Assembly (NCBI GenBank): GCA_027037535.1
Contig: JALVZQ010000007.1
Location: forward strand, 1-64,000
DNA length: 64,000 bases
Origin: Acidilobaceae archaeon
GTDB taxonomy: Archaea; Thermoproteota; Thermoprotei_A; Sulfolobales; Acidilobaceae
Direction of reading: 5' to 3'
The notes under the pieces are model-generated. The model was not told the origin of the DNA, made no database searches, and worked only from the letters and a program-made list of their open reading frames with translations. The first letter of the stretch is position 1, and every line of letters starts with the position of its first letter. Positions 1-64,000 of this stretch are shown one piece after another. A program made the translations under genes and the position numbers.

Positions 1-725
1 CGTATAGGATCGGCCTCTACTACTATTACGCGGGCACCCATGCCCCGCATCCTCATCGCAATTCCTCTGCCCACCCAGCCGTATCCTGCGACGACGACTT
101 TTCTACCAGCGATCAATATATTGGTTGCTCTAAGGATACCGTCCACCGTGCTCTGACCGGTACCATACCTGTTATCGAAGAGGAACTTTGTATATGCATC
201 GTTAACAGCTATGACAGGATACTTGAGGACTCCCTCCTTCTCCATTGCCCTGAGCCTAATTACGCCCGTAGTTGTCTCCTCTGTACCGCCCAGGATTTTC
301 TCCGCTATATCAGGCCTCTTATCGTGAAGATACGCGTGGAGATCCCCTCCATCATCCACTACTAGGTTTGGCTGCTTCGATGCCACCTCGGAGATCGCCC
401 AGAAATACTCCTCAGTACTCATACCCTTCCACGCGTAGACATGTATACCGTCCTCTACCAACGCGGCGGCAACGTCATCCTGCGTCGATAAAGGATTACT
501 CGCGGCCAAGTATACTTCTGCACCCCATGCTTTGAGGGTTCTGGCAAGGACCCCTGTCTCCTTTGTCACGTGAAGCACTAATGAGACGCGTAGGCCTTCG
601 AGAGGCTTCTTCTCCAGGTATTTTCTACGTAGTTTCATTACTACAGGCATGTTGTGTTCTGCCCATTCAAGCTGTATCCTTCCCTGGCTGGCTAGTCCAA
701 GGTCCTTTACCTTGTAATCCGCCAT
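1..725 (-). CDS. ahcY: S-adenosyl-L-homocysteine hydrolase (3' end outside window)
   Basis: Hydrolyses S-adenosylhomocysteine to adenosine and homocysteine, clearing the product of methyltransferases; it pairs metabolically with the methionine synthase genes further along the window. The visible 241 residues begin [16 protein letters not shown] and contain the family signatures [54 protein letters not shown] and the NAD-binding loop [10 protein letters not shown]. The ATG at 725 gives the usual N-terminus. About 170 C-terminal residues lie beyond the window edge. In methanogens this family can act on S-inosylhomocysteine; in Crenarchaeota the adenosyl substrate is the normal assignment. Confidence 0.95.
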
Positions 726-873
726 CTATACTGCACCCCTCTATCAATGGTGCGATGATAATAGCGTAAATAACTCTTTATACACTTATATTTGAGATAG
801 AGTGTTCAACGCCTATGGTGGTATAGGTCATACACAGGGGCCGCTGCCCACCAGGAATACGGGTGAAGGAAAC

Positions 874-1200
874 TTGGGTAGAAGGAGGAAAAGAAGAAAG
901 ACTACGAGGAAGAAGGTCAGACTACCTTCACGATACTTCCAGTGCCCCGTATGTGGGAACATGACACTTACAATAGACTTCAAGAAGGCAAAGAACCCAC
1001 TCATGCGACTTGCAATAGCCAGATGTGGTAGCTGTGGATTATACTGTGAAATGGAGGTTCCCCAAACACTCGACCGGATAGACGTCTATAATAAGATAAG
1101 CGATCTCGCATACGAGGATAGATTAGACGAGTGTAGGAAAAAGGAGGTCTCCGACGAGGAGGTAGAAGCCGTCTTCGAGGAAGAAGAGGAGGAAGAATAG
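874..1200 (+). CDS. Elf1-like zinc-ribbon transcription elongation factor
   Basis: Small zinc ribbon of the Elf1 family, thought to associate with RNA polymerase during elongation. The protein starts with a basic tail (GRRRKRRKTTRKK), then a four-Cys ribbon, CPVCGN and CGSCGLY, about 27 residues apart, and ends in a long acidic Glu run. The TTG at 874 is preferred because GGTGAAGG lies just upstream and it gives the family's usual basic N-terminus; an in-frame GTG at 802 would add 24 unconserved residues. A TATA-like TTTATAC stands near 777. It is followed after 2 bases by the GGGP synthase gene, suggesting co-transcription. Confidence 0.8.
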   Translation: MGRRRKRRKTTRKKVRLPSRYFQCPVCGNMTLTIDFKKAKNPLMRLAIARCGSCGLYCEMEVPQTLDRIDVYNKISDLAYEDRLDECRKKEVSDEEVEAVFEEEEEEE

Positions 1201-1202
1201 CC

Positions 1203-1952
1203 TTGGGCAGGATCCTAGATAAGATACTAGCCGACTCCCAGGAGCGAAGGCTCCACTTCACACTTATCGATCCAGAGAAAGTCGGCGCACTTAAGGCAGG
1301 GGAGCTCGCCAGGCTAGCCTATGACGCTGGCACAGACGCGATCCTTGTCGGAGGCTCCATAGGCGTCTTCGAGCCCCACCTCGGGAAAATAGTCCGGGAG
1401 ATCAAGAACAATGTAGACCTCCCCGTGATCCTGTTCCCCAGCAACATCAATGGACTAACAGGAGAAGCAGACGCAGTATTATTCATGACCATGCTGAACA
1501 GCGAGGACCCATACTATATCAGCGGCGTCCAGATGCAGGCCAGCACAATAGTCCTCAGACTAGGCCTCGAACCCATACCCACCTCATATATAGTAGTAGG
1601 ATACGGGGGCACCGCAGGATATGTGGGAAGAGCAAGGCCTGTCCCCTACGACAAACCTGAGATAGCGGCAAGCTATGCGCTAGCTGGCGCAATGCTAGGC
1701 TCCAAGCTAATCTATCTCGAGGCAGGGAGCGGAGCTCCAAGACCAGTACCGCCGGAAATGGTGAGCCTGACAAGGAAACTCCTCGATAAAAGCAGGTTAG
1801 ACACTAGGATCATAGTAGGCGGAGGCGTAAGAAGCCCCCAGACAGCGGAGAGCCTTGCCAGGGCAGGCGCCCATATACTAGTTACAGGAAACCTTATCGA
1901 GGAAAACCCAATGCTATTACCCAGTATTGTCGAAGCATTCAAGAAAGCATAG
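1203..1952 (+). CDS. geranylgeranylglyceryl phosphate synthase
   Basis: Joins geranylgeranyl diphosphate to sn-glycerol-1-phosphate, the first committed ether-bond step of archaeal lipid synthesis. It is a 249-residue TIM barrel with the family motifs HFTLIDPEK near the start, ILVGGSIGV, LFPSNINGL, SYIVVGYGGTAGYVG and the phosphate-binding IIVGGGVRSPQ and GAHILVTGNLIEENP at the end. The start is TTG, 2 bases after the Elf1 stop. Length and motifs match archaeal group II enzymes. Confidence 0.95.
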   Translation: MGRILDKILADSQERRLHFTLIDPEKVGALKAGELARLAYDAGTDAILVGGSIGVFEPHLGKIVREIKNNVDLPVILFPSNINGLTGEADAVLFMTMLNSEDPYYISGVQMQASTIVLRLGLEPIPTSYIVVGYGGTAGYVGRARPVPYDKPEIAASYALAGAMLGSKLIYLEAGSGAPRPVPPEMVSLTRKLLDKSRLDTRIIVGGGVRSPQTAESLARAGAHILVTGNLIEENPMLLPSIVEAFKKA

Positions 1953-1985
1953 AGTATAATAGGGTAAGGACCCACATATTATGAG

Positions 1986-2258
1986 TTATTTTCCGCCACA
2001 CCCATCTATGTCGCCACTATACTTTCCTAGGAAAGCCTCCTCCATATCTATATCCAGCAAATTAGCAATGCTCAGAAGCCATGCCAATACATCCGCCAAC
2101 TCCTCGCGGAGACTATCCTGGTTCCCCTTGAGGAGAGCCTCAGCCAGCTCACCCACCTCCTCGACAAACCATGTAAACGTTGCATAGAGTCCCCTGGCCC
2201 GGTCACGTTCATAGTATGCCTTACGCATTGCTTCCTGAAGACATCTAAGCTCGACCAT
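1986..2258 (-). CDS. MazG-like nucleotide pyrophosphohydrolase
   Basis: All-alpha NTP pyrophosphatase family protein that probably cleaves non-canonical or excess NTPs. The signature EEVGELAEALLKG followed by EELADVLAWLLSIANLLDID supplies the ExxE and ExxD metal ligands of the MazG fold. Start chosen at ATG 2258 with GAGGGGACGAGGG just upstream (90 residues, usual for single-domain MazG). An upstream in-frame extension to 2375 would overlap the divergent Sec61-beta gene and is rejected. The last residues (DIDGCGGK) are not conserved-looking. Confidence 0.85.
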   Translation of the reverse strand: MVELRCLQEAMRKAYYERDRARGLYATFTWFVEEVGELAEALLKGNQDSLREELADVLAWLLSIANLLDIDMEEAFLGKYSGDIDGCGGK

Positions 2259-2351
2259 CCCTCGTCCCCTCATTGTATTAGGCCATTGATCTTCTCTTAA
2301 CCTTAAAATACTCTGTAAGCCAGAGAATAATGAACTGGGGGATATAGGGCC

Positions 2352-2513
2352 TTGGCTAAGAAGAGGAGAAAGCAAGGCGGACCCATGACTGCTGCAGGAC
2401 TAATATCGTTCTATGACGAGTACGAGGGAAAGATAAAGATCTCGCCGACCACGTTAATCTTACTGGCCGGACTATACGCTCTCATGGTAGTCCTAGCACA
2501 CATAATATTCTAA
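2352..2513 (+). CDS. preprotein translocase subunit Sec61-beta
   Basis: A 53-residue protein starting at TTG 2352: basic N-terminus (MAKKRRKQGGPMTAAGL), then SFYDEYEGKIKISPTTLI, then one membrane helix (LLAGLYALMVVLAHIIF). This is the standard archaeal SecBeta layout: cytosolic tail, FYDE..KI motif, single tail-anchor helix. It is the small accessory subunit of the SecYE channel. It lies divergently from the MazG-like gene. Confidence 0.93.
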   Translation: MAKKRRKQGGPMTAAGLISFYDEYEGKIKISPTTLILLAGLYALMVVLAHIIF

Positions 2514-2555
2514 GGGTTAAACCAGCTGTTTCCCCACTATCTAGATTACAATATA

Positions 2556-3014
2556 TTATCTATCCTTGCTTGTCTCGTCTCCGCTAGAGGATTCTCTTCC
2601 TTGTATTTTGTCTTGGAGGTATAGAATTTTTCGAAGAGTGTGTGTTAACCCCCCGGTTAACACCTCCCATACAATCAAAACAACCTCCTCCAAAGACGCT
2701 TCTACTACCCGATATCTTCCACCGGAATTCTCGCCGAAAATCCTACGAGCAGCATAAATATGGCTACAGCCCCCGATCCCTCTACGGGAAACCCTCCTAG
2801 CAAAACCCTCACAGCTACAATAAACCCCGTCGACAATCACATAGTCCCCGTTCTCCCCCAAATACACGAGTATCAGTGGATCACGCCACAAGAGAACAAA
2901 CCTACCACTATTAGCTGCATATTGAATCCTCTGCTCCAGCTCAGGAGGCGGTCCTTTGGAGAGTTCCTCTTCCACGTCTAGGTCTAGTATTTTCTCATCT
3001 TCTTCCCCTATCAA
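2556..3014 (-). CDS. SWIM zinc-finger protein
   Basis: About 152 residues with the SWIM signature CSCEGFARR...GGCSHIYAAR (CxC, then CxH), a zinc module for nucleic-acid or protein binding. Archaeal stand-alone SWIM proteins have been linked to RadA paralogs in recombination, but no such partner is next to this gene. TTG 3014 follows GGAGG by ten bases; a longer reading from TTG 3053 would overlap the end of rpiA by 59 bases. The gene contains palindrome copy A (2642-2663), which encodes part of VLTGGLTHTL near the C-terminus. Function of the whole protein is not established. Confidence 0.7.
   Translation of the reverse strand: MIGEEDEKILDLDVEEELSKGPPPELEQRIQYAANSGRFVLLWRDPLILVYLGENGDYVIVDGVYCSCEGFARRVSRRGIGGCSHIYAARRIFGENSGGRYRVVEASLEEVVLIVWEVLTGGLTHTLRKILYLQDKIQGRESSSGDETSKDR
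2642..2663. repeat. 22-bp palindrome, copy A (inside SWIM gene)
   Basis: GTGTTAACC-CCCC-GGTTAACAC: two perfect 9-bp arms with a four-base centre. It is the exact reverse complement of copy C at 5436-5457 and matches copy B at 4820-4841 in 20 of 22 positions. All three lie within 2.8 kb around the candidate replication origin. Confidence 0.85.
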
Positions 3015-3708
3015 ATCTAAGCATCCTCCAAGAACAGTCCCTAGACCCAACAACGACTATGTCGGTTAGCCCTAGGAATAGGCCGGTCTCAACAATCCCA
3101 GGTATCATGTGGAGCTCCACATCTAATCGTCGAGGATCCTTCATAGGACCAGTATGTAGGTCAAGGAGTATTCCTCCATTATCGGATACTGCTGGCCCAT
3201 CCTTACAACTACATGACCTATGCCTCGGGTTTAGCCCCATTGACTCCAGGACCCGATAGACGTATCCGAGGGCTCTGGGAACAACCTCTACTGGAACGGG
3301 CTTCTTTTCTCCCAGCGTCTCTACAAGCTTGGATTCGTCAACTATTATAATATTGAGCCTGCTCGAGTACGCTACTATCTTTTCTCCTAAAAGTGCTCCT
3401 CCCCTACCCTTTATCAGGTTCCCTGAAGGATCCACCTCGTCGGCTCCATCAACATAGACGTCTATCTTATCGGATACCGGAATACTATCCAATACTCTTC
3501 TAAGACCACGACTGTAGAGTTTCAGGCCTGTATCGATACTTGTAGGAACATATCCCTCAATACCCTCTGATATCTCTGATCCAGCAAGCAACGAGATAAA
3601 CCTGTCAACTGTAGATCCAGTACCAACCCCCATGACACGTATAGGCTCCTCCAACTCTGACAGAATGCTTAGAGCTCCTCTAGCAGCTGCATCCTTAGGA
3701 TCACACAT
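2995..3708 (-). CDS. rpiA: ribose-5-phosphate isomerase A
   Basis: Interconverts ribose 5-phosphate and ribulose 5-phosphate to supply nucleotide precursors. Motifs: MGVGTGSTVDRFI (phosphate loop), TSIDTGLKLYSRG, DVYVDGADEVDPSGNLIKGRGGALLGEK (catalytic Asp/Glu/Lys region) and PVEVVP. About 237 residues, normal for RpiA. ATG 3708 is preferred: GGGG lies 7 bases upstream and a TATA-like CATATAAAC at about 3733-3741 puts transcription start close by; ATG 3726 has no ribosome binding site. The 3' end approaches or overlaps the SWIM gene. Confidence 0.93.
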   Translation of the reverse strand: MCDPKDAAARGALSILSELEEPIRVMGVGTGSTVDRFISLLAGSEISEGIEGYVPTSIDTGLKLYSRGLRRVLDSIPVSDKIDVYVDGADEVDPSGNLIKGRGGALLGEKIVAYSSRLNIIIVDESKLVETLGEKKPVPVEVVPRALGYVYRVLESMGLNPRHRSCSCKDGPAVSDNGGILLDLHTGPMKDPRRLDVELHMIPGIVETGLFLGLTDIVVVGSRDCSWRMLRFDRGRR

Positions 3709-3886
3709 CGATATCCCCGCTTGCATAGGTAGTTTATATGACCCTTAATGATTGTCCCTACTAGATCACATAGAATAAACTAGACATTAAGTACAAACCG
3801 AGTGATGAACACAAGTACTTTTATAAGAACAGAGGCCTCCTAGCTCTTATACCATCGGAAATATGTCTTTGACCACATCCTCTAGT

Positions 3887-4327
3887 TTAGTTGAAGAGTT
3901 TTTTCCTAAGAGCCTCTCTGCATTCTTTAAACTTATTCATCGACTCTCTATCTCTAGTTAAGTCCTCCAGCCTAAACCCTTTAATTATGCGGATAATTTT
4001 CTCCCCACCACATACTTGTTTAAGGACGGGTAGGGCATATCTAATTACGTCCTCTGCCGCGATCTTAGCATTCTGCCTAAACCCAATAAGGTACTGATAC
4101 TCATGAAGTGTAAGCTGTATCCCTAGCATACCTAGAATATCCCATGCTCTCTCCAGGATCTTCATCGCGACATAGCTAGGATCCACTAGAAGCGTCGTAC
4201 CTCTCTCACCGGCATCAATGAATTCCTCGACCGTAGCAAGAGCCACAGCATACCTAACAATAGTCCGCTCGAGTATCTCTAACCGTTGCCCAGGAGTAAT
4301 ACCCAGGCCAACTACCGCAATACTCAT
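3887..4327 (-). CDS. origin-adjacent protein of unknown function
   Basis: A 146-residue, probably mostly helical protein (MSIAVVGLGITPGQRL...ALRKKLFN). I recognise no family. Features seen: a short hydrophobic N-terminus with GLGITPGQ, a middle rich in Ala/Val/Glu, one Cys in LKQVCGGEK, and a basic C-terminal helix. A TATA box (TTTATATAT, 4344-4352) lies about 20-25 bases before ATG 4327, so the message may be leaderless. One arm of a 22-bp inverted repeat overlaps the TATA box. The gene borders the candidate replication origin, so a role in replication is possible but only positional. Confidence 0.6.
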   Translation of the reverse strand: MSIAVVGLGITPGQRLEILERTIVRYAVALATVEEFIDAGERGTTLLVDPSYVAMKILERAWDILGMLGIQLTLHEYQYLIGFRQNAKIAAEDVIRYALPVLKQVCGGEKIIRIIKGFRLEDLTRDRESMNKFKECREALRKKLFN

Positions 4328-4346
4328 ACACCACACCCAAACATTT

Positions 4347-4453
4347 ATATATCATAGCTAACATCTATATTAGGGGTCATCCTTCATCCTCTGAACACAC
4401 TCTGACATAGATCGAACATCGCCACATAATAATAGATGTTAGCTATGATATAT
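4347..4453. repeat. 22-bp perfect inverted repeat beside the origin
   Basis: Arms at 4347-4368 and 4432-4453 are perfectly complementary over 22 bp (core TAGCTAACATCTAT and its complement), separated by 63 bp. The left arm overlaps the TATA box of the leftward gene at 3887-4327; the right arm runs into GATATATTAATA, which could act as a rightward TATA box towards the ORBs. Looks like an operator or twin promoter element. Confidence 0.7.
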
Positions 4454-4527
4454 TAATATTGTTATAAGTTACTTATATATTAAATAATAATTATTGTTAA
4501 CATATAACTAAATTATTCCTTATAGTA

Positions 4528-4550
4528 GTTCCATTGGAAACTGAGGGGTT
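4528..4550 (+). promoter_or_regulatory. origin recognition box 1
   Basis: Contains TCCATTGGAAACTGAGGGG, which fits the archaeal mini-ORB pattern (TCCA-NN-GGAAAC plus a G-run) recognised by Orc1/Cdc6. Confidence 0.8.
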
Positions 4551-4589
4551 CTTTATAAACACTACAAACTGGTAATGAAGGAGGTCCCA

Positions 4590-4612
4590 GACCCCTCTAT
4601 TTCCTATGGAAC
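4590..4612 (-). promoter_or_regulatory. origin recognition box 2 (inverted)
   Basis: On the minus strand reads TCCATAGGAAATAGAGGGG. It faces ORB1, 39 bases away, and lies at the left border of the AT-rich core. Confidence 0.78.
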
Positions 4613-4752
4613 TAGTATATCAGATCTACCTCTATAAAGACTGCAAATTATATTGTATTATTATAATTTTATTTAGATATATTTAGATATGATCATTATA
4701 CAAACCAATTATATCCAAGTGAAATGTTATACAAGAGTTCTAGTTTAAGATA

Positions 4753-4774
4753 TTGCATAGGAAACGAGGGGGTC
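4753..4774 (+). promoter_or_regulatory. origin recognition box 3
   Basis: Reads GCATAGGAAACGAGGGGG; the first half is weaker (GCAT instead of TCCAT) and one base is missing before the G-run, but GGAAACGAGGGG is typical. Confidence 0.7.
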
Positions 4775-4797
4775 CCTGGCCCCAGACGTTGGTATGT

Positions 4798-4820
4798 GTT
4801 TCCATAGGAAATGGAGGGGT
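4798..4820 (+). promoter_or_regulatory. origin recognition box 4
   Basis: Reads TCCATAGGAAATGGAGGGG. Its last base touches palindrome copy B (4820-4841), so a protein on one site could affect binding at the other. Confidence 0.78.
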
Positions 4821-4841
4821 TGTTAACCGGGGAGTTAACAC
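4820..4841. repeat. 22-bp palindrome, copy B (intergenic, abuts ORB4)
   Basis: TGTTAACC-GGGG-AGTTAACA core. It differs from copy C (5436-5457) at two of 22 positions and is the only copy outside a coding sequence. Confidence 0.8.
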
Positions 4842-4854
4842 CGTATTATAGCGA

Positions 4855-6261
4855 TCACATACAATCACTACAGAGCTCTAATGTGGCAGGAGAAGGGACT
4901 TTTATAGAAAGGACCTCGTCGACCCTCAATAATCTATGAGGGATAGGCGTAACAGGGCCAGAGCCAAGCCATGGTGGCTTAACAAGGTGCCTGAGGTTAC
5001 TAGGCGTAGGAGTAATAACAGAGGGAGCGAGTCTCCTGATACCACGTACCAATATTGGATGGGCCTCGGGATCCCGATAACCGCATCGTGGACACCGGTA
5101 TCCTTGGCCTCTACCCATGGACTTCATACGCTTACCGCATCGTGGACATCTAGGTGCGACCCGCAGAGTCTCCTCTTCGAGCTTGATTATTCTAAGTTTC
5201 TCGGCTGCAAGAGTGTATCCCTCATCTAGTCCAGGATAAGGCCTAACAGTACCCATTACTTCTATCACGTCTCCTCTTACAAGGTTTTCGGCTAGTCTTC
5301 TCATAGGCCCTGTTTCACGGTATACAGCTACAAGGATTTTCCCTAGGTCTGGATGGAGCCCTTGTAACAGTATATGGGATCCCGGTAGTTTTTCTTTGTC
5401 TAGGATGGTTATGGTTATTTTTATGTTCTTGTAGGGTGTTAACCGGGGGGTTAACACATCATAATGGACGTCAGTATGCTGATTACTCCGGTAAAGCACC
5501 CAGAAATGAGGCTCCTCGCACAGAATAGATGCATAGCATCCAAGGCCTCCTATACAGACGCCACGGAATCCTGCGAGTATAGGGTCAGGACCACTCGGGG
5601 CCGCGGCGAGTTTACCAGTTGATAGATCATAGTTATTGGATGCGCATGAAGGTATACAGGCTTCTTTTACGGGATCATGATCAACGCATCTAGGACGCCC
5701 CCAGTTCTCAGGGTATCTATACGCGATTAACTCATACGTATACGGGTCCTCCGGAGATAATGATGCAAGAGCTAGGACTGCGCCGACACGTCCACGCCCT
5801 CCCCAGAGAATAGCGCCTCTCGATATCGCGGTCTCAATTATGTACTCGCCGTATACGAGTTCGGAGACGCCTCGCAGATAGAGCCGGCGTAGGACACGGT
5901 CTCTCCAGGGAGCAGTACCCTTATATAATGCTATCCCAGGACCCTTCCCCGGCTCATTTATCCTCCCACTACTATACTCTACGGCGAGTAATCTCGCGCG
6001 CTCTAAGAGTTCCTCATAGCCGAATCCCTGGATCCATCCCCTTATGACTGTCGCGGCGTTGCCCCGTGTCTTCCATGGAACGCCCGGGGCAAGCCTTACT
6101 AGGAGGGGATAGTCTGCTAGCAGTAGTTTGTCTCGGAGCTCGTAGAGTAGGAGGCCAGTTAGATGGGTCGTGCACCCGCCTCCAGGACTGTCTATGTCGT
6201 CTAGTGCAAGTGTGAAGGGAATCCAGTCTTCTCCAGGAGGCTTGTTTTGGGGAAAGAACAC
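4855..6261 (-). CDS. tiaS: tRNA(Ile2) 2-agmatinylcytidine synthetase
   Basis: Attaches agmatine to C34 of the CAU-anticodon tRNA-Ile so that it reads AUA codons. The 468 residues follow the TiaS plan: N-terminal LALDDIDSPGGGCTTHLTG, a kinase-like middle (GNAATVIRG, GRVGAVLALASL), then an OB-fold region (VRGDVIEVMGTVRPYPG) and a C-terminal zinc ribbon, CPRCGKRM and CPRCGYRD. Palindrome copy C is embedded in the codons for DVLTPRLTP without breaking the frame. The ATG at 6261 adds about ten residues before the conserved core; no better start is apparent. Confidence 0.93.
   Translation of the reverse strand: MFFPQNKPPGEDWIPFTLALDDIDSPGGGCTTHLTGLLLYELRDKLLLADYPLLVRLAPGVPWKTRGNAATVIRGWIQGFGYEELLERARLLAVEYSSGRINEPGKGPGIALYKGTAPWRDRVLRRLYLRGVSELVYGEYIIETAISRGAILWGGRGRVGAVLALASLSPEDPYTYELIAYRYPENWGRPRCVDHDPVKEACIPSCASNNYDLSTGKLAAAPSGPDPILAGFRGVCIGGLGCYASILCEEPHFWVLYRSNQHTDVHYDVLTPRLTPYKNIKITITILDKEKLPGSHILLQGLHPDLGKILVAVYRETGPMRRLAENLVRGDVIEVMGTVRPYPGLDEGYTLAAEKLRIIKLEEETLRVAPRCPRCGKRMKSMGRGQGYRCPRCGYRDPEAHPILVRGIRRLAPSVITPTPSNLRHLVKPPWLGSGPVTPIPHRLLRVDEVLSIKVPSPATLELCSDCM
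5436..5457. repeat. 22-bp palindrome, copy C (inside tiaS)
   Basis: GTGTTAACC-GGGG-GGTTAACAC with perfect 9-bp arms. Identical to copy A in inverted orientation, although the two genes carrying them are unrelated. Confidence 0.85.
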
Positions 6262-6330
6262 GTTAGGTATCGTGGATCCCCTTCTCGGAGGATTACATGG
6301 ATAATTGGTGGGAAAGAGTGGTCAGAGGGC

Positions 6331-6573
6331 TTACTTTGTCTTATGCATTACTACGATGCTTGTCAGCGTGCTCTTAACACCGTCCATACGGCGGATATTC
6401 TCTGTTATGAGGTTCCGCAGCTTCTCCATGGTGTCTGCTTCGATGATTACTATTAGGTCGTGTATACCATATACCATGTATACCTCTTTGACCTCTGGGA
6501 TCTCGAGGACTTTCTCGAAGATTTCATTCTCCTTTCCTACATCCGTGTTTATCATGACAATTGCACGAGCCAT
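6331..6573 (-). CDS. stand-alone Lrp/AsnC ligand-binding (RAM) domain protein
   Basis: An 80-residue protein made only of the alpha/beta RAM domain (ARAIVMINTDVGKENEIFEKVLEIPEVKEVYMVYGIHDLIVIIEA...). It has no DNA-binding helix-turn-helix. Such proteins form oligomers that bind amino acids and can pair with full Lrp regulators. It is transcribed in the same direction as tiaS but its target is unknown. Confidence 0.88.
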   Translation of the reverse strand: MARAIVMINTDVGKENEIFEKVLEIPEVKEVYMVYGIHDLIVIIEADTMEKLRNLITENIRRMDGVKSTLTSIVVMHKTK

Positions 6574-6700
6574 TCCACGTTCACCGCCCGTTATAAATGG
6601 GCCATTATATTAATGATAGTATGCTGAGACTATTAAAATGTGAACCTCCACTGACTGTATCTAAACAATTATAATCACATGATACACGTGTAGAGTTAGA

Positions 6701-7378
6701 CTATATTGTTAAGTCCTCTAATAACGTGTTGAGAGCATCCCTATTATCTCGTAGAATCTTGTAGATAACCCTATCCTCGATCCACCTGTTATCGACAAGA
6801 TATTCTACGGATGACAATATTTGCTCTCCTTCTCTATCTCTGCTGAATATAATTCTTAGAGGTCTCCAATAAGTCTTCTCAACAGCTATTCTCACGTCAG
6901 GACTAGTTATCTCTAAGACGTCTACCAGATATCCTAGGGCAAGGCGCTTCTCGAGATAAGGTGTTGCCCTAGGCTTTGCCCTAGCCTTCGATCCCCCAAA
7001 GAGGTTGGAGAGAACCATCTTTATCAAGCCCTTGAAGCCTCCGACATCGAAGACAGGCTTAGGCTCCTCCTCGGCTACCTCTAGGATGTTTTTTATCGCC
7101 TGCCTCAATCTTTCAACATATTCTTCTTTGCCAAGTGGCTTAAACTTGATCGAGTTAGGATAGGGATGTGGATAGAGTCCCTGATTGCTTGGAGATACGA
7201 GTGCGAGGGCTTTAACCTCGGGTATTGCCTTGAAAAGGTATGCCTCGCCATACACATATCTGTAGCTGACCCCGGTCTCCCATATTTTCAACTGGTAATA
7301 TGGTATTGAGACTATCCTTTCTCCAGCTTGCATCTCGCAGTACCTCGAGTAGTGTGTCCCAGGATACCAGAGGTTCAA
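6701..7378 (-). CDS. conserved-looking protein of unknown function
   Basis: 225 residues from TTG 7378. No family recognised. The N-terminal half looks like a mixed alpha/beta fold (GERIVSIPYYQLKIW...YVYGEAYLFKAIPEVKALALVSP); the middle has a short hydrophobic stretch GLIKMVLSNLFGG followed by a basic segment; the C-terminus is acidic and helical. It is divergent from the peptide transporter operon, with about 100 bases between them. Methionine 16 is an alternative start. Confidence 0.6.
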   Translation of the reverse strand: MNLWYPGTHYSRYCEMQAGERIVSIPYYQLKIWETGVSYRYVYGEAYLFKAIPEVKALALVSPSNQGLYPHPYPNSIKFKPLGKEEYVERLRQAIKNILEVAEEEPKPVFDVGGFKGLIKMVLSNLFGGSKARAKPRATPYLEKRLALGYLVDVLEITSPDVRIAVEKTYWRPLRIIFSRDREGEQILSSVEYLVDNRWIEDRVIYKILRDNRDALNTLLEDLTI

Positions 7379-7482
7379 CTCATCGTATTACGTGTTCCGT
7401 ATTACATACTTTTAAGGATAAGAGGATTCTCTAAAACAGTTGGTAGTCTTCACGTGTTAAATGGTTAGGATAGGTGTAGGCG

Positions 7483-8844
7483 TTGAAATGGGTACTGATA
7501 AAGATATTGAATCTTATAATAGTATTGATAATTGTAACATTCATCGTAGCAGCCATATTCACGGGGCCACTAGCAGAACGTGAGAAGCAGAACATTGCAC
7601 AGACAGTCCGTCAGCAAGCAAGAGTCTTATTCCAGAACCAGCCACCTGTCGCCATCGCGAGGTCATGTGTTTTAAGACCCAACATAGGAGAACAGGGATT
7701 GATCGAGGCGATAAACACATCTATACAGTCTGTCATAGAAAGCGGCAATACGACGTTGCCGCAGCAGCTCTCACAGGATCAAATCGCGGTCCTCGAACAA
7801 GTTCTCCAATCGGTTATAGTAGATGCGGTCAATAACAAGACTATTGTAACACATGATGAATTCCTAAACTATACCACGGCTAAGGCATATGCGGCACTCC
7901 AAGAGCAAGGTATAAACGTTTCACAGACAGAGCTCAGAACGTTCATAGATGATGTTTCAGCAAAGCTCTCAGAAGAGTGTAAGAAGAAAATCATTCAGGA
8001 CGAGATAAACATACAGATCGTTAGAAAGGGACTGGACAAGCCCTGGTATGTGTTAGCAGTAAGATATACTAAGACACTCATCACATTCCAGCCACTCTAC
8101 TCTACCGTCCTGACAACACAGTATTGGCCCTATCAGGGCGATAGAAACGCCCTCCACATAATCATGGAGAGGATACCCTACTCCGTTCTACTATTCACAA
8201 CATCATCAATCCTAACACTAGCATTTGCACTTCCACTAGCACTGTACGCTGCGCGGAGGCCAGGGAAAACAGTTGACTCAACAATAACTGCATGGAGCGT
8301 ATTCAGTGTCAGCATGCCGTGGTGGTGGCTAGCAATGGTATTCATCTATCTGTTCACTGTAAAGTACAATATCTTCCCATCACCATACAAGCCTGGGGGA
8401 ATAGACTGGACAAGTATAACATCTATTCTAAGCATGGCGGCACTTCCAGTGTTTACAGTCACGATTCTTAGCATAGGAGATACCGCGTATAGAATAAGAA
8501 ACATTCTCCTCGACGTATTCAACGAGGACTTCGTCACAGTAGCTAGGGCGAAGGGATTACCCGAATCTATGGTGTTAAGAAAGCACGTGATAAGAGCGGC
8601 GGCGCCGCCTCTAGTCACAATAGTATTGTTCTCAATAGTCCTCAGCGTGTTTAGTGGAGCTATAATTACTGAACTCATATTTAACTGGTTCGGTCTCGGG
8701 AGACTGTATTGGGATGCGATTGTTGCAAACGATATACCGGTTATAGTAGAGCTAACATACATTACTACACTATTATACTTGGTCATTAGGTTCATTCTAG
8801 ACATACTCTACACAGTACTTGATCCGAGAATAAGGAGAGCATAA
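7483..8844 (+). CDS. dipeptide/oligopeptide ABC transporter permease (DppB-like)
   Basis: Membrane subunit of a peptide importer. One N-terminal helix (KILNLIIVLIIVTFIVAAIF) is followed by an extracytoplasmic stretch of about 200 residues, then five C-terminal helices. The permease EAA loop appears as EDFVTVARAKGLPESMVLRKHVIRAAAPP. At 453 residues it is over 100 longer than bacterial DppB, the extra length lying in the external loop. Starts at TTG 7483 and precedes the second permease by only a few bases. Confidence 0.92.
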   Translation: MKWVLIKILNLIIVLIIVTFIVAAIFTGPLAEREKQNIAQTVRQQARVLFQNQPPVAIARSCVLRPNIGEQGLIEAINTSIQSVIESGNTTLPQQLSQDQIAVLEQVLQSVIVDAVNNKTIVTHDEFLNYTTAKAYAALQEQGINVSQTELRTFIDDVSAKLSEECKKKIIQDEINIQIVRKGLDKPWYVLAVRYTKTLITFQPLYSTVLTTQYWPYQGDRNALHIIMERIPYSVLLFTTSSILTLAFALPLALYAARRPGKTVDSTITAWSVFSVSMPWWWLAMVFIYLFTVKYNIFPSPYKPGGIDWTSITSILSMAALPVFTVTILSIGDTAYRIRNILLDVFNEDFVTVARAKGLPESMVLRKHVIRAAAPPLVTIVLFSIVLSVFSGAIITELIFNWFGLGRLYWDAIVANDIPVIVELTYITTLLYLVIRFILDILYTVLDPRIRRA

Positions 8845-8857
8845 TGAGGTGACCGCG

Positions 8858-10480
8858 ATGTTTAAGAGGAAGAAGAAAACGGGCAAAAAACAACTCTCCA
8901 ACTGGTCACTTCTACTTAGAACCTGGAGTGGCAAGATAGGAATGGCACTCCTAATAATACAACTGTTACTAGCAATCTATGTCGTAGCTGCCTATGGAGA
9001 AACAGGCCTTAAAGAGTATACACAAAGCAACAAGTGGTCATACCTATATCCACAAAGTGCTCCTCCATGCTGGGCAACAGATAAAGCACCACCTGCAAAG
9101 GTATCGCTAGAAGACATGCAGATAACAGGGCCAGAGGCGAGCTTCCAAGTAGCTGATCCCAAGCAGCAATTGCTTATAGACTATTTCAACGCTGTATATG
9201 TTGAAACGGTATATGAAGGATCCTTCAATTATAAAGCAGAAGGATTCCCAAGCGACACTGCCCTAGCATTAATAATCAGTGTAGGAAAGAACGCCATTGT
9301 AAAATTGCAGACAACGACAACCGACATCGTCATACTCGAGGCTTATGTGGAGAGACCCGATGGCCTAAAAGTATACTTCTACGACGGTAAGCTCCCAGTC
9401 GGCGAGTCTGGAACCGTGTTCCTCTACGGACAAGTCGCAAATATAACAGAGGGAGGAGAAAATATAACGTTCATAAAACCATACAGCCTAAACAAAGTAT
9501 ATCAAGGAGCCCTAATAGAACAATACTTTACCAGCAGTATAAAACAGCTAGAAGAATATCTCGGCTATCCTGAAGGTATACCTGGTCTACAGCCAGGCCA
9601 GGTAATAATGGCGACAGTGAACGAGCAAGGCCAAGTCGTACCACTCAATGGAGAATACAAAGTCGTCCTCAAGATAGGCTACTTCGTAGACAGAGACTTT
9701 GTGTTAAACAATGGACAATTTGATCCAAATCTAGCAAAGCAAAATGATGCATATGTAGAACCAACAGTATATGTATTCGAGGTAAAGCCGAACTGCTATG
9801 GATTCTTCGGAACAGATACAAAGAGTAGACCCATAGGGCTAGGACTATTGTTCGGTCTCCCATATGCATTTATCCTAGGATTCAGCGTAACATTCATATC
9901 AACATTTATAGGGGCCTTCTATGGAACCGCAGCAGGCTACTGGAAAGATATAAAGGGAGAAATAATGATGAGAGTAGTCGACATCGTTAACTCTCTCCCA
10001 TTCCTCCCAATACTAATAGCGCTATCTGTAGCGTTCAGATCAGCAATAACACTGCCTGTACTCGCAGGCCTAATGATTATATTGTTCTGGGCAGGACCAG
10101 TCATAGTTGTAAGAAGTATGGCTCTCCAGATAAGCGAGCAAATATATGTTGAGGCTGCTAGAGCTGTTGGCGCATCTACGAGGAGAATATTATTCAAACA
10201 CATGTTCCCACAGATCTTCCCATATACTATGGCTATAGCGGTTCTATCTATTCCAGGCGTTATAGTGGCGGAGGCAAGCCTCTCACTACTAGGATTCGGT
10301 GATCCTGCGGCTCCAACTTGGGGTAAGATGCTCCAGTTAGCATATGATGTGGGAGCTGTCAACGCTGGTTACTGGTGGCTCTATCTCTTCCCAGGCTTGG
10401 CACTGGTGATATTCTCGGCGACGTTCCTGTTGTTGGGTAGGGCGCTGGAGCCGATAGTCGCACCTAAGCTCGTAAAGTAA
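8858..10480 (+). CDS. dipeptide/oligopeptide ABC transporter permease (DppC-like)
   Basis: Second membrane subunit of the importer. A basic N-terminus and one helix (MALLIIQLLLAIYVVAAY) precede an external insertion of about 280 residues, after which the standard DppC core begins (RPIGLGLLFGLPYAFILGFSVTF). The EAA loop reads EQIYVEAARAVGASTRRILFKHMFPQ. About 540 residues, compared with about 300 in bacteria. ATG 8858 is chosen because GAGGTGA lies 5 bases upstream; a GTG at 8849 is inside that ribosome binding site. Confidence 0.92.
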   Translation: MFKRKKKTGKKQLSNWSLLLRTWSGKIGMALLIIQLLLAIYVVAAYGETGLKEYTQSNKWSYLYPQSAPPCWATDKAPPAKVSLEDMQITGPEASFQVADPKQQLLIDYFNAVYVETVYEGSFNYKAEGFPSDTALALIISVGKNAIVKLQTTTTDIVILEAYVERPDGLKVYFYDGKLPVGESGTVFLYGQVANITEGGENITFIKPYSLNKVYQGALIEQYFTSSIKQLEEYLGYPEGIPGLQPGQVIMATVNEQGQVVPLNGEYKVVLKIGYFVDRDFVLNNGQFDPNLAKQNDAYVEPTVYVFEVKPNCYGFFGTDTKSRPIGLGLLFGLPYAFILGFSVTFISTFIGAFYGTAAGYWKDIKGEIMMRVVDIVNSLPFLPILIALSVAFRSAITLPVLAGLMIILFWAGPVIVVRSMALQISEQIYVEAARAVGASTRRILFKHMFPQIFPYTMAIAVLSIPGVIVAEASLSLLGFGDPAAPTWGKMLQLAYDVGAVNAGYWWLYLFPGLALVIFSATFLLLGRALEPIVAPKLVK

Positions 10481-10489
10481 TAAAAATAA

Positions 10490-10500
10490 TTTTTATTTAT
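10490..10500 (+). terminator. T-rich terminator after permease genes
   Basis: T-rich stretch AATTTTTATTT directly after the DppC stop, followed by a new promoter for the binding-protein gene. Confidence 0.4.
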
Positions 10501-10548
10501 AACTTATCAAAAATCTTCTTAATTTTATACATGTTTTTAACGACAAGC

Positions 10549-10559
10549 TATTTAAATAT
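10549..10559 (+). promoter_or_regulatory. promoter of the binding-protein gene
   Basis: TATTTAAATAT matches an archaeal TATA box; a start about 25 bases on would give a short leader that includes GGGTGA before ATG 10604. A private promoter fits higher expression of the binding protein. Confidence 0.55.
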
Positions 10560-10603
10560 CCTCCTTCATATACAGTTTATGACGCCCAACGGGTGAATAT
10601 GTC

Positions 10604-13216
10604 ATGAAAACGCTAGCTATATTCATTGTAGCACTAATGGTTCTCCCAATAGCAGCAGCTCTCGTTTCAAGCGCAGGATATGTTAACACGATAGTGTTCC
10701 AAAGAATAGAAGACGACCAGGCAGCTGTAGGTAGCCTACTTTTCGGAAACTCACAGGGTAGACTCTTCAGACTAAGGAGTATAGATCTAGTAAATAGGCT
10801 CCAAGAAGCAGGCTTCCAGACGATAAAAGCAGCAAGCGGTCTAACAAACATCCTCGTAAACCCAACAGACACCTGCCAAGACGGATCAATAAACATATTC
10901 CAGAACCAGAAGGCTAGATTCGCACTACAGTTCCTAGTACCCAGAGGAGAAATAGTATCACAGATCTACGAGGGATACGCTATACCAGTAATCCTACCAT
11001 GGACACCACTAGACCCCGACTATCCATACCTAGTCGGAACAGCGCTAAAGTGGCAGGCGATAATCGACGCTAAGGGAGAACAATACGGAGTCCAGCTACT
11101 CCAGCAAGCACTACAAGAGCTCGGAGCAACACAGGGAGCAGACGGTAAATGGTACTGGTCAAACGGCGACCCCGTAACAGTCAAGTTCGTAATAAGACTC
11201 GAGGACCAGAGGAAAGACATTGGAGACCTACTAGCCAACAAGCTAGAGAACGACGTAGGAATAACAGTAGAGAGACTATACAACGACTTCGCAGCAGCAT
11301 TCCAGATAGTCTATAGCGGAGACCCCAGCGCCTGTGAGTGGCAGCTATACACAGAGGGCTGGGGAATCACCGGAATGACCCAGTACGACTACGGTAACTT
11401 CGTATGGTTCTACAGTAGCATATGGGGAGCAATGCCTGGATGGCTAGAGCCAACATACTGGAACTATCATAACACTACAATAGACGAGATAGCTCAGAAA
11501 CTAGACAACGGTGACTATGCAAACGAGACAGAATTCTGGCAATTACTAAACGAGGGAGTAGACCTAGGTATCCAGGAGAGCGTAAGAGTATTCATAGCAT
11601 CAACCTATGACTTCTATGCAGTAAGTGGCGACCTACAGGGTGTACTACCGAGCCCCAAGGCAAGCCCATGGCACACATTCACATTCATGAACCTACAGTA
11701 TCCTGAAGATACAGTAACACTAACTAACAGATACGTGTATGCAAGCGGATGGGCCTGGAACCCAGTAGGCGGATTCCAAGACTTCTATAGTAGGCCAGTA
11801 GTAGAAGCAATAACCTGGCCAGGAATAACAAGCAGAATAACAGACGGTAAGACAGGATGGAGCCCTGCAAACACAGTAGAGTGGAGCCTAGAGAGAGGCC
11901 CAGTAACAGTTGACAGCGACGCAGTACTTTATGACCACGCAGCTCACCAGTTCGTAACAGCAGCAGAAGCAAACGTAACAACAGCAAAGAACGCTGTAAC
12001 AATCAACTATAAGCTACTAGGACAGATCAAGTTCCACGATGGAACAACAGAGACAGAAGCAGACCTACTAGCACCACTATACATAATATTCGAGTACGCA
12101 TATGACGACAGCACCAACACAACAGTCGATAACAGATTCGAAGGACCAATAGCAGGAGACTACTACACATTCCTTAACTCGATTGTAGCAGTAAAAGTAA
12201 TAAACGAGACAACAGTCAAGGTATACGTCAACTATGACCATCTTGATCCCGGCTTCATAGCGGGAGTAGCAAGTATATGGACCAGCTATCCACTAGAGCT
12301 CTATGCGGCAATGGATCTACTATGGCAGTACGGACAGCCAGACATACAGAATGTGCCTGAGAACGTAACACCGAAGTATGTATGGAGCCTAGACGCAAGC
12401 GACGAGTACCACCCAGCAATACACCTTCTCGACACCTACCAGGGCCAGCAGATGGTCGACCTACTACAACAGTATAAGACAACGCCACCAGACTGGGTAC
12501 AGCAGCTAATCAACCTAGGATTCCTAACGCAGGCAGAGTGGGAGCAGAGAGTAGACAACCTGATAAACTTCTTCAACCAGCACAACCACATGGTAGTAGC
12601 TAACGGTCCATTCTACCTAGACAGCTATGATGCACAGAACGACATAGCAACAGTAAAGAGAGTAACAGACTTCCCAGTAGACCCCGCAACAGTTGCAGCC
12701 GAGCTACAGCCCAAGAGTGTAGACCTACAGATAAACTATGACCCAGTAAACTACAACACCGAGGGCACAGCCCTAGTAACACTTAGCGTGAGCGTAAACG
12801 GACAGCCAGCAACAAACGAGGATGTAAAGATCTATGCAGTAGCCGTCAACCTAGAGACCTTCGCATCCACGTTCCTAACAATAAACTACCAGGAGCCCGG
12901 AAGCTTCGAAGCAGTACTCCCAACTAACGTATCAGAGGGCAGCTACCAGATAGTAATACTAGCATACCCAGTAGGATACAGTAACCCAGCACAGCAGTCG
13001 GTATCAGTAACACTTGTAACACCACAGCCAGGAACAACAACCACTACATCAGAGCAGCCACCAGAGACAACCACTACAACGACACCACCACCTGAGCAAA
13101 CAACAACCACTACATCAGGAGCCCCAGAAGAGGGAGGAGTATCAGGTACCGTAATAGCAGCAGTAGTCGTAGTGATAATCATCATAGCAGCAGCATACTA
13201 CTTCATGAGGAAATAA
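10604..13216 (+). CDS. membrane-anchored peptide-binding protein (SBP family 5)
   Basis: Substrate-binding protein of the importer, 870 residues. An N-terminal signal peptide (MKTLAIFIVALMVLPIAAAL) is followed by a family-5 solute-binding body, a beta-rich domain at about 700-800 (DLQINYDPVNYNTEGTALVT), a Thr/Pro-rich linker with TTTTTT runs, and a C-terminal helix (GTVIAAVVVVIIIIAAAYYF) ending in RK. The Thr-rich stalk and tail anchor are typical of archaeal S-layer-space binding proteins and the linker is probably O-glycosylated. Codons are strongly biased towards CTA, ATA, AAC and TAC, suggesting high expression. Confidence 0.93.
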   Translation: MKTLAIFIVALMVLPIAAALVSSAGYVNTIVFQRIEDDQAAVGSLLFGNSQGRLFRLRSIDLVNRLQEAGFQTIKAASGLTNILVNPTDTCQDGSINIFQNQKARFALQFLVPRGEIVSQIYEGYAIPVILPWTPLDPDYPYLVGTALKWQAIIDAKGEQYGVQLLQQALQELGATQGADGKWYWSNGDPVTVKFVIRLEDQRKDIGDLLANKLENDVGITVERLYNDFAAAFQIVYSGDPSACEWQLYTEGWGITGMTQYDYGNFVWFYSSIWGAMPGWLEPTYWNYHNTTIDEIAQKLDNGDYANETEFWQLLNEGVDLGIQESVRVFIASTYDFYAVSGDLQGVLPSPKASPWHTFTFMNLQYPEDTVTLTNRYVYASGWAWNPVGGFQDFYSRPVVEAITWPGITSRITDGKTGWSPANTVEWSLERGPVTVDSDAVLYDHAAHQFVTAAEANVTTAKNAVTINYKLLGQIKFHDGTTETEADLLAPLYIIFEYAYDDSTNTTVDNRFEGPIAGDYYTFLNSIVAVKVINETTVKVYVNYDHLDPGFIAGVASIWTSYPLELYAAMDLLWQYGQPDIQNVPENVTPKYVWSLDASDEYHPAIHLLDTYQGQQMVDLLQQYKTTPPDWVQQLINLGFLTQAEWEQRVDNLINFFNQHNHMVVANGPFYLDSYDAQNDIATVKRVTDFPVDPATVAAELQPKSVDLQINYDPVNYNTEGTALVTLSVSVNGQPATNEDVKIYAVAVNLETFASTFLTINYQEPGSFEAVLPTNVSEGSYQIVILAYPVGYSNPAQQSVSVTLVTPQPGTTTTTSEQPPETTTTTTPPPEQTTTTTSGAPEEGGVSGTVIAAVVVVIIIIAAAYYFMRK

Positions 13217-13228
13217 TCCCAATAATAA

Positions 13229-13237
13229 TCTTTTTTC
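13229..13237 (+). terminator. T-run terminator after the binding-protein gene
   Basis: TCTTTTTTC about 15 bases after the stop codon; archaeal terminators are commonly simple T-runs. Confidence 0.45.
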
Positions 13238-13406
13238 ATTATTCTAAATAATAATCAAATCATTTTTCTACTAATCTATTCTCTCAAAGAAAAGTTCTCT
13301 ATACATCTACGATAAAGCTGTGTAAATAATTATAATCCCAAAAAGGGGGCTAGATCCTAAAGGACACACAAAATAGAGAATAATGGGGCTAATGAGGGAA
13401 AATCAG

Positions 13407-14369
13407 ATGGCACTACTCGAGGTAGAAAACATACGAACATACTTCTATACACTAAGAGGAGTGGTAAAAGCTGTAGACGGGGTATCCTTTAAACTAGAAA
13501 AGGGAGAAACCCTGGGAATAGTAGGAGAAAGCGGCTGTGGAAAAAGCACATTAGCGTGGAGCCTGTTAAGGCTTGTTCCCCCTCCTGGAAGAATAGTTGG
13601 TGGACAGATTAGAATAGATGGAAAAGATATTGTTGCTATGAGCGAGTCCGAAGTTAGGAGAGAGATAAGGTGGAAACGGATTAGCATGATATTTCAGGGC
13701 GCTATGAACGCGCTCAACCCAGTTTATACTGTGGGAGATCAAATCATAGAACCTCTCCTCCTCCACACTAATATGACTAAACATGAAGCACTTGAACGTG
13801 CTAGAGAACTTATAGAAGCAGTAGGCCTTGCACCTTCAATATTGGAAAGATATCCCCATGAGCTGAGCGGAGGCCAGAAACAGAGGGTAGTAATTGCGAT
13901 GGCACTAGCGTTAAAGCCCGACATAGTAATCGCGGATGAACCTACTACAGCGCTGGATGTTGTCGTTCAGGCACAGATATTGAATCTTATGAAAAAGCTT
14001 CATCAGGAAGAAAAAATGAGTATTATACTAATCACCCACGATCTTGGAGTAGTAACAGAACTCTCTGAGAAAATCGCGGTAATGTACGCTGGAAAAATTG
14101 TCGAGTTTGGAAGTGCAGAAGAGATATTTGAAAACCCGCTACATCCCTACACAAAGGCTCTTATCAGAGCAGTACCCAGGCTCAAAGGAGACATACATAA
14201 GCTTGAATACATTCCAGGAACGCCTCCAGATCTCCGCTCGCCTCCCCCGGGATGCAGATTTGCACCAAGGTGCCCGAGAAGGTTTGAGCCCTGCGACAAA
14301 GAGGAGCCCCCGATAATCGAGTATTCGAAAGGACACTACGTAGCTTGTTGGCTTTACTCGAAGAGGTGA
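13407..14369 (+). CDS. peptide ABC transporter ATP-binding protein (DppD-like)
   Basis: First of two ATPases powering the importer. Walker A GESGCGKST, signature LSGGQKQRV, Walker B DIVIADEPTTALD and switch His ILITHDLG are all intact. The C-terminal oligopeptide/dipeptide extension with its Cys cluster (GCRFAPRCPRRFEPCDKE) is present, a probable Fe-S site in some homologs. ATG 13407 has GAGGG 8 bases upstream; in-frame ATGs at 13383 and 13392 are alternatives. Confidence 0.93.
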   Translation: MALLEVENIRTYFYTLRGVVKAVDGVSFKLEKGETLGIVGESGCGKSTLAWSLLRLVPPPGRIVGGQIRIDGKDIVAMSESEVRREIRWKRISMIFQGAMNALNPVYTVGDQIIEPLLLHTNMTKHEALERARELIEAVGLAPSILERYPHELSGGQKQRVVIAMALALKPDIVIADEPTTALDVVVQAQILNLMKKLHQEEKMSIILITHDLGVVTELSEKIAVMYAGKIVEFGSAEEIFENPLHPYTKALIRAVPRLKGDIHKLEYIPGTPPDLRSPPPGCRFAPRCPRRFEPCDKEEPPIIEYSKGHYVACWLYSKR

Positions 14370-14376
14370 ATAATAA

Positions 14377-15534
14377 ATGAGCCATGCATACAGAGTAGAG
14401 CTCGGAGAAGAAATTCTTCGAGTGCAAGATCTCAAGGTATGGTTCCCTATAAAGAGAGATATAACAGATATACTCTTACGTAAACCACAACTCTACGTCC
14501 ACGCAGTAGACGGAGTATCATTTAATATCAGGAAAAGAGAAATCTTCTGTCTAGTAGGAGAAAGCGGCTGTGGAAAAACAACCACAGGGAAAGCACTATT
14601 AAGACTAGTCCCCGTACACTCAGGAAAGGCCTTCTTCAAACCCCGTAAGGAGACACTTGAAATTCTCGACGCTATGGGCGTCAAGTCGGAGAATGGATTC
14701 GTTGAATTGTTCGAGCTAAAAGATTCACAATTCCGACCATTGAGAAGAGAAATCCAGATGATATACCAAGATCCATATGGCAGCCTGAATCCGAGGTTCC
14801 GTATTAAAGACGTGCTAGAAGAAGTACTACTAGTCCATAAGATAGGATCAACAAAAGAAGAGAGACTAGAGATCATTGCGAAAGCCCTGGAAATGGTCAA
14901 GCTAACCCCTGTAGAAGAATTCATTGACAGATACCCTCACCAGCTGAGCGGAGGACAGAGACAAAGAGTAGCAATAGCACGTGCAATAATTGGAAACCCC
15001 TCGCTAATTATAGCAGACGAGCCCGTCTCAATGCTCGACGTCTCAATAAGAGCAGAGATCCTCGAAGTACTCTTAAACCTAAGAACAATGCTCGACGTCT
15101 CATTCATATTTATAACACACGACCTAGCAGTAGCTAGATATATCTGTGACAGAATCGCGGTAATGTATCTAGGAAAGATCGTAGAGCTAGGAGACGCAAG
15201 AGAAGTAATAGCTGACCCACTACACCCATACACAGAAGCGCTAATCGCCGCAATACCGGACCCCGATCCGGCGAACAGGCTGAAATTTAGAGACCTAAAA
15301 ATAAAAGGAGAAGTACCAAACGCGGTATTCGTTCCTCCAGGATGCAGATTCCATCCGAGATGTATCTACTATGAACAGCACAAGGAGACAGACAAAGAAC
15401 TAGAACAACTATGCCCTATAGTAGAACCTCCACTCTCAGAAGTTAAACCAGGAAGATACGTATCCTGTCACAGATACCCGAGCATAAGGGAAATAGTAAA
15501 ATCAGGGCTTTCAACCAAGAATAAACAAGAATAA
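14377..15534 (+). CDS. peptide ABC transporter ATP-binding protein (DppF-like)
   Basis: Second ATPase of the importer, 385 residues, beginning 8 bases after the first with GAGGTGA as ribosome binding site. Walker A GESGCGKTT, signature LSGGQRQRV, Walker B LIIADEPVSMLD and FIFITHDLA are intact. It has the same C-terminal Cys-containing extension (GCRFHPRCIYYE). A 30-residue insertion lies before the Q-loop (PRKETLEILDAMGVKSENG). The operon appears complete with this gene. Confidence 0.93.
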   Translation: MSHAYRVELGEEILRVQDLKVWFPIKRDITDILLRKPQLYVHAVDGVSFNIRKREIFCLVGESGCGKTTTGKALLRLVPVHSGKAFFKPRKETLEILDAMGVKSENGFVELFELKDSQFRPLRREIQMIYQDPYGSLNPRFRIKDVLEEVLLVHKIGSTKEERLEIIAKALEMVKLTPVEEFIDRYPHQLSGGQRQRVAIARAIIGNPSLIIADEPVSMLDVSIRAEILEVLLNLRTMLDVSFIFITHDLAVARYICDRIAVMYLGKIVELGDAREVIADPLHPYTEALIAAIPDPDPANRLKFRDLKIKGEVPNAVFVPPGCRFHPRCIYYEQHKETDKELEQLCPIVEPPLSEVKPGRYVSCHRYPSIREIVKSGLSTKNKQE

Positions 15535-15549
15535 AATTCTTTGTCTGAC

Positions 15550-15594
15550 TTAGTTCTCCCTATAAAACTCTATGGTTTTTATAGGGAGAACTAA
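15550..15594. repeat. 18-bp perfect inverted repeat between transporter operon and Fur-type gene
   Basis: Left arm 15550-15567 (TTAGTTCTCCCTATAAAA) and right arm 15577-15594 are perfectly complementary, with a 9-base loop. It starts 16 bases after the DppF stop. It could be a transcription-ending hairpin, or a dyad operator since it also contains TATAAAA. Confidence 0.7.
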
Positions 15595-15721
15595 ACGGTA
15601 ATGCCTCTACTTAGACACGAGTTCAAGGCTGGGTAAAGTGAAAATTGTTTGCAGGAAGAATATATAACAACATATAAGCACGGATAACACTACACTATAT
15701 GAAGAACAAAAGGTGTCAATA

Positions 15722-16144
15722 ATGCGAGACGAGGTAAAAATAGAAGAAGTAATAGACATACTAACAAAAATCGGCGTACGAGTAACCCCTCAACGAATAG
15801 TTATAACAAAGATAATACTAGATAATGTCAAGAACCATCCGTCATTTAAGGAAATACACTCAATAGTGCAGAAACAATTACCACGCGTAGGAATATCTAC
15901 AATATTCAACACTATGAAGATGCTAGAAAAAGCAGGCGTGATACGCATCTTTGAATGGAACGGTGAAACACACATCGACAGGCCAGAATATCACGTAAAC
16001 GTGTACTGTAAAGACACGGGTCAACTCGTAGACCTCGAAGACAGCAAAACATATGCGAGTAAACTAGTACAAGAATTGTCAGAAAAAGGCCTCAGGATAC
16101 ATGGAGTAAACATAATTGTAGAAGCAGAGTGTAAAAGCAACTAG
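15722..16144 (+). CDS. Fur-family transcriptional regulator
   Basis: Winged-helix regulator of the Fur/PerR superfamily, about 140 residues. The DNA-binding half is clear (GVRVTPQRIVITKIIL...HPSFKEIH...VGISTIFNTMKMLEKAGVI). The second half keeps HIDRPEYHVNVYC with possible metal ligands, but lacks the CxxC pair that usually holds structural zinc; only single Cys residues remain (VYCKD and ECKSN). ATG 15722 follows AGGTG; GTG 15713 is part of that site. A TATA-like CATATAAGC lies near 15673. Target unknown; an earlier dyad at 15550-15594 is a candidate operator. Confidence 0.85.
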   Translation: MRDEVKIEEVIDILTKIGVRVTPQRIVITKIILDNVKNHPSFKEIHSIVQKQLPRVGISTIFNTMKMLEKAGVIRIFEWNGETHIDRPEYHVNVYCKDTGQLVDLEDSKTYASKLVQELSEKGLRIHGVNIIVEAECKSN

Positions 16145-16203
16145 ACACCTAATTCTTTTAAACTTGTATGCGTTTATCCTATTTGATTGGCGTCTGGGGC
16201 CAG

Positions 16204-16281
16204 GGGCCCGTCGTCTAGCCTGGTCAGGACGCCGCCCTGACACGGCGGAGGTCCGGGGTTCAAATCCCCGCGGGCCCACCA
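16204..16281 (+). tRNA. tRNA-Val(GAC)
   Basis: Cloverleaf: acceptor GGGCCCG/CGGGCCC, anticodon stem CCGCC/GGCGG with loop CTGACAC (anticodon GAC), T arm CGGGG-TTCAAAT-CCCCG. Discriminator A at 16278 and encoded CCA at 16279-16281. A TATA-like TTTTAAACTT lies about 45 bases upstream. No intron. Confidence 0.95.
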
Positions 16282-16291
16282 CCTGGAACCC

Positions 16292-16447
16292 CTAGAATCC
16301 CTTCCTCGTTTCACCTGTCTTTTTCCACACATTCGATGACGATTTAACTACACTTTGTGACTGTGATTGCTTTGAGCACTTCTTAGCATACTCCTCCAAT
16401 AACACTCGGGCTAGGCGCCTGACGTCTCTTTTCGTGAGTTTCTCCAC
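16292..16447 (-). CDS. small basic protein next to tRNA-Val, unknown
   Basis: 51-residue reading frame from GTG 16447: EKLTKRDVRRLARVLLEEYAKKC then a Ser/Gln-rich tail. Amphipathic, highly basic helix, compatible with nucleic-acid binding. Overlaps the next upstream small ORF by 37 bases in another frame. Either a small gene of the putative element beside tRNA-Val or a decayed piece of a longer one. Confidence 0.35.
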   Translation of the reverse strand: MEKLTKRDVRRLARVLLEEYAKKCSKQSQSQSVVKSSSNVWKKTGETRKGF

Positions 16448-16590
16448 CTTGCCTTAAGCTCTTGTATATCTGGTAGACTCTCGCCATCTCCTCCAAGGAC
16501 TTCGATATAGACTGTGTATACCTTCCTGTTACACAAGTACTCATAGTAAACATAGAGCCTACCTTTTATCTTCTTAACTGCGAGTGTCAA
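16411..16590 (-). CDS. small protein resembling a mobile-element N-terminal domain
   Basis: 59 residues from TTG 16590: AVKKIKGRLYVYYEYLCNRKVYTVYIEVLGG then a charged tail. The pattern of short beta strands (KGRLYVYYEYL...KVYTVYIE) resembles the N-terminal region of the viral integrase later in the window (CKLYVYVKKV...TYYYLIIEEYLGKGKRR). It lies against a tRNA gene, so it may be an integrase remnant. Tentative. Confidence 0.35.
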   Translation of the reverse strand: MTLAVKKIKGRLYVYYEYLCNRKVYTVYIEVLGGDGESLPDIQELKARWRNSRKETSGA

Positions 16591-16616
16591 GATTTCCTTT
16601 TCTCCGTTATAATATG

Positions 16617-16952
16617 TTACCTATCCTGCTGATGTTTTCCGGAATCTATATGATCTTTCTTTCTGTCAAGATATATCCTCGCCCTGAATATTCCGTCTGT
16701 TATAGTGATGTGACGCTTGCCCCGGTAGACTCGTAGTCCCCTTCTTCTAGCCTTCTCCACTATCTGTTCCACGTTTCTGCACTGGAACTGAAGATAGGGT
16801 GGATGGTAGTCCACTCGGAGGAGGTGTCCTGCCTCCACTGCCTTCCTCGTATGCCCGGTGGGATCACAGTACTCGAGGAGGAACATCATGTAATCGGGTA
16901 GCGCTAGGCCTGGAACCAGCTGTATTAGCCTTTTAGGGGGTCTTTGCTTCAT
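16617..16952 (-). CDS. partner protein of nucleotidyltransferase, unknown
   Basis: 111 residues starting at ATG 16952, which overlaps the upstream nucleotidyltransferase stop by ATGA, so translation is probably coupled. Sequence: MKQRPPKRLIQLVPGLALPDYMMFLLEYCDPTGHTRKAVEAG... then YLQFQCRNVEQIVEKARRRGLRVYRGKRHITITDGIFRARIYLDRK. The C-terminal half looks like a small beta-alpha-beta domain. No family recognised. The tight pairing recalls two-gene toxin-antitoxin or modifier modules, but nothing proves it. Confidence 0.55.
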   Translation of the reverse strand: MKQRPPKRLIQLVPGLALPDYMMFLLEYCDPTGHTRKAVEAGHLLRVDYHPPYLQFQCRNVEQIVEKARRRGLRVYRGKRHITITDGIFRARIYLDRKKDHIDSGKHQQDR

Positions 16953-17515
16953 TTCAGACCCAGCCTCCTCAACACTTTTCCCAGCTCCCTTTCTAACCCT
17001 GCCTGCCGGGCCCTCTCTTTTAGATATCTTTTGTCTATATTTTGCCACGACTGGACAAGTATTTTCTTGACGTCGTCTATGTCCTTCTTCTCGCCTGACA
17101 TAAGCTTCAGTATGATGAGGTCCTCTATTGATGGGAGCAAAATATTATCCTCTATTTTTATGCTCCTTTTTTCAAACTCGCTATCGAACGTGAGCGGAGC
17201 GTAGTTTATGTCTATATGTATATCGTCTTTCACTAAAAATCCCCATTTCCTCCACTGTACCTTGAAGCCCTGTGAGCGGAGAGTCCTAGTTACGGAGTCC
17301 CTCAGCTCGGGAGTAAATGGTTTATCGATAATAATGTCCCAGTCACGAGTCTCCCTGCCCAAGTCCACACCATGGGCTATGATGCTTCTAGCACCGATAA
17401 TGAATACTTTAAGGCCAAGACTAGATAGAATCCGAGCTACTCTTATCACGCCCCGAGGTAGTGGGGTATTATTCTTCTCGGTTCTACTGTTTTTATCGCG
17501 AAATTCTTGAATCAT
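16949..17515 (-). CDS. nucleotidyltransferase-fold protein
   Basis: 188 residues of the polymerase-beta-type nucleotidyltransferase superfamily. GARSIIAHGVDLGRETRDWDIIID gives the G-A..G loop and DxD pair; a further acidic site HIDINYA follows in the next strand. PSIEDLIILKLMSGEKKDIDDVKKIL is typical of the helical part of these proteins. Related families include AbiEii/MenT-like toxins and minimal nucleotidyltransferases. It is translationally coupled to the next gene and sits between tRNA-Val and a tRNA-like remnant, pointing to an accessory origin. Confidence 0.75.
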   Translation of the reverse strand: MIQEFRDKNSRTEKNNTPLPRGVIRVARILSSLGLKVFIIGARSIIAHGVDLGRETRDWDIIIDKPFTPELRDSVTRTLRSQGFKVQWRKWGFLVKDDIHIDINYAPLTFDSEFEKRSIKIEDNILLPSIEDLIILKLMSGEKKDIDDVKKILVQSWQNIDKRYLKERARQAGLERELGKVLRRLGLK

Positions 17516-18165
17516 TGACCGTCACCATTAGCACCTTACTACTTTTATAGGCTATAGTAATAGTAATTGTTAGGTTTAGGAGTTTATCATAGTTGTTAAT
17601 ATTGTTCTAAGCTGTATTATGTCTTAGTTCTCGTAGTTATGATCTATTCATCTTATATATCCCTCTTATATATCCCGTGGTTACATTCGTTGGTTGATTG
17701 TCAGTTACGCTACTTACCTATTATGTTGGGATATGTGGGTGAGCGTGGTGGTGTCGTGTTTAGAATGGCGACGTTATTAATCAACGTGTAGTACTCTATT
17801 TATCTTAATCTTATATATTGGGAAGTTTATCCTTGTCCCATTGAACTAGACAGGTCTCTGGCCGACTGATTACAAATTGGGAGCGAGCGTGAGATTAGAG
17901 TTTACTGTCTAGAGGATCTGCCGATTTATTTGATCGATTGAGAGCAAGAATTGAAGGTATATGTACAAAGTCTCCTAGTGTTTCCTCTACTTCAGAGATC
18001 ATTCCCGCTTCCTGACACCACTAGTATGTAAACTAGCAGTGTCCTCGCTCATCTGACCACATAGCAGTTTCAGATACATTAAGCTGATATCATTCGTTAT
18101 TCAAAGCCGGCATCTAGTGTGTTGGTGCATGTAGTTATTCTTTATGTGGGTTCGGAGCTCTTGTT
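17516..18165. other. 650-bp stretch without recognisable genes
   Basis: No convincing reading frame, ribosome binding site or structured RNA seen on either strand. Composition is A/T-rich with several TATATATCC-type runs (about 17655-17680). Lies inside the interval bracketed by tRNA-Val and the tRNA-like remnant, so decayed mobile DNA is the simplest reading. Confidence 0.5.
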
Positions 18166-18241
18166 ATTGCTTGGTTAGTATAGTGCTCCAGCCTCACATC
18201 TTACATAGTAGAGGTCCCGGATTTCAAATCCCCGCGGATCA
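18166..18241 (+). pseudogene. decayed tRNA-Val-like sequence
   Basis: The last 31 bases (18211-18241) resemble the 3' end of tRNA-Val at 16248-16278: GAGGTCC and TTCAAATCCCCGCGG are shared. Upstream there is a D-loop-like TTGGTTAGTATAG and a CCTCACA segment where an anticodon loop (CAC) would be. The anticodon and T stems no longer pair, so it cannot be a working tRNA. It may be an old att copy left by integration into tRNA-Val. Confidence 0.55.
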
Positions 18242-18283
18242 ATCTAATAAAAAATCACGGCTTTTCTACAGCATACTCGAGAT

Positions 18284-18964
18284 TTAATCAGAGACTATCC
18301 TTCCATCTATTATCTTCAATAATCTATCAGCTTTAGAAGCCAGTTGCGGGTCATGAGTAGTATACAAGATTGTTTTACCGAGACGGTTAGCTTCTATTAA
18401 AAGATCTATTATTTTTAGCTTGTTCCTGGTATCGAGATTAGCTGTAGGTTCATCAGCGAGAATAATATGTGGATCAGCTGCTAGGGCACGGGCAATTGCA
18501 ACTCTCTGCTGCTCGCCACCGCTTAGCTGGTTCGGAAATTTCTCTTCCTTATCCTTCATACCGACGATTTCTAAGAGTTCTTCGGCTCTCTCTAACCGTT
18601 TCTCCTTTGGAGGGTATCCAGCTAATTCCATTGGGAGAATAACGTTTTCAAGAACAGTTAGGGTGGGGACAAGATGAAAGAATTGAAACACTATACCAAC
18701 ATTTCTCCTCCTCCACTTAGCCCGTTTTCCTTCGGAGAGTCTACCAATATTCTCGCCATTTACAATAACTTCCCCTCTAGTAGGCGTATCTAAGCCACCG
18801 GCGAGATATATTACAGTAGTTTTCCCGCTGCCTGAAGGACCCTGTAATGCGACAAATTCTCCTTTCTCGACGACAAAGCCGACTCCCCGTAACGCGGGAT
18901 AATCGATCCCGTTTCCACGATAGATTTTCCAGACATCCCTAAACTCTATAGAGTATTTGGTCAC
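18284..18964 (-). CDS. MacB/LolD-type ABC transporter ATP-binding protein
   Basis: 226-residue ATPase with Walker [11 protein letters not shown]-loop [16 protein letters not shown], signature LSGGEQQRV, Walker [13 protein letters not shown] and switch TTHDPQ. The FHLVPTLT context is diagnostic of the MacB/LolD/FtsE group. It lies 16 bases downstream of its FtsX-like permease and the two form one unit, probably an exporter or mechanotransmission complex at the membrane. No start ambiguity (ATG 18964). Confidence 0.92.
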
Positions 18965-18980
18965 AGTTTTACACCTCCGA

Positions 18981-21296
18981 CTACTCGACCCGGAGCAGAT
19001 CAGAAGTCCTCTGCCGTCTCAGATAAACAAGGCTGACAAGATAAATGAAAAAGAGGGCAAGAAGAATAACCCACCCGGTATTAGCGAGGTCCATTATACT
19101 AGGAATAGGTTCGAGGAAACCGAGTGCGTCAACCATTAATCTTAATAGGGAGGATGAGATGAGCAAGGATACAATGTATGCTAGTGGAGCCGCGAACACT
19201 ATAGCGATAAGGGTGCCGAGAACAAGATCGACTGATAGCTCATGATTGGTAAATCCTATGCTCCTTAATACACCTATCTCTTTAAGACGCCCAGCCATAT
19301 CTACTAAGGAAAGCATAGCGAGGCCAGCAAACCCGGTAATAAGCGTCGAGATATTTATTATTGATAAAAATGTCCTGAAGAACTCAGTTCCCTGCTCTTG
19401 TCTCTTTATTAGTTCGTCCTTTGTATAAGCAAGTTTGGCGGGTATACTATTCTCGAGAAGACTCCGTACAACCCTCTCTCCAACAACCTCTCCATTATCT
19501 GTTGACGAGATCCTCAAGTACAGATATCTTTCACCCAGCAAAGCAGTATAGTCCCGTTTATTCAAAAACACTATTTTCCCAGCATTCTCGTGAGTAGACG
19601 CAATCCCCGAAACACGTAACTCTAGCATCTGACCTTTAGAATTCCTTATATAAACAATATCTCCAAGATCTAGATCATATAGTCTAGCCATGGTCTCCGA
19701 TACAACGATCTCTCCCTCACCAGGCCAATGTCCTTTAATTAAGCTAGGCCCCAGCGTCCAATTCCCTATAAGACACGTGTGCGTAGAGACTGTTTCGTTA
19801 AAAACCTCGACACCTCTCCACATTGAAAGCCACAGTTCTGCTCTTGAGACGCCATTAACCTTATCTGCTATTTCGAGAAGTTCCGAAAAATTGAGATCCT
19901 GTGTAGGCAACGTTATAACAGCGGTATATCCGTAAGTCTCTAGCTCGTCTCCCATACTGTTCACGGATCGAATGCTCATTGGTATAGACGCCGTGGCTCC
20001 CCAGGAGACTGCTATTATAAGTATAAGGAAAATAGTAGTCCAGGGCCTAGACAAGATTCGTCGAACACTGTGGGCGATTCTCACCTTCCTATACATTATT
20101 TTTAGAATCCTAAAGCGATGAGATAATCCTGTAAATCTTAGCGCTTGAACAGTATTTATCCTGGAGAGAATCAGGGGAGGAATAATAGAGAACAATAAAA
20201 TTATACCGACAGCAAACAGGCCTATTGAAGCTATAACACCTATACTAGGAGTATACGGGTAATGTTGCATAAGTATCTCCACTGTAGAGGATCCGGCTTG
20301 TTTAGACCCCCATGTTACAAGATAACGAGATAATGGAATGGAAAGGATGATACCGAGCAAGGATCCTATTACGCCACGCATAATATTATAGCCCGAGTAA
20401 TAAGCTATGATCTCTTTCTTTCCGGCTCCTATAGCCTTCAGAACCCCTAACTCTCTAAGGTTTCTTTCTAATAATGCCATCTCGCTGCCAGCAATAAGTA
20501 GAGCCCCCGTGACCAAAGCGGTTCCGATAAAGACCTCGAAAGCCAACGCCATACTCTTCATAGGAGCCTCTGCAGGATTATCTTCTTCTGTTTGAATATT
20601 AATAGAATCGACGCTTCCACCTTGTGAGACTATATTTTGATATAACATGCGTGCTAGATTAGATACGTTCGCGCCGGGTAGGGCTATTACAGCCAATACA
20701 TCAACTTCCTTTCCAGGTAATTCGTTAAAGATATCTAAGGGAACAATTAATGTTATATCAGTTCCTCCACTTATAGTGACAATACCGCTCGCGTTCCCAT
20801 CTATTGTGAGAGACCCATAGCCCGGTATGGTTATGGAGTCTCCCGGCTCTAGGTTGGCTTTTTCTCCAGCCACATTATATATTATAACTGAGCCTTCTTG
20901 ATCTATAAGATATCCTATGGGCGGAGAACTTGTAGGATTATAAACAAATGCAACAGATAAGGGTTCCGTGTCGTGAAAAGCAACGGATGTCTTGACTTTA
21001 ATTAGTTTAAGCTCAGCTACATCTGGAAGACCAGTAAGAGATCCCGTAACATTGTATGGAATATCACCTATAATTACGATATTGCCGACTTCAACGCTCC
21101 ACGCTTTCCCAGCAAGTTCAAGGCTATAATCAGCTGCAAGCTTTATAGTTGCAATACCGGTGACGCCTAAAAAGATAATTATAACGAAAACTATGCTCTC
21201 AATCTTCCTTTTTGTGAGTATCCTTAGTGATGCTTTAAAGAGTGTCAACTTGATCAGTCCCGGGTTAGATGATTTTGATACGTTCGAAATTGTCAC
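18981..21296 (-). CDS. FtsX-like ABC transporter permease, duplicated
   Basis: 771 residues with two FtsX/MacB halves. Each half has a helix before a large external domain and three more helices after it: first half helix near 33-53 (IESIVFVIIIFLGVTGIATI) and core near 245-375; second half helix near 415-435 (TTIFLILIIAVSWGATASI) and core near 640-760. Both contain the FtsX core phrase (RELGVLKAIGA and KEIGVLRSIGF). It works with the ATPase immediately downstream. Substrate unknown. Confidence 0.9.
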   Translation of the reverse strand: MTISNVSKSSNPGLIKLTLFKASLRILTKRKIESIVFVIIIFLGVTGIATIKLAADYSLELAGKAWSVEVGNIVIIGDIPYNVTGSLTGLPDVAELKLIKVKTSVAFHDTEPLSVAFVYNPTSSPPIGYLIDQEGSVIIYNVAGEKANLEPGDSITIPGYGSLTIDGNASGIVTISGGTDITLIVPLDIFNELPGKEVDVLAVIALPGANVSNLARMLYQNIVSQGGSVDSINIQTEEDNPAEAPMKSMALAFEVFIGTALVTGALLIAGSEMALLERNLRELGVLKAIGAGKKEIIAYYSGYNIMRGVIGSLLGIILSIPLSRYLVTWGSKQAGSSTVEILMQHYPYTPSIGVIASIGLFAVGIILLFSIIPPLILSRINTVQALRFTGLSHRFRILKIMYRKVRIAHSVRRILSRPWTTIFLILIIAVSWGATASIPMSIRSVNSMGDELETYGYTAVITLPTQDLNFSELLEIADKVNGVSRAELWLSMWRGVEVFNETVSTHTCLIGNWTLGPSLIKGHWPGEGEIVVSETMARLYDLDLGDIVYIRNSKGQMLELRVSGIASTHENAGKIVFLNKRDYTALLGERYLYLRISSTDNGEVVGERVVRSLLENSIPAKLAYTKDELIKRQEQGTEFFRTFLSIINISTLITGFAGLAMLSLVDMAGRLKEIGVLRSIGFTNHELSVDLVLGTLIAIVFAAPLAYIVSLLISSSLLRLMVDALGFLEPIPSIMDLANTGWVILLALFFIYLVSLVYLRRQRTSDLLRVE

Positions 21297-21482
21297 AGGG
21301 AAGATAATTTAATCGAAGAGATATATGTTTTAGATGAGAGTGTAATTATACAGGGATTTAATGTATATGTTTATGTGTTTATAGTGAGGGTATTGTTATA
21401 TAGAAATATACTTGCCTTTAAGACTGCTTCGTAGCGAAGTTATATTCAACATCCCCCTAATAATCTCTCTTGGTGTATTTCG

Positions 21483-21995
21483 GTGATAGAGGGAGAAGAT
21501 CTTGTAGCCAGAATTATAAGTTGTTCGATAAAACTAGAAGAATACATTGCAAAAGTCTATAGTAAACTAGCAGATAAACTAGAGTATCCGGAAGCTCTTA
21601 CTCTTAAACACATAGCACGTGAGAGCCTAAACCATGCCTCTCTACTAAGAGACGTTAGCCAAGTTCTAGGCCTTCAGTTCAAGCCTGAAAATTGCCGGAA
21701 GCTTATAGGATCTACATATGAATCGCTAGAGAAACTAGTATCGCTCACCGAATCAACGGAGCTAGACAAGACAAGTGTAGATCTTATACTAAGAGAATTA
21801 AAGAAGGCAGAAAGCTCTATGAGCGAGGAGATTTATCATTCAATGATATTCAACATTATAAAAGACATGTTTCCAGAGCCTCAAGCTAGGATAGTTGACA
21901 GAATCGTGGACGAAATAATCTGTGAAGAAAGATACCATCACAAACTTATGGAAGAAGTTATACTTGCATATTTCAGAAAGGGTGTAAAGAAGTGA
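21483..21995 (+). CDS. ferritin-like (rubrerythrin-related) helical protein
   Basis: 170 residues, four-helix-bundle pattern with possible metal ligands in KHIARESLNHASLL and in IICEERYHHKLMEE near the C-terminus. The C-terminal ExxH is characteristic; the first site is less standard, so metal binding is likely but not certain. It starts at GTG 21483 and overlaps the following methionine-synthase-like gene by 4 bases (GTGA), implying coupled translation. The association with methionine synthesis is noteworthy. Confidence 0.65.
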   Translation: MIEGEDLVARIISCSIKLEEYIAKVYSKLADKLEYPEALTLKHIARESLNHASLLRDVSQVLGLQFKPENCRKLIGSTYESLEKLVSLTESTELDKTSVDLILRELKKAESSMSEEIYHSMIFNIIKDMFPEPQARIVDRIVDEIICEERYHHKLMEEVILAYFRKGVKK

Positions 21996-22993
21996 CCGTG
22001 TGGGGCATGATACTGGGGGCTTATCCGAGATCCAGACTTGCAAGATATACTCTAAGGGATAGAGAAAGAGGAATCCTAGACTACACACAATATACATCTA
22101 GACTATTGATGATTCACTCTGAAATAATCGGGGTCCAAAAAGCACACGGATTACCCGTGGTAGTCGACGGCATGGTGGACTGGCACGACATATTCAGGCC
22201 ATTTATAAAAAGGTGGAAAAACGTAAGCATTGACGGCCTCCTCCGATACTTCGACAACAACTTCTTCTACAGGATTCCCGTATTCACAGGTGAGCCTGAC
22301 CCCTTAGAACCGGTATGGTTACCAAGAATAAGACAATTCAAGAATCTAGCTGAGCCGTCGAGTCTAAAAATAGTGTTACCGGGACCCTTTACATTCGTAA
22401 ACTTGAGCCAGAACGCGTCGGATCTTTCAAAAACAGAACTAGCAGAATCAATAACATCAATACTCAAATCAGAAATAGAGCTAGTTAAAGAAGAGAGCGT
22501 GTTTATTCAGGTAGATGAACCTCTTGTCGGTGATAGAAGACTATCGAAGGAGGAGGTAGAAGAGTATCTAGACTATTGGAACGAAATAGCAAGTCTCAGT
22601 AGTGAAAACTCTGCAATAGCAATATACTTCGATGTACCGCGAAAAGAAGTATTCGACATAGTTCTCGAATCTAAGTTTAAATACGTATCAGTAGATGTTA
22701 TAGACTCTAAGAGAAGAGCAATTGAACTATTAGAAAAAACAGGTTTGCCGGGTCATGTACCTGTTTTAGGGATAGTTGATGCTAGGAGGATCCATGAAGA
22801 TAGCTTAGACGACGAGCTATTAACAATGATCAAAAAACTCTCAAAAGAATCTCATGAGATAGTGTTGACGACCACCACGTGGCTAGACCTTATACCATAC
22901 ACATATGCGCTCAAGAAGACCAAGATACTCTCAAAGTTTGTAGACATAGTTTCAGAGAAAATAGGTCTAGAGAAAAGGATTCTCTGGAGGTGA
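21992..22993 (+). CDS. MetE-like (UROD/MetE fold) protein without zinc ligands
   Basis: 333 residues with a MetE-type TIM barrel: start [16 protein letters not shown], substrate-side [10 protein letters not shown], and [14 protein letters not shown]. It lacks the His-x-Cys and distal Cys zinc ligands that its neighbour has. In archaeal folate-independent systems two MetE-like proteins commonly occur together; this one probably binds or presents the methyl donor or acts as a partner subunit. It starts at GTG overlapping the ferritin-like gene and ends 7 bases before the catalytic partner. Confidence 0.75.
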
Positions 22994-23000
22994 AAGAGAA

Positions 23001-23993
23001 GTGGAGTACCAAGTACCGAGGAAGTTCCCAACGACAGTCGTGGGCAGCTATCCCAAGCTTGAGCCGGCGAAACAGGCTCTCAGGAAAATACGTAAAAAAC
23101 AAGCATCACCAGACGAGCTAAGAGGTCTCTTCGTCGAAGCAATTAGAGGCGTGGTAGAAGACCATCTATGGGCTGGGGTCGATATAATAAGTGATGGCGA
23201 ACAGACCAGAGAAGACATGGTAGTATACTTTGCAGAGAGAATGAATGGTTATATGCCTGGTGAATGGACACGGATATTTGACAACGTATACTTTAGAAAA
23301 CCTATAATCTATGGAAAAGTCGAGTGGCCTGGACCGCTAACAGTAGAAGACTGGAAAATTGCCTCGTCTTTTGCAGAAGGCCGTCCTGTAAAAGGAATAC
23401 TGACAGGCCCATACACCATGCTAGAATGGAGCTTCGACCTATACTATGGAGATAGGAGAGAGGCAGTAATAGACTTAGCCAAGGAACTACGAAAAGAGAT
23501 AGAAGCACTCGTGAACGCAGGCGCCAAATATATACAAATAGATGAGCCGGCTCTCTCTACACGTCCATGGAAAGAAGAAGCAGACATAGTGAAAGAAGCA
23601 CTGAAAATAATGCTAGCCGGCCTAGATGTAAAGAAAATAGTACACATATGCTTCGGAAAAATCGAGTATATTCTGCCCTATATATTAGAATTCCCTGTAG
23701 ACCAATTCGACCTAGAGTTCAAGAACAGTAATTTCAGACTATTACCGTATCTCAAGGAGTATGGATATGATAAAGAACTCGGATACGGTGTAATAGACGT
23801 ACACACAACACAGATAGAATCAGTGGACGAGATAGTAGAAGATATAGAAAAATTAATGAAGCTTGGAATACTATCGCCCGAAAAGATATACATAGACCCA
23901 GACTGCGGGCTAAAAAGACTTCCTAGAGAGATCGCCAGACAAAAACTCAAGAATATGGTCGAGGCCGCCAAAATTGCCAGACAAAGATGGTAA
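23001..23993 (+). CDS. methionine synthase, core MetE type
   Basis: 330 residues corresponding to the catalytic C-terminal domain of cobalamin-independent methionine synthase. Signatures: [50 protein letters not shown], zinc ligands VHICFGK (His, Cys) and [12 protein letters not shown] (Cys). Without the folate-binding N-terminal domain, core MetE proteins use donors other than methyltetrahydrofolate. Starts at GTG 23001 after GGTGAAAGAGAA; operon with the preceding MetE-like gene. Confidence 0.9.
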
Positions 23994-25044
23994 GCTCCCA
24001 ATAGGCAAACTACCCTTAAACACTCTTTCAAACATAGTACTGAGAAGAATAAGAGGAGCAGTTTCTCCAAACACCATTATAGGCCCCGGAATAGGGGAAG
24101 ATACAGCTATCATAAGGCTCCCATGCTGTGATCTCTTAATCCACTCGGATCCTATAACGGAAGCCGTCGTAGGCGCCGGCAGGCTCTCAATTATAGTAGC
24201 ATCCAACGATATAGCCGTCTCTGGAGCATGCCCTACACACGCTGTACTAACACTATTACTACCCGAGGGCTACGACATAGAATCTCTCAAACAACTAATA
24301 CAAGAAATACAGGAAACATCGAGGATGCTAGATATAGATATTGTAGGAGGCCATACAGAGACCAGTCCAGGAATAGCAAAACCACTAGTCATAGTAGCAA
24401 TGATAGGAATAACGTGTCCGGGATGTAGTATACCTACTAATAATCTTCGCGAAGGCCACTATATTATACAGATAGGAGAAGCTGCACGTGAAGGAGCATC
24501 AATAATAGTAACAGACTTTCCCGAGCTCGTAAAAGAATGCGAGTTAGGAGGAGACGAAATTAATAATCTGAATATAGATGCCAAGGACTTAAGCATAGTT
24601 AAACCAGCATGTATACTAGCCGAAAACCAGCTAGCCTCATCAATGCATGACGCTACAGAAGGCGGGATAATAGGAGCATTAGTGGAAATGGCAAAAGCGT
24701 CTAAAACAAACATAACAGTGTACAAGAACAAAATATTAGTCAATTCAACGATCAAAAAACTCAGCAGTTGCCTAGGACTCGATCCATTGAAACTAATAAG
24801 TAGTGGAACGCTTTTAGCCGGAATTCCACCGGATAAAGTAAACAGAGTAATAGAAGTTCTCGGGAAACATGGATTCCAGGTATCTATAATCGGTAAGGCT
24901 ACGAGTAAATGTTCTAATACAGAAGAGTGCGGCGTAGATCTTGTGCTTGAGGATGATACTGTAAAGAGATTTGTAGAGCCGCCAATAGACGAAATTAGCA
25001 GGGTGTGGAGCAGGCATGTCGAAAGGCGGAGTAGGAAGGGTTAG
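23974..25044 (+). CDS. AIR synthase/HypE-like ATP-binding protein
   Basis: 356 residues of the PurM/ThiL/HypE/SelD fold. Seen: [11 protein letters not shown] near residue 38, [42 protein letters not shown], and the second-domain phrase [17 protein letters not shown]. These place it closest to HypE/AIR-synthase-related archaeal proteins; the exact reaction is unknown, and no hydrogenase genes are nearby. It begins at TTG 23974, overlapping the methionine synthase end by 20 bases, so it probably belongs to the same operon. Confidence 0.8.
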
Positions 25045-25273
25045 TCAATGCCCAGAATATCCATGTTTTAGACTTGTCGTTGACTATAGAAGAAAGATCT
25101 ATAAGATATTCCTCGAGGACTATGACGGGTATATTATTCCGCTGCCAAGGAAAGAAATAGATCGGCTACTAGAACTGGTCAACGAGATTCATCCTAGGAT
25201 TAGAGAAGCCGAAGGAGAAGACGTCGATTATTTAGCTCGTAAATATCTGGGAGCAGAGCCAAAAGAGGAATAA
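25016..25273 (+). CDS. small conserved-looking protein, unknown
   Basis: 85 residues: [70 protein letters not shown].... Begins inside the end of the HypE-like gene (29-base overlap) and is probably the last gene of that operon. Short beta strands then a helix; two Cys near the start. No family recognised. Confidence 0.6.
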   Translation: MSKGGVGRVSQCPEYPCFRLVVDYRRKIYKIFLEDYDGYIIPLPRKEIDRLLELVNEIHPRIREAEGEDVDYLARKYLGAEPKEE

Positions 25274-25317
25274 TTTAATAGAGATATTTGAAGGGGAAAG
25301 AAGCTGGTAATTTAATG

Positions 25318-26241
25318 TTACTTGTATTCGGGTGGTAGTTTTTCTATTAGGTTCTTGACTGCTTGTGCGCTCTCGTCGAGTCCCTTCTTTTCTTCCTCTG
25401 TTAGTGGTAGTTCGATTATTTTCTCGAATCCTTTTCCGCCAAGTATTATTGGAACCTCGAGTACTAGGTCATTGTAGCCGTATTCTCCCTGTAGATATAC
25501 GCTAGCGATGAAGGCCTTGTGCTGGTCTTTCTTTATTGCCTCAACCATTACTGCGAGACCACTGCCGGGGCCATAGTTGCTACTGTATCCTCTTAGCTTT
25601 GTCACTGTTGCGCCTGCTTTGACTGTTTCCTCTGTTATTTCTTTTAGTTCTTCCTCTGATAGGAGTGTTGTTAGTGGTGCTCCCATAACGGTCGAGAGCC
25701 TTGGGACTGGGAACATTGCTTGGCCGTGCATTCCAAGGACTATTGGTGTTATAGATGCAGGGCTTACACCGAGCTTCTTTGACGCATAGTATGCTAGTCT
25801 ACCGGCGTCTAGTACGCCGCTGAATCCTATTACTCTTTCTCTTGGGAATCCTAGTTTCTTGTACATTACATAGGTCACAGCGTCTAGTGGGTTTGTTGTG
25901 AGCAATACAATAGCGTTAGGCGCGTATTCTTTTATTTTTTCTGCGATATCGGCGATGATGCCTGCGTTCTTTGTTAGGAGTTCTTCTCTCGTCATACCTG
26001 GCTTTCTTGGGAAGCCTGCGGTTACTACGACAATATCGCTCCCCGCCATGTCTTTGAAGTCGTTTGATCCAGTTATTGAGACGCTTAGGCCGAGAATAGA
26101 AGCGGCGTGGCTTAGATCGAGTGCTTCTCCCTGAGGCTTGTTTTCAATTATATCTATTAGAAGGATGTCATCGAGCTCCTTTATCATCATGAAGGCGGCC
26201 GCGGAGGTACCGACTTTTCCGGCTCCTATAATGGTTATCAT
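25318..26241 (-). CDS. mdh: malate dehydrogenase
   Basis: Oxidises malate to oxaloacetate in the LDH/MDH superfamily. 307 residues: Rossmann motif IIGAGKVGTSAA at the N-terminus, LLIDIIENKPQGEALDL (Asp favouring NAD), substrate loop GFPRKPGMTREELL, where the Arg selects malate over lactate, TTNPLDAVTYV, and catalytic His in VLGMHGQAMFPV. ATG 26241 is the only suitable start. It is a monocistron by context. Confidence 0.94.
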   Translation of the reverse strand: MITIIGAGKVGTSAAAFMMIKELDDILLIDIIENKPQGEALDLSHAASILGLSVSITGSNDFKDMAGSDIVVVTAGFPRKPGMTREELLTKNAGIIADIAEKIKEYAPNAIVLLTTNPLDAVTYVMYKKLGFPRERVIGFSGVLDAGRLAYYASKKLGVSPASITPIVLGMHGQAMFPVPRLSTVMGAPLTTLLSEEELKEITEETVKAGATVTKLRGYSSNYGPGSGLAVMVEAIKKDQHKAFIASVYLQGEYGYNDLVLEVPIILGGKGFEKIIELPLTEEEKKGLDESAQAVKNLIEKLPPEYK

Positions 26242-26301
26242 TTTATCACGCTCTGTTCTTCTTCAATTGTATATGAAGAGGACAACAATATATACGCATA
26301 A

Positions 26302-26880
26302 CTACATGCCGAGTAATAAACGAGAAACAGAGGAAGCAAAATAGTCTATAAATCTTAGCGGCTCAGGGATTCTTGAATGCAGCTGGTAATATTCTATGAT
26401 TGGTAATGCTTTTTTAGGATTTATTCCGTAAAGTACTGAGTAGAGTCTTCCATGTTTTGTATCGAGTACAACCGTGTTCTCGAGGAGGCGTAGTACTCTA
26501 AGCCTAATTTCAGGATATTTTATGTACTTAACAACGGCATTAATGATCTTATCGACGTTTGGCTTTCTCTTGTATAGTACAATAACAGGTAATCCAAGAT
26601 GCTTATTTATACTGGCAGGAGATATTATGTTGAAGCCCGCTATTGTGAGGCTATCAAATAATACAGCTTCAATATTGTTATCGGGGTAAAGGCTATTCAG
26701 CGTATTGATTAAATATAGGAGTTGCCCGGTTGCATCGAGCCCATCTATCTTGACTGGAAGAAAACCAACATGTACGGGGCCTAGGTTCTTGTTATATAAT
26801 GTACACGCTACTATGGTGACGCCTTCTCCTAGCTTATTTACTATTCCATCGTCACAGGCTACGACTATTCTCTGAGGCAT
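26302..26880 (-). CDS. DUF99 family protein (endonuclease V-like fold)
   Basis: 192 residues matching the DUF99 pattern: acidic N-terminus RIVVACDDGI, AVLFDSLTIAGFNIISPASI, GLPVIVLYKRKPN, and PEPLRFIDYFAS at the C-terminus. DUF99 is related to endonuclease V and a member has been described as acting on deoxyuridine DNA. The first 29 bases overlap the end of orc1/cdc6, consistent with co-transcription of replication and repair functions. Confidence 0.75.
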   Translation of the reverse strand: MPQRIVVACDDGIVNKLGEGVTIVACTLYNKNLGPVHVGFLPVKIDGLDATGQLLYLINTLNSLYPDNNIEAVLFDSLTIAGFNIISPASINKHLGLPVIVLYKRKPNVDKIINAVVKYIKYPEIRLRVLRLLENTVVLDTKHGRLYSVLYGINPKKALPIIEYYQLHSRIPEPLRFIDYFASSVSRLLLGM

Positions 26881-28156
26881 TTATGACCTCCTCAAGACTC
26901 CTAGCTATATATTCTAACGAGGAGTCTTCAGCGAGTACATCAATAATCGGCTTGTAGCTCGAGGCCAGCTCTATGTATCGTGTTTTACCATACCGTCCCC
27001 TACTAATAGTACGAGTCCTAATTATTCCAAGCATATCTAGCTCTCCTATTATCCCGCTTACTCTTCTAAACGTTACTTCTTCGATTCCTAGCCTGGAAAC
27101 TAATTTTCTATAGTAGTCGTAAACCTCGCCGGTGGTTGTCTTGTTTTTTCCTCCTCTCGTCGTGGCAGTCACAGCGGCTAATACTAGTTTACCGTGCATA
27201 GGCAAGGTTCTAACTATTTCTACTACCCTATCACGTTCAATTTCTATTCTGGCAGCCATTACATGCCGCGAGGTGACCTTCTTCTCTCCTTGTCTCTCGG
27301 CAATTTCTCCTGCTACTCTGAGTAAGTCGAGGGCTCTTCTCGCATCACCGTGTTCTCTTGCTGCTAGGGCCGCGCATAGGGGTATTACATCGTCTTCAAG
27401 TACACCTTCTTTGAATGCGAGAGAGGCTCTTTCTGAGAGGATATCGTTTAGTTGTTGGGCATTATATGGCGAGAATACTATTTCTTCTTCTCCGAGACTG
27501 CTCTTTACTCGAGGATCAAGGTTTTCAACGAATGATATACTGTTTGTTATCCCCACGATCGAGATCTTGAAGTTTTCTAGCTCTTCATTTGCTCTTAGAA
27601 GCTTGTACAATATATCGTCTCCGTGTTTCTTGACGAGGAAATCTATCTCGTCGAGTACAATTATCATTATTCCGCGGAGTCTCTTCGCTTTAGCCATGAA
27701 CCTTCTGAAAACCTCGCTTGTTGCTAGTCCTGTAAAGGGGATTCTCAGGCCGATGGTTTCCGCGATATCGCTCATTACCCTATAGGGGGTATCTCGTTGT
27801 CTTACATTGATATAGACAGGATAAAGTCTGACTCCTCTAGTAGATGCCCTATCAGAGAGTTTTCTCATGACTAGTTTTACGGCGGCAGTTTTTCCAGTAC
27901 CAGTTAACCCGTATATGAATATGTTGTTGGGTCTTTCTCCTCTGAGTGCTACGGCTAGGGTCTGGGCAAGTCTTGTTAGCTCTTGTTCTCTGTGGACGAG
28001 TCTCTCAGGTATGTAATCTGGTAGTAGTTTTTCTCTATCCTTGAATATGGGTGAGTCTGTTACCGAGTCGAATATTTCGTCTAGGGAGTTCAAGCCTCCT
28101 TCACCTGATCCAGAAGAAACTGTGGTAGTGAAGAGATGTAATAAGGGATTAGACAC
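26852..28156 (-). CDS. Orc1/Cdc6 replication initiator
   Basis: 434-residue AAA+ origin-binding protein that marks ORB elements and loads MCM. N-terminal KLLPDYIPERLVHREQELTRL, Walker A GLTGTGKTAA, Walker B IIVLDEIDFLV, sensor-1 region SIVGITNSISF, sensor-2 HGDARRALDLLRVAG, then a winged helix (EVYDYYRKLVSRLGIEEVTFRRVSGII...). All ATPase motifs are intact. It lies 22 kb from the candidate origin at 4.3-4.9 kb; I see no ORB cluster beside its own gene. Confidence 0.94.
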   Translation of the reverse strand: MSNPLLHLFTTTVSSGSGEGGLNSLDEIFDSVTDSPIFKDREKLLPDYIPERLVHREQELTRLAQTLAVALRGERPNNIFIYGLTGTGKTAAVKLVMRKLSDRASTRGVRLYPVYINVRQRDTPYRVMSDIAETIGLRIPFTGLATSEVFRRFMAKAKRLRGIMIIVLDEIDFLVKKHGDDILYKLLRANEELENFKISIVGITNSISFVENLDPRVKSSLGEEEIVFSPYNAQQLNDILSERASLAFKEGVLEDDVIPLCAALAAREHGDARRALDLLRVAGEIAERQGEKKVTSRHVMAARIEIERDRVVEIVRTLPMHGKLVLAAVTATTRGGKNKTTTGEVYDYYRKLVSRLGIEEVTFRRVSGIIGELDMLGIIRTRTISRGRYGKTRYIELASSYKPIIDVLAEDSSLEYIARSLEEVINASENSRSL

Positions 28157-28224
28157 TCTCTAACCTAGAAAAACTTAATATCTCTAAGGAGATTGTCATA
28201 TGATTATGGCTAACTAGCGCGATC

Positions 28225-28301
28225 GGGCCGGTAGCTCAGCCTGGAAGAGCGCCCGGTTGGCATCCGGGAGGCCCCGGGTTCAAATCCCGGCCGGTCCACC
28301 A
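28225..28301 (+). tRNA. tRNA-Ala(GGC)
   Basis: Acceptor GGGCCGG/CCGGTCC (one G-T wobble), anticodon stem CCCGG/CCGGG with loop TTGGCAT (anticodon GGC), T arm CCGGG-TTCAAAT-CCCGG. Discriminator A 28298, encoded CCA 28299-28301. It precedes the provirus by about 100 bases but is not its target. Confidence 0.94.
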
Positions 28302-28399
28302 ATATTCCTCTTTTATCTCGTTAACTAGAATTATTCTACGTATTAGTCGATGCCATTTTGATGATTCATAGATTGTGATAGAAGATGACCAGTATAGTG

Positions 28400-28461
28400 T
28401 GGTGCGGGGGGTGGGATTTGAACCCACGCCGGCCTACGCCAACGGGTCTTGAGCCCGCCCC
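28400..28461. repeat. left att site (tRNA-Leu 3' fragment)
   Basis: Matches 40223-40284 in 61 of 62 positions; the difference (C at 28430, A at 40253) changes CGG to AGG in the integrase frame, both Arg. The fragment lacks the tRNA 5' part, so it is not a gene. Confidence 0.92.
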
Positions 28462-29269
28462 AGCGAGTGGACAGCTAGATAATAGAGATGTTCTAAATCA
28501 TCAGTGGAAGCCTGGATTTTTGAAGAAAACACTGGGCATAACCCTTTCTCAAAAGCTCCTCTCAGAGTTCAAGGCGTACTGTATGAAGAAAGCCAGCTCC
28601 AAAGTCTGCGAAGGCTACATTAGAAGGCTAGAGGAGATTGACAGGGAAGAGAAACCAATAGACCATAGTAGATGGCATATTACAGCGTATAAGAAGCTAA
28701 TGCGCTATCTATGCGAGGAAAAGGGGAATAGGAAGGCGTGTGAGGAGTTCAAACGGGTAAAGTCGAGGAAGAGCGAGGCGGACCTCTGGGTCCCATCAGA
28801 TAAAGAAATGCTAGACACTCTAACTAGAGCCTGCAGGGAGAGCATAGACCTATGCTGGTTCTACAAGCTCCTACTCTACACAGGGCTCAGGGCGACAGAG
28901 GTTGAGAAAGCCCTAGAGAAGGATGAATGGGTCCTCGAAGACGGCCTATGGCTACAAACTCTACAACTCTACAGGGGCAGTAAGAAAGCATTCCTGGCAT
29001 TCAGCATAGAGAAACCACCAAGACTAAAGGTCTCAGCCGACTGGGTCAGCCACAAGGCCTACAGGCTAGGCCTAATCCCGCCAAAATACGTGCGGAAATA
29101 CGTCTCCACAAAGATGATCTCGCTAGGAATCCAGGAGATAATAGTAGACTTCATACAGGGCAGAACACCAAACACAGTCCTAAGACAAAGATACGTCTAC
29201 CTAAGAGAAACCGCAAAACAAGAATACAAGAAATATGCCGAGTGGCTCAGGCAGTGGCTTTCTGTTTGA
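28400..29269 (+). CDS. SSV-type integrase, C-terminal part int(C)
   Basis: Tyrosine recombinase catalytic part, cut off from its N-terminus by integration. Read from the att core it gives WCGGWDLNPRRPTPTGLEPAP and continues into the recombinase body. Catalytic pieces: first Arg in YTGLRATEVEKAL, the beta-hairpin RGSKKAFLAF, the second basic box KYVRKYVSTKMISLGI and the nucleophile region RTPNTVLRQRYVYL. No promoter or start precedes it in the integrated state, so it should be silent until excision restores the gene. Confidence 0.88.
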   Translation, partial: WCGGWDLNPRRPTPTGLEPAPASGQLDNRDVLNHQWKPGFLKKTLGITLSQKLLSEFKAYCMKKASSKVCEGYIRRLEEIDREEKPIDHSRWHITAYKKLMRYLCEEKGNRKACEEFKRVKSRKSEADLWVPSDKEMLDTLTRACRESIDLCWFYKLLLYTGLRATEVEKALEKDEWVLEDGLWLQTLQLYRGSKKAFLAFSIEKPPRLKVSADWVSHKAYRLGLIPPKYVRKYVSTKMISLGIQEIIVDFIQGRTPNTVLRQRYVYLRETAKQEYKKYAEWLRQWLSV

Positions 29270-29567
29270 TTTCTCTTATCTTTCCCCTTAGCTCTGAGAC
29301 GTCTCTGAACAATTCGTCTACTAGTTTTTCAAGCCTGTAATAAGCTTTAAAGACATCACTGTTCCTCTCAAACAATGATATGATCTTGTTCTCATGCTTT
29401 ATCAAGTCTCGTTCTACCCGCTGGAGCTCCTTAGCTAACTGATTACAGCGTATTTCTATATCTTCCAGCCTCTCATCATAATTCTTCCATCGATTAGCCT
29501 CAGTCCATACCCCTATCAAGTAGGATAATCCCAGTGCTAACGCATAGAGAAAACCTAACCACTCCAT
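29247..29567 (-). CDS. viral membrane coiled-coil protein
   Basis: 106 residues: an N-terminal membrane helix (WLGFLYALALGLSYLIGVW) followed by a long charged coiled coil (DIEIRCNQLAKELQRVERDLIKHENK...). ATG 29567 follows AGGTGATTGAGTG. Its 3' end overlaps the int(C) stop by 23 bases, tail to tail. Function unknown; similar one-helix coiled-coil proteins are common in archaeal spindle viruses. Confidence 0.7.
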   Translation of the reverse strand: MEWLGFLYALALGLSYLIGVWTEANRWKNYDERLEDIEIRCNQLAKELQRVERDLIKHENKIISLFERNSDVFKAYYRLEKLVDELFRDVSELRGKIREIKQKATA

Positions 29568-29574
29568 CACTCAA

Positions 29575-29808
29575 TCACCTCTGGTTCTGGAAGAATTCTG
29601 TCAGGCTCCTAACATTGCTAGGGCGTGGCTTGTAGCGCCTGCAGAATCCCTCGTAGTATGTTATCGGCTTTTCTCGTGCCTTACACCAGCCTAGTACCTT
29701 CCAGCCCCATTTAGCTTCAAGTACTAGTGCTAGCTCCTTCCTGTAAACATCGGTCAATTCATCTATTGGGATAAAATAGATGCATTTGCGGCAATCAGCA
29801 TAAGGCAC
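29575..29808 (-). CDS. small viral Cys-containing protein
   Basis: 77 residues from GTG 29808, preceded by AGGTGATTGAGTA. CRKC near the N-terminus with CKARE and FCRRYKPRP further on can form a zinc site; the C-terminus is basic. No family recognised. Shares its ribosome-binding leader with neighbouring viral genes. Confidence 0.6.
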   Translation of the reverse strand: MPYADCRKCIYFIPIDELTDVYRKELALVLEAKWGWKVLGWCKAREKPITYYEGFCRRYKPRPSNVRSLTEFFQNQR

Positions 29809-29827
29809 TACTCAATCACCTTCCCTT

Positions 29828-30058
29828 TTAGCGGCATGGATATTCGCACATCGCTATACAATCCTCGCGGTTCTCGGCATCAATGCAGGACTCGCGGATT
29901 TCCTCATACTCCTTCTTAGTAATACATTGCTTGTTCTCGGCCATAACCTCGATGCAGTATTCAAGTCCACAGGTATCCGCGCAATAATCCTCATTAAACC
30001 ACTCAACCCAATATCTACATTTTTCTTCCTCAAATACTGGTTTAGGACTAATCATCAT
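29828..30058 (-). CDS. small Cys-rich viral protein
   Basis: 76 residues with nine Cys (KCRYWVEWFNEDYCADTCGLEYCIEV...CITK...SCIDAENREDCIAMCEYPC). ATG 30058 overlaps the stop of the upstream wHTH gene (ATGA), which fixes the start; the longer in-frame extension is the shadow of that gene. The even Cys spacing suggests a disulfide-knotted or metal-binding mini-protein. Function unknown. Confidence 0.6.
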   Translation of the reverse strand: MMISPKPVFEEEKCRYWVEWFNEDYCADTCGLEYCIEVMAENKQCITKKEYEEIRESCIDAENREDCIAMCEYPCR

Positions 30059-30399
30059 CTCCTCGCCCCCTCGAGGATTATTTCTTGCCTGAGCTGCTGG
30101 ACCTCTCTTATTAGGCCCTTGAGCTCGGGTGTTAGGCAGAATAGGACTCGTTTCTTCTTTTTGAGCTCTATTCTTCTTAGGAGTTTTTCTTCTGCTAGCT
30201 TTCTCAGGGTTCTCTCTACTGTGTGCCATTCTGGCTTGGGCTTCTTCCTATAGTTGTAGTATAGGTGGCTTCTTAGCCCTCGGTATGTTATGCAGTTGTC
30301 GCTCCAGCCTTGTTCTCGTTTATACTCGAGGTAGTCGTGGAGTAATAGGATGGTTTGGAGCAGGCTCTGGCTCGAGAGAATATACTTAGCCGTTATCAT
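30055..30399 (-). CDS. viral winged-helix DNA-binding protein
   Basis: 114 residues with a winged-helix pattern: CITYRGLRSHLYYNYRKKPKPEWHTVERTLRKLAEEKLLRRIELKKKKRVLFCLTPELKGL, followed by a C-terminal helix. ATG 30399 is preceded by GAGAGGTGAGAGG. Probably regulates viral transcription. Coupled to the Cys-rich gene downstream. Confidence 0.7.
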   Translation of the reverse strand: MITAKYILSSQSLLQTILLLHDYLEYKREQGWSDNCITYRGLRSHLYYNYRKKPKPEWHTVERTLRKLAEEKLLRRIELKKKKRVLFCLTPELKGLIREVQQLRQEIILEGARR

Positions 30400-30406
30400 G
30401 ATCCTC

Positions 30407-30895
30407 TCACCTCTCAAGGAGTTCAGCTAGGGCGTCTCTGATCTTGTCGCAGGGGTCGGTGTCTTCTTGTTCTTCTCTTGGCGGTGCACCAAGTGCTAGT
30501 TCGAGGAGTTTCTCGCTTGCCCTTAGCTTTGTCTCAAGCCATGCTACGAGTCTCCAGTACCTCTCCCATAACCGTTTTACGTCGTCTAGGCTTGCCTTGC
30601 CCTGCCTGAAGAAATCCGTCCTTGACTCAGCCTCTGCACGTATCATCTCCAGTTCCTGCACAAACTCTTTTAATTCTGAGATAGTCTTTTCCGCATAGCC
30701 GTATAGCTCTACTACTGGCTCCTCTTTTACACATGGCAGATAGGGGTCTGGGTCCTCTTCCACGCACTCATACCTTAGCCTTATACATCCAGCCATGTTA
30801 CAGTATACATTGCCGCTAAGATGCTCGTGGAGACGCCTAAAGAGCTCCACTAGCTCTTCATTGCCTAGACGCCTAACACTCTCCTGCACAGCCAT
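30407..30895 (-). CDS. viral helical protein, unknown
   Basis: 162 residues, largely helical and charged, with four Cys clustered near residues 30-60 (NVYCNMAGCIRLRYECVEE...LPCVKEE), compatible with a zinc site, then long helices. ATG 30895 follows AGGTGATTGCT. No family recognised. Confidence 0.6.
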   Translation of the reverse strand: MAVQESVRRLGNEELVELFRRLHEHLSGNVYCNMAGCIRLRYECVEEDPDPYLPCVKEEPVVELYGYAEKTISELKEFVQELEMIRAEAESRTDFFRQGKASLDDVKRLWERYWRLVAWLETKLRASEKLLELALGAPPREEQEDTDPCDKIRDALAELLER

Positions 30896-30900
30896 AGCAA

Positions 30901-31149
30901 TCACCTAGTAACAACAACATGCTCCTGTTGCTGATGCTCGTCCTCATCGTCGCAGATCCAGCTTAGCACTTTGCTAATCCTGTCGTAGTGTATGCACTCG
31001 TAGAGTTCTAGCACAAGCGGGAGTATTGCCCGCCTGAAGTACTCGGGGGAGTACCCAGCCTTTAGAGCAAAAACAGCATAATGCATCTCCCCCGAGCCTT
31101 TGAGAACCTCTATCGCTCTATTCACTCTAGCAATTACACGTGTGCCCAT
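30901..31149 (-). CDS. viral small regulator-like protein
   Basis: 82 residues: GTRVIARVNRAIEVLKGSGEMHYAVFALKAGYSPEYFRRAILPLVLELYECIHYDRISKVL then an acidic, Gln/Glu-rich tail. The helix-turn-helix-like middle suggests DNA binding. ATG 31149 is chosen because GTGAT lies upstream; a TATA-like GATATATTAA at about 31199-31208 fits a promoter. First gene of a leftward operon of five. Confidence 0.6.
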   Translation of the reverse strand: MGTRVIARVNRAIEVLKGSGEMHYAVFALKAGYSPEYFRRAILPLVLELYECIHYDRISKVLSWICDDEDEHQQQEHVVVTR

Positions 31150-31285
31150 ATTATCACACTCTGACTGTCTGTCATTTAGACAATATAACAAAAGAGGTTA
31201 ATATATCTAACTGTCTGAGAGATAGACATAGAGACATACAAAACAACAAAAACCAAAACATCCATATTATAACATGGTGGTATCG

Positions 31286-31558
31286 ATGAGTCAGAGAGAC
31301 ATAGATACAGATATGTTAAAGACAGATATGTTAACACCAGCCTTTAGGTTCCTGATAGAAGTTGCAACAACATATGGAACAGAACCTTTACCAATTAAAG
31401 AACTAAGAAGGCAATACGGTTCAAAAATTTATAATTATATGTATAAGCTAGCAATATATGGTTTAGTTGGATATGATAGAACTAACTTTTATGTTACTGA
31501 AAAAGGCAAGAGATTATCATTTTGTATTGGAAAATGTATTTTTAGTATAGTAGAATAA
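31286..31558 (+). CDS. viral winged-helix regulator
   Basis: 90 residues from ATG 31286 (GGTGGT upstream): TPAFRFLIEVATTYGTEPLPIKELRRQYGSKIYNYMYKLAIYGLVGYDRTNFYVTEKGKRLSF, a clear winged helix with wing and YVTEKG end. It is transcribed divergently from the leftward operon, with ACTGTCTG repeats in the shared upstream DNA (31160-31235). Likely a switch regulator of the provirus. Confidence 0.72.
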   Translation: MSQRDIDTDMLKTDMLTPAFRFLIEVATTYGTEPLPIKELRRQYGSKIYNYMYKLAIYGLVGYDRTNFYVTEKGKRLSFCIGKCIFSIVE

Positions 31559-31590
31559 CATTATGCAAACTAATAGAAAAAAGAGAGTGA

Positions 31591-31770
31591 TTAGAATATC
31601 TGACTAATTGCCTCTTCACTCGCTAATTCTTCTACTCTACTCTTTAATACCCTAAGAGGGGATAGTATTCTATTACATGTCTCTATATCTATATCTCTCT
31701 GACAGACAGATGTTAGGTCACGTTCTAACCGAATTAATAGAGCTAACAATTGCGCTCTCGTGCAACCCAT
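31591..31770 (-). CDS. small viral helical protein
   Basis: 59 residues from ATG 31770: GCTRAQLLALLIRLERDLTSVCQRDIDIETCNRILSPLRVLKSRVEELASEEAISQIF, two helices with leucine spacing. Its ribosome binding site (GGGGATGA) lies in the right arm of a 14-bp hairpin at 31779-31809, so its translation may be controlled. Confidence 0.55.
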   Translation of the reverse strand: MGCTRAQLLALLIRLERDLTSVCQRDIDIETCNRILSPLRVLKSRVEELASEEAISQIF

Positions 31771-31778
31771 GTTCTCAT

Positions 31779-31809
31779 CCCCGTTATATTGTAAAACAAT
31801 ATAACGGGG
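31779..31809 (-). promoter_or_regulatory. hairpin covering a ribosome binding site
   Basis: Perfect 14-bp stem (CCCCGTTATATTGT / ACAATATAACGGGG) with an AAA loop, in the leader of the gene ending at 31591. The GGGG of the stem is that gene's ribosome binding site. The ACAATATAAC part also occurs at 31182-31191, upstream of another viral gene. Confidence 0.6.
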
Positions 31810-31842
31810 TCTCGGCTGAACGGATGTATTTTTGTTTAGCAA

Positions 31843-32373
31843 TTAGGGGATTGGCTCTGCTGTTATTGTTACAGTTATGTTTACGGTTCCACTTTCGCCT
31901 GTTTTCAAGTTGCCGTCTATCCATATCACATATTCGATAGCGTTCTGCTTGTCCAGGGTTATCGTGGCCATCCCGTTGCTTGGCGTTAGCTTGACCGCCT
32001 CTCCCCAGTTCACGAGGCTGGGGGCGTTCACATCCACTCTTGTAACATAGAAGTATAGGTTGTATGACTCGGCGTTATCCACGTCCAAGCTCAAGGTCAG
32101 CTTGACCCTATCACTATGCAACTTTACAACCGCTAGCTTGTAGGCAGTCGGTAGAGGCTCGGACGGTAAAGGCCAAGTGCTAGGCTCCTCGAGACCGTTC
32201 TCTGTTACTATCAGGGTCTCATAGGGCGCTGCAGTAGCATTGAGCTCTTGAGCCTGCCATACTATTTCAGCTACAGGCTCGCTTATGCTTATGCTACTCT
32301 TCCACTCTAGCAGAACCACTGAAGAGGCTGCTACTGCTGCTAGGAGTATGGCTAGGGCTAGCAGCTTCTGCAC
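31843..32373 (-). CDS. secreted beta-rich viral protein
   Basis: 176 residues. N-terminal signal or anchor (MQKLLALAILLAAVAASSVVLL), then a beta-strand-rich ectodomain (YNLYFYVTRVDVNAPSLVNWGEAVKL...GTVNITVTITAEPIP). Probably a virion or envelope component. GTG 32373 follows GGTGGTAGGCG. No specific family recognised. Confidence 0.6.
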   Translation of the reverse strand: MQKLLALAILLAAVAASSVVLLEWKSSISISEPVAEIVWQAQELNATAAPYETLIVTENGLEEPSTWPLPSEPLPTAYKLAVVKLHSDRVKLTLSLDVDNAESYNLYFYVTRVDVNAPSLVNWGEAVKLTPSNGMATITLDKQNAIEYVIWIDGNLKTGESGTVNITVTITAEPIP

Positions 32374-32456
32374 CGCCTACCACCATAGCTATAGGATATG
32401 ACTAGATAGGAGATAAGGAATAATGCTAGGAGAAAAAGGGTTTGAGGATTAGGCAT
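32358..32456 (-). CDS. 32-residue membrane micro-protein
   Basis: MPNPQTLFLLALFLISYLVISYSYGGRRCRSC: one membrane helix with a basic C-terminus holding two Cys. ATG 32456 overlaps the end of the upstream gene and its stop overlaps the start of the next, so it is snugly fitted into the operon. Small but convincing by position. Confidence 0.5.
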   Translation of the reverse strand: MPNPQTLFLLALFLISYLVISYSYGGRRCRSC

Positions 32457-32721
32457 GACCGCACTCCTCACGTAGCTCCTCGCGCTTGTTGTCTATCATC
32501 GCCCTGATACGCTTCTCATACTCCCCGCGTATACTCTTATCCCTGACTACTACCAGTTCGAGCAGGTTCATCCTGCTCATGGCGGTTCTATAACTAATAC
32601 GCCCTGAAACACAGTCGTCTATTATCGCGTCGGCTATCTGCCTAACCTCGCCTATGTTCGAGAGACCGCCTTCCCCAGTATCCTTAACCCTGCTACCCAA
32701 GTATACATTGTCCCCCATCAT
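32449..32721 (-). CDS. viral helical protein, unknown
   Basis: 90 residues, soluble and helical (GGLSNIGEVRQIADAIIDDCVSGRISYRTAMSRMNLLELVVVRDKSIRGEYEKRIRAMIDNKREELREEC). ATG 32721 overlaps the stop of the adhesin gene (ATATGATG). No family recognised. Confidence 0.6.
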   Translation of the reverse strand: MMGDNVYLGSRVKDTGEGGLSNIGEVRQIADAIIDDCVSGRISYRTAMSRMNLLELVVVRDKSIRGEYEKRIRAMIDNKREELREECGHA

Positions 32722-35282
32722 ATCACCCCTTCTCGTTTAACTACTTGTACTTGTGGTGGATGCTCCATCATCCTCATAACAATACCTATAATTAGAAGTA
32801 TGAGGAGTATAGGAGCCATGTATTTTATGCTCTCCATAGGGTCAGGTGGGGGCTGCTGCTCTACGTTTATAGTTTTATCTTTTATTATACCACCTTGTAC
32901 TGTGCCTAAGGCGTAGGCATAGTTTGGCATGTAACCAGCACCAATAAACCGTGCGTTTTTTGCACCTACGATTACAGGGGGCCATGCGTAGACGTCGCTG
33001 TCAAGGTTCTCTATTTGTTGATATAATATGTCACCTATGTAGACATCTGCAGAGCCTAAAGCATTATTCCATCTAACAAGATAGTCGACTCCTGTCGGAG
33101 TAGTTCCACCGAAATATTGAAGTGTACTAACTGCACTACCATGTTGCACGCTGAGCTGTTGAGGTGTTATTATGTAGAAGTCGTATGGAGTAAGACCAAG
33201 TACAACATACTGAGAGCCTTCAACGTAGATAAAGTTAACGTTTCTAACATGTGTTATTGTATAATTTGCTATATTCTCTTCCCACATAGTGCCTAAGCCT
33301 AGGTCTGCATCATAGTAGACAGGGAACGTTGTTGGCTTTGCCAGGCTACTATTAAGCTTGTTATTTCCGATTAGGACGTATAGATGATATACAGTCTGAC
33401 TCCCATCCCATGGGAGCCTGATGTATACGGCTCTAGTGCCATTGACCGTTTTATAGGGACTGATATAGTAGTCTAGCAGACGATATTGGGAGTCGACTAC
33501 TGCTAAGTCAACAGCACCAGGTAGCATATATCCCATGCTAACCCATTCGTCTTCTGGTATCCATATCCTGACAATTATGCTATTAACATCCGATGGAATC
33601 CCTACTGGATCAACTTTGACTGTAAGTGGTACGGAATAGGACCAGTAACCTACTTCACCACTTATCGAGTAACCTATATTGTATCTTTCAATAGTTAATG
33701 GGACTCTCAGTAATTGTTTATAAAAGGTTACATTGTATGAAGTACTATTTGCTAATGCTATTGCCCCGTATATGTAACCCGTATTTGTTGAGCTAACGGC
33801 TAGTACTATACTATTGCCTCTCGACTCATTAATGCTAACATTGAAGCTTATTTGGCTCATATTTAATTGTAGAATGTATTGGTTAGATGTAAATTCTATG
33901 TCATATAGTTTTCCTGACAAGAAGAACAATCCTGTTCCTGAAAAGGCAACTGGAACCACAGATATATTTTGATTTCCAGCGACAACATAACCGTTGTCTG
34001 CATTCATGAAACCGAATACTGCTTCATACACTCCACTAACGTTTAAACCGATAATATATAGAAAGTTGCTTCCGTTTATGGTTAGAGTACCACTCGAGTA
34101 TTCTACTCTACTAACATTATACTTGTAGAGTTCCTGCCACCGCAATAGAGGGTCACTAGTGAAAGTGTCCGTAAATACTCCATCTAGCGTGGGCGAAACA
34201 GCCTGGGGATAATTCCATATGACTAGGAATGTTCCGCTGGTGTTATCCGTCCATGACTCGAAAATAATATACTTTTGACCATTGACTGTTATGAGCTGTG
34301 CTGGTCTTACGTAACCCGTCTCATTTTCATAAACAACTATATTATAGGAGTCGAGTAGTGATGAGACTTCACTGTCATCAACTGGTATTAGAAGATATTT
34401 GTGTAATAAACTCTCATTTGCTGTTATAATAAACTTATTTGAATATACTTTTACATTATTAGTATCAGAATTAATTGATATTAATGGTGCCTCTATCGCA
34501 TTTATTTGTAATGGGTTTATTCGTGATCCTATAATACCAGTCGCAGTTATATTTACATAGAATATTATTCCACCAGTATTAGTTGAATAATATACATATG
34601 CACCTAGTCTAAGTGTATGTGTTCCTGCTTGGATCTCTAATGTTGTTATCCATTCTGCACTAGTATTAGTCGCTACTGGTGTACCATCGACCATAATTGT
34701 CCAATTATTAAAACCGTGTCCACTAGCGTGAGCAAACCCATAAAAATGTACTGTTATTGTAGTAGTAGTTAGCGCAGTTATTGTTAGCTCAGTTGCTAAA
34801 TATCCAGTACTAGTGCCACTAGTTATTTTAAAGCCGTTCACGTAATATAATAGACTGTATGTGGTGCTATTCTTGTACTGGTAATCGACATCAAAATTTT
34901 CCTTTATTATTTTCGAGTTAGCTAATTGTACATAATCCCCGCTATGTATATATATTGGACGTGGCTGTGGAGACGCCGCAAGTTGTGCGTTTCCAGACTC
35001 GCCTTGCCCTGAGAAGATATAGTATCTACCTGGTTTTTCTATATATACATAAAGGCCTGGGTCCCACCAGTCGCTTGTTACTATTGTTCTATAATTAATA
35101 GCTTCCAGTTGATAACCATACGGGTCAACTATAAGAACACGTGAAGCATGGAGCGGAATATAATACCAGCCTGCTTTATTTACATCAACTATATATGTTG
35201 AGCTTTGACTGTATGCTAGTAGCGCTAATTGTGCTGAACCATATAATATAACTATGATTGCTAAAGCTATAATCTTCCTCAT
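32718..35282 (-). CDS. large virion surface protein (VP4/adhesin-like)
   Basis: 854 residues. Signal peptide (MRKIIALAIIVILYGSAQLALLAYS), long beta-rich ectodomain with many N-glycosylation sites (NxS/T), a DUF2341-like segment near 560-720 (WSYSVPLTVKVDPVGIPSDVNSIIVRIWIPEDEWVSMG...), then a C-terminal membrane helix (MAPILLILLIIGIVMRMM). Size, position after the capsid-like genes and tail anchor resemble the terminal-fibre protein of fuselloviruses. ATG 35282 follows AGGTG; the reading can be extended to 35306 but this overlaps the capsid gene. Confidence 0.75.
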   Translation of the reverse strand: MRKIIALAIIVILYGSAQLALLAYSQSSTYIVDVNKAGWYYIPLHASRVLIVDPYGYQLEAINYRTIVTSDWWDPGLYVYIEKPGRYYIFSGQGESGNAQLAASPQPRPIYIHSGDYVQLANSKIIKENFDVDYQYKNSTTYSLLYYVNGFKITSGTSTGYLATELTITALTTTTITVHFYGFAHASGHGFNNWTIMVDGTPVATNTSAEWITTLEIQAGTHTLRLGAYVYYSTNTGGIIFYVNITATGIIGSRINPLQINAIEAPLISINSDTNNVKVYSNKFIITANESLLHKYLLIPVDDSEVSSLLDSYNIVVYENETGYVRPAQLITVNGQKYIIFESWTDNTSGTFLVIWNYPQAVSPTLDGVFTDTFTSDPLLRWQELYKYNVSRVEYSSGTLTINGSNFLYIIGLNVSGVYEAVFGFMNADNGYVVAGNQNISVVPVAFSGTGLFFLSGKLYDIEFTSNQYILQLNMSQISFNVSINESRGNSIVLAVSSTNTGYIYGAIALANSTSYNVTFYKQLLRVPLTIERYNIGYSISGEVGYWSYSVPLTVKVDPVGIPSDVNSIIVRIWIPEDEWVSMGYMLPGAVDLAVVDSQYRLLDYYISPYKTVNGTRAVYIRLPWDGSQTVYHLYVLIGNNKLNSSLAKPTTFPVYYDADLGLGTMWEENIANYTITHVRNVNFIYVEGSQYVVLGLTPYDFYIITPQQLSVQHGSAVSTLQYFGGTTPTGVDYLVRWNNALGSADVYIGDILYQQIENLDSDVYAWPPVIVGAKNARFIGAGYMPNYAYALGTVQGGIIKDKTINVEQQPPPDPMESIKYMAPILLILLIIGIVMRMMEHPPQVQVVKREGVI

Positions 35283-35293
35283 AACGAAACACC

Positions 35294-35491
35294 TTACTTC
35301 CCCCACGCCTTATCGATATTTCGCAGAAATCCAAATAGCATACTTAGTACTGCTAATAGTACGAGAACTGGGAACATGTAACTTATTAGGCTAATCACTT
35401 GATCAATACCTATTCCTGTGGTATCTGTCTGACCCACTAAGAAAAGTAATACTCCAAGTAGTAAAAATAGGAAAAACCGTCTTGGCCTCAT
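35294..35491 (-). CDS. VP1/VP3-like capsid protein, single unit
   Basis: 65 residues: a signal-like first helix (FFLFLLLGVLLFLVGQTDTTG), then a second (VISLISYMFPVLVLLAVLSMLFGFLRNI). This layout matches each of the three units of the neighbouring gene, including the GQTD motif between helices. Fits the hydrophobic hairpin of spindle-virus major capsid proteins. ATG 35491 has GGGG 6 bases upstream. Confidence 0.7.
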   Translation of the reverse strand: MRPRRFFLFLLLGVLLFLVGQTDTTGIGIDQVISLISYMFPVLVLLAVLSMLFGFLRNIDKAWGK

Positions 35492-35500
35492 ATGCATCCC

Positions 35501-36109
35501 CTACCATTCTTTGCTAAATGCCCTGAAGATACTACGTAGCACAACTATTAATACCAGAAATGGTAATGTTATTACTACCACGCTGGTAATAGTGTTCCAG
35601 ACGTCGAGATTAGTGCTCCACGGGTTGGTTGTGTTTGTTTGTCCAAGTAGTAATAGCATTGTTGCTAAACCACTTGCTAGTTTTGCCTTAATTTTTGCAT
35701 AGTTTACTTTTTCGAATGTTCTAAACAGCATCTTTAATACTAAGACAAGGACTAAGATTGGTAGTACTGCGGTTATTATATAACTTATTGATGCTATTGC
35801 ACTTCCCATGTCTACATTACTATCTGTCTGACCCAGCATCATTATTAAAGCTGCTGCATTTAGGAGCTTCATTGCTATATTGTTTGTCCTCGTGTAGTTT
35901 ACTTTTTCGAATGTTCTAAACAGCATCTTTATAACGGCTATTAGCACGAATAGTGGTATTATTGCTACTATTATGCTTGTTAATGCAGCCATGCTAGTAC
36001 CTATATCAACTGTTGGCGCTGGCGCGGTGGCGTATGTATCTGTAGTATTTGTTTGGCCTAAAAACAGGATAAGGGTTGCGAGGGCGGGGGCCAAATATTT
36101 CGTCCTCAC
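35501..36109 (-). CDS. three-unit capsid-like polyprotein
   Basis: About 202 residues built from three tandem units. Each has a hydrophobic helix ending in LGQT(N/D), a short polar stretch, a second long hydrophobic helix (ALTSIIVAIIPLFVLIAVI and relatives) and, in the first two, MLFRTFEKVNY (third: SIFRAFSKEW). Single units resemble VP1/VP3 of spindle-shaped viruses. LGQT(N/D) after a signal-like helix looks like a processing site, so the protein may be cut into three subunits. Start uncertain: GTG 36109 or 36118, or TTG 36094. A TATA box lies at 36121-36129. Confidence 0.72.
   Translation of the reverse strand: MRTKYLAPALATLILFLGQTNTTDTYATAPAPTVDIGTSMAALTSIIVAIIPLFVLIAVIKMLFRTFEKVNYTRTNNIAMKLLNAAALIMMLGQTDSNVDMGSAIASISYIITAVLPILVLVLVLKMLFRTFEKVNYAKIKAKLASGLATMLLLLGQTNTTNPWSTNLDVWNTITSVVVITLPFLVLIVVLRSIFRAFSKEW
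35700..35736. repeat. 37-bp direct repeat in capsid gene, copy 1
   Basis: Identical to 35895-35931. Encodes the shared KMLFRTFEKVNY segment of units 1 and 2. Exact identity suggests a recent or gene-converted duplication. Confidence 0.9.
35895..35931. repeat. 37-bp direct repeat in capsid gene, copy 2
   Basis: Identical to 35700-35736, 195 bp apart, equal to 65 codons or one capsid unit. Confidence 0.9.
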
Positions 36110-36118
36110 ACGTATCAC

Positions 36119-36331
36119 CCTTTTATATGGGTTATCTATGTTAGTCTATTGTCGAACAGGCAATTTATTTTCAGCGATAAACATTATCTGCATGAAAACG
36201 CTGCAGATCCTTACACATCGTTAGTCGTCGTAATACGTTCATGAAAGTTTATTAATGTTTCATGCTAAACGTTAATGTTATATTCGACAATAGACTATTG
36301 TCTAATATTGATGAAAGACCTGGGGGATAGT
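36119..36331. promoter_or_regulatory. divergent control region of provirus, possible viral origin
   Basis: Lies between the leftward capsid operon and the rightward operon. Holds a perfect 15-bp inverted repeat (TAGTCTATTGTCGAA at 36142-36156 and complement at 36283-36297), a 7-bp dyad ATCTGCA/TGCAGAT and another CATGAAA/TTTCATG. A TATA box faces left at 36121-36129. The density of dyads fits a shared operator or a viral replication origin. Confidence 0.55.
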
Positions 36332-36604
36332 ATGGTGGCGATAACTGTTGTTTTATTTAATGGAGACAAGACAGTTAAGCGTAGGACCCTCAGGACACGC
36401 ATCCAGCTAGTTGCAGCATTCAAAGTTCTAACCTTAATAAAAGGAGTATTAGAGGCAGGTGTTCCAGTAACACATGGTTATGTTTATGTTTACAATAGTA
36501 AGAGACCTATAGACATTAGCACGTTTAAGCCCCTTGTCGAAAACCACAGCCCAATTCCTATAGAGGTTATTGCTGAAAAACCAGCCCAAGAGGTGAAGGC
36601 TTAA
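36332..36604 (+). CDS. small viral protein, unknown
   Basis: 90 residues from ATG 36332 (GGGGATAGT upstream): VAITVVLFNGDKTVKRRTLRTRIQLVAAFKVLTLIKGVLEAGVPVTHGYVYVYNSKRPIDIS..., a compact alpha/beta protein without membrane helix. In-frame ATG 36311 is an alternative start. First gene of the rightward operon; no family recognised. Confidence 0.6.
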   Translation: MVAITVVLFNGDKTVKRRTLRTRIQLVAAFKVLTLIKGVLEAGVPVTHGYVYVYNSKRPIDISTFKPLVENHSPIPIEVIAEKPAQEVKA

Positions 36605-36705
36605 TGTATTGGTATCAGGATCCTGCCCAGGTTATTGTCGTAGTGTTGCTCATTGTGGGTGGGAGCTATGCGCTTATACGCCTCGCTCGTGCTATTATTC
36701 GTTAG
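36604..36705 (+). CDS. 33-residue membrane micro-protein
   Basis: MYWYQDPAQVIVVVLLIVGGSYALIRLARAIIR: one membrane helix and a basic end. Its ATG overlaps the previous stop (TTAATG) and it overlaps the start of the next gene, a snug fit typical of compact viral operons. Confidence 0.5.
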   Translation: MYWYQDPAQVIVVVLLIVGGSYALIRLARAIIR

Positions 36706-37540
36706 CCTGCTAATAATACCAACGGTTGCATCAGCAGGAAGTATGCTTAGTGATACGTTCTATCTTCCTGCCACAGTCATTGTAGCAAACCCGCCAAATC
36801 CAAGCTATACAATAATGTTACTAGGTCTAAACGGATACGTTTTTCAAGTAAATGTAAGTGGAAATATGGCTGTCGCAAGTGTCGTTTTGTACCAAAACGG
36901 AAGTGTTGTAAATATATCGCAAATCAAAACCTTCAGTGTCGCCGAACGCTATTACATTCAAGTATATAGCGATGTTGTATCGATAGGAAGCTACAAATTT
37001 CTTTTACCTATGCAAAACCCAACTGTTCTAGGAATCGAATATAACGGTACAGCACCATCTGTTCAAATAATAGCCCATAATAGTAACGGAGAAATAAATA
37101 TAACAGCGATAGACGTAGGTGAATACAGACAAGAGAATGGAACGCTTGATAGACTAAAAGACTTAGCTGGCGGTTTTCTAGAATTCTTTCAACTAATAGG
37201 TGCTGGAATAACAGCGTTCTTTAGTATAGTATATTATTCTATAGACGTAATATGGAATGTTGCAAGGATAATGTTTTATTATGCTAGTATAGCTCTAAGT
37301 ATTTTCAGACAATATGTACTTCCTAATCTTACCTTAGCCCTAGGGCTATACTTCCTAGTGACCGTCGGTGACATGGTTAGAAAACTACCGCGAGAAGGTC
37401 TAGACGCGGTAGTGGACTGGGGCAGATTGTGGTATGGCCATGTCATGGCGATTGTTAGATTTTTTGAATGGATGTTCCAGACTACAGTAAAGATAATCAA
37501 TACAATAGCAAACATAATTGAAGCAATATGGCCTCTATAG
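36668..37540 (+). CDS. viral membrane protein with ectodomain
   Basis: 290 residues. Signal peptide (MRLYASLVLLFVSLLIIPTVASA), glycosylation-rich beta ectodomain of about 140 residues, then several membrane helices (GAGITAFFSIVYYSIDVIW, MFYYASIALSIFRQYVLP, LALGLYFLVTVGDMV) and an amphipathic C-terminus. ATG 36668 follows GGTGGGAGCT. Probably a virion or assembly protein of the envelope. Confidence 0.65.
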   Translation: MRLYASLVLLFVSLLIIPTVASAGSMLSDTFYLPATVIVANPPNPSYTIMLLGLNGYVFQVNVSGNMAVASVVLYQNGSVVNISQIKTFSVAERYYIQVYSDVVSIGSYKFLLPMQNPTVLGIEYNGTAPSVQIIAHNSNGEINITAIDVGEYRQENGTLDRLKDLAGGFLEFFQLIGAGITAFFSIVYYSIDVIWNVARIMFYYASIALSIFRQYVLPNLTLALGLYFLVTVGDMVRKLPREGLDAVVDWGRLWYGHVMAIVRFFEWMFQTTVKIINTIANIIEAIWPL

Positions 37541-37550
37541 GGTGATATAG

Positions 37551-38213
37551 TTGTATAGTAATGTAGAGCTAGTAGGTTTCTACGCACTACTCTTACTATT
37601 AACAGTTATTTTTTCCCTAGCTCTTGCTCGTAAAGGATCCCATGTGAAGTCTAACCTAGACGAAGTAAATAGAGTAAATAATACTCCACAACTAATTCCA
37701 GTAGTGCCAAAAGAGATCTATGTATTCAAACGACATGGAGATATGCTCTTACCTCTTAAAGCGAAGATAAGCAATGATGGAAGGATGCTCTTTACTAAAA
37801 ATGGTGAAGCATACATTATACCTGAAGGTTACAAGCCAAAGATTTATCTCAGGAAGAAATGGAGAGGTTATAAGACAATACTAGTATTCTTAGCAGATTC
37901 AGATGGCAATCTTGTATCATGGGAAAAAGATAAAATACAGCCTAACATCCCTGATCCAGTTTTCATAAACAGGGTAGTAAACTCGAGGATCATAGAGAAA
38001 CTAGCAGGAGCAACAATGATTAGAGCAACAGATATCATCTCGTGGTTACTGGCGGGCCTTGGACTAGCCTTCATTCTAGTATTCATAGTATTCCCTATTC
38101 TGGGGATCGATGTTAGCATTGGCCATATCCAGGTGAACGTCCCGCCGCCGCAGGTCGTAATACAACATGCACAGCAAACCCCGCCACCAGGTAACTATAC
38201 TATCAACCCCTAG
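37551..38213 (+). CDS. viral protein with two membrane helices
   Basis: 220 residues from TTG 37551 (GGTGATATAG upstream). N-terminal helix (GFYALLLLLTVIFSLALA), a soluble central domain of about 120 residues (KEIYVFKRHGDMLLPLKAKISNDGRMLFTKNGEAYIIPEG), a second helix (ISWLLAGLGLAFILVFIVFPIL) and a Pro-rich tail. Membrane-bound, function unknown. Confidence 0.65.
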   Translation: MYSNVELVGFYALLLLLTVIFSLALARKGSHVKSNLDEVNRVNNTPQLIPVVPKEIYVFKRHGDMLLPLKAKISNDGRMLFTKNGEAYIIPEGYKPKIYLRKKWRGYKTILVFLADSDGNLVSWEKDKIQPNIPDPVFINRVVNSRIIEKLAGATMIRATDIISWLLAGLGLAFILVFIVFPILGIDVSIGHIQVNVPPPQVVIQHAQQTPPPGNYTINP

Positions 38214-38226
38214 GGGGTGCTAGGGT

Positions 38227-38613
38227 ATGGGTCTCCTGGACGTATTACGCAAGCGGAAGAAAGACTATAGCAACCCCTTCGTTGTGCAAGGCCTAGCAAC
38301 AGGGCTCTTAGCTGACCCAGTACAAGAAGACTTCCCCCATGCCTTATACACGCTTAGCGATCTTAACGATAAGGAGATCAGTAGCTTAGCAATGCTGCTT
38401 GCATTAGAAAGTATGTTACAAAACCAACTGGGAGAACCTACAGTGCTAAGCAGCTTTGTTGATTCGATTGTATTATTAAAGAGAAGCAGGAAGAGGAAAG
38501 GAGAGAAGGCAATAGTAAGCATGTTCAGCAAGTCAAGGATCCAAGCCCCCATCTCACTAGCTCCAGTAAAAAGTATGGTAAAAGGTGGTGATGAGGATGC
38601 AGGCGAAGGCTAG
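38227..38613 (+). CDS. viral soluble protein upstream of ATPase
   Basis: 128 residues: basic start GLLDVLRKRKKDYSNPFVVQGLATGLLADPVQEDFPHALYTLSDL, helical centre, and a basic C-terminal part. Overlaps the ATPase start, so the two are probably made together. No family recognised. Confidence 0.6.
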   Translation: MGLLDVLRKRKKDYSNPFVVQGLATGLLADPVQEDFPHALYTLSDLNDKEISSLAMLLALESMLQNQLGEPTVLSSFVDSIVLLKRSRKRKGEKAIVSMFSKSRIQAPISLAPVKSMVKGGDEDAGEG

Positions 38614-39421
38614 GCTGAAACATAATATTGTAGGATCTACTACCCCACCTAAGAATGTCAAAGCACCCCTCTTAGCCTATTTTAGAGACAGCATGATAAA
38701 ACCACAGGGTTATCGCTATACATTAAGCCAATTAATACTAGATACTCATAGAGAAGGAAGTAATCTATTAGCGGCTGTAGTAGCCAACCCCTATTCTATT
38801 CATAAAAGAGGAATAGGTAAAACAGTATATGCTCTACGTATCTTAGTAGATGTTTATAGAACTGTTGAGTGGGAAGAACTACGCAAATACATAGTATTCA
38901 TGCCACAAGACTTCCTTAAACTAGTAGAGGAGATACTAAACACGGGTAAAAGAATTCCATTGGTTGTATGGGATGATGCAGGGTTTTGGTTAAACAGACA
39001 GAGATGGCACAATAAATTCGTTATAGCAGTTAGAGAGAACCTTAATGTTATCAGAACAGCTATCACCAGCATAGTGTTTACTGCTCCAACATGGTCAGAG
39101 CTTGCTAGAGGAATAAGGGATCATCTTGATATTGTAGTACTCATAACTAGGAAGGATAGAGAGCGTAGTATCGCTAGAGGGTATAAGCTGATCCAAGGCT
39201 TTCTGGATTGGAATAAGAAGGAGCTCCTATTCGAAGACTACTTCAGGATCATGCTTCCCAACGAGATCTATAAGCCATACGAGGAGATGCGTATGGGTTA
39301 TGTTAAGGTTGGTTTGGAGAGAATGAAGGCTAGGCTCAAGGATATACTCGAGAACGAGGAAGAGGGGGAAGTCTATGAGCCTGAAAGCCTGGAAGAGTTT
39401 AAGGAGATGTTTGGCTATTAG
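38597..39421 (+). CDS. viral P-loop ATPase
   Basis: 274 residues. Walker A-like HKRGIGKTVYAL near residue 65, Walker B IPLVVWDDAGFWLN, sensor-like TSIVFTAPTWSELARGIRDHLDIVV. The layout resembles the DnaA/AAA-like ATPase present in all fuselloviruses (SSV1 B251 type), which is thought to serve genome replication or packaging. Walker A lacks the usual GxxGxGKT glycine spacing in part (RGIGKT). ATG 38597 is preceded by GGTGATGAGG. Confidence 0.75.
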   Translation: MQAKARLKHNIVGSTTPPKNVKAPLLAYFRDSMIKPQGYRYTLSQLILDTHREGSNLLAAVVANPYSIHKRGIGKTVYALRILVDVYRTVEWEELRKYIVFMPQDFLKLVEEILNTGKRIPLVVWDDAGFWLNRQRWHNKFVIAVRENLNVIRTAITSIVFTAPTWSELARGIRDHLDIVVLITRKDRERSIARGYKLIQGFLDWNKKELLFEDYFRIMLPNEIYKPYEEMRMGYVKVGLERMKARLKDILENEEEGEVYEPESLEEFKEMFGY

Positions 39422-39662
39422 TGCTGCACTAATAGGTGTAGTTGAAAGTTATACAATATGGTATGCGGTAACCTATTTAGGCAAATATGCATTATTACCG
39501 TTTATCAGGTTTCTTTTAGGTTTTGGCACTATTGGGTTAATTGGTCTCTTTGCTCTCAGGAGCCTAATAGTTGTCATTGCGTATCGTTTTCGTTTGGATT
39601 ATGTTAATGCCGCATTAGTAGTGTGGTGGGGGACATGGAGTTTCGTAAACCTACTAGGTTAA
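39375..39662 (+). CDS. viral membrane protein, small
   Basis: 95 residues with three predicted helices (CLAISAALIGVVESYTIWYAV, LPFIRFLLGFGTIGLIGLFAL, DYVNAALVVWWGTWSFVNLL). Overlaps the ATPase by 47 bases and the next gene by 28 bases. Resembles the next gene in overall layout, suggesting an old duplication. Confidence 0.55.
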   Translation: MSLKAWKSLRRCLAISAALIGVVESYTIWYAVTYLGKYALLPFIRFLLGFGTIGLIGLFALRSLIVVIAYRFRLDYVNAALVVWWGTWSFVNLLG

Positions 39663-39928
39663 TGCTTGCTGGAGTTGCTGCTGTAGTAATGTTGCTAGAT
39701 AGTATAACTACTTGGTTAGCGGTTCGTGCTGGGGCAGTAGAATTAAATCCAGTTGTTGCATTCTTCCTAGTAAATATACAGGCGTATATTGCGTTTACAT
39801 TGTTTAAAACAACTGCAGGAGCATTACTAACATACTATCTTGTCGCGGACAAACAGACGCTGTACGCATGGCTATTAATAATACTAATATTCATAAGAGC
39901 AATAGCAATAAACATAACAAACCTCTAG
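39635..39928 (+). CDS. DUF5658-like membrane protein
   Basis: 97 residues from ATG 39635 (GGTGGGGGAC upstream). LDSITTWLAVRAGAVELNPVVAFFL matches the DUF5658 pattern (D..TT....G..E.NP), followed by two more helices. Such proteins are common in archaea and some viruses. Role unknown. Confidence 0.7.
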   Translation: MEFRKPTRLMLAGVAAVVMLLDSITTWLAVRAGAVELNPVVAFFLVNIQAYIAFTLFKTTAGALLTYYLVADKQTLYAWLLIILIFIRAIAINITNL

Positions 39929-39940
39929 CTTCAAACAATT

Positions 39941-39981
39941 TTTGCAGTCGAGTCTAGCAAAAACCCTTTGCAGTCGAGCAT
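39941..39981. repeat. short direct repeats before int(N)
   Basis: TTTGCAGTCGAG occurs at about 39942-39953 and 39970-39981, just upstream of the integrase N-terminal start. Possible binding sites for an integrase regulator. Confidence 0.45.
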
Positions 39982-40000
39982 GCTTGAGGGTGTTAATACC

Positions 40001-40284
40001 ATGCCTAACAGGTTAGATAGAATAGCACAAGATAGTTCACAATTGGGCGACTGCAAATTGTATGTTTATGTTAAAAAGGTTAAGCAGAATTCTAAAACAT
40101 ACTACTATCTCATAATAGAAGAATACCTTGGCAAAGGAAAACGCCGTCCACTAGCACAGATAAGCATACAGAAGCTACTCAAGGATTACGCTAAGAAAGG
40201 GGTAATAGGGGAGAATCCCCTATGGTGCGGGGGGTGGGATTTGAACCCACGCAGGCCTACGCCAACGGGTCTTGAGCCCGCCCC
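40001..40284 (+). CDS. SSV-type integrase, N-terminal part int(N)
   Basis: From ATG 40001 (GAGGGTGTT upstream): PNRLDRIAQDSSQLGDCKLYVYVKKVKQNSKTYYYLIIEEYLGKGKRRPLAQISIQKLLKDYAKKGVIGENP, then LWCGGWDLNPRRPTPTGLEPAP encoded by the att core. The frame runs on for 25 codons into the tRNA and chromosome. Joined to int(C) at 28400 the protein would be about 360 residues, in range for this family. Confidence 0.85.
40223..40284. repeat. right att site (inside intact tRNA-Leu)
   Basis: Counterpart of 28400-28461. It lies in the 3' part of the tRNA gene, which stays functional because the rest is supplied by the chromosome. Confidence 0.92.
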
Positions 40285-40310
40285 CTTCGCCCTGGCTCGG
40301 GCACCCCCGC
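40223..40310 (-). tRNA. tRNA-Leu(CAA)
   Basis: Acceptor GCGGGGG/CCCCCGC, D arm, anticodon loop CTCAAGA in stem GCGGG/CCCGT (anticodon CAA), long variable arm and T arm GTGGG-TTCAAAT-CCCAC. Encoded CCA at 40225-40223. A TATA-like ACAATATAATG lies upstream (about 40325-40335). Target of the provirus. Confidence 0.94.
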
Positions 40311-40322
40311 ACGAGACATGCA

Positions 40323-40922
40323 TTATATTGTTATGTTGCTCCCGGGGTTATTTCCTTTAAAGCCGGGAAGGTTCTTGGCAAGCCAGAGGCCTAGCTTTCG
40401 AAAGGCTTTTCCCCGATGAGATATAGTGTTTTTCTCTTCTATGCCCATCTCCGCATAGGTTTGGTTATATCCTTCGGGTACAAATATTGGGTCGAAACCG
40501 AATCCTCCGCTTCCTCTAGGAGAATTTGTTATATATCCACAGGTTTCTCCGACGAATATTTTTTCGATTGGCGGATAGACAAGTACTGCTACTGTCTTAA
40601 AGCATGCACGTCTATTATCTTTATCGGACATTAATTTTAGAATGCCTTCATATCCTATTGTTTTGTAAACATAGCTACTATAGGGTCCGGGAAATCCTTT
40701 AAGCGAATTAATGAAGAGCCCCGAGTCATCTACGATTAATGGTTTCTTCAACTGGAAAAACGCTATCCGTGCCGCAAAGAGTGCTATGTCTTCGAGTCTA
40801 GGACTCTGTATCTCTAACTTGTCTATATTGGCCATACAGAGCTTTATGCCGTACTCGGAGAGGATTTCTGAGGCCTCCTTGTACTTGTTTTCATTACCCG
40901 TGACCAGATACAAGCATTCCAA
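40323..40922 (-). CDS. XTP/dITP pyrophosphatase (RdgB/Ham1)
   Basis: Removes deaminated purine nucleotides. 199 residues: VTGNENKYKEASEIL at the start, IDDSGLFINSLKGFPGPYSS with the acidic metal site (VDDSGL), RGSGGFGFDPIFVPEGYNQTYAEM and SHRGKAFRKL near the end. All match the Ham1 family. TTG 40922 directly follows the Bud32 stop; probably co-transcribed with kae1 and bud32. Confidence 0.93.
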   Translation of the reverse strand: MECLYLVTGNENKYKEASEILSEYGIKLCMANIDKLEIQSPRLEDIALFAARIAFFQLKKPLIVDDSGLFINSLKGFPGPYSSYVYKTIGYEGILKLMSDKDNRRACFKTVAVLVYPPIEKIFVGETCGYITNSPRGSGGFGFDPIFVPEGYNQTYAEMGIEEKNTISHRGKAFRKLGLWLAKNLPGFKGNNPGSNITI

Positions 40923-41630
40923 CTATATATCCCTCCACACGGTGCGGCGTTCTTCTATGTATCTTCCTCTGAGCTTGATTTCTTCTGCTTTTTCCATTAT
41001 TTCTTCTGCTATTGAACCCATGCTCTCCCTATAACCTTCGAGAAAACTCGAGTACATAATATCAGAATATTTAGCGTGTGTACTCTCTGTAGATCTCCTG
41101 AACAAGTGAAGATCCACGGCCCTGTCTTCAACACTTTTCGAGAAATCTGATAAACCAAAATCTATTACGTATAATTGATCCTTGTATAGAATGAAATTGG
41201 ACGTAGTTGTGTCGCCATGCACGATACCAGAACTATGAAGTAGTCCTAGTTGGTAGCCTGCATTTCTTGAGAGAAGCGTTATTAGTTTAGGATCACTAGA
41301 TTCTTCTATTATATCCTTCATACGTTTCCCTGGAATATATTCGAGGACTAAAAGATAGAGACTCGGATAAAAACCAAATAACCGCGGCGTGGCTACTCTT
41401 CCCTTATATGCCTGAAGAATAATACGGGCTTCTTTGAAGGTTCTAGCTCTACGTATCTTTCTATCTAGCACGGGGTCCATATATTTTTTCCTTCTACGAA
41501 GCTTGAATACTGCTCTCTGGCCAAGAAACAATCCTAGATATAATTCCGACTCTGCGCCTCTAGATAGGAGTTCTTGTCCTCTTATGTATTCTAGGATTCC
41601 TTCGGCTAGCCAAGAGTGTCGGGATACCAT
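40923..41630 (-). CDS. KEOPS complex kinase/ATPase Bud32
   Basis: Small RIO-like kinase that supports Kae1 in making t6A37 in tRNAs. 235 residues: RGAESELYLGLF glycine loop, AVFKLRRRKKYMDPVLDRKIRRART, LVLEYIPGKRMKD, catalytic GIVHGDTTTSNFILY and metal-binding VIDFGLSDFS. Ends with RYIEERR-type tail. Starts 25 bases inside the 3' end of kae1, as in many archaea where the two are adjacent or fused. Confidence 0.94.
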   Translation of the reverse strand: MVSRHSWLAEGILEYIRGQELLSRGAESELYLGLFLGQRAVFKLRRRKKYMDPVLDRKIRRARTFKEARIILQAYKGRVATPRLFGFYPSLYLLVLEYIPGKRMKDIIEESSDPKLITLLSRNAGYQLGLLHSSGIVHGDTTTSNFILYKDQLYVIDFGLSDFSKSVEDRAVDLHLFRRSTESTHAKYSDIMYSSFLEGYRESMGSIAEEIMEKAEEIKLRGRYIEERRTVWRDI

Positions 41631-42661
41631 GGCACTGGCACCTTATCGAGTCTCCACCGTTGTTTTATGAATGCTTTTGAGGGTTCCATGAAACCAATGC
41701 CATGCCTATACATTAATAGGCCTGTGAGGGCTATCATAACACCATTATCGCCCGCGTATTTTTTAGGGATCCGTATAAAGCTAGCATTATGCGACTTCGC
41801 CATTACCTCAATTTTTTCGTTGAGGAAATCGCTTGCAGCGACACCACCAGTTACTATTACTTGTTTTTTCCCTAGATGTGCAAGTCCTCTTTCAGTTACT
41901 TCGACAACACTAGAATATGCTATTTCACGAAGGGTATAGCATATATCGGGTAGAAGTTTTGGGGATTTCTCATATTTTCTTATAGCCGCTGTTAGCAAGC
42001 CAGAGAAAGAGACGTCTTGGCCTTTTACAACGTATGGTAGATCTTCTAGGAAGGATCCCTTGTCTGCGCAGTGGTCAATTACGTGTCTTCCATTTCTTAT
42101 ATATGGAGGCGCGAGACCTACCTCGCGGGCAAAAGTATCTTGGAGGTTTCCCAACGCAATATCTAGTGTTTCTCCGAAAACTCGGTATGCACCATGATTA
42201 TATGCTGTTACAGTAGTGTTCCCTCCCGACACATATAGTATTATTGGGTCTTTGAGTCCTGTGAGAAAACGTGCTATCTCGATATGTGCAATAGCATGAT
42301 TTACTGCTATGAGGGGTATTTTGAGGTGAGAGGATAGTGCGCGTGCAACCGTGGCTCCGACCCTGAGAGCAGGCCCCATACCGGGTCCTAGAGCGACGGC
42401 TACAGCGTTTAGATCCCTAGGAGACAAACCGGATACTGTGAAGGCCTCGTGTATAGCATCTGAAGCTACAGTAGAGAAGTATTGGGCGACTTCTCGGGGG
42501 AGGATTCCTCCTTTTTCTGGCGTATATCGTTTCCTTATATCGGCGAGAATAAATGGTTTAGAGGAAGATACTATTCCGACGCCGAAAGTGTGTGCGGTAC
42601 TCTCTATTCCTAATATGATTAAATCATTTCTTGACGAATTCTGTGTAGCCGCATTTTCCAC
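41606..42661 (-). CDS. KEOPS complex t6A synthase Kae1
   Basis: Transfers threonylcarbamoyl to A37 of ANN-decoding tRNAs. About 351 residues: [14 protein letters not shown], the metal-binding [32 protein letters not shown], and [22 protein letters not shown] 42661 is chosen because GAGAGGTGG lies just upstream; it overlaps the end of S27ae by 38 bases. An earlier TTG at 42676 lacks its own site. Confidence 0.94.
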
Positions 42662-42806
42662 AATGCCACCTCTCAACGGGCTTTAGGTGATGTGCCATAA
42701 AGCTACCGCACTTGGGGCATATCTTGTTCTTTCTCTTTATTGTCCAGTTGTCTACATCGATCTCGTAGAGGAGCCTGACAGCAGCCTTTACTTTCTTTTT
42801 ACCCAT
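42624..42806 (-). CDS. ribosomal protein S27ae
   Basis: 60-residue zinc ribbon of the small subunit. [16 protein letters not shown] and [15 protein letters not shown] hold the four Cys. Typical archaeal length. It lies between S24e and kae1. Confidence 0.95.
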
Positions 42807-42823
42807 ACCTGTTCACCTCATAG

Positions 42824-43180
42824 CTACTCTTCTTCCTCGAACGGGTTTATTCCACCGTTTCTGTCAATTATGTATTCCGGCTCGAACTTTTTGACTCTGT
42901 CAACGCTATCGTATATGTGGATTATTGCTTTAGAGCGTCCGATTCCGTACTCTGAGTCTATTCTTCTAACATAGACTCTTTGTAGGTCTACTCCTAGTTT
43001 TTCGGCGATGCCGAGTCTTAGGTTAATTCTCATGGGCGTCGATTTGAGAACGTGGTGGATTATGAGTGTTAGTTCGCGTCGTTTAATTATAGGATTATAG
43101 AAGTCTCTGACTACTTCTGCCCATACTCCGTCTTCGAAGTCGATTCTCTTGATGTTTGCTTGTGTGCTCATTCCCGTCAT
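42824..43180 (-). CDS. ribosomal protein S24e
   Basis: 118 residues of the S24e fold: VVRDFYNPIIKRRELTLIIHHVLKSTPMRINLRLGIAEKLGVDLQRVYVRRIDSEYGIGRSKAIIHIYDSVDR. ATG 43180 lies immediately downstream of GGAGGAGGT; ATG 43171 is an alternative. Followed by S27ae after 17 bases. Confidence 0.95.
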   Translation of the reverse strand: MTGMSTQANIKRIDFEDGVWAEVVRDFYNPIIKRRELTLIIHHVLKSTPMRINLRLGIAEKLGVDLQRVYVRRIDSEYGIGRSKAIIHIYDSVDRVKKFEPEYIIDRNGGINPFEEEE

Positions 43181-43259
43181 ACCTCCTCCCATATCCCAGA
43201 CTGTATTGCATGGTTAAAAGAGTTATTAGTATTAAGCATCATGGAGAGAAGCATTCTCC

Positions 43260-43829
43260 CTAAGATACTAGTTTGGGTACGAGTGAAAGAAACCTGGATC
43301 GGGCTTCATACGAGGTCCATTTATTTACTCGTATAATTGTGGCGCCTTTTCCGGGAACGCCATAAACAACTATTCCTCCTGTTGGACTACAGGCGATTGC
43401 GGGTAGGGCGAGCATATCTTCCTCTCCTTGAACTTCTATTATTATTGTCTCATCTTGATGCGAGCTAAGAAGGCCGCATAATAGATCGTATACGTTTATT
43501 GCAATCGTTGACTGTGGATTCTTTACTTTGACCCGTTTAATTCCTCTTGCTTCAAGTATTCCTAGTTGTCGGGTTCTCCTGGTTTTTCCGTCAACTAGTA
43601 GTATAAGCTTTCCATTGTACTTCTTTGCAATTCTTATACAATAGGAGGCAATTCTTATACAATAGGAGGAGACAACGTCTCCGACACAGACGATTGAAGG
43701 AGCTTCCAGATCAAGGTAATTGGTGAAATCTCCTGTGACTAGTAGTCCTCTTGGCCTAGCGAAATCAGTTCTATGTGCTAAGGGTAGCTGAAAAACTGGT
43801 ATTTTATCGTTTGACAACTCTCCCAGCAA
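43260..43829 (-). CDS. GTP-dependent dephospho-CoA kinase (DUF359)
   Basis: Final step of archaeal coenzyme A synthesis. 189 residues with RPRGLLVTGDFTNYL, IVCVGDVVS (family-wide GDVV), LILLVDGKTRR, IEVQGEEDMLALP and VYGVPGKGATII. An oddity: the codons for SYCIRIA occur twice in a row because of an exact 21-bp tandem duplication (43628-43669), adding seven residues between GDVVS and the next strand. The gene overlaps spt4 by 26 bases. Confidence 0.88.
   Translation of the reverse strand: MLGELSNDKIPVFQLPLAHRTDFARPRGLLVTGDFTNYLDLEAPSIVCVGDVVSSYCIRIASYCIRIAKKYNGKLILLVDGKTRRTRQLGILEARGIKRVKVKNPQSTIAINVYDLLCGLLSSHQDETIIIEVQGEEDMLALPAIACSPTGGIVVYGVPGKGATIIRVNKWTSYEARSRFLSLVPKLVS
43628..43669. repeat. 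21-bp exact tandem duplication in dephospho-CoA kinase gene
   Basis: Units 43628-43648 and 43649-43669 are identical. In frame, so the protein gains seven residues (SYCIRIA) rather than a frameshift. Confidence 0.9.
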
Positions 43830-44046
43830 CCTTTATTGCAAAGTATCCTTTCTTGTTGATCCCGGTCTCTTTAGCTATTAGCGAGTTTTCGGGGTCTAGG
43901 ATAACAATCATACCCTCCCAGTTATCAGTGAAATCTGTTGATCCACAGTATGGGCATACTCTTGTCTCCCTGTCAACGAGTCCTCCACATCTCCTACATG
44001 CTTTTAGGGGAGGTCTCCTTGTCGGGGCTCTTCTTACAGGCGCCAT
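43804..44046 (-). CDS. transcription elongation factor Spt4 (RpoE'')
   Basis: 80 residues; zinc ribbon KACRRCGGLVDRETRVCPYCGSTDFTDNWEGMIVILDPENSLIAKETGINKKGYFAIKV is the Spt4 signature. Binds Spt5 on elongating RNA polymerase. ATG 44046 follows GAGGTGAGAGAT. Standard position after rpo7. Confidence 0.95.
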   Translation of the reverse strand: MAPVRRAPTRRPPLKACRRCGGLVDRETRVCPYCGSTDFTDNWEGMIVILDPENSLIAKETGINKKGYFAIKVAGRVVKR

Positions 44047-44067
44047 ATCTCTCACCTCTTAAGGATC

Positions 44068-44622
44068 TCATGATTTGAGCTGTGATAGAACCCATTGTTC
44101 TTTTCCTAGATATGGTTGGCGCATCGTTAGAGCGACTCTTAGCCCGGAGGTTCTCTTAGTTGGTTTACTTATCTGTACTATTCTTGCCCTAACATGGTCT
44201 CCTATCTCGACGACGCGTCCGGAGTGAACGCCTCTGAAGCCTCTTCTCTCAGGCAGATATTCTACTGGCTCATCCATTATCTGGCTCTTATGGATGAATC
44301 CGTCTATGGGCCCGAGGCTTATGAATATACCTGGTTGTCGGGCTTCTCTCACAATGCCCTTTACTACTTCTAGCAGAATAGGCTTGAATGATAACACCTT
44401 GTATCTAACTCTATAGAATATACGTGGGTCTCCTGGAACAGGAAGTATAACGCCGTCGCTTACTATGGATGCCTCTGTCACGGCAAGTATAACTCCTAGC
44501 TCGGGATCGATTAGGCCTTCTAGCCTATTTCTTAGTTCCTCTAGTACGATGTTTGTAATATTTTCTTCGTATGCTCCTGGCAATATTCCTATCCATTCTT
44601 CTATCTCTACTAGTTTGTACAA
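44068..44622 (-). CDS. DNA-directed RNA polymerase subunit Rpo7 (RpoE')
   Basis: Stalk subunit of RNA polymerase. 184 residues from TTG 44622: YKLVEIEEWIGILPGAY, the tip domain, then the S1 domain (GPIDGFIHKSQIMDE...DHVRARIVQISKP). The longer open frame to 44709 runs into the end of a broken gene and is not used; GGGTGG lies just before TTG 44622. Confidence 0.93.
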   Translation of the reverse strand: MYKLVEIEEWIGILPGAYEENITNIVLEELRNRLEGLIDPELGVILAVTEASIVSDGVILPVPGDPRIFYRVRYKVLSFKPILLEVVKGIVREARQPGIFISLGPIDGFIHKSQIMDEPVEYLPERRGFRGVHSGRVVEIGDHVRARIVQISKPTKRTSGLRVALTMRQPYLGKEQWVLSQLKS

Positions 44623-44674
44623 CCGTTCCACCCTTTCAAACCAGGGAGTTCTAGGTGAAATTAAGCGTATCGTT

Positions 44675-45462
44675 TCACGTCTTATTTTGATTTGTCCTGA
44701 GTCTTTCAACGAGTCTCATGTAGTCTTTATCCTCGATTATCGAATAGTGCTCGCGTTCTATTTTCCTTAGTAGTCCCTTCGGGTTTCTAGATATAAACTC
44801 GCTGATGTATTCGGCCATGTCAGATTTATAGGGTGGTGTCGGTAGGTTTACACGGCCTATACTAGATAGAGAGAATATTATCGAGTTAACTACAGAGGTC
44901 TTCGAATATTTTCCAGCTCGTCTGGGTCGGTTATTCCGCTGTAGTAGAAGTGTCTTACGATTGTTATAGTGGGGGCTCGGGCAATTTTTCTTTGAAACTA
45001 TTATAGATACTTGTTGCCTTGGATTTTAGATTTCTTACAGTCTCGTCGTAATCTACGTCTCTTATCTTTATACGTAGAGCTGGATATAGGAAACTCTTCG
45101 AGATAAGAGGTTCTATACTATCATAAAGGAGACTTATGCTACTAGCATAGGAGCTATAAAGTATGGATATTTTGAATTGATCTTCGTCGTTTATTTCTCT
45201 GTCGTAGGATTCTTCTATAATAGCATAGAGTTCATCATAATCTAGGGGATCCATTGCAACAGGCCCGTTATCATCGATTATAAGCATTGGGACCGCCCAT
45301 GGGAATGCTTTTACTTTGTCTAGGTATCTTGGATCATCTAGAAACACGTAGTCTACTCTATCTAGATAGTTATTAGAATACAGGTCGAGCAAGAGCGATT
45401 TACTAGTGGGACATAGAGGATGTATAATTAACCTCGGGCTTTGGATCCTGTTTCATCTGCAT
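44675..45462 (-). pseudogene. thioredoxin-fold protein gene with three frameshifts
   Basis: A thioredoxin-like protein gene broken in three places. From ATG 45462 frame 1 gives MQMKQDPKPEV; after a shift comes LIIHPLCPTSKSLLLDLYSN...SFKEK, containing the intact open frame 44964-45392; then IARAPTITIVRHFYYSGITDPDELENIR in a second frame; then VVNSIIFSLSSIGRVNLPTPPYKSDMAEYISEFISRNPKGLLRKIEREHYSI...LRTNQNKT in a third, stopping at 44675. Each piece looks like good protein. The CxxS-like LCPTS sits where thioredoxins have their active site. Real decay, programmed shifts or sequencing errors are all possible. Confidence 0.65.
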
Positions 45463-45523
45463 TACCCTTCTCCGATAAAGTAGTCTTTAGATCGAATTAT
45501 GTATTATCTACTTACTTAGCCTG

Positions 45524-46000
45524 CTATATCGGAACCCAGTCAGTCTCAAGGATTCCTTCTGACTCTCTATAGTATAGTGTAGGGATTCCTAATGCTCTGG
45601 CTCTGCGACGCATACTCTTATCGCAGGTTGCTATTAGCGTGTTGAAACCGAGTTTTTTGAGGTGTTGTGCGGTCAATATGATAGCATCGTCAGCCTTGAT
45701 CTCGGGACTTAGTTGGAGATCTAGAAGCGTTATTTTTAGCTGGTTGAGAAGTTCTAAGGCTCTTGCCGCAAGTCGGGCCAGTTTAGGCTTGTTTGATTTG
45801 GATAGTGCCTCGAGCTCCTTTTTTACAGGAGCTATAGTTAGAAGACAATATGCGTAGTCTAGTGTTTCTAGGATTTGTGAAGGCGCGATAAGGCCTTGGG
45901 CCATGTATATTAGGAAATTTGTGTCGAGGAGTACGAGTAGTTTATTGAATGACAGGTTTCTTGGTTCTTCTATAGTTTCTATAGTCTGACATGTCCCCAT
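45524..46000 (-). CDS. PIN-domain ribonuclease, Fcf1/VapC-like
   Basis: 158 residues with PIN acidic residues: LLVLLDTNFLIYMAQG, KKELEALSKS, KADDAIILTAQHLKK and TLIATCDKSMRRRARALGIPTLYYRE. Genes of this type conventionally lie beside aIF2-gamma in archaea and are thought to process rRNA. ATG 46000 overlaps the aIF2-gamma end by 22 bases. Confidence 0.85.
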   Translation of the reverse strand: MGTCQTIETIEEPRNLSFNKLLVLLDTNFLIYMAQGLIAPSQILETLDYAYCLLTIAPVKKELEALSKSNKPKLARLAARALELLNQLKITLLDLQLSPEIKADDAIILTAQHLKKLGFNTLIATCDKSMRRRARALGIPTLYYRESEGILETDWVPI

Positions 46001-47226
46001 CCTACTAGTCTCCATCTACCATGTACCCTCCTGCTGATCGCGATGCGGGCTCCGTCCCATGCTACTATAGGTCTTCTCAGTTTGGCCTCGAAATAGTCGC
46101 TTCCTACGTTGGTAGTTATTCCTAGTGTTATAGAGGTTCCTACTGTTAGCATAAGCATTTCTCCTTTCCTGATTGGTTCTACCTTTACGGCTTCTTTGAG
46201 TCCTACTACTCTCTCGAGTAGTTTAAATTCTACTCTCAGCTGGTCGAGTGTAGGAGGAAGTTTTCCGGGTAGACCTACGGCGTTGCCTACTAGGTTGTCT
46301 GATTTTGTTAGTGCGGGATCTAGCTTGGTTCCTATTGCGACGAGTCCTCCTGGTTTTGCTTCTTCTACTTCTATGTTACCGAATCGCAGACTGCTTATTT
46401 CAGTATATATCGGTTCGTATTCTATTCTTCCTCCTGGTTTCCTTGTCATTAATCCGGGTCTAATCTCGATTTCTTGCCCGACGCGGAAGACTCCGTGTAT
46501 TATGCCTCCTCCAATAACTCCTCCGACTAGTCGTTCTGGAGGAGTGCCGGGCCTGTTCACGTCGAAGCTACGTGCAATAAACATAAGAGGTGGGCTCTCA
46601 AGGTCTCTTTCCGGTGTAGGTACTAGTTCTTCTATTGCGGCAAGTACGGCGTCTATGTTGGCGCGTTTGAGGGCGCTAACAGGTATGATTGGAGCGTTTT
46701 CTGCTATTGTTCCTTTCACGAATTCTTTGATTTCTTTAAAGCTCTCACGTGCTCTTTCGGGTGAGACGACGTCGACTTTGTTTTGTACTATTATTATTTT
46801 GTCTACGCCTATTATCTCGAGGGCGACAAGGTGTTCTCTGGTCTGTGGCTGTGGACAAGGCTCGTTAGCTGCTATAACGAGTATAGCTCCATCCATTAGT
46901 GCTGCGCCTGAAAGCATGGTGGCCATTAGGATTTCGTGTCCGGGGGCATCTACGTAGGAGATTCTTCTTCTAAGTATGGGAGAGGCGTCGGGGTTACACT
47001 CGCATACTGGTTCTGGCGAGAATCGTTCTGGGAATCCGCATCCTTCACATTCCCATACTTCTCCGTCAGCATATCCTAGCTTTATTGTCATTCCACGGCG
47101 TATCTCTTCGCTGTGCCTCATTGTCCATACTCCTGTGAGTGCTTGAACAAGCGTTGTTTTTCCATGGTCTACGTGGCCTACTACGCCGATGTTGACTTCT
47201 GGCTGTCTTTTTTCTCCTGTCGTCAA
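45979..47226 (-). CDS. translation initiation factor aIF2 gamma
   Basis: GTPase that carries initiator Met-tRNA to the small subunit; its tRNA partner is the interrupted gene at 56.97-58.25 kb. 415 residues: G1 GHVDHGKTTL, zinc knuckle CEGCGFPERFSPEPVCEC, G3 DAPGHE, G4 NKVD, G5 VSALK, then two beta-barrel domains. Complete. Confidence 0.96.
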   Translation of the reverse strand: MTTGEKRQPEVNIGVVGHVDHGKTTLVQALTGVWTMRHSEEIRRGMTIKLGYADGEVWECEGCGFPERFSPEPVCECNPDASPILRRRISYVDAPGHEILMATMLSGAALMDGAILVIAANEPCPQPQTREHLVALEIIGVDKIIIVQNKVDVVSPERARESFKEIKEFVKGTIAENAPIIPVSALKRANIDAVLAAIEELVPTPERDLESPPLMFIARSFDVNRPGTPPERLVGGVIGGGIIHGVFRVGQEIEIRPGLMTRKPGGRIEYEPIYTEISSLRFGNIEVEEAKPGGLVAIGTKLDPALTKSDNLVGNAVGLPGKLPPTLDQLRVEFKLLERVVGLKEAVKVEPIRKGEMLMLTVGTSITLGITTNVGSDYFEAKLRRPIVAWDGARIAISRRVHGRWRLVGWGHVRL

Positions 47227-47350
47227 TTACTACACCCCATCCAGAGAAATGGTATTGTTAGGAGTTTAAATCATAGGGTTCTTAAGGTAAACCAGATAGA
47301 GCTTAGGTCTGTGTCGTCAAAAATCTGGGTTTATAGATTTAATGAGGAAA

Positions 47351-48058
47351 CTAGGATTCCTTCTCGTAGTATATTACTACGTTTAACTGTGCTAGAGCGG
47401 TCTTTCTTCTTTCTCCTCGTGGATCTGGTATGACTCTTCCTCTCACTGTTTTTCTCTTTCTCTCCCCTTTTCTCCTCGGCCTGTATCCTGGGGGACCAGA
47501 TAACAGTACTTTTTTCTTTCCGCTTCCCGGTACTCCTGGGTGCATTGGGAATCCTGAAGCGTCGGAGCCTCCTCTTATCTTGAAGCGTAGGCCTTCCATT
47601 CCGATCAAGCTACCGTCGAAGGTTTCTCCTATTTGGAGCCCTGCAAGTTTTATTGCGACGTCTTCGGGTACGGCGATTTGCCAGGCTTTCGCGCGGAAGG
47701 CTTCGGCCTCTGCTTCTAGATCGCCTGCTACTTCTCCGAGGAGCTCCATGCTTACTTGTACTGTATTCTCTGGGACGTCGTTGTTTATCTCTACCTTGAA
47801 GCTGATATTAGTGCGTTTTCCTTCTTCTCCCCTGAATCGTAGTGTAAGGACTCCTACTTCTTTGAGGCCTAGCTCGTCGGCTAGTTTTTCATTTATTCTT
47901 GCTATGGGTAGCTCTGTTCTTTCTTTATCTTTGCTTTTAATCATCGTATTTTTTAGCTCTATGTCTTCTGCTCCTACTACCTTCACCTTTACTACTTTGT
48001 CTCCTGCCTTTGGATCCGAGATGACTATTCTAAGCGGGGGTCTCTCCTCATATGACAT
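47351..48058 (-). CDS. ribosomal protein S6e
   Basis: 235 residues; the S6e core phrase IRGGSDASGFPMHPGVPGSGKKKVLLSGPPGYRPRRKGERKRKTVRG is in the C-terminal half. The N-terminal half is longer than in minimal archaeal S6e. A stable hairpin (48079-48103) stands in the leader about 20 bases before ATG 48058, with GAGGTGG as ribosome binding site. Confidence 0.94.
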   Translation of the reverse strand: MSYEERPPLRIVISDPKAGDKVVKVKVVGAEDIELKNTMIKSKDKERTELPIARINEKLADELGLKEVGVLTLRFRGEEGKRTNISFKVEINNDVPENTVQVSMELLGEVAGDLEAEAEAFRAKAWQIAVPEDVAIKLAGLQIGETFDGSLIGMEGLRFKIRGGSDASGFPMHPGVPGSGKKKVLLSGPPGYRPRRKGERKRKTVRGRVIPDPRGERRKTALAQLNVVIYYEKES

Positions 48059-48078
48059 TTCTTTCCACCTCTTATCCC

Positions 48079-48103
48079 GGTCGGGGCTTCGCTATCCCCG
48101 ACC
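48079..48103 (-). promoter_or_regulatory. hairpin in S6e leader
   Basis: Perfect 8-bp stem GGTCGGGG/CCCCGACC with a 9-base loop; two further outer pairs (one G-T) are possible. Located between the divergent S6e and aIF5B genes, on the S6e transcript side. Could allow autoregulation by a ribosomal protein. Confidence 0.45.
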
Positions 48104-48189
48104 AGATCGTGTACAGTCAAGGTGATTCAAGTCGTCCAAACGCCTAATTAATGTTTATCCTACACTGTAGCAGGTTGGGTGAGTGGAAT

Positions 48190-50034
48190 ATGAGTAATAA
48201 GACAGATACTATACAGAAAGAGAAGAGGCTTAGACAACCAATAGTAGTTGTACTTGGCCACGTGGATCACGGGAAGACTACTCTTTTAGACAAGATAAGG
48301 AAGACTGCGGTAACAGCGAAGGAGGCCGGTGGAATCACACAGCATATAGGTGCTAGTCTTGTTCCTGCCGATGTGATCGAGAAAATAGCGGAGCCTCTTA
48401 AGCAGATAATTCCTATTAAATTGATAATCCCCGGCCTCTTGTTCATTGATACTCCTGGCCACGAACTCTTTTCTAATCTAAGGAGGCGTGGTGGGAGCGT
48501 AGCAGATTTCGCGATTCTAGTTGTAGATATCATGGAGGGTTTCCAGCCCCAGACATATGAGGCGCTTGAACTATTGAAGGAAAGGAGAGTGCCCTTCCTC
48601 GTAGCAGCTAATAAGATTGATCGTATACCGGGCTGGAAAAGCCATCCTGACACCCCATTCATAATATCGTATAGGAAGCAGGATCCCCAGGCCCAGGCCC
48701 TACTAGAACAGAAAGTGTATGAGCTTGTAGGCAAACTATACGAGCAGGGTATTCCGGCTGAGCTATTCACCAGGATTAAAGACTTCACTAAAGCGGCGGC
48801 AATAGTACCTGTCTCTGCAAAAACCGGTGAGGGTATAGCCGATCTATTAACTGTGCTTGCCGGACTAACTCAGCAGTATCTGCGGAACCGTCTAAGATAC
48901 GCGGAAGGCCCTGCAAAGGGCGTGATATTGGAGCTCAAAGAGTATCCTGGCCTTGGTACAGTTGCGGATGCGGTTATATATGATGGGGTTATCCGTACTG
49001 GGGATACTATTGTTGTAGGAGGTAAAAACGGTCCTATAGTAACGACTGTGAAAGCGTTATTGATGCCTAAACCGTTGCAGGATATACGGTCTAAGGATGT
49101 TAAGTTCGAGAATGTGGATGCAGTTTATGCCGCGGCTGGCGTGAGGATTGCCGCGTCTGGGCTGGATGAGGCCCTTGCCGGTTCTCCCCTCTTTGTAGCA
49201 CGCTCTGAGGAAGAGCTTGAGGAGCTTAAGGAGCGTGTTAGAAAGGAGCTTGAAGAGCTTAGGATCAGGACTGATATTACAGGCGTTGTTGTAAAGGCGG
49301 ATACGCTAGGTACGCTTGAGGCATTGGTTGAGGCTTTGAAGAGGAGAAATATTCCTGTTAGGATAGCTGATATAGGGCCTGTATCGAGAACAGATGTTAT
49401 AGACGCGAGTATTACGAAGAAACATGACAAGTATCTAGGAGTTATACTAGCGTTTAATGTTAAGATCTTGCCAGAGGCCGAGGAGGAGGCTAAGAGAGCG
49501 GGAGTCAAGATATTCGCTAATAATGTTATCTATAGGCTATTAGAAGAGTATGAGGAATGGATAAAGGCGGAGAAACAAAGGGAAAGGATTGATGCGCTAA
49601 ACCAGCTGGTGAGGCCGGGGAAGTTCAGGATTATTCCCGGGTATGTGTTTAGGAGAAGCAACCCTGCTATAGTTGGTGTAGAGGTTCTCGGTGGCGTGAT
49701 AAGGCCTGGTTATCCTGTTATGGATTCTCAGGGAAGACCTCTTGGGAGAATACAGGCTATTAAAGATAGGGACAGGAGCTTGCCGGAGGCGAGGCTTGGA
49801 AGTGCTGTTGCAGTATCTATTCAGGGAAGAATACTTGTTGGGCGCCACGTAGATGAGGGCGATATACTCTATACTAATGTGCCGGGCGAACACGCGTTCA
49901 GGATCTTGAATGAGTTTAAGGATCTTATTAGTAAGGACGAGTTAGAGGTACTGAAAGAAATAGCACAGATAAAGAAGAATCAAGGAGACGTGGCTTATAA
50001 GAGGGTTCTATTAAAGTTAAAGATGCAAAAATAG
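48190..50034 (+). CDS. translation initiation factor aIF5B
   Basis: Ribosome-joining GTPase, 614 residues. G1 GHVDHGKTTLLDKIR, T-loop GGITQHIGAS, G3 DTPGHE, G4 NKIDRI, G5 VSAKTGEG, then domains II-IV. ATG 48190 follows GGGTGAGTGG, giving the short N-terminus expected in archaea. Convergent with ndk. Confidence 0.96.
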   Translation: MSNKTDTIQKEKRLRQPIVVVLGHVDHGKTTLLDKIRKTAVTAKEAGGITQHIGASLVPADVIEKIAEPLKQIIPIKLIIPGLLFIDTPGHELFSNLRRRGGSVADFAILVVDIMEGFQPQTYEALELLKERRVPFLVAANKIDRIPGWKSHPDTPFIISYRKQDPQAQALLEQKVYELVGKLYEQGIPAELFTRIKDFTKAAAIVPVSAKTGEGIADLLTVLAGLTQQYLRNRLRYAEGPAKGVILELKEYPGLGTVADAVIYDGVIRTGDTIVVGGKNGPIVTTVKALLMPKPLQDIRSKDVKFENVDAVYAAAGVRIAASGLDEALAGSPLFVARSEEELEELKERVRKELEELRIRTDITGVVVKADTLGTLEALVEALKRRNIPVRIADIGPVSRTDVIDASITKKHDKYLGVILAFNVKILPEAEEEAKRAGVKIFANNVIYRLLEEYEEWIKAEKQRERIDALNQLVRPGKFRIIPGYVFRRSNPAIVGVEVLGGVIRPGYPVMDSQGRPLGRIQAIKDRDRSLPEARLGSAVAVSIQGRILVGRHVDEGDILYTNVPGEHAFRILNEFKDLISKDELEVLKEIAQIKKNQGDVAYKRVLLKLKMQK

Positions 50035-50050
50035 CCTTGTTTCTCGATAT

Positions 50051-50479
50051 CTAGTACTCGGGCACTATTTCCGTCTCCGTGAATATTACCTTGAATTCTC
50101 TCTCAAAGCTCTCCGGACTGTCGCTAGCGTGTACAACGTTGTCTTGGATTGATAATGCGAAGTCTCCTCGAATAGTGCCTGGAGCTGCTTTTCTTCCATC
50201 TGTTGCCCCAATCATTAATCTTACTACGCTGATAGCGCTGTCTCCTTCTAGCACCATAGCTACTATTGGACCACTCGTTATGAATTCTACGAGGTCATTG
50301 AAGAAGGGCTTGTCTTTGTGTACACTATAGAATTCTTGTGCTTTTTCTTTGCTTAGCCATATCATTTTGAGCGCGCGTATTTTTAGTCCTTTCTTTTCAA
50401 ATCTCGAGATTACTTCTCCTATGAGCCCTCTCTTGACACCGTCTGGTTTTACTAAGACTAGGGTTTTTTCTACTGCCAA
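50051..50479 (-). CDS. ndk: nucleoside diphosphate kinase
   Basis: 142 residues. ATP-binding [11 protein letters not shown], catalytic His in [11 protein letters not shown], and the terminal EIVPEY match the NDK family. TTG start at 50479 after GAGGTGATATAA. Convergent with aIF5B. Confidence 0.96.
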
Positions 50480-50613
50480 TTATATCACCTCGGGACTATG
50501 TGGGGAGACTGTTCGAATTAATATTAGTTGTCTCAGTGTAGGGGCTATATGAGTAGATAACGTGTTTTATATCACGGGATCCGAAATAATGGATTCGGGG
50601 GGACGAGATTATA

Positions 50614-51501
50614 ATGGGCGGCTATGGTATAAATGTTAAGCCTTACAAGACCTTAGAGTTCCCTCTATCTGATCCCTCTATTCTATACATGGTCAAGGTA
50701 GAGGACAAACACATCCTCATCGATGCCGGTGCGCAGTTAAAACCTCCCATAATAGAGGAACCAGATTATATATTGATCACGCATTGGCACTGGGATCATA
50801 TTATGGGGATCGCGTCCTTAACACGTTCCCCTATATGTATGAGCAGTGAGACGTTCAGTATTCTATCCGAAGGCCTCTACACTGAAAGATTTAGAAATGT
50901 TTTAAGAGCCGGCGGCATAAGTCTCGACGAGCCGTCGGTAAAAATAGTAGAGGCTATGTTCTCGGAGAGATATGATAAGGTTGCTGAGGCTCTTGATCGA
51001 GCAAGAGTTTATTTAGATGAGGAATGCCCTCTTGTTAGGGAAGGCATGGTAGATATTGTACCTTGCCATGGTCATAGCATTGACCATGTTTGTTATATTA
51101 TTGGAGATAGTATATTTACAGGCGACACTATTCTGGAGCCGAGTAGACCGACAATAATTGATTTTGAGGCTCATAGGGACTCTATCCTTAAAATATTAAC
51201 GGTTGAGTGGAGGACGTTGTATCCTGGTCATGGTAGAATGCTAAACAGGGACACAGCCTATAGAGTTGCCCGGGAGCTAACAGTCTCTAGGTGTCGTAGA
51301 GTATATGATATAATAAAGGTGGTAGCGGAGCGTGGCGAGATAAGTCTTGAGGAGTTAATGAGAGAGATTTACGGATTCGGTCCGAGTATTCGGATGTTTG
51401 TACCCTTGAGAACACTTATAGGTTATCTTGTTGAGTTGGAGAAAACTAAAATGATAATTGTTGATAGAGAGTCTAGTCCCTGGATAATTAGGATGAGGTG
51501 A
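50614..51501 (+). CDS. metallo-beta-lactamase-fold hydrolase
   Basis: 295 residues with the full metal-binding set: ITHWHWDHIMG (HxHxDH), VPCHGHSIDH, FTGDTI and LYPGHGRM. After the catalytic domain a winged-helix-like C-terminal part (GEISLEELMREIYGFGPSIRMFVPLRTLIGYLVELEKT) follows, as in the LACTB2/RNase-like group. Substrate unknown. Confidence 0.88.
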   Translation: MGGYGINVKPYKTLEFPLSDPSILYMVKVEDKHILIDAGAQLKPPIIEEPDYILITHWHWDHIMGIASLTRSPICMSSETFSILSEGLYTERFRNVLRAGGISLDEPSVKIVEAMFSERYDKVAEALDRARVYLDEECPLVREGMVDIVPCHGHSIDHVCYIIGDSIFTGDTILEPSRPTIIDFEAHRDSILKILTVEWRTLYPGHGRMLNRDTAYRVARELTVSRCRRVYDIIKVVAERGEISLEELMREIYGFGPSIRMFVPLRTLIGYLVELEKTKMIIVDRESSPWIIRMR

Positions 51502-51504
51502 GAG

Positions 51505-51741
51505 CTAGCGTCTTCTCCTACTTAGTTTTCTTGCTTCTCTCTCTGTCTCTCTGAGTATTAGTATGTCTCCTTTACGAACGGCTCCGAGCACGTTTCTCGT
51601 AATTATTCTTCCTTTATCTCTTCCCTCTAGTATTCTGACTCTTACCTGTGTTACCTCTCCTGCTACTCCGGTTCTACCGATTATCTGGATTACCTCGGCA
51701 GGGTATCCGATTTCCTCGATTATGTTCTCGTCCTCTGGCAT
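51505..51741 (-). CDS. ribosomal protein S28e
   Basis: 78 residues: [59 protein letters not shown] is the S28e OB fold. ATG 51741 follows GGGGAGAAGG; an upstream reading to 51762 is inside that site. Confidence 0.95.
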
Positions 51742-51834
51742 CTTCCTTCTCCCCTTGACCAAGAATGGGAATGTGTACTATTAAAACTATTATATCCCTA
51801 GAAGGGCCCATGCCGGTTTGGGAGGTAGAGGAAG

Positions 51835-52026
51835 ATGCCGAAGATGAGGACATGCAGCTACTGTGGTAGGATAATAGAGCCGGGGACAGGATTAATGTTC
51901 GTTACGCGTAAGGGGGATGTGCTCTGGTTCTGTAGCAGTAAGTGCTATAAGAACTTCATGAAGCTTAGGAGGAATCCAAGCAAGCTAACGTGGATAAAGA
52001 AGCTTAAGACTAAGCAGTTCAAGTAG
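51835..52026 (+). CDS. ribosomal protein L24e
   Basis: 63 residues; TCSYCGRIIEPGTGLMFVTRKGDVLWFCSSKCYKNFMKLRRNPSKLTWIKK has the four-Cys zinc site and the L24e fold. Preceded by GGGAGGTAGAGG. Confidence 0.95.
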   Translation: MPKMRTCSYCGRIIEPGTGLMFVTRKGDVLWFCSSKCYKNFMKLRRNPSKLTWIKKLKTKQFK

Positions 52027-52132
52027 TGGTTTTCCTCTCGTCTCAATCTATTCTGTATCTATATATCGGCTAGTTATTGATAGATTTTATTTTCCTCGTC
52101 TAGGAGATATTTCTGGATCATAAGCGAGGGGA

Positions 52133-53371
52133 TTGTACTTGGTAAACTTTGAGTTCAACGAGGAGCAGAAGATTTTCCAAGAGGCGGTCCGCGAGTTTCT
52201 TGCAAAGCATCTTGCGCCTATCTGGGACAAGATAGACGAGGAGCATAGGATACCTACTGATCTAATATATAGAATGGGTGAACAAGGATTCTTCGGGATA
52301 CCTGTACCGGAAGAATATGGGGGTCAAGGCGGTGATTTTGTTTCTGCGACTATAGCTGTAGAGGAGATTGCTTATCACGATCCTTCCGTTGCAGTAGCCG
52401 TGTATACGCTGCTTAACAATGCCTGGCCATTCATACTCTCGCTGTATGGTACTGATGAGGCTAAGCAGATGATCCTTCCCCTTGTAGGTAATGGTAGGGG
52501 TTTCTTCGGTATAGCTTCTACGGAGCCTCATGGCGGTAGCGATGTTGCTGGAACACGGACCATGGCTACTAGGAAGGGAGATAAATATGTTGTAAATGGC
52601 GAGAAGATCTATATAAGCGGAGTAAGGGAGAGTATGGAACAATTAGAGCTTGGAGGATGGTATCTTATTGCGAGAACTGGGCGGTTAGAGGATCGTCATA
52701 AGGGTGTTAGTGGTTTCGCGCTTGTAGGAAATTATAAGGGTAAGAGGCTTGAAGGATTAGAGTATTCTATTCTAAACACTATAGGGAGACATGGTATATC
52801 GACTGGCATGTTAACGTTTAAGGATGCAGAGATACCTGCCTCCATGCTTGTAGGCGAGGAGAATAGAGGATTCTACTATGCTATGGAAGGATTTACACTT
52901 GCAAGAATACTGGTTGCGGCGGCTAATATTGGAGCTGCTAGATGGGGTCTCGAGCAGGCGATTGAGTGGAGTCGTGGTAGGTTAATGTACGAGGATCAGC
53001 GCCCGATAACCAAGTTCCAGGGTGTAAGCTTCCCTATTGCGGAGGCTGCTATGGAGCTTGAGGCCGCGAGACTCCTCGTATATAAGGCTGCTTGGATGGC
53101 TGACAGGATCTATATCAAGAAGGAGCCCGGGCTGAAGCCTAAGGACCTGAACTTCTTCTCGGCCTCGGCTAAGCTCAAGGCTGTACAGACTTCATTCAAG
53201 GTACTATCGCTAGCGATGAGCCTGTATGGAGCTGCTTCATATGTAAAGGAGACTAATATCGCTAGGAGCTTCATAGGGGCATTATCATATTATGTCGGTG
53301 CCGAGGGAGCACAGAACATTATGAGGTATATTATTGCAAGAGAAGTTATTGGACGAGAATACATAAAGTGA
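52133..53371 (+). CDS. acyl-CoA dehydrogenase
   Basis: FAD enzyme oxidising acyl-CoA thioesters. 412 residues: N-terminal EEQKIFQEAVREFLAKHLAP, the FAD/substrate loop GFFGIASTEPHGGSDVAGTRTMATR, GFALVGN, and the C-terminal helices with YGAASYVKE and EGAQNIMRYIIAREVIG. The usual catalytic Glu region corresponds to VKETNIARSFIGALSYYVGAEG. TTG 52133 or TTG 52139 as start, after GAGGGG. No other beta-oxidation genes are nearby. Confidence 0.92.
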   Translation: MYLVNFEFNEEQKIFQEAVREFLAKHLAPIWDKIDEEHRIPTDLIYRMGEQGFFGIPVPEEYGGQGGDFVSATIAVEEIAYHDPSVAVAVYTLLNNAWPFILSLYGTDEAKQMILPLVGNGRGFFGIASTEPHGGSDVAGTRTMATRKGDKYVVNGEKIYISGVRESMEQLELGGWYLIARTGRLEDRHKGVSGFALVGNYKGKRLEGLEYSILNTIGRHGISTGMLTFKDAEIPASMLVGEENRGFYYAMEGFTLARILVAAANIGAARWGLEQAIEWSRGRLMYEDQRPITKFQGVSFPIAEAAMELEAARLLVYKAAWMADRIYIKKEPGLKPKDLNFFSASAKLKAVQTSFKVLSLAMSLYGAASYVKETNIARSFIGALSYYVGAEGAQNIMRYIIAREVIGREYIK

Positions 53372-53410
53372 ATCTGCTGTATTTAGAGGAGGACTAGTAG
53401 GGTATTGATA

Positions 53411-53782
53411 CTATTTACAATATTTTTCTTTTATTTCTTTTATTAGCTGGTTACATGCATCCAATAAGTCTTTGGCTTTAGTTGACCCGTGCAATGCTGC
53501 GTTTTGTAGATTCTGTATGTTATTACAGATTAGTGTCTTGATTTTTTCTTGTGTGATATTGTAGGCTTTGAGGGTTTCTTTATATATTTTTTTATCGTAT
53601 GTATTGATGTATGGGAGGAATTCGTCCGCGGAGATTCTCCTAATGTATAATCCTGTATTATTGATTACTAGTCTTAGATTCTCGCCTAGTTGTATAGTAG
53701 TCTCGTATTCTCCGGCTGGGGGTGCTAGACATGTTAGTAGATTGTATGGATCTGTATCTTTTCTGCAGGGGCATTTACTCAT
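53411..53782 (-). CDS. protein of unknown function
   Basis: 123 residues: Cys-rich start MSKCPCRKDTDPYNLLTCLAPPAGEYETTIQLGENLRLVINNTGLYIRRISADEFLPYI, then a helical half ending in KEKYCK. Overlaps the NfeD-like gene by 8 bases, so they are probably co-transcribed. No family recognised. Confidence 0.6.
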   Translation of the reverse strand: MSKCPCRKDTDPYNLLTCLAPPAGEYETTIQLGENLRLVINNTGLYIRRISADEFLPYINTYDKKIYKETLKAYNITQEKIKTLICNNIQNLQNAALHGSTKAKDLLDACNQLIKEIKEKYCK

Positions 53783-54188
53783 TTTGTATTTCCTCCACTA
53801 TCAGTGTTAGGCCTTTTACTCCTCGTATAATGACTTCTTTGCCTGCTCGTATATGGCCTGATATGGATCTTGCCCTCCATATTTCTCCTTCTATGAGTAT
53901 TTTTCCTTCTGGATCAAGGTCTTCTATTACTAGTCCTTTCTTTCCTACGAGCTCCTCTTCTCCTATTGCTGGAGGTTTTCTATAGGTTTCTATTATCTTG
54001 TAGGAGACGAATATTGACGCGAGTATGGTTATCGACGCTATGATTAGGAGGTTTTCTATAGATAGTAGGTTTTCTCTGTAAAGCATGTAGAGGACTATTA
54101 GGATAGCTATAACTATGATTCCTACTTCGTCTATTAGCGCGATGATAGATTCTTTAGTTATTGATTGTTTCTTTTTTCCTTGTTTCAT
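53775..54188 (-). CDS. NfeD-like membrane protein
   Basis: 137 residues: two membrane helices (GIIVIAILIVLYMLY, NLLIIASITILASIFVSY) followed by an OB-fold (EELVGKKGLVIEDLDPEGKILIEGEIWRARS...GKEVIIRGVKGLTLIVE). NfeD proteins partner with stomatin-like proteins; none is adjacent here. Confidence 0.82.
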   Translation of the reverse strand: MKQGKKKQSITKESIIALIDEVGIIVIAILIVLYMLYRENLLSIENLLIIASITILASIFVSYKIIETYRKPPAIGEEELVGKKGLVIEDLDPEGKILIEGEIWRARSISGHIRAGKEVIIRGVKGLTLIVEEIQNE

Positions 54189-54283
54189 GAGTAGAACCTC
54201 TATTCTCTTTGTCTTCTATGATAGTGTGATTATGTTCCCCGGTAATTATATAGTAGGATTGTAAATCTGTTAGTAGGATAGGT

Positions 54284-55027
54284 ATGTTCTCTGGGTTGTG
54301 GGCGATGGGTGGTAAGGAGCAGAAGCTTTTGCGTACTAGGGCGTCGCTTTCTCTCGCAGTTCTCTATGGGGCATTGACTACTTTAGAGTTCCTGGTTGAA
54401 GATGAGGGACTCGATTGGGAGAGGGTTACTTTTAGTTGGAGTTTGAAGGATGAGTTCTTGTATTATCCGGAGCGTCTGCTGGAGTCTGGTCGTGTCGTTT
54501 TTTATCATAGTGATGTTGGGGATGATGTTTATAGGAGGTATGAGAGTGGTAGTATTTCGTTTGATGTTGTTTTGAGGCCGGGGTTTGGGGATTCGAGTAT
54601 TAGGAATCTTTATCGAGCTAGTATTGATTTGTTGATGCTTGATAAGGAGCTGTTTAGGCGTAGGGCGGTTGAGACTTCTTTAGGCGGGATCGAGTATATG
54701 TTTATTTATCTTGAGACGGGTGAGGTGGCGCTGTTCGAGGGGGAGAAGTATAGGGTTAGGTTGCCTTTTGTGTCTTCTGCTGCGAATCTTCATACTCATC
54801 CTGAGAAGGCTTGCGGGTTGTCGAAGCCTGATGTTGAGTCAGCGTTAGACTTGTTGGTCGAGGGCGGCCTTGTAGCTGCTAGTGCTACTCCTTCGTGTGT
54901 GGCTTATCTTGTCCGTGTGTATATGGTTTCCGAGGATGATTATACTCGTATCAAGGAGGCATTATATTATAATAGGCCTGTTCCGGCGAGTCTTAAGAGC
55001 TTAGAGTATGGTGTATTAGGATACTAG
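54284..55027 (+). CDS. JAMM-motif (JAB1/MPN-like) protein
   Basis: 247 residues, unrecognised N-terminal part with a C-terminal JAMM-type metal site: NLHTHPEKACGLSKPD gives H-x-H-x10-D. Glu residues upstream (GEVALFEGEKY) could supply the general base. JAMM proteins are zinc isopeptidases or related hydrolases; the substrate is unknown and no ubiquitin-like gene is nearby. ATG 54305 is an alternative start. Followed after one base by the HD-domain gene. Confidence 0.65.
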   Translation: MFSGLWAMGGKEQKLLRTRASLSLAVLYGALTTLEFLVEDEGLDWERVTFSWSLKDEFLYYPERLLESGRVVFYHSDVGDDVYRRYESGSISFDVVLRPGFGDSSIRNLYRASIDLLMLDKELFRRRAVETSLGGIEYMFIYLETGEVALFEGEKYRVRLPFVSSAANLHTHPEKACGLSKPDVESALDLLVEGGLVAASATPSCVAYLVRVYMVSEDDYTRIKEALYYNRPVPASLKSLEYGVLGY

Positions 55028-55028
55028 A

Positions 55029-55589
55029 GTGTGGTGGCGAGCAGTGCATGGTGGTAGGCTGGGTCTTGACGAGGTTATTGTGGGTCTTTCTTCTCTTGTT
55101 AGGACTGGTTGGATGATTAGGGGTGTGCCTCCTAGTATTGGTGAGGTTGTCGCGGAGCATAGTTTTTCTGCGGCCTTGTTGGCGTTGGAGGTGTCTTTGC
55201 GCCTGCGTGATCGTGGTGTTAGTATTGATCCTTGGAAGGCGGCTGCTATCGCCTTAGTTCATGATATTGGTGAGGTTGTTGTGGGGGATATTGCTAAGAC
55301 TTCTGGTATTTCTAGGGAGGAGAAGAGGAGGGCTGAGGAGAGGGCTTTGGAATTGTTGGAGGTTCATGACGGTGTTAGGTCGTTGTTTAGGGAGTTTGAG
55401 GAGGGGGCGAGTGTTGAGGCCCGGGTGGCTAGGTTGGCTGAGTCTCTTGCGACTCTTTTGAGGGCTTATTATTATGAGAGGTTGGGGTATGATGTTAGTG
55501 ATATACGTGATAATATGAGGCGGGTTGTGTTGGAGCTGGCTGAGTCTCTTGGTGCTACTGATATTGTTAGGGTGTTTGTTGAGGGTTGA
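55029..55589 (+). CDS. HD-domain phosphohydrolase (YfbR/HDDC2-like)
   Basis: 186 residues. RTGWMIRGVP, VAEHSFSAALLALEV, LVHDIGEVVVGDIAK carry the H...HD...D metal set of 5'-deoxynucleotidases. It starts at GTG 55029, one base after the JAMM gene stop, so the pair is an operon. Rich in TTG/GTG codons relative to neighbours. Confidence 0.88.
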   Translation: MWWRAVHGGRLGLDEVIVGLSSLVRTGWMIRGVPPSIGEVVAEHSFSAALLALEVSLRLRDRGVSIDPWKAAAIALVHDIGEVVVGDIAKTSGISREEKRRAEERALELLEVHDGVRSLFREFEEGASVEARVARLAESLATLLRAYYYERLGYDVSDIRDNMRRVVLELAESLGATDIVRVFVEG

Positions 55590-55602
55590 GTTTCCTTGGT
55601 GG

Positions 55603-56889
55603 TTATTTGATTTGGGAGCCTAGTTTTTCTCTTACTAGTTGTATTACTGTGGGTAGGATTTTGTAGCCTCCTTCTAGGATTCCTAGTTCTAGGTTTTCTC
55701 TGCATGCTTGTTCATGGAATTTTCCTGGTCCTTTGAGGTTTGGGTGTGATACTAGTAGTGGTACGGGGTCGCTGCTGTGTGATTTCATGTACCATGGTGT
55801 GGCGTGATCGCTTGTTATTATTATGACGGTGTTGTCTCTGTCTATGTGGTCTAGTATTGTTCCGAAGAAGTATTTGTCTATTTCTTCTATTGCTTTTATT
55901 TTTCCTTGGAGGTCGCCGTCGTGTCCTGGCTCGTCTGGTCCTTTGAGGTGTACGTATATGCCGGCGTATTTTTCTAGTGCTTTCGCGGCTTTTTCTGCTT
56001 CTTCTATGAGTATTTCTTTTTTGGTTCTTCCTTCTACTTTTACTTGTATGTCGTGGAGTTGGAGTGCTTTTGCTATTCCTCTTTCAACTATCATTTCTAC
56101 TATGGATGCCATTGGGAACCCGTATTTTTCCTGGAATGGCTCGGTTTGTGGGGGCCGGTCTCCTGCGTCTCGTAGTAGGACGGCGTTTGCTGGTAGGAGT
56201 CCTTTTCTTCTCCTTTGCTCGTTGACTGGGTGTTTGTCGAGTATCTTTATTGTTTTTTCCGTGAATTCGTTTACTAGTTCTGCGGCTTTCCTTGCTTCGG
56301 GCGTGTCTCGTAGTGGTTTGGCTGTTTGTATGTAGGGCTCGTATTTTTGGCGGGCGTGGCTTATGAATCCTATCCTCTCGTAGGCTGGGTCGGTGTTTGT
56401 TATCTCGGCGCTGAGCCTCATCTTTGAGTGTCTTATCACGAGTACTGCCCGGTGACCTATCGTGGCCTTGAACCTGGCGACCGCGTCTCCATTGTCTAGT
56501 TTCATGCCGTCGAGGGCCTCTGCAAGCTCCCGGGCCTCTGCGCTGGTCAGGGATCTGCCCGCTCTCCTGTCTATGATCCTCCTGCTCCCGGGCTCTACAG
56601 TGGCAAAGTTAGCCCGCACCGCCAGCCATCCATCCACGAAATCTATACCGGCGCCCAGCGCCTCCAACGGCCCCCTCCCAGTATAATAACGGGAAGGATC
56701 ATACCCCAACAAGCTCAACACAGCAACATCACTCTCAGGAGCAACCCCCCGCCCCACAGTATAAACAAGCCCACACACACCACTACCAGCCAACGAATCA
56801 ATAAACGGCTTACGACTCAAAGCCAAACTACTCCTACCAACATCAAATCCATCAGCCGCACCATCCAACACAACATACAACAACCTCAC
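55603..56889 (-). CDS. 2,3-bisphosphoglycerate-independent phosphoglycerate mutase, archaeal type
   Basis: Interconverts 3- and 2-phosphoglycerate. 428 residues: RLLYVVLDGAADGF metal site, APESDVAVLSLLGYDPSRYYTGRGPLEALGAG, NGDAVARFKATIGHRAVL, VHLKGPDEPGHDGD and ITSDHATPWYMKSHSSDPVPL. GTG 56889 gives the standard N-terminus; the open frame continues upstream through the tRNA gene but that part is not protein. C-terminal codons are T-rich while the first 300 bases are A/C-rich. Confidence 0.93.
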   Translation of the reverse strand: MRLLYVVLDGAADGFDVGRSSLALSRKPFIDSLAGSGVCGLVYTVGRGVAPESDVAVLSLLGYDPSRYYTGRGPLEALGAGIDFVDGWLAVRANFATVEPGSRRIIDRRAGRSLTSAEARELAEALDGMKLDNGDAVARFKATIGHRAVLVIRHSKMRLSAEITNTDPAYERIGFISHARQKYEPYIQTAKPLRDTPEARKAAELVNEFTEKTIKILDKHPVNEQRRRKGLLPANAVLLRDAGDRPPQTEPFQEKYGFPMASIVEMIVERGIAKALQLHDIQVKVEGRTKKEILIEEAEKAAKALEKYAGIYVHLKGPDEPGHDGDLQGKIKAIEEIDKYFFGTILDHIDRDNTVIIITSDHATPWYMKSHSSDPVPLLVSHPNLKGPGKFHEQACRENLELGILEGGYKILPTVIQLVREKLGSQIK

Positions 56890-56965
56890 ACACAACACCC
56901 CCAACAATACAAGCAACAAACCAACAAAAATAAACAAAACAAAGAATGGCGGCGGGGCCCCCACA

Positions 56966-58247
56966 TGGTAGCGGGGGGTGGATTTGAACCACCGACCTCG
57001 GGATCGACCTCCCCTACGGGAGTGTGTCTCCGAGGCCAGGGGCTGTCGGCCATTAACTATCATGTAGTTACTTATGATTTATTACGTTTTCGTTTATTCA
57101 AGATTATATTTATTGTGATAAATAATCATTAATGGTTTTTCTTAACTTATCGTTTTTAACAACCGAGAGTAGTTTCACGGCACAAGAAGACGATATCTTC
57201 AACATTATTCGGTTATCTTTTCTAATTATTGCACCAGGAAGCTTAATGGTGAGAGGGTTAGTTTCTAAATAAATAACTAGAATGGGACTTCGCTTCTCTG
57301 AACGCCTGTGATCAATATAACTAGATTTAAAGTATCGATCTATGATTCCCAAGTCTTCGTCTTCAAGTTTGCATTGTCTTAATGTTTTATTTTTAGCAAT
57401 GTTTATTAATCTATATAATTTTTTATTAATATAAATTAAATGTGATAAAAAGTCTGCATAGAATCCGTTGTTTAAAGTAAAAACATGTTCGTATTTTGGA
57501 TATCCATAGTATTTCTTTAGTGTTATCATTCCTCTTTTTTCTAATGTTTTGAGAATACATTCAATTATCTTTCCTTTTTCAGTGCTTTCTTTATAAGATA
57601 TTGATAGGTAATTTTTTCCGATATATCCGTCTCCTTCGATTATCCCAGAAAACAACCATAAGAGGTTGTCGTATTCTAGCGTTTGAAGAAAACGACATGG
57701 TTTATCTCTTATATGATTTAATAATTCGAAAAAAGTTCTTGAGACGGGATAAACTCTTACACTAAAATATGTTCCTGAGACATTCATTGGATTCCTATAG
57801 TGTGTTACAACAATCCTTTGTGATATTTTAAGGTAAGTTCTAAGAAATGCGATGGCTGATATTTCATTTAACCCTTGGAATTCTATTTTCTTTAATTTTG
57901 AGGTATTTTTTATAATTTTATATTTATAATAATATCCATCGGTAAGAAATAACCCGATGCCTTTAAAATAGTAATTAATATTAAACAAATTATTCGTTGG
58001 ATACAGCTCTATTTGTTTATATTTCTCTAAATAGTTTAGCAATTGTTTTACTTCACGCTCATCCAAACGAGAGTAAACACTAATCACTAGCTTTTTCAAG
58101 ATAAATTCCCAATTGATTGAAGTAATTGTATTACTATATCATTATTTTCGATAGGATGTAATGTTTTATTAGAATTAAGTTGAAGGAGGCGGCCGACAGC
58201 CCCTGCTCCTATGAGCCCCGCGGGCTGCCAGGCTACCCTACCCCGCT
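56966..58247 (-). tRNA. initiator tRNA-Met(CAT) interrupted by 1.2-kb insertion
   Basis: 5' part 58247-58210: AGCGGGG acceptor, D arm GGG...CCC, anticodon-stem strand CGGGG and loop CTCATA. 3' part 57004-56969: stem strand TCCCG, variable AGGTC, T arm GGTGG-TTCAAAT-CCACC, acceptor CCCCGCT, A, then CCA 56968-56966. Joined they give a 74-nt initiator tRNA (A1-U72, G-rich anticodon stem). The insertion (about 58209-57005, placed at the canonical 37/38 site) contains a homing endonuclease gene. Complementary 15-nt segments CAGGGGCTGTCGGCC (58205-58191) and its complement (57051-57037) lie near its ends. A strict bulge-helix-bulge could not be drawn by hand. Confidence 0.82.
57110..58099 (-). CDS. 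LAGLIDADG homing endonuclease inside tRNA-Met insertion
   Basis: 329 residues from ATG 58099. The LAGLIDADG helix is LWLFSGIIEGDGYIGK near residue 170; it is followed by a typical endonuclease-domain pattern (LSISYKESTEKGKIIECILKTLEKRG...). I see one clear motif, so a dimer or a degenerate second motif in the N-terminal half is expected. Composition is much richer in A/T than the flanking genes. Transcribed in the same direction as the tRNA, wholly inside the insertion. No obvious frame damage, so it may be active. Confidence 0.82.
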   Translation of the reverse strand: MKKLVISVYSRLDEREVKQLLNYLEKYKQIELYPTNNLFNINYYFKGIGLFLTDGYYYKYKIIKNTSKLKKIEFQGLNEISAIAFLRTYLKISQRIVVTHYRNPMNVSGTYFSVRVYPVSRTFFELLNHIRDKPCRFLQTLEYDNLLWLFSGIIEGDGYIGKNYLSISYKESTEKGKIIECILKTLEKRGMITLKKYYGYPKYEHVFTLNNGFYADFLSHLIYINKKLYRLINIAKNKTLRQCKLEDEDLGIIDRYFKSSYIDHRRSEKRSPILVIYLETNPLTIKLPGAIIRKDNRIMLKISSSCAVKLLSVVKNDKLRKTINDYLSQ

Positions 58248-58284
58248 GTTTTACCCCGCCGTGTTGTTGTTTGTTGTTTGGGTT

Positions 58285-58611
58285 TTATAAGGGTTTTTGG
58301 TGGAGTTTTGCGTGGTTTTTGAGTTTTTTGTGGAGTGTGGTTGGGTTGTTGTCTAGTGGTATGTGGGTGTGGTTTGTTGGTGTGTAGAGTGCTTCTAGGC
58401 AGTCTTGTTTTGTTGGTGCTATTATGATTATTGGTTTGTTTGTGTATTTTCCGGGGTATATGTAGAGGAATCGGGTTTGTCCTGTTTCGAGCATTGCTAT
58501 TGCTTCGCTGCATAGGCCTTTTTTCTCTGGCCTTGTTATTTTTACTCCTTGGCTGCGGAGGCCGTCCAGTAGCTGGTCTATGAGCTTATTCGAGCTCGAC
58601 AAGGTCGCCAC
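58285..58611 (-). CDS. small protein, unknown
   Basis: 108 residues from GTG 58611: SSSNKLIDQLLDGLRSQGVKITRPEKKGLCSEAIAMLETGQTRFLYIYPGKYTNKPIIIIAPTKQDCLEALYTP, then a His/Lys/Asn-rich tail. The N-terminal part looks structured alpha/beta. Overlaps the next upstream gene by 26 bases. No family recognised. Confidence 0.55.
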   Translation of the reverse strand: MATLSSSNKLIDQLLDGLRSQGVKITRPEKKGLCSEAIAMLETGQTRFLYIYPGKYTNKPIIIIAPTKQDCLEALYTPTNHTHIPLDNNPTTLHKKLKNHAKLHQKPL

Positions 58612-58771
58612 CCACGCGCTTTATCCTGCACTCAATACTATAGTCTACTAGTTCGAGGTTGAACCTCTGGATAAGCTCGCATAGCTTATCCTTAGGCACG
58701 ACAGCCTTCTGGCCCAGCTCCGTGACCACTACTACGAGTTCTCCCTTATCGATAATCCTGGCCTTAACCAT
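58586..58771 (-). CDS. small protein, unknown
   Basis: 61 residues from ATG 58771: VKARIIDKGELVVVVTELGQKAVVPKDKLCELIQRFNLELVDYSIECRIKRVGGDLVELE, a small beta-rich protein. A TATA-like CTATTATAG lies upstream (about 58786-58794). Overlaps the downstream gene, implying co-transcription. Confidence 0.55.
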   Translation of the reverse strand: MVKARIIDKGELVVVVTELGQKAVVPKDKLCELIQRFNLELVDYSIECRIKRVGGDLVELE

Positions 58772-58937
58772 GGACAGCACCATATACTATAATAGAACCA
58801 TGGAAGACCTAAAAACCCGGATCTACAAAGATAGAATCCTGCCAGCACTAAATAATGAGAAAAGAGAAGGGAAAAAGCATTAAGGGTTGAGAAACCTTCA
58901 ACCAAGGGCTCGGAGCTCTTGCTCTTTAAGGCTTTTA

Positions 58938-59345
58938 TTACTGGCTAGTTTCACCACTCTTAATCTTCAAGATCTTAGACACTATACCCGGATTCTTCAC
59001 CTTATGAAGCTCGTTCAGAGGCACATACTCTGGCAAGGCGTACCTAGTTCTCGTAAGCTCGGCCACTACATTGTTAGCCTTCAAGATATTGAGGATTCTC
59101 CTCAAACGATCCTCTCCGGCTATACCACTGAAAATGAGCTTGAGCTCACGCCAGGAGAGCGGCTGCCGCGCCTCCCTTAAAGCGAGCAATACGAGCTTCT
59201 CGATCTCATCGTCTCCTAGAGCAGTTACAAGAGTTATACCTCCCTCACTAATAGGTTCCCCTACTATCCTCAAGTACTCTCTCTGGACTTTCTCCCTCAC
59301 TCTCTCTACTACATCCTTATTTATTACCTGTTGCCTTGGGACCAA
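58938..59345 (-). CDS. winged-helix-like protein, unknown
   Basis: 135 residues from TTG 59345. N-terminal helices (DVVERVREKVQREYLRIVGEP), then a winged-helix pattern LREARQPLSWRELKLIFSGIAGEDRLRRILNILKANNVVAELTRTRYALPEYVPL and a basic tail. A DNA-binding or regulatory role is likely; no target seen. Confidence 0.6.
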   Translation of the reverse strand: MVPRQQVINKDVVERVREKVQREYLRIVGEPISEGGITLVTALGDDEIEKLVLLALREARQPLSWRELKLIFSGIAGEDRLRRILNILKANNVVAELTRTRYALPEYVPLNELHKVKNPGIVSKILKIKSGETSQ

Positions 59346-59519
59346 TGTATATCACCCAGAAGTGTAATACACCCTTAATATATGTTAATGTTTGAGGACG
59401 TATATAAACAATTGTATAAATAAGCCAGCTTTTTTAGCTTTCTCAGATTTATAATATATACTATAAAGAACCAATATTAATATAAATAAATTAATTAAAA
59501 TAATATAAAAAGTACAAGA

Positions 59520-59804
59520 TCAAGACTCAACCTCAACAGCAGACTTTAACGCAGCCGATAACACAATAGCCTCCTCAGCCTCAACACTCTCACTCTCCCA
59601 CACGAACCCAGCCAACTCATACAGATCCTTGACAAGATGACGCCTCAGAATTATCAACAGCCTCCGCTCAGCCTCAGCCTCCTCACTATCATCCAACTCA
59701 AGCAGCCTAGCATCAATCCAGGCAATCTCATTAACAAGCTTACCTATCTCGGCAGCGAATATAGAATAACTCCTCTCCTCAAACGAGTGAAATACAGCCA
59801 TCAC
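59520..59804 (-). CDS. small helical protein, unknown
   Basis: 94 residues, almost entirely helical and acidic (FAAEIGKLVNEIAWIDARLLELDDSEEAEAERRLLIILRRHLVKDLYELAGFVWESESVEAEEAIVL). Flanked on both sides by A/T-rich gene-free DNA. No family recognised. Confidence 0.55.
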   Translation of the reverse strand: MMAVFHSFEERSYSIFAAEIGKLVNEIAWIDARLLELDDSEEAEAERRLLIILRRHLVKDLYELAGFVWESESVEAEEAIVLSAALKSAVEVES

Positions 59805-59990
59805 ATATCCCCCAGAATAAACATATTATGCAGAATAAGGTTATCTCATGGAAAACGCAGTAATACATCCGTATATAGCCGTGTAAGACGTAAATAAAAC
59901 ATAACTATAATCAAGAATAAATAATAATTATAAGAATAATATACAATATTATATAATCATCAACAATCAACAAAGAAACCAGGTGTAACA

Positions 59991-60329
59991 ATGAAGAAAA
60001 ACGAAAAAATAAATGAACTAGAAGACATACCAGAAGACGTACTAGAAGACCTAGAAGAAATCGCAGAAGCAATACGAAAAGACACCACAAGCAGAACAAC
60101 CAAAAAATACAAACTACCAAGCTCACGGGATCTCGCAGAAATAGTAGCACAAGCAGCACTACAAGCAAGAGGCATAAACCCAGAAGAATTCCCCAACATA
60201 GTAATACAACTACTAGAAGAACAAGGCTACTACACAAAATACGTAAACGAAAAAAGAATATGGAGAGTATACGAAAGCCTAGTAAGGAGAAGAATAATAC
60301 CAGACACACTGGGAGTAGTCATATGGTAA
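59991..60329 (+). CDS. small protein, unknown, A-rich codon use
   Basis: 112 residues: acidic start (INELEDIPEDVLEDLEEIAEAIRKDTTS), then KYKLPSSRDLAEIVAQAALQARGINPEEFPNIVIQLLEEQGYYTKYVNEKRIWRVYESLVRRRIIP, helical with a possible winged-helix end. GTGTAAC precedes the ATG. Codons end mostly in A. Overlaps the zinc-finger gene by 7 bases. Confidence 0.6.
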   Translation: MKKNEKINELEDIPEDVLEDLEEIAEAIRKDTTSRTTKKYKLPSSRDLAEIVAQAALQARGINPEEFPNIVIQLLEEQGYYTKYVNEKRIWRVYESLVRRRIIPDTLGVVIW

Positions 60330-60670
60330 AAACACAACCCCGCCAACTCTGCGAAATATGCAACCAAAACCCAGCCACCCACACATGCAAACACTGCAAA
60401 AGAAAAGTATGCACAAAACACTACAACAAACAAACAGAAACATGCTCAATATGCACACAAGCACTATGCCAAATCTGCGGCAGAAAACTCTCAATAGGAT
60501 ACTGTATCACATGCGGCAGACTAGGATGCATAGACTGCCTCAAACAAATAGACAACGTACGAAGAATATGCATCGAATGCCTTTCCAAGAACAAGCAACC
60601 AATACTCCCAAGAATCACGGGCCCACAAAAAATAACACAACAACTATTCTCCCACACATCAAGAAAGTAA
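60323..60670 (+). CDS. multi-zinc-finger (B-box-like) protein
   Basis: 115 residues from ATG 60323, overlapping the previous stop. Cys/His pairs: LCEICNQNPATHTCKHCKRKVCTKHY (B-box-like), ETCSICTQALCQICGRKLSIGYCITCGRLGCIDCLKQ and ICIECLSKN. Probably binds two to four zinc ions. Predicted partners are its operon neighbours; function unknown. Confidence 0.65.
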   Translation: MVKTQPRQLCEICNQNPATHTCKHCKRKVCTKHYNKQTETCSICTQALCQICGRKLSIGYCITCGRLGCIDCLKQIDNVRRICIECLSKNKQPILPRITGPQKITQQLFSHTSRK

Positions 60671-60718
60671 TCCTTTATATTTTAAGTCAAGAGACACAAG
60701 TGGTTGGTGAGGAGGAAA

Positions 60719-61234
60719 ATGGCAGAAACAGCAATAGTCTCAAGACTAGAATCAATCCTAGACGCAATGCCAAAAGAAGGAATGAGAGCGGCAATAGTAC
60801 AAGGAGTAGTAGAAAGAGTAAAAGAAATGATAGAAGAAGCACTAAAAGCACAAAACTATATAACATGTCTAGCAAACGCAAGAGGATATTGTAAAGAAAA
60901 CTACTGCAACCCTAAATGCAGCCACATATACATGGATAAAACAGAAAACGCCACAATAATAGGAAAATTCTACAACAATCCAATAGGAATAGAGCTAAAA
61001 GCAGACCAGGCAGCCTTCAAGACCCAAGACATAAAAATGACAGTCGCCTCCAACGGCACAATCACAGTAGAATACCCTAACGGAGAAAAAGTAACAATAG
61101 AAACAACAAACATGAACTCAGTATACAAGAACAACTACATAATAAAATACGCTATCAGGAAAATAGGAAGACCGCTCAGAATACTACTAGAAGACCTAGT
61201 AAAATGTGCTAGAGAAAACGCAATAGTATGCTGA
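60719..61234 (+). CDS. protein of unknown function with Cys cluster
   Basis: 171 residues from ATG 60719, with GGTGAGGAGG upstream. Helical start (VSRLESILDAMPKEGMRAAIVQGVVERVKEMIEEAL), a Cys cluster in TCLANARGYCKENYCNPKCSHIYM, then a beta-rich half (IGIELKADQAAFKTQDIKMTVASNGTITVEYPNGEKVTIE) and CARENAIVC at the end. No family recognised; in one group with the two preceding genes. Confidence 0.6.
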   Translation: MAETAIVSRLESILDAMPKEGMRAAIVQGVVERVKEMIEEALKAQNYITCLANARGYCKENYCNPKCSHIYMDKTENATIIGKFYNNPIGIELKADQAAFKTQDIKMTVASNGTITVEYPNGEKVTIETTNMNSVYKNNYIIKYAIRKIGRPLRILLEDLVKCARENAIVC

Positions 61235-61422
61235 AACACTTCTATTATATAGAACAGCCCCATCCATTCATTTATTTCCTTATGCTAAAGAAACCCTTTA
61301 ATTATTGTTAAAGGATACGGTCTATTTCTACCAATATAGTATTCAACTATACCAATAACATTTAATAATGATAGATAATGGTAAAATTATATGAAGAGCA
61401 TCAAATATCCAGGTGAGATCCT

Positions 61423-61635
61423 ATGCCAAGAAAAAAGAAAACAGCAAAGCCAAAACCAGTTAAAGTAAGAGACCCAACAACAGGAGAAGAAGTAGAACTA
61501 GTCCCAATAAAAGTATGGCTCCTAGCTCCAAAGAGCAGAGGAAGAAAAGGTGTCAAAATAGGACTTTTCAAGAGTCCCAAGACAGGAAAACCATTCAGAG
61601 CAAAAGTACCAGATGATTATCCAGAAATAAAATAA
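61423..61635 (+). CDS. chromatin protein Cren7
   Basis: Crenarchaeal DNA-bending chromatin protein. 70 residues: [59 protein letters not shown], matching the SH3-like Cren7 core. The N-terminal [10 protein letters not shown] tail is longer and more basic than in Sulfolobales. Preceded by GGTGAGATCCT and an A/T-rich promoter region. Confidence 0.93.
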
Positions 61636-61730
61636 CCATAAAAGCATTCTTTTTACTCATATTTTCCTCCTCAACAACTAATATAAACAACTCCACATTA
61701 AACCCCGCACAAATTATCTAATTCTACACG

Positions 61731-61793
61731 GGATGATGTTATTTGCACGTCTGCGAGTAAAAGAGCGATGAGCGGCCTCCACCGGCGCTGACC
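61731..61793 (+). ncRNA. candidate C/D box small RNA
   Basis: A G/C-rich island in A/T-rich intergenic DNA. Boxes: ATGATGT (C, 61733-61739), CTGC in the D' place (61751-61754), CGATGA (C', 61766-61771) and CTGA (D, 61788-61791), with about 11-16 bases between them and a GGG/CCC terminal pairing. The spacing fits archaeal methylation guides. C and D' boxes are imperfect. Rest of 61636-61929 shows nothing else. Confidence 0.45.
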
Positions 61794-61929
61794 CCCAATT
61801 AAAAGACACAAATAATACACATAATTCCAGCAACTACATAGAAAACAAAGAACAAAACACAAAATAATATTAAGAGAAACAGTTCATAGGGGGTTATAAT
61901 CTATATTCCGACAACGATAGGGAACAAAA

Positions 61930-62445
61930 TCATTTATAGTTTCTCCCACTGTATCTGTATCCCTGTGATCTGTAGTTTCTCCTCCTATACTGGAAAGGAT
62001 TCTCAGCCTCAGGCATAGACTCGGGGACATCTGATTCTCCAGGAACACTCTCATCCTCGACTTGCTTAATCTCTCCCTTATATCCAACATTAATCTGGAC
62101 CTTGCCACGGTACTGTGTAGTCCAAGCACCACTAATCTCGACTGCATCACCCTTTTTCAGCGTACCAGCATGCTTACCCCATAAAGTAAGCTTTATCCTT
62201 CCAGTCTCGTCACCAACAATAGCCTCACTTATAGTCTTAGGACCCTTACGAGTCTGTATAACCTTCGGATCAGACGTTTCCAGTACACGGACACGAACCT
62301 TAACGTTGTTCTCTCCCTCTTTTAGGTCGAGAACTTTCCTCTCTTGCTCTTCGCTCAAGATTCTTCTTCCTCTTCCTCTTCTCGATTGCAGTGAAACAAT
62401 GACACTAATAGGGATAATAAATGTATTGGACGAGAAAATACGCAA
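61930..62445 (-). CDS. ssb: single-stranded DNA-binding protein SSB (crenarchaeal)
   Basis: 171 residues. One OB fold (VRVRVLETSDPKVIQTRKGPKTISEAIVGDETGRIKLTLWGKHAGTLKKGDAVEISGAWTTQYRGKVQINVG), matching Sulfolobus SSB, followed by an acidic stretch and an Arg/Tyr-rich disordered tail. The N-terminus has an extra basic SRRGRGRR segment; ATG 62445 is the only usual start codon in frame, so the true start may be later. Confidence 0.92.
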   Translation of the reverse strand: MRIFSSNTFIIPISVIVSLQSRRGRGRRILSEEQERKVLDLKEGENNVKVRVRVLETSDPKVIQTRKGPKTISEAIVGDETGRIKLTLWGKHAGTLKKGDAVEISGAWTTQYRGKVQINVGYKGEIKQVEDESVPGESDVPESMPEAENPFQYRRRNYRSQGYRYSGRNYK

Positions 62446-62547
62446 AGGAATATCAAATTCCCCGGAACAAACCTATGAAAGAGGGCGGGATGATAACAAC
62501 GGTTTCAGCTGTATAGTGCATGATGAGAGGTTACTCCATTGACCGCC

Positions 62548-62946
62548 TCACTCATAAAGCCTGAACCTATAAGGGAGAAGATCCTTTAACCTAAAACAAC
62601 GATACTCGCCCGTCTCAAGAGCAACAATATAAAACAAGGTATTATCATTCCCGAACTCGGAGACTACCTGGAGACAAGCGCCACAAGGATACGGCAGGAC
62701 CTTATCTGAAGCAACTAGAACCTCCACAATACTCCTCTCCCCGTTTAAAACAGCATTAAACACAGCGACACGTTCAGCACAAATAGTCAATCCATAAGAT
62801 GAATTCTCTACATTCACCCCTGGATAAAGCCTCCCAGAACCAGCCCTCACAACAGACACAACTCTAAACTTAGAATAAGGAGAATACGAGTTCTCAATAA
62901 AAGATCTAGCCATTAAAAGCATATCACGAGGAACACTACACTCCAA
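62548..62946 (-). CDS. cdd: cytidine deaminase
   Basis: 132 residues from TTG 62946 with GGGGGT upstream. Zinc and catalytic motifs: LTICAERVAVFNA (Cys-Ala-Glu) and LPYPCGACLQVVSEF (PCxxC); substrate side YSKFRVVSVVRAGSGRLYPGVNVENSSY. Normal homotetrameric length. The long open frame to 63462 is only the antisense of the MoxR gene. Confidence 0.93.
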   Translation of the reverse strand: MECSVPRDMLLMARSFIENSYSPYSKFRVVSVVRAGSGRLYPGVNVENSSYGLTICAERVAVFNAVLNGERSIVEVLVASDKVLPYPCGACLQVVSEFGNDNTLFYIVALETGEYRCFRLKDLLPYRFRLYE

Positions 62947-63007
62947 TATGTACCCCCTGCATAATATCATTAACTTTGAAACGTTTAAGACTTGAAGGGG
63001 GAACAAG

Positions 63008-64000
63008 TTGCAGAACCAAACAACAAGACTACAAGAACTCATAAACAGTCTCGCAGAACCATTCGTGGGGAGAAGAGAAGAAGCACTACTACTAGTAATG
63101 GGAGTCATAACAAAAGAACACGTCCTACTAATAGGAGAACCAGGAACAGGAAAAAGCGCCCTAGCAAGAAGACTAGCTAGCCTAATAGACGCGAAATACT
63201 TCAAATATCTACTAACAAAATTTACAGAGCCAAGCGAACTACTGGGCCCAATAGACATCAATGCCCTAAAAGAAGGACGATACAAGCGTATAACACGTGG
63301 CAAACTCCCAGAAGCAGAAATAGCATTCCTAGACGAGATATTCAACGCAAACAGCGCAGTATTAAACTCTCTACTAAGCGTCATGCAGGAAAGAATAGTA
63401 TACGACGGATACGGAGAAATCAAAACAAACCTCTGGACAATCATAGGAGCATCAAACACCACTCCAACAGAACCAGAACTAGAAGCACTCTACGATAGAT
63501 TCCTCTATAGACACATAGTAAACCCACTAGACTCAGAATATTGGGACACACTACTAGACAAGGCATGGCTAATAGAGAAAAACGGCTACACATCCCCAAC
63601 ACCTCTCATAAACATCAAAGAACTAGAAGAATACAGTAAGAAGATATACGACATAAATATACAACCAATAAAGAGCAAGCTAATCAAACTATACCTAGCA
63701 CTCGAAGAAAAAGGCCTACATATCACAGATAGAAGAAAAGGAAAAATCCTCAAAGCAATCGCAGCCCACGCACTAATACATGGTAGAAGAAACGCTGCAA
63801 TGGACGACCTTTACGTCCTCAAGTATACAGTGCCACGTGACCCCGAGGAATTCGAAAAAATAAAAATAATATTATTCGAAGAATTAAAAACAAGCGACAG
63901 AGTCCTCAGAGAATTCGAAGATCTCCAAGCCAGTCTCGAAACTATGGCAACAGAAATAAACAAGCTACAGTCTTTTGATCCACGACTCATAGACTACTAT
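63008..64000 (+). CDS. MoxR-family AAA ATPase (3' end outside window)
   Basis: 331 residues visible from TTG 63008 (GAAGGGGG upstream): PFVGRREEALLLVMGVITKEHVLLIGEPGTGKSALARR (Walker A), FTEPSELLGPIDINALKEGRYKRITRGKLPEAEIAFLDEIFNANSAVLNSLLSVMQER (Walker B and sensor), then GASNTTPTEPELEALYDRFLYRH. MoxR/RavA ATPases work with VWA-domain proteins, usually encoded next, which would lie beyond this window. Divergent from cdd. Confidence 0.92.
   Translation, partial: MQNQTTRLQELINSLAEPFVGRREEALLLVMGVITKEHVLLIGEPGTGKSALARRLASLIDAKYFKYLLTKFTEPSELLGPIDINALKEGRYKRITRGKLPEAEIAFLDEIFNANSAVLNSLLSVMQERIVYDGYGEIKTNLWTIIGASNTTPTEPELEALYDRFLYRHIVNPLDSEYWDTLLDKAWLIEKNGYTSPTPLINIKELEEYSKKIYDINIQPIKSKLIKLYLALEEKGLHITDRRKGKILKAIAAHALIHGRRNAAMDDLYVLKYTVPRDPEEFEKIKIILFEELKTSDRVLREFEDLQASLETMATEINKLQSFDPRLIDYY

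What the first reader, a model, noticed from the sequence alone, without database searches (positions are those of the whole stretch)
56966..58247. Initiator tRNA-Met gene interrupted by an insertion encoding a homing endonuclease
The two parts of an initiator tRNA (38 + 36 nt) are separated by about 1.2 kb containing a LAGLIDADG gene. Archaeal tRNA introns are normally tens of bases; endonuclease-bearing BHB introns are known from rRNA genes. A tRNA intron with its own homing gene would be new to me. The insertion ends carry perfectly complementary 15-nt GC-rich segments that would hold the splice sites together.
Basis: partly seen in the sequence, partly recalled or inferred. Interest (0 to 1): 0.9.

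Follow-up and report, generated by a model that had tools for sequence, protein, structure and literature searches.

The report
Homing-endonuclease intron in archaeal initiator tRNA
The only start-codon tRNA gene found in this heat-loving archaeon is interrupted by a mobile intron that encodes its own DNA-cutting homing enzyme; related elements recur in the same tRNA gene of other species and may explain how some archaea came to have tRNA genes split into separate pieces.

Summary
Confirmed, with a corrected splice map. The only initiator tRNA-Met gene found in this 99.94%-complete genome (minus strand, 58247-56966) holds two introns, not one. Intron 1 (1184 nt, position 37/38) encodes an apparently intact two-motif LAGLIDADG endonuclease with an I-DmoI-like fold. 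A 2-nt exon (AC) and a 21-nt intron 2 (position 39/40) follow. This model gives the same bulge-helix-bulge geometry and the consensus mature tRNA in 10 genes; the single-intron reading does not. Intron 2 probably must leave first. Two same-genus genomes have intact tRNA at syntenic loci.

The element is not unique. Homologous endonuclease introns sit at the same site in ten other genomes of two orders, and other LAGLIDADG genes occupy introns at 30/31 and 57-60 of the same tRNA. Published archaeal tRNA introns are 11-129 nt; I found no report of one with a homing gene. In relatives, the large introns carry TATA boxes at a fixed distance before the 3' half (25 of 29; shuffles mean 4.7), and several genomes have genuinely split initiator tRNAs, two beside the homing gene. 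Homing introns may thus be the unknown agent that splits archaeal tRNA genes. The internal promoter is not evident in this window's copy. No RNA or cleavage data exist.

The parts
58283..58290 (-). TATA box of the tRNA gene (TTATAAAA), 36-43 nt upstream of the mature 5' end
   Evidence: PWM score 12.0, near the median of 5' promoters of orthologues
58210..58247 (-). Exon 1 of tRNA-iMet(CAU): mature positions 1-37
   Evidence: 28-nt 5' segment occurs once in the genome with up to 3 mismatches allowed; spliced alignment
57026..58209 (-). Intron 1, 1184 nt, position 37/38, 30% GC (window 43%)
   Evidence: BHB: outer 5/5, central 3/4, bulges TA^G and AC^A, inner GAG/CTC; same geometry in 9 other genes; GC
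58191..58205 (-). 5' arm of the 15-bp GC-rich intron stem (CAGGGGCTGTCGGCC)
   Evidence: sequence differs but pairing is retained in relatives (mostly 12-20 nt perfect arms)
58166..58190 (-). Pyrimidine-rich stretch after the 5' stem arm (terminator-like in relatives; function inferred)
   Evidence: 26 of 26 introns or split halves are more pyrimidine-rich here (0.71) than further downstream (0.49)
57110..58099 (-). LAGLIDADG homing endonuclease gene, 329 aa (TTG start; stop-to-stop frame 342 aa), same strand as the tRNA
   Evidence: catalytic D54 and D157 invariant in 9 homologues; AlphaFold pLDDT 85.8, 43 best PDB fold matches all LAGLIDADG proteins
57037..57051 (-). 3' arm of the intron stem (GGCCGACAGCCCCTG)
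57024..57025 (-). Exon 2, two nucleotides AC (mature positions 38-39)
   Evidence: needed to restore CTCATAACCCCG, the loop and stem of all uninterrupted relatives; BHB geometry
57003..57023 (-). Intron 2, 21 nt, position 39/40; its BHB uses the 3' end of intron 1 (CCTCGG) paired with exon 3 (CCGAGG)
   Evidence: in the central helix one pair occurs as C-G, U-A and U-G; sliding the partner lowers pairing from 90% to at most 61%
56966..57002 (-). Exon 3 of tRNA-iMet: mature positions 40-73 plus encoded CCA
   Evidence: only initiator-type T arm in the genome

Best explanation
This is a mobile archaeal BHB intron with its own LAGLIDADG homing endonuclease, lodged at 37/38 of the only initiator tRNA gene found and accompanied by a small dependent intron at 39/40. 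RNA level (inferred): the precursor folds with the 15-bp stem holding the splice sites together; the tRNA splicing endonuclease first removes intron 2, whose BHB is built from the 3' end of intron 1 and exon 3; this supplies C39-CCCG, completes the outer helix of intron 1's BHB, and lets intron 1 be removed and the exons joined (presumably by RtcB). DNA level (inferred from family knowledge): the endonuclease cuts intronless alleles in the conserved anticodon-arm sequence and the intron is copied in by repair. Shown here: anatomy, splice-site geometry, conservation, precise absence in relatives, patchy distribution, intact catalytic motifs, predicted fold. Not shown: transcription, splicing, cleavage, homing.
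For: Both tRNA halves found once in the genome; no other initiator-type gene among 43 tRNA matches. Two same-genus genomes have uninterrupted tRNA with homologous flanking genes; 56 uninterrupted genes resolved in the survey. Homologous endonuclease introns at the same site in G004, G021, G056, G157, G159, G077, G087, G089, G137 and G217 (families f1, f2, f9, f13; two orders). BHB geometry for both introns in 10 genes and the same mature sequence in the anticodon loop. Motif Asp residues invariant; predicted fold matches I-DmoI, I-SceI and PI-SceI; profile match to the I-DmoI/I-CreI chimera E 0.002; dN/dS 0.2-0.55 among three close homologues. No group I or other Rfam RNA in the insertion.
Against: No expression or cleavage data. 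The window protein itself hits no Pfam model at E<=1; assignment rests on homologues (8 of 9 match LAGLIDADG_3, best E 0.002) and fold. The central BHB helix has one mismatch in most genes. dN/dS was computed on close homologues, not on the window gene. The endonuclease tree largely groups by host family, so recent lateral transfer is not demonstrated. The genome is in 8 contigs, so a tRNA gene in a gap cannot be fully excluded.
Confidence: 0.88

Rival explanations
1. Split tRNA with adjacent halves: the 3' half is transcribed from its own promoter inside the 'intron', the 5' half ends in the pyrimidine-rich tract, and the halves are trans-spliced through the stem; the homing gene sits between two separate transcripts.
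For: TATA boxes start 30-45 nt before the 3' stem in 25 of 29 large introns or split 3' halves (shuffles mean 4.7, max 10). Pyrimidine-rich tracts after all 26 5' stems. Genuinely split genes: G161, G163, G046 (halves on different contigs) and G152, G036 (3' half inverted beside a homing gene). A. pernix tRNA-Asp, with a 121-nt 'intron' and internal promoter, was shown by northern blot to be two transcripts (PMC3218864).
Against: In this window the best hit near the expected place scores 3.3, below the 5th percentile of real tRNA promoters, and is not above shuffles (p 0.68). The endonuclease is on the tRNA strand and could be read through.
Confidence: 0.35
2. A single 1205-nt intron at 37/38 (58209-57005, exon resuming at 57004).
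For: Spliced alignment prefers it when a two-base exon is penalised; the product still folds as tRNA-Met with G31-U39.
Against: No BHB forms (1-2 of 4 central pairs) and the mature nucleotides 38-39 would vary among relatives and break the initiator G31-C39 pair.
Confidence: 0.05
3. Dead locus: a disrupted pseudogene, with the real initiator tRNA elsewhere in an assembly gap.
For: 8 contigs; some relatives carry decayed endonuclease genes.
Against: 99.94% complete; all tRNA stems intact; splice geometry conserved in other families; TATA box intact.
Confidence: 0.03
4. The endonuclease has become a splicing helper (maturase) or is domesticated rather than a mobile element.
For: One good fold match is the bI3 maturase; the endonuclease tree roughly follows host families.
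Against: BHB splicing needs only the protein splicing endonuclease (established knowledge); presumed remnants lacking the endonuclease (G016, G024, G033) keep the intron stem and splice to the consensus tRNA; patchy presence; catalytic residues retained.
Confidence: 0.05

Closest known systems
Archaeal rRNA BHB introns with LAGLIDADG endonucleases (I-DmoI of Desulfurococcus 23S, I-ApeI, 16S introns of Thermoproteales; PMC4496867)
   Same: BHB splice sites, encoded two-motif LAGLIDADG protein of the same predicted fold, patchy distribution, short remnant introns at the same site
   Different: Host gene is a tRNA, not rRNA; inserted in the anticodon arm; accompanied by a dependent 21-nt intron; relatives have an internal promoter before the 3' half
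Archaeal tRNA introns (11-129 nt; PMC4090602, PMC3218864)
   Same: Position 37/38, BHB motif, multiple introns per tRNA
   Different: About ten times longer and protein-coding
Split tRNA-Asp of Aeropyrum pernix and Thermosphaera, split tRNA-Lys of Staphylothermus (PMC3218864)
   Same: Long GC-rich stem joining halves at 37/38 or 30/31; in relatives an internal promoter and inverted or separated halves
   Different: Here a homing gene lies between the halves; separate transcripts not shown and promoter weak in this window
[quoted passage not shown] Bonocora and Shub 2001, titles seen in the reference list of PMC3984707 and others)
   Same: Homing endonuclease intron in the initiator tRNA anticodon region (convergent)
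   Different: Self-splicing group I RNA in bacteria; no group I RNA detected here

Membership tests
Archaeal BHB intron | Two 3-nt bulges flanking a 4-bp central helix at the splice sites | tested here: met
   bulges 3+3 for both introns; central helix 3 of 4 pairs; outer 5 of 5; 9 other genes alike
Archaeal BHB intron | Removal gives the tRNA seen in intronless relatives | tested here: met
   CTCATAACCCCGAGG as in L077 and L078
Archaeal BHB intron | Excision by the tRNA splicing endonuclease | not testable with these tools
   needs RNA data
LAGLIDADG homing endonuclease | One or two LAGLIDADG motifs with catalytic acidic residues | tested here: met
   IGLFLTDGY and FSGIIEGDGYI; D54 and D157 invariant
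LAGLIDADG homing endonuclease | LAGLIDADG fold | tested here: met
   model pLDDT 85.8; 43 best PDB hits all LAGLIDADG proteins
LAGLIDADG homing endonuclease | Curated family model match | tested here: inconclusive
   window protein none; 8 of 9 family members match PF14528, best E 0.002
LAGLIDADG homing endonuclease | Cleavage of the intronless allele | not testable with these tools
   needs a biochemical assay
Mobile intron | Precise absence at the same syntenic site in close relatives; patchy presence | tested here: met
Mobile intron | Endonuclease phylogeny incongruent with host | tested here: inconclusive
   small tree mostly groups by host family; G217 of another order falls among them
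Split (trans-spliced) tRNA | Separate promoter for the 3' half | tested here: not met
   window score 3.3, not above shuffles; met in most relatives
Split (trans-spliced) tRNA | GC-rich complementary leader and trailer of about 14 bp | tested here: met
   15 bp perfect
Group I intron | Group I catalytic RNA core | tested here: not met
   no Rfam match at E<=5

The most novel reading that the evidence does not exclude
Homing endonuclease introns that target the initiator tRNA gene are the agent that creates split tRNA genes in Archaea: once a promoter inside the element drives the 3' half separately, the halves can drift apart or invert (G152, G036, G161, G163, G046) and the endonuclease decays, leaving a trans-spliced tRNA.
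Probability: 0.55. Interest if true: 0.95.

Novelty: new variant of a known kind. Interest (0 to 1): 0.87.

Why it matters
I found no report of an archaeal tRNA intron that carries a homing gene; the held reviews give 11-129 nt as the size range. Finding such introns at three positions of the one tRNA every cell needs to start proteins shows that homing elements exploit the most conserved target available, and that long introns may hide this essential tRNA from standard gene finders (ARAGORN and Rfam at default settings missed it here). It also makes testable a long-standing question: what broke archaeal tRNA genes into separately transcribed pieces. Chan et al. 2011 (PMC3218864) posited an unknown agent specific for certain tRNA sequences; here intact, intermediate, inverted and fully separated states of one tRNA gene occur in related genomes, several with homing genes or likely remnants of them in place.

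Tried and rejected
Single-intron splice model (no BHB, inconsistent mature base). Group I intron. Second initiator tRNA in the genome (none). Viral origin: no relative of the endonuclease in viral contigs. A first TATA scan took two loci on the wrong strand because the stem arms are complementary; corrected. A spliced-alignment penalty merged the 2-nt exon; resolved by BHB scoring. In the covariation test the shuffle control is weak (71 of 500 shuffles reach the covariation score), because most of the structure is invariant; support comes from the slid-partner control and the splice geometry. Weak class A hits inside much longer open frames (for example L055, in a RecA/RadA-like protein with intein features) were set aside as ordinary inteins.

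Full report
WHAT IS THERE. On the minus strand, 58247-56966, lie the parts of an initiator tRNA-Met(CAU) around a 1.2-kb AT-rich insertion. Default ARAGORN and Rfam scans miss the gene. Both halves of the tRNA are found once in the 1.65-Mb, 99.94%-complete genome: the 5' segment with up to 3 mismatches, and the T arm as the only exact match, the others being arms of elongator tRNAs. Among the 43 other tRNA matches the two CAU tRNAs have different acceptor stems and are elongator Met and presumably Ile2. So this locus very likely supplies the cell's initiator tRNA.

CORRECTED SPLICE MAP. Uninterrupted relatives read ...CTCATAACCCCGAGG.... In the window, CTCATA is followed by the insertion, then ...GCCTCGGAGAC AC ACTCCCGTAGGGGAGGTCGAT CCCGAGG. 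Reading AC as a two-nucleotide exon gives intron 1 of 1184 nt (37/38) and intron 2 of 21 nt (39/40). Under this reading both introns have bulge-helix-bulge geometry with 3-nt bulges in the ten genes examined, and the mature anticodon loop and 3' strand are the consensus every time. The single-intron reading has no BHB and predicts different bases at 38-39 in different species, often losing the G31-C39 pair of initiators. In the central helix of intron 2 one pair occurs as C-G, U-A and U-G across 11 sequences; sliding the partners drops pairing from 90% to at most 61%. Intron 2's outer helix is formed by the 3' end of intron 1 with exon 3, and intron 1's outer helix is complete only after intron 2 is gone. 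An obligate order, intron 2 first, is therefore inferred.

THE PROTEIN. ORF 58099-57110 (329 aa, same strand as the tRNA) has two LAGLIDADG motifs whose Asp residues (D54, D157) are invariant in nine homologues. The protein alone hits no Pfam family, but 8 of the 9 family members match LAGLIDADG_3 weakly, and a confident model (pLDDT 85.8) finds LAGLIDADG endonucleases and a maturase as its 43 best PDB matches, many of them I-DmoI, the archaeal rRNA-intron enzyme. Three close homologues show dN/dS of 0.2-0.55, suggesting maintained function.

A FAMILY, NOT A SINGLETON. In 214 genomes of the order and 229 of the class, class A endonucleases (the window's type) sit in the 37/38 intron of initiator tRNA in G000, G004 (two contig ends), G021 (contig end), G056, G157, G159, G077, G087, G089, G137 and G217; G011 keeps a 505-nt remnant. 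Those with a readable 3' end also have intron 2. Class B endonucleases, antisense to the tRNA 5' half, occupy an intron at 30/31 (G029, G082, G044, G138, G081, G079, G080, G036, G152, several of them decayed); class C ones lie in T-arm introns around 57-60 (open frames in G036, G157, G079 and G083; decayed in G081, G159, G134, G135, G138, G155). These positions match known break points of split or permuted archaeal tRNAs: 37/38, 30/31 and 59/60 (PMC3218864). 56 initiator genes resolved in the survey are uninterrupted, including two of the same genus with homologous flanks. Named records include hydrothermal Desulfurococcales and Thermodiscus MAGs (the habitat is my reading of the record names). 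No relative was found in viral contigs.

LINK TO SPLIT tRNAs. With a promoter matrix trained only on the 5' promoters of these tRNAs, the best TATA match before the 3' stem starts 30-45 nt upstream in 25 of 29 large introns or split 3' halves; shuffles give 4.7 on average and at most 10. After the 5' stem all 26 examined have a pyrimidine-rich tract (0.71 against 0.49 further on). In G152 and G036 the 3' half is inverted relative to the 5' half, next to a class B endonuclease; in G161, G163 and G046 the halves lie on different contigs, while in congeners G160 and G162 they are 242 and 147 nt apart on one strand. Aeropyrum pernix tRNA-Asp, with a 121-nt spacer, internal promoter and 14-bp stem, was shown to be two transcripts (PMC3218864). 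I infer that homing introns can give rise to split tRNAs. For the window itself the internal promoter is not supported: the hit at the expected place scores 3.3, below the 5th percentile of real tRNA promoters. Cis-splicing remains the default there.

WHAT IS KNOWN. The held literature gives 11-129 nt for archaeal tRNA introns and describes endonuclease-bearing BHB introns in rRNA. Six searches combining tRNA introns, archaea and homing endonucleases found no archaeal tRNA case; subscription journals are mostly not held, so absence of a report is not proof. A bacterial parallel, a group I intron endonuclease aimed at the tRNA-fMet anticodon region, exists (cited in PMC3984707).

LIMITS. All evidence is sequence-based. 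Splicing, promoter use, cleavage and homing are inferred. Several relatives are metagenome assemblies with contig ends inside the intron, and counts of genomes are not counts of independent gains.

Noticed in passing
L149 (G116:C58:1400-3500), about 355-1970: A 1616-nt intron at 37/38 of initiator tRNA carries no recognised endonuclease but a complete antisense 463-aa archaeal ATPase_2/AAA gene: an intron apparently colonised by a cargo gene.
   Followed up: partly
L115/L168/L191 (G152:C14) and L111/L192 (G036:C25): Initiator tRNA split at 30/31 with the 3' half inverted and a class B endonuclease (decayed in G152, intact in G036) between the halves.
   Followed up: partly
L169-L172, L194-L198 (G160-G163, G046): One genus shows tandem halves 147-242 nt apart with an internal TATA box in two species and halves on different contigs in three others: apparent stages of tRNA splitting.
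   Followed up: partly
L107, L109, L110, L111 (class B) and L088, L111, L112, L211 (class C): Two further LAGLIDADG families, only distantly related to class A if at all, in introns at 30/31 and in the T arm of the same initiator tRNA gene; several genomes carry two of the three.
   Followed up: partly
L109 220-1095 (G082:C54): A further LAGLIDADG-like ORF (292 aa) close to the initiator tRNA locus; its host gene was not identified.
   Followed up: no
L063, L072, L073, L074 (G033, G024, G032, G016): Introns of 176-253 nt without an ORF but with the same kind of GC-rich stem arms and, in three of the four, an internal TATA box: likely remnants of endonuclease introns.
   Followed up: partly
other tRNA genes of the window's genome (L018, L021, L022, L024, L027, L033-L035, L037-L039, L041, L042): Many other tRNA genes of this genome carry ordinary short introns, some at non-canonical positions; ARAGORN appears to misassign several anticodons.
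   Followed up: no
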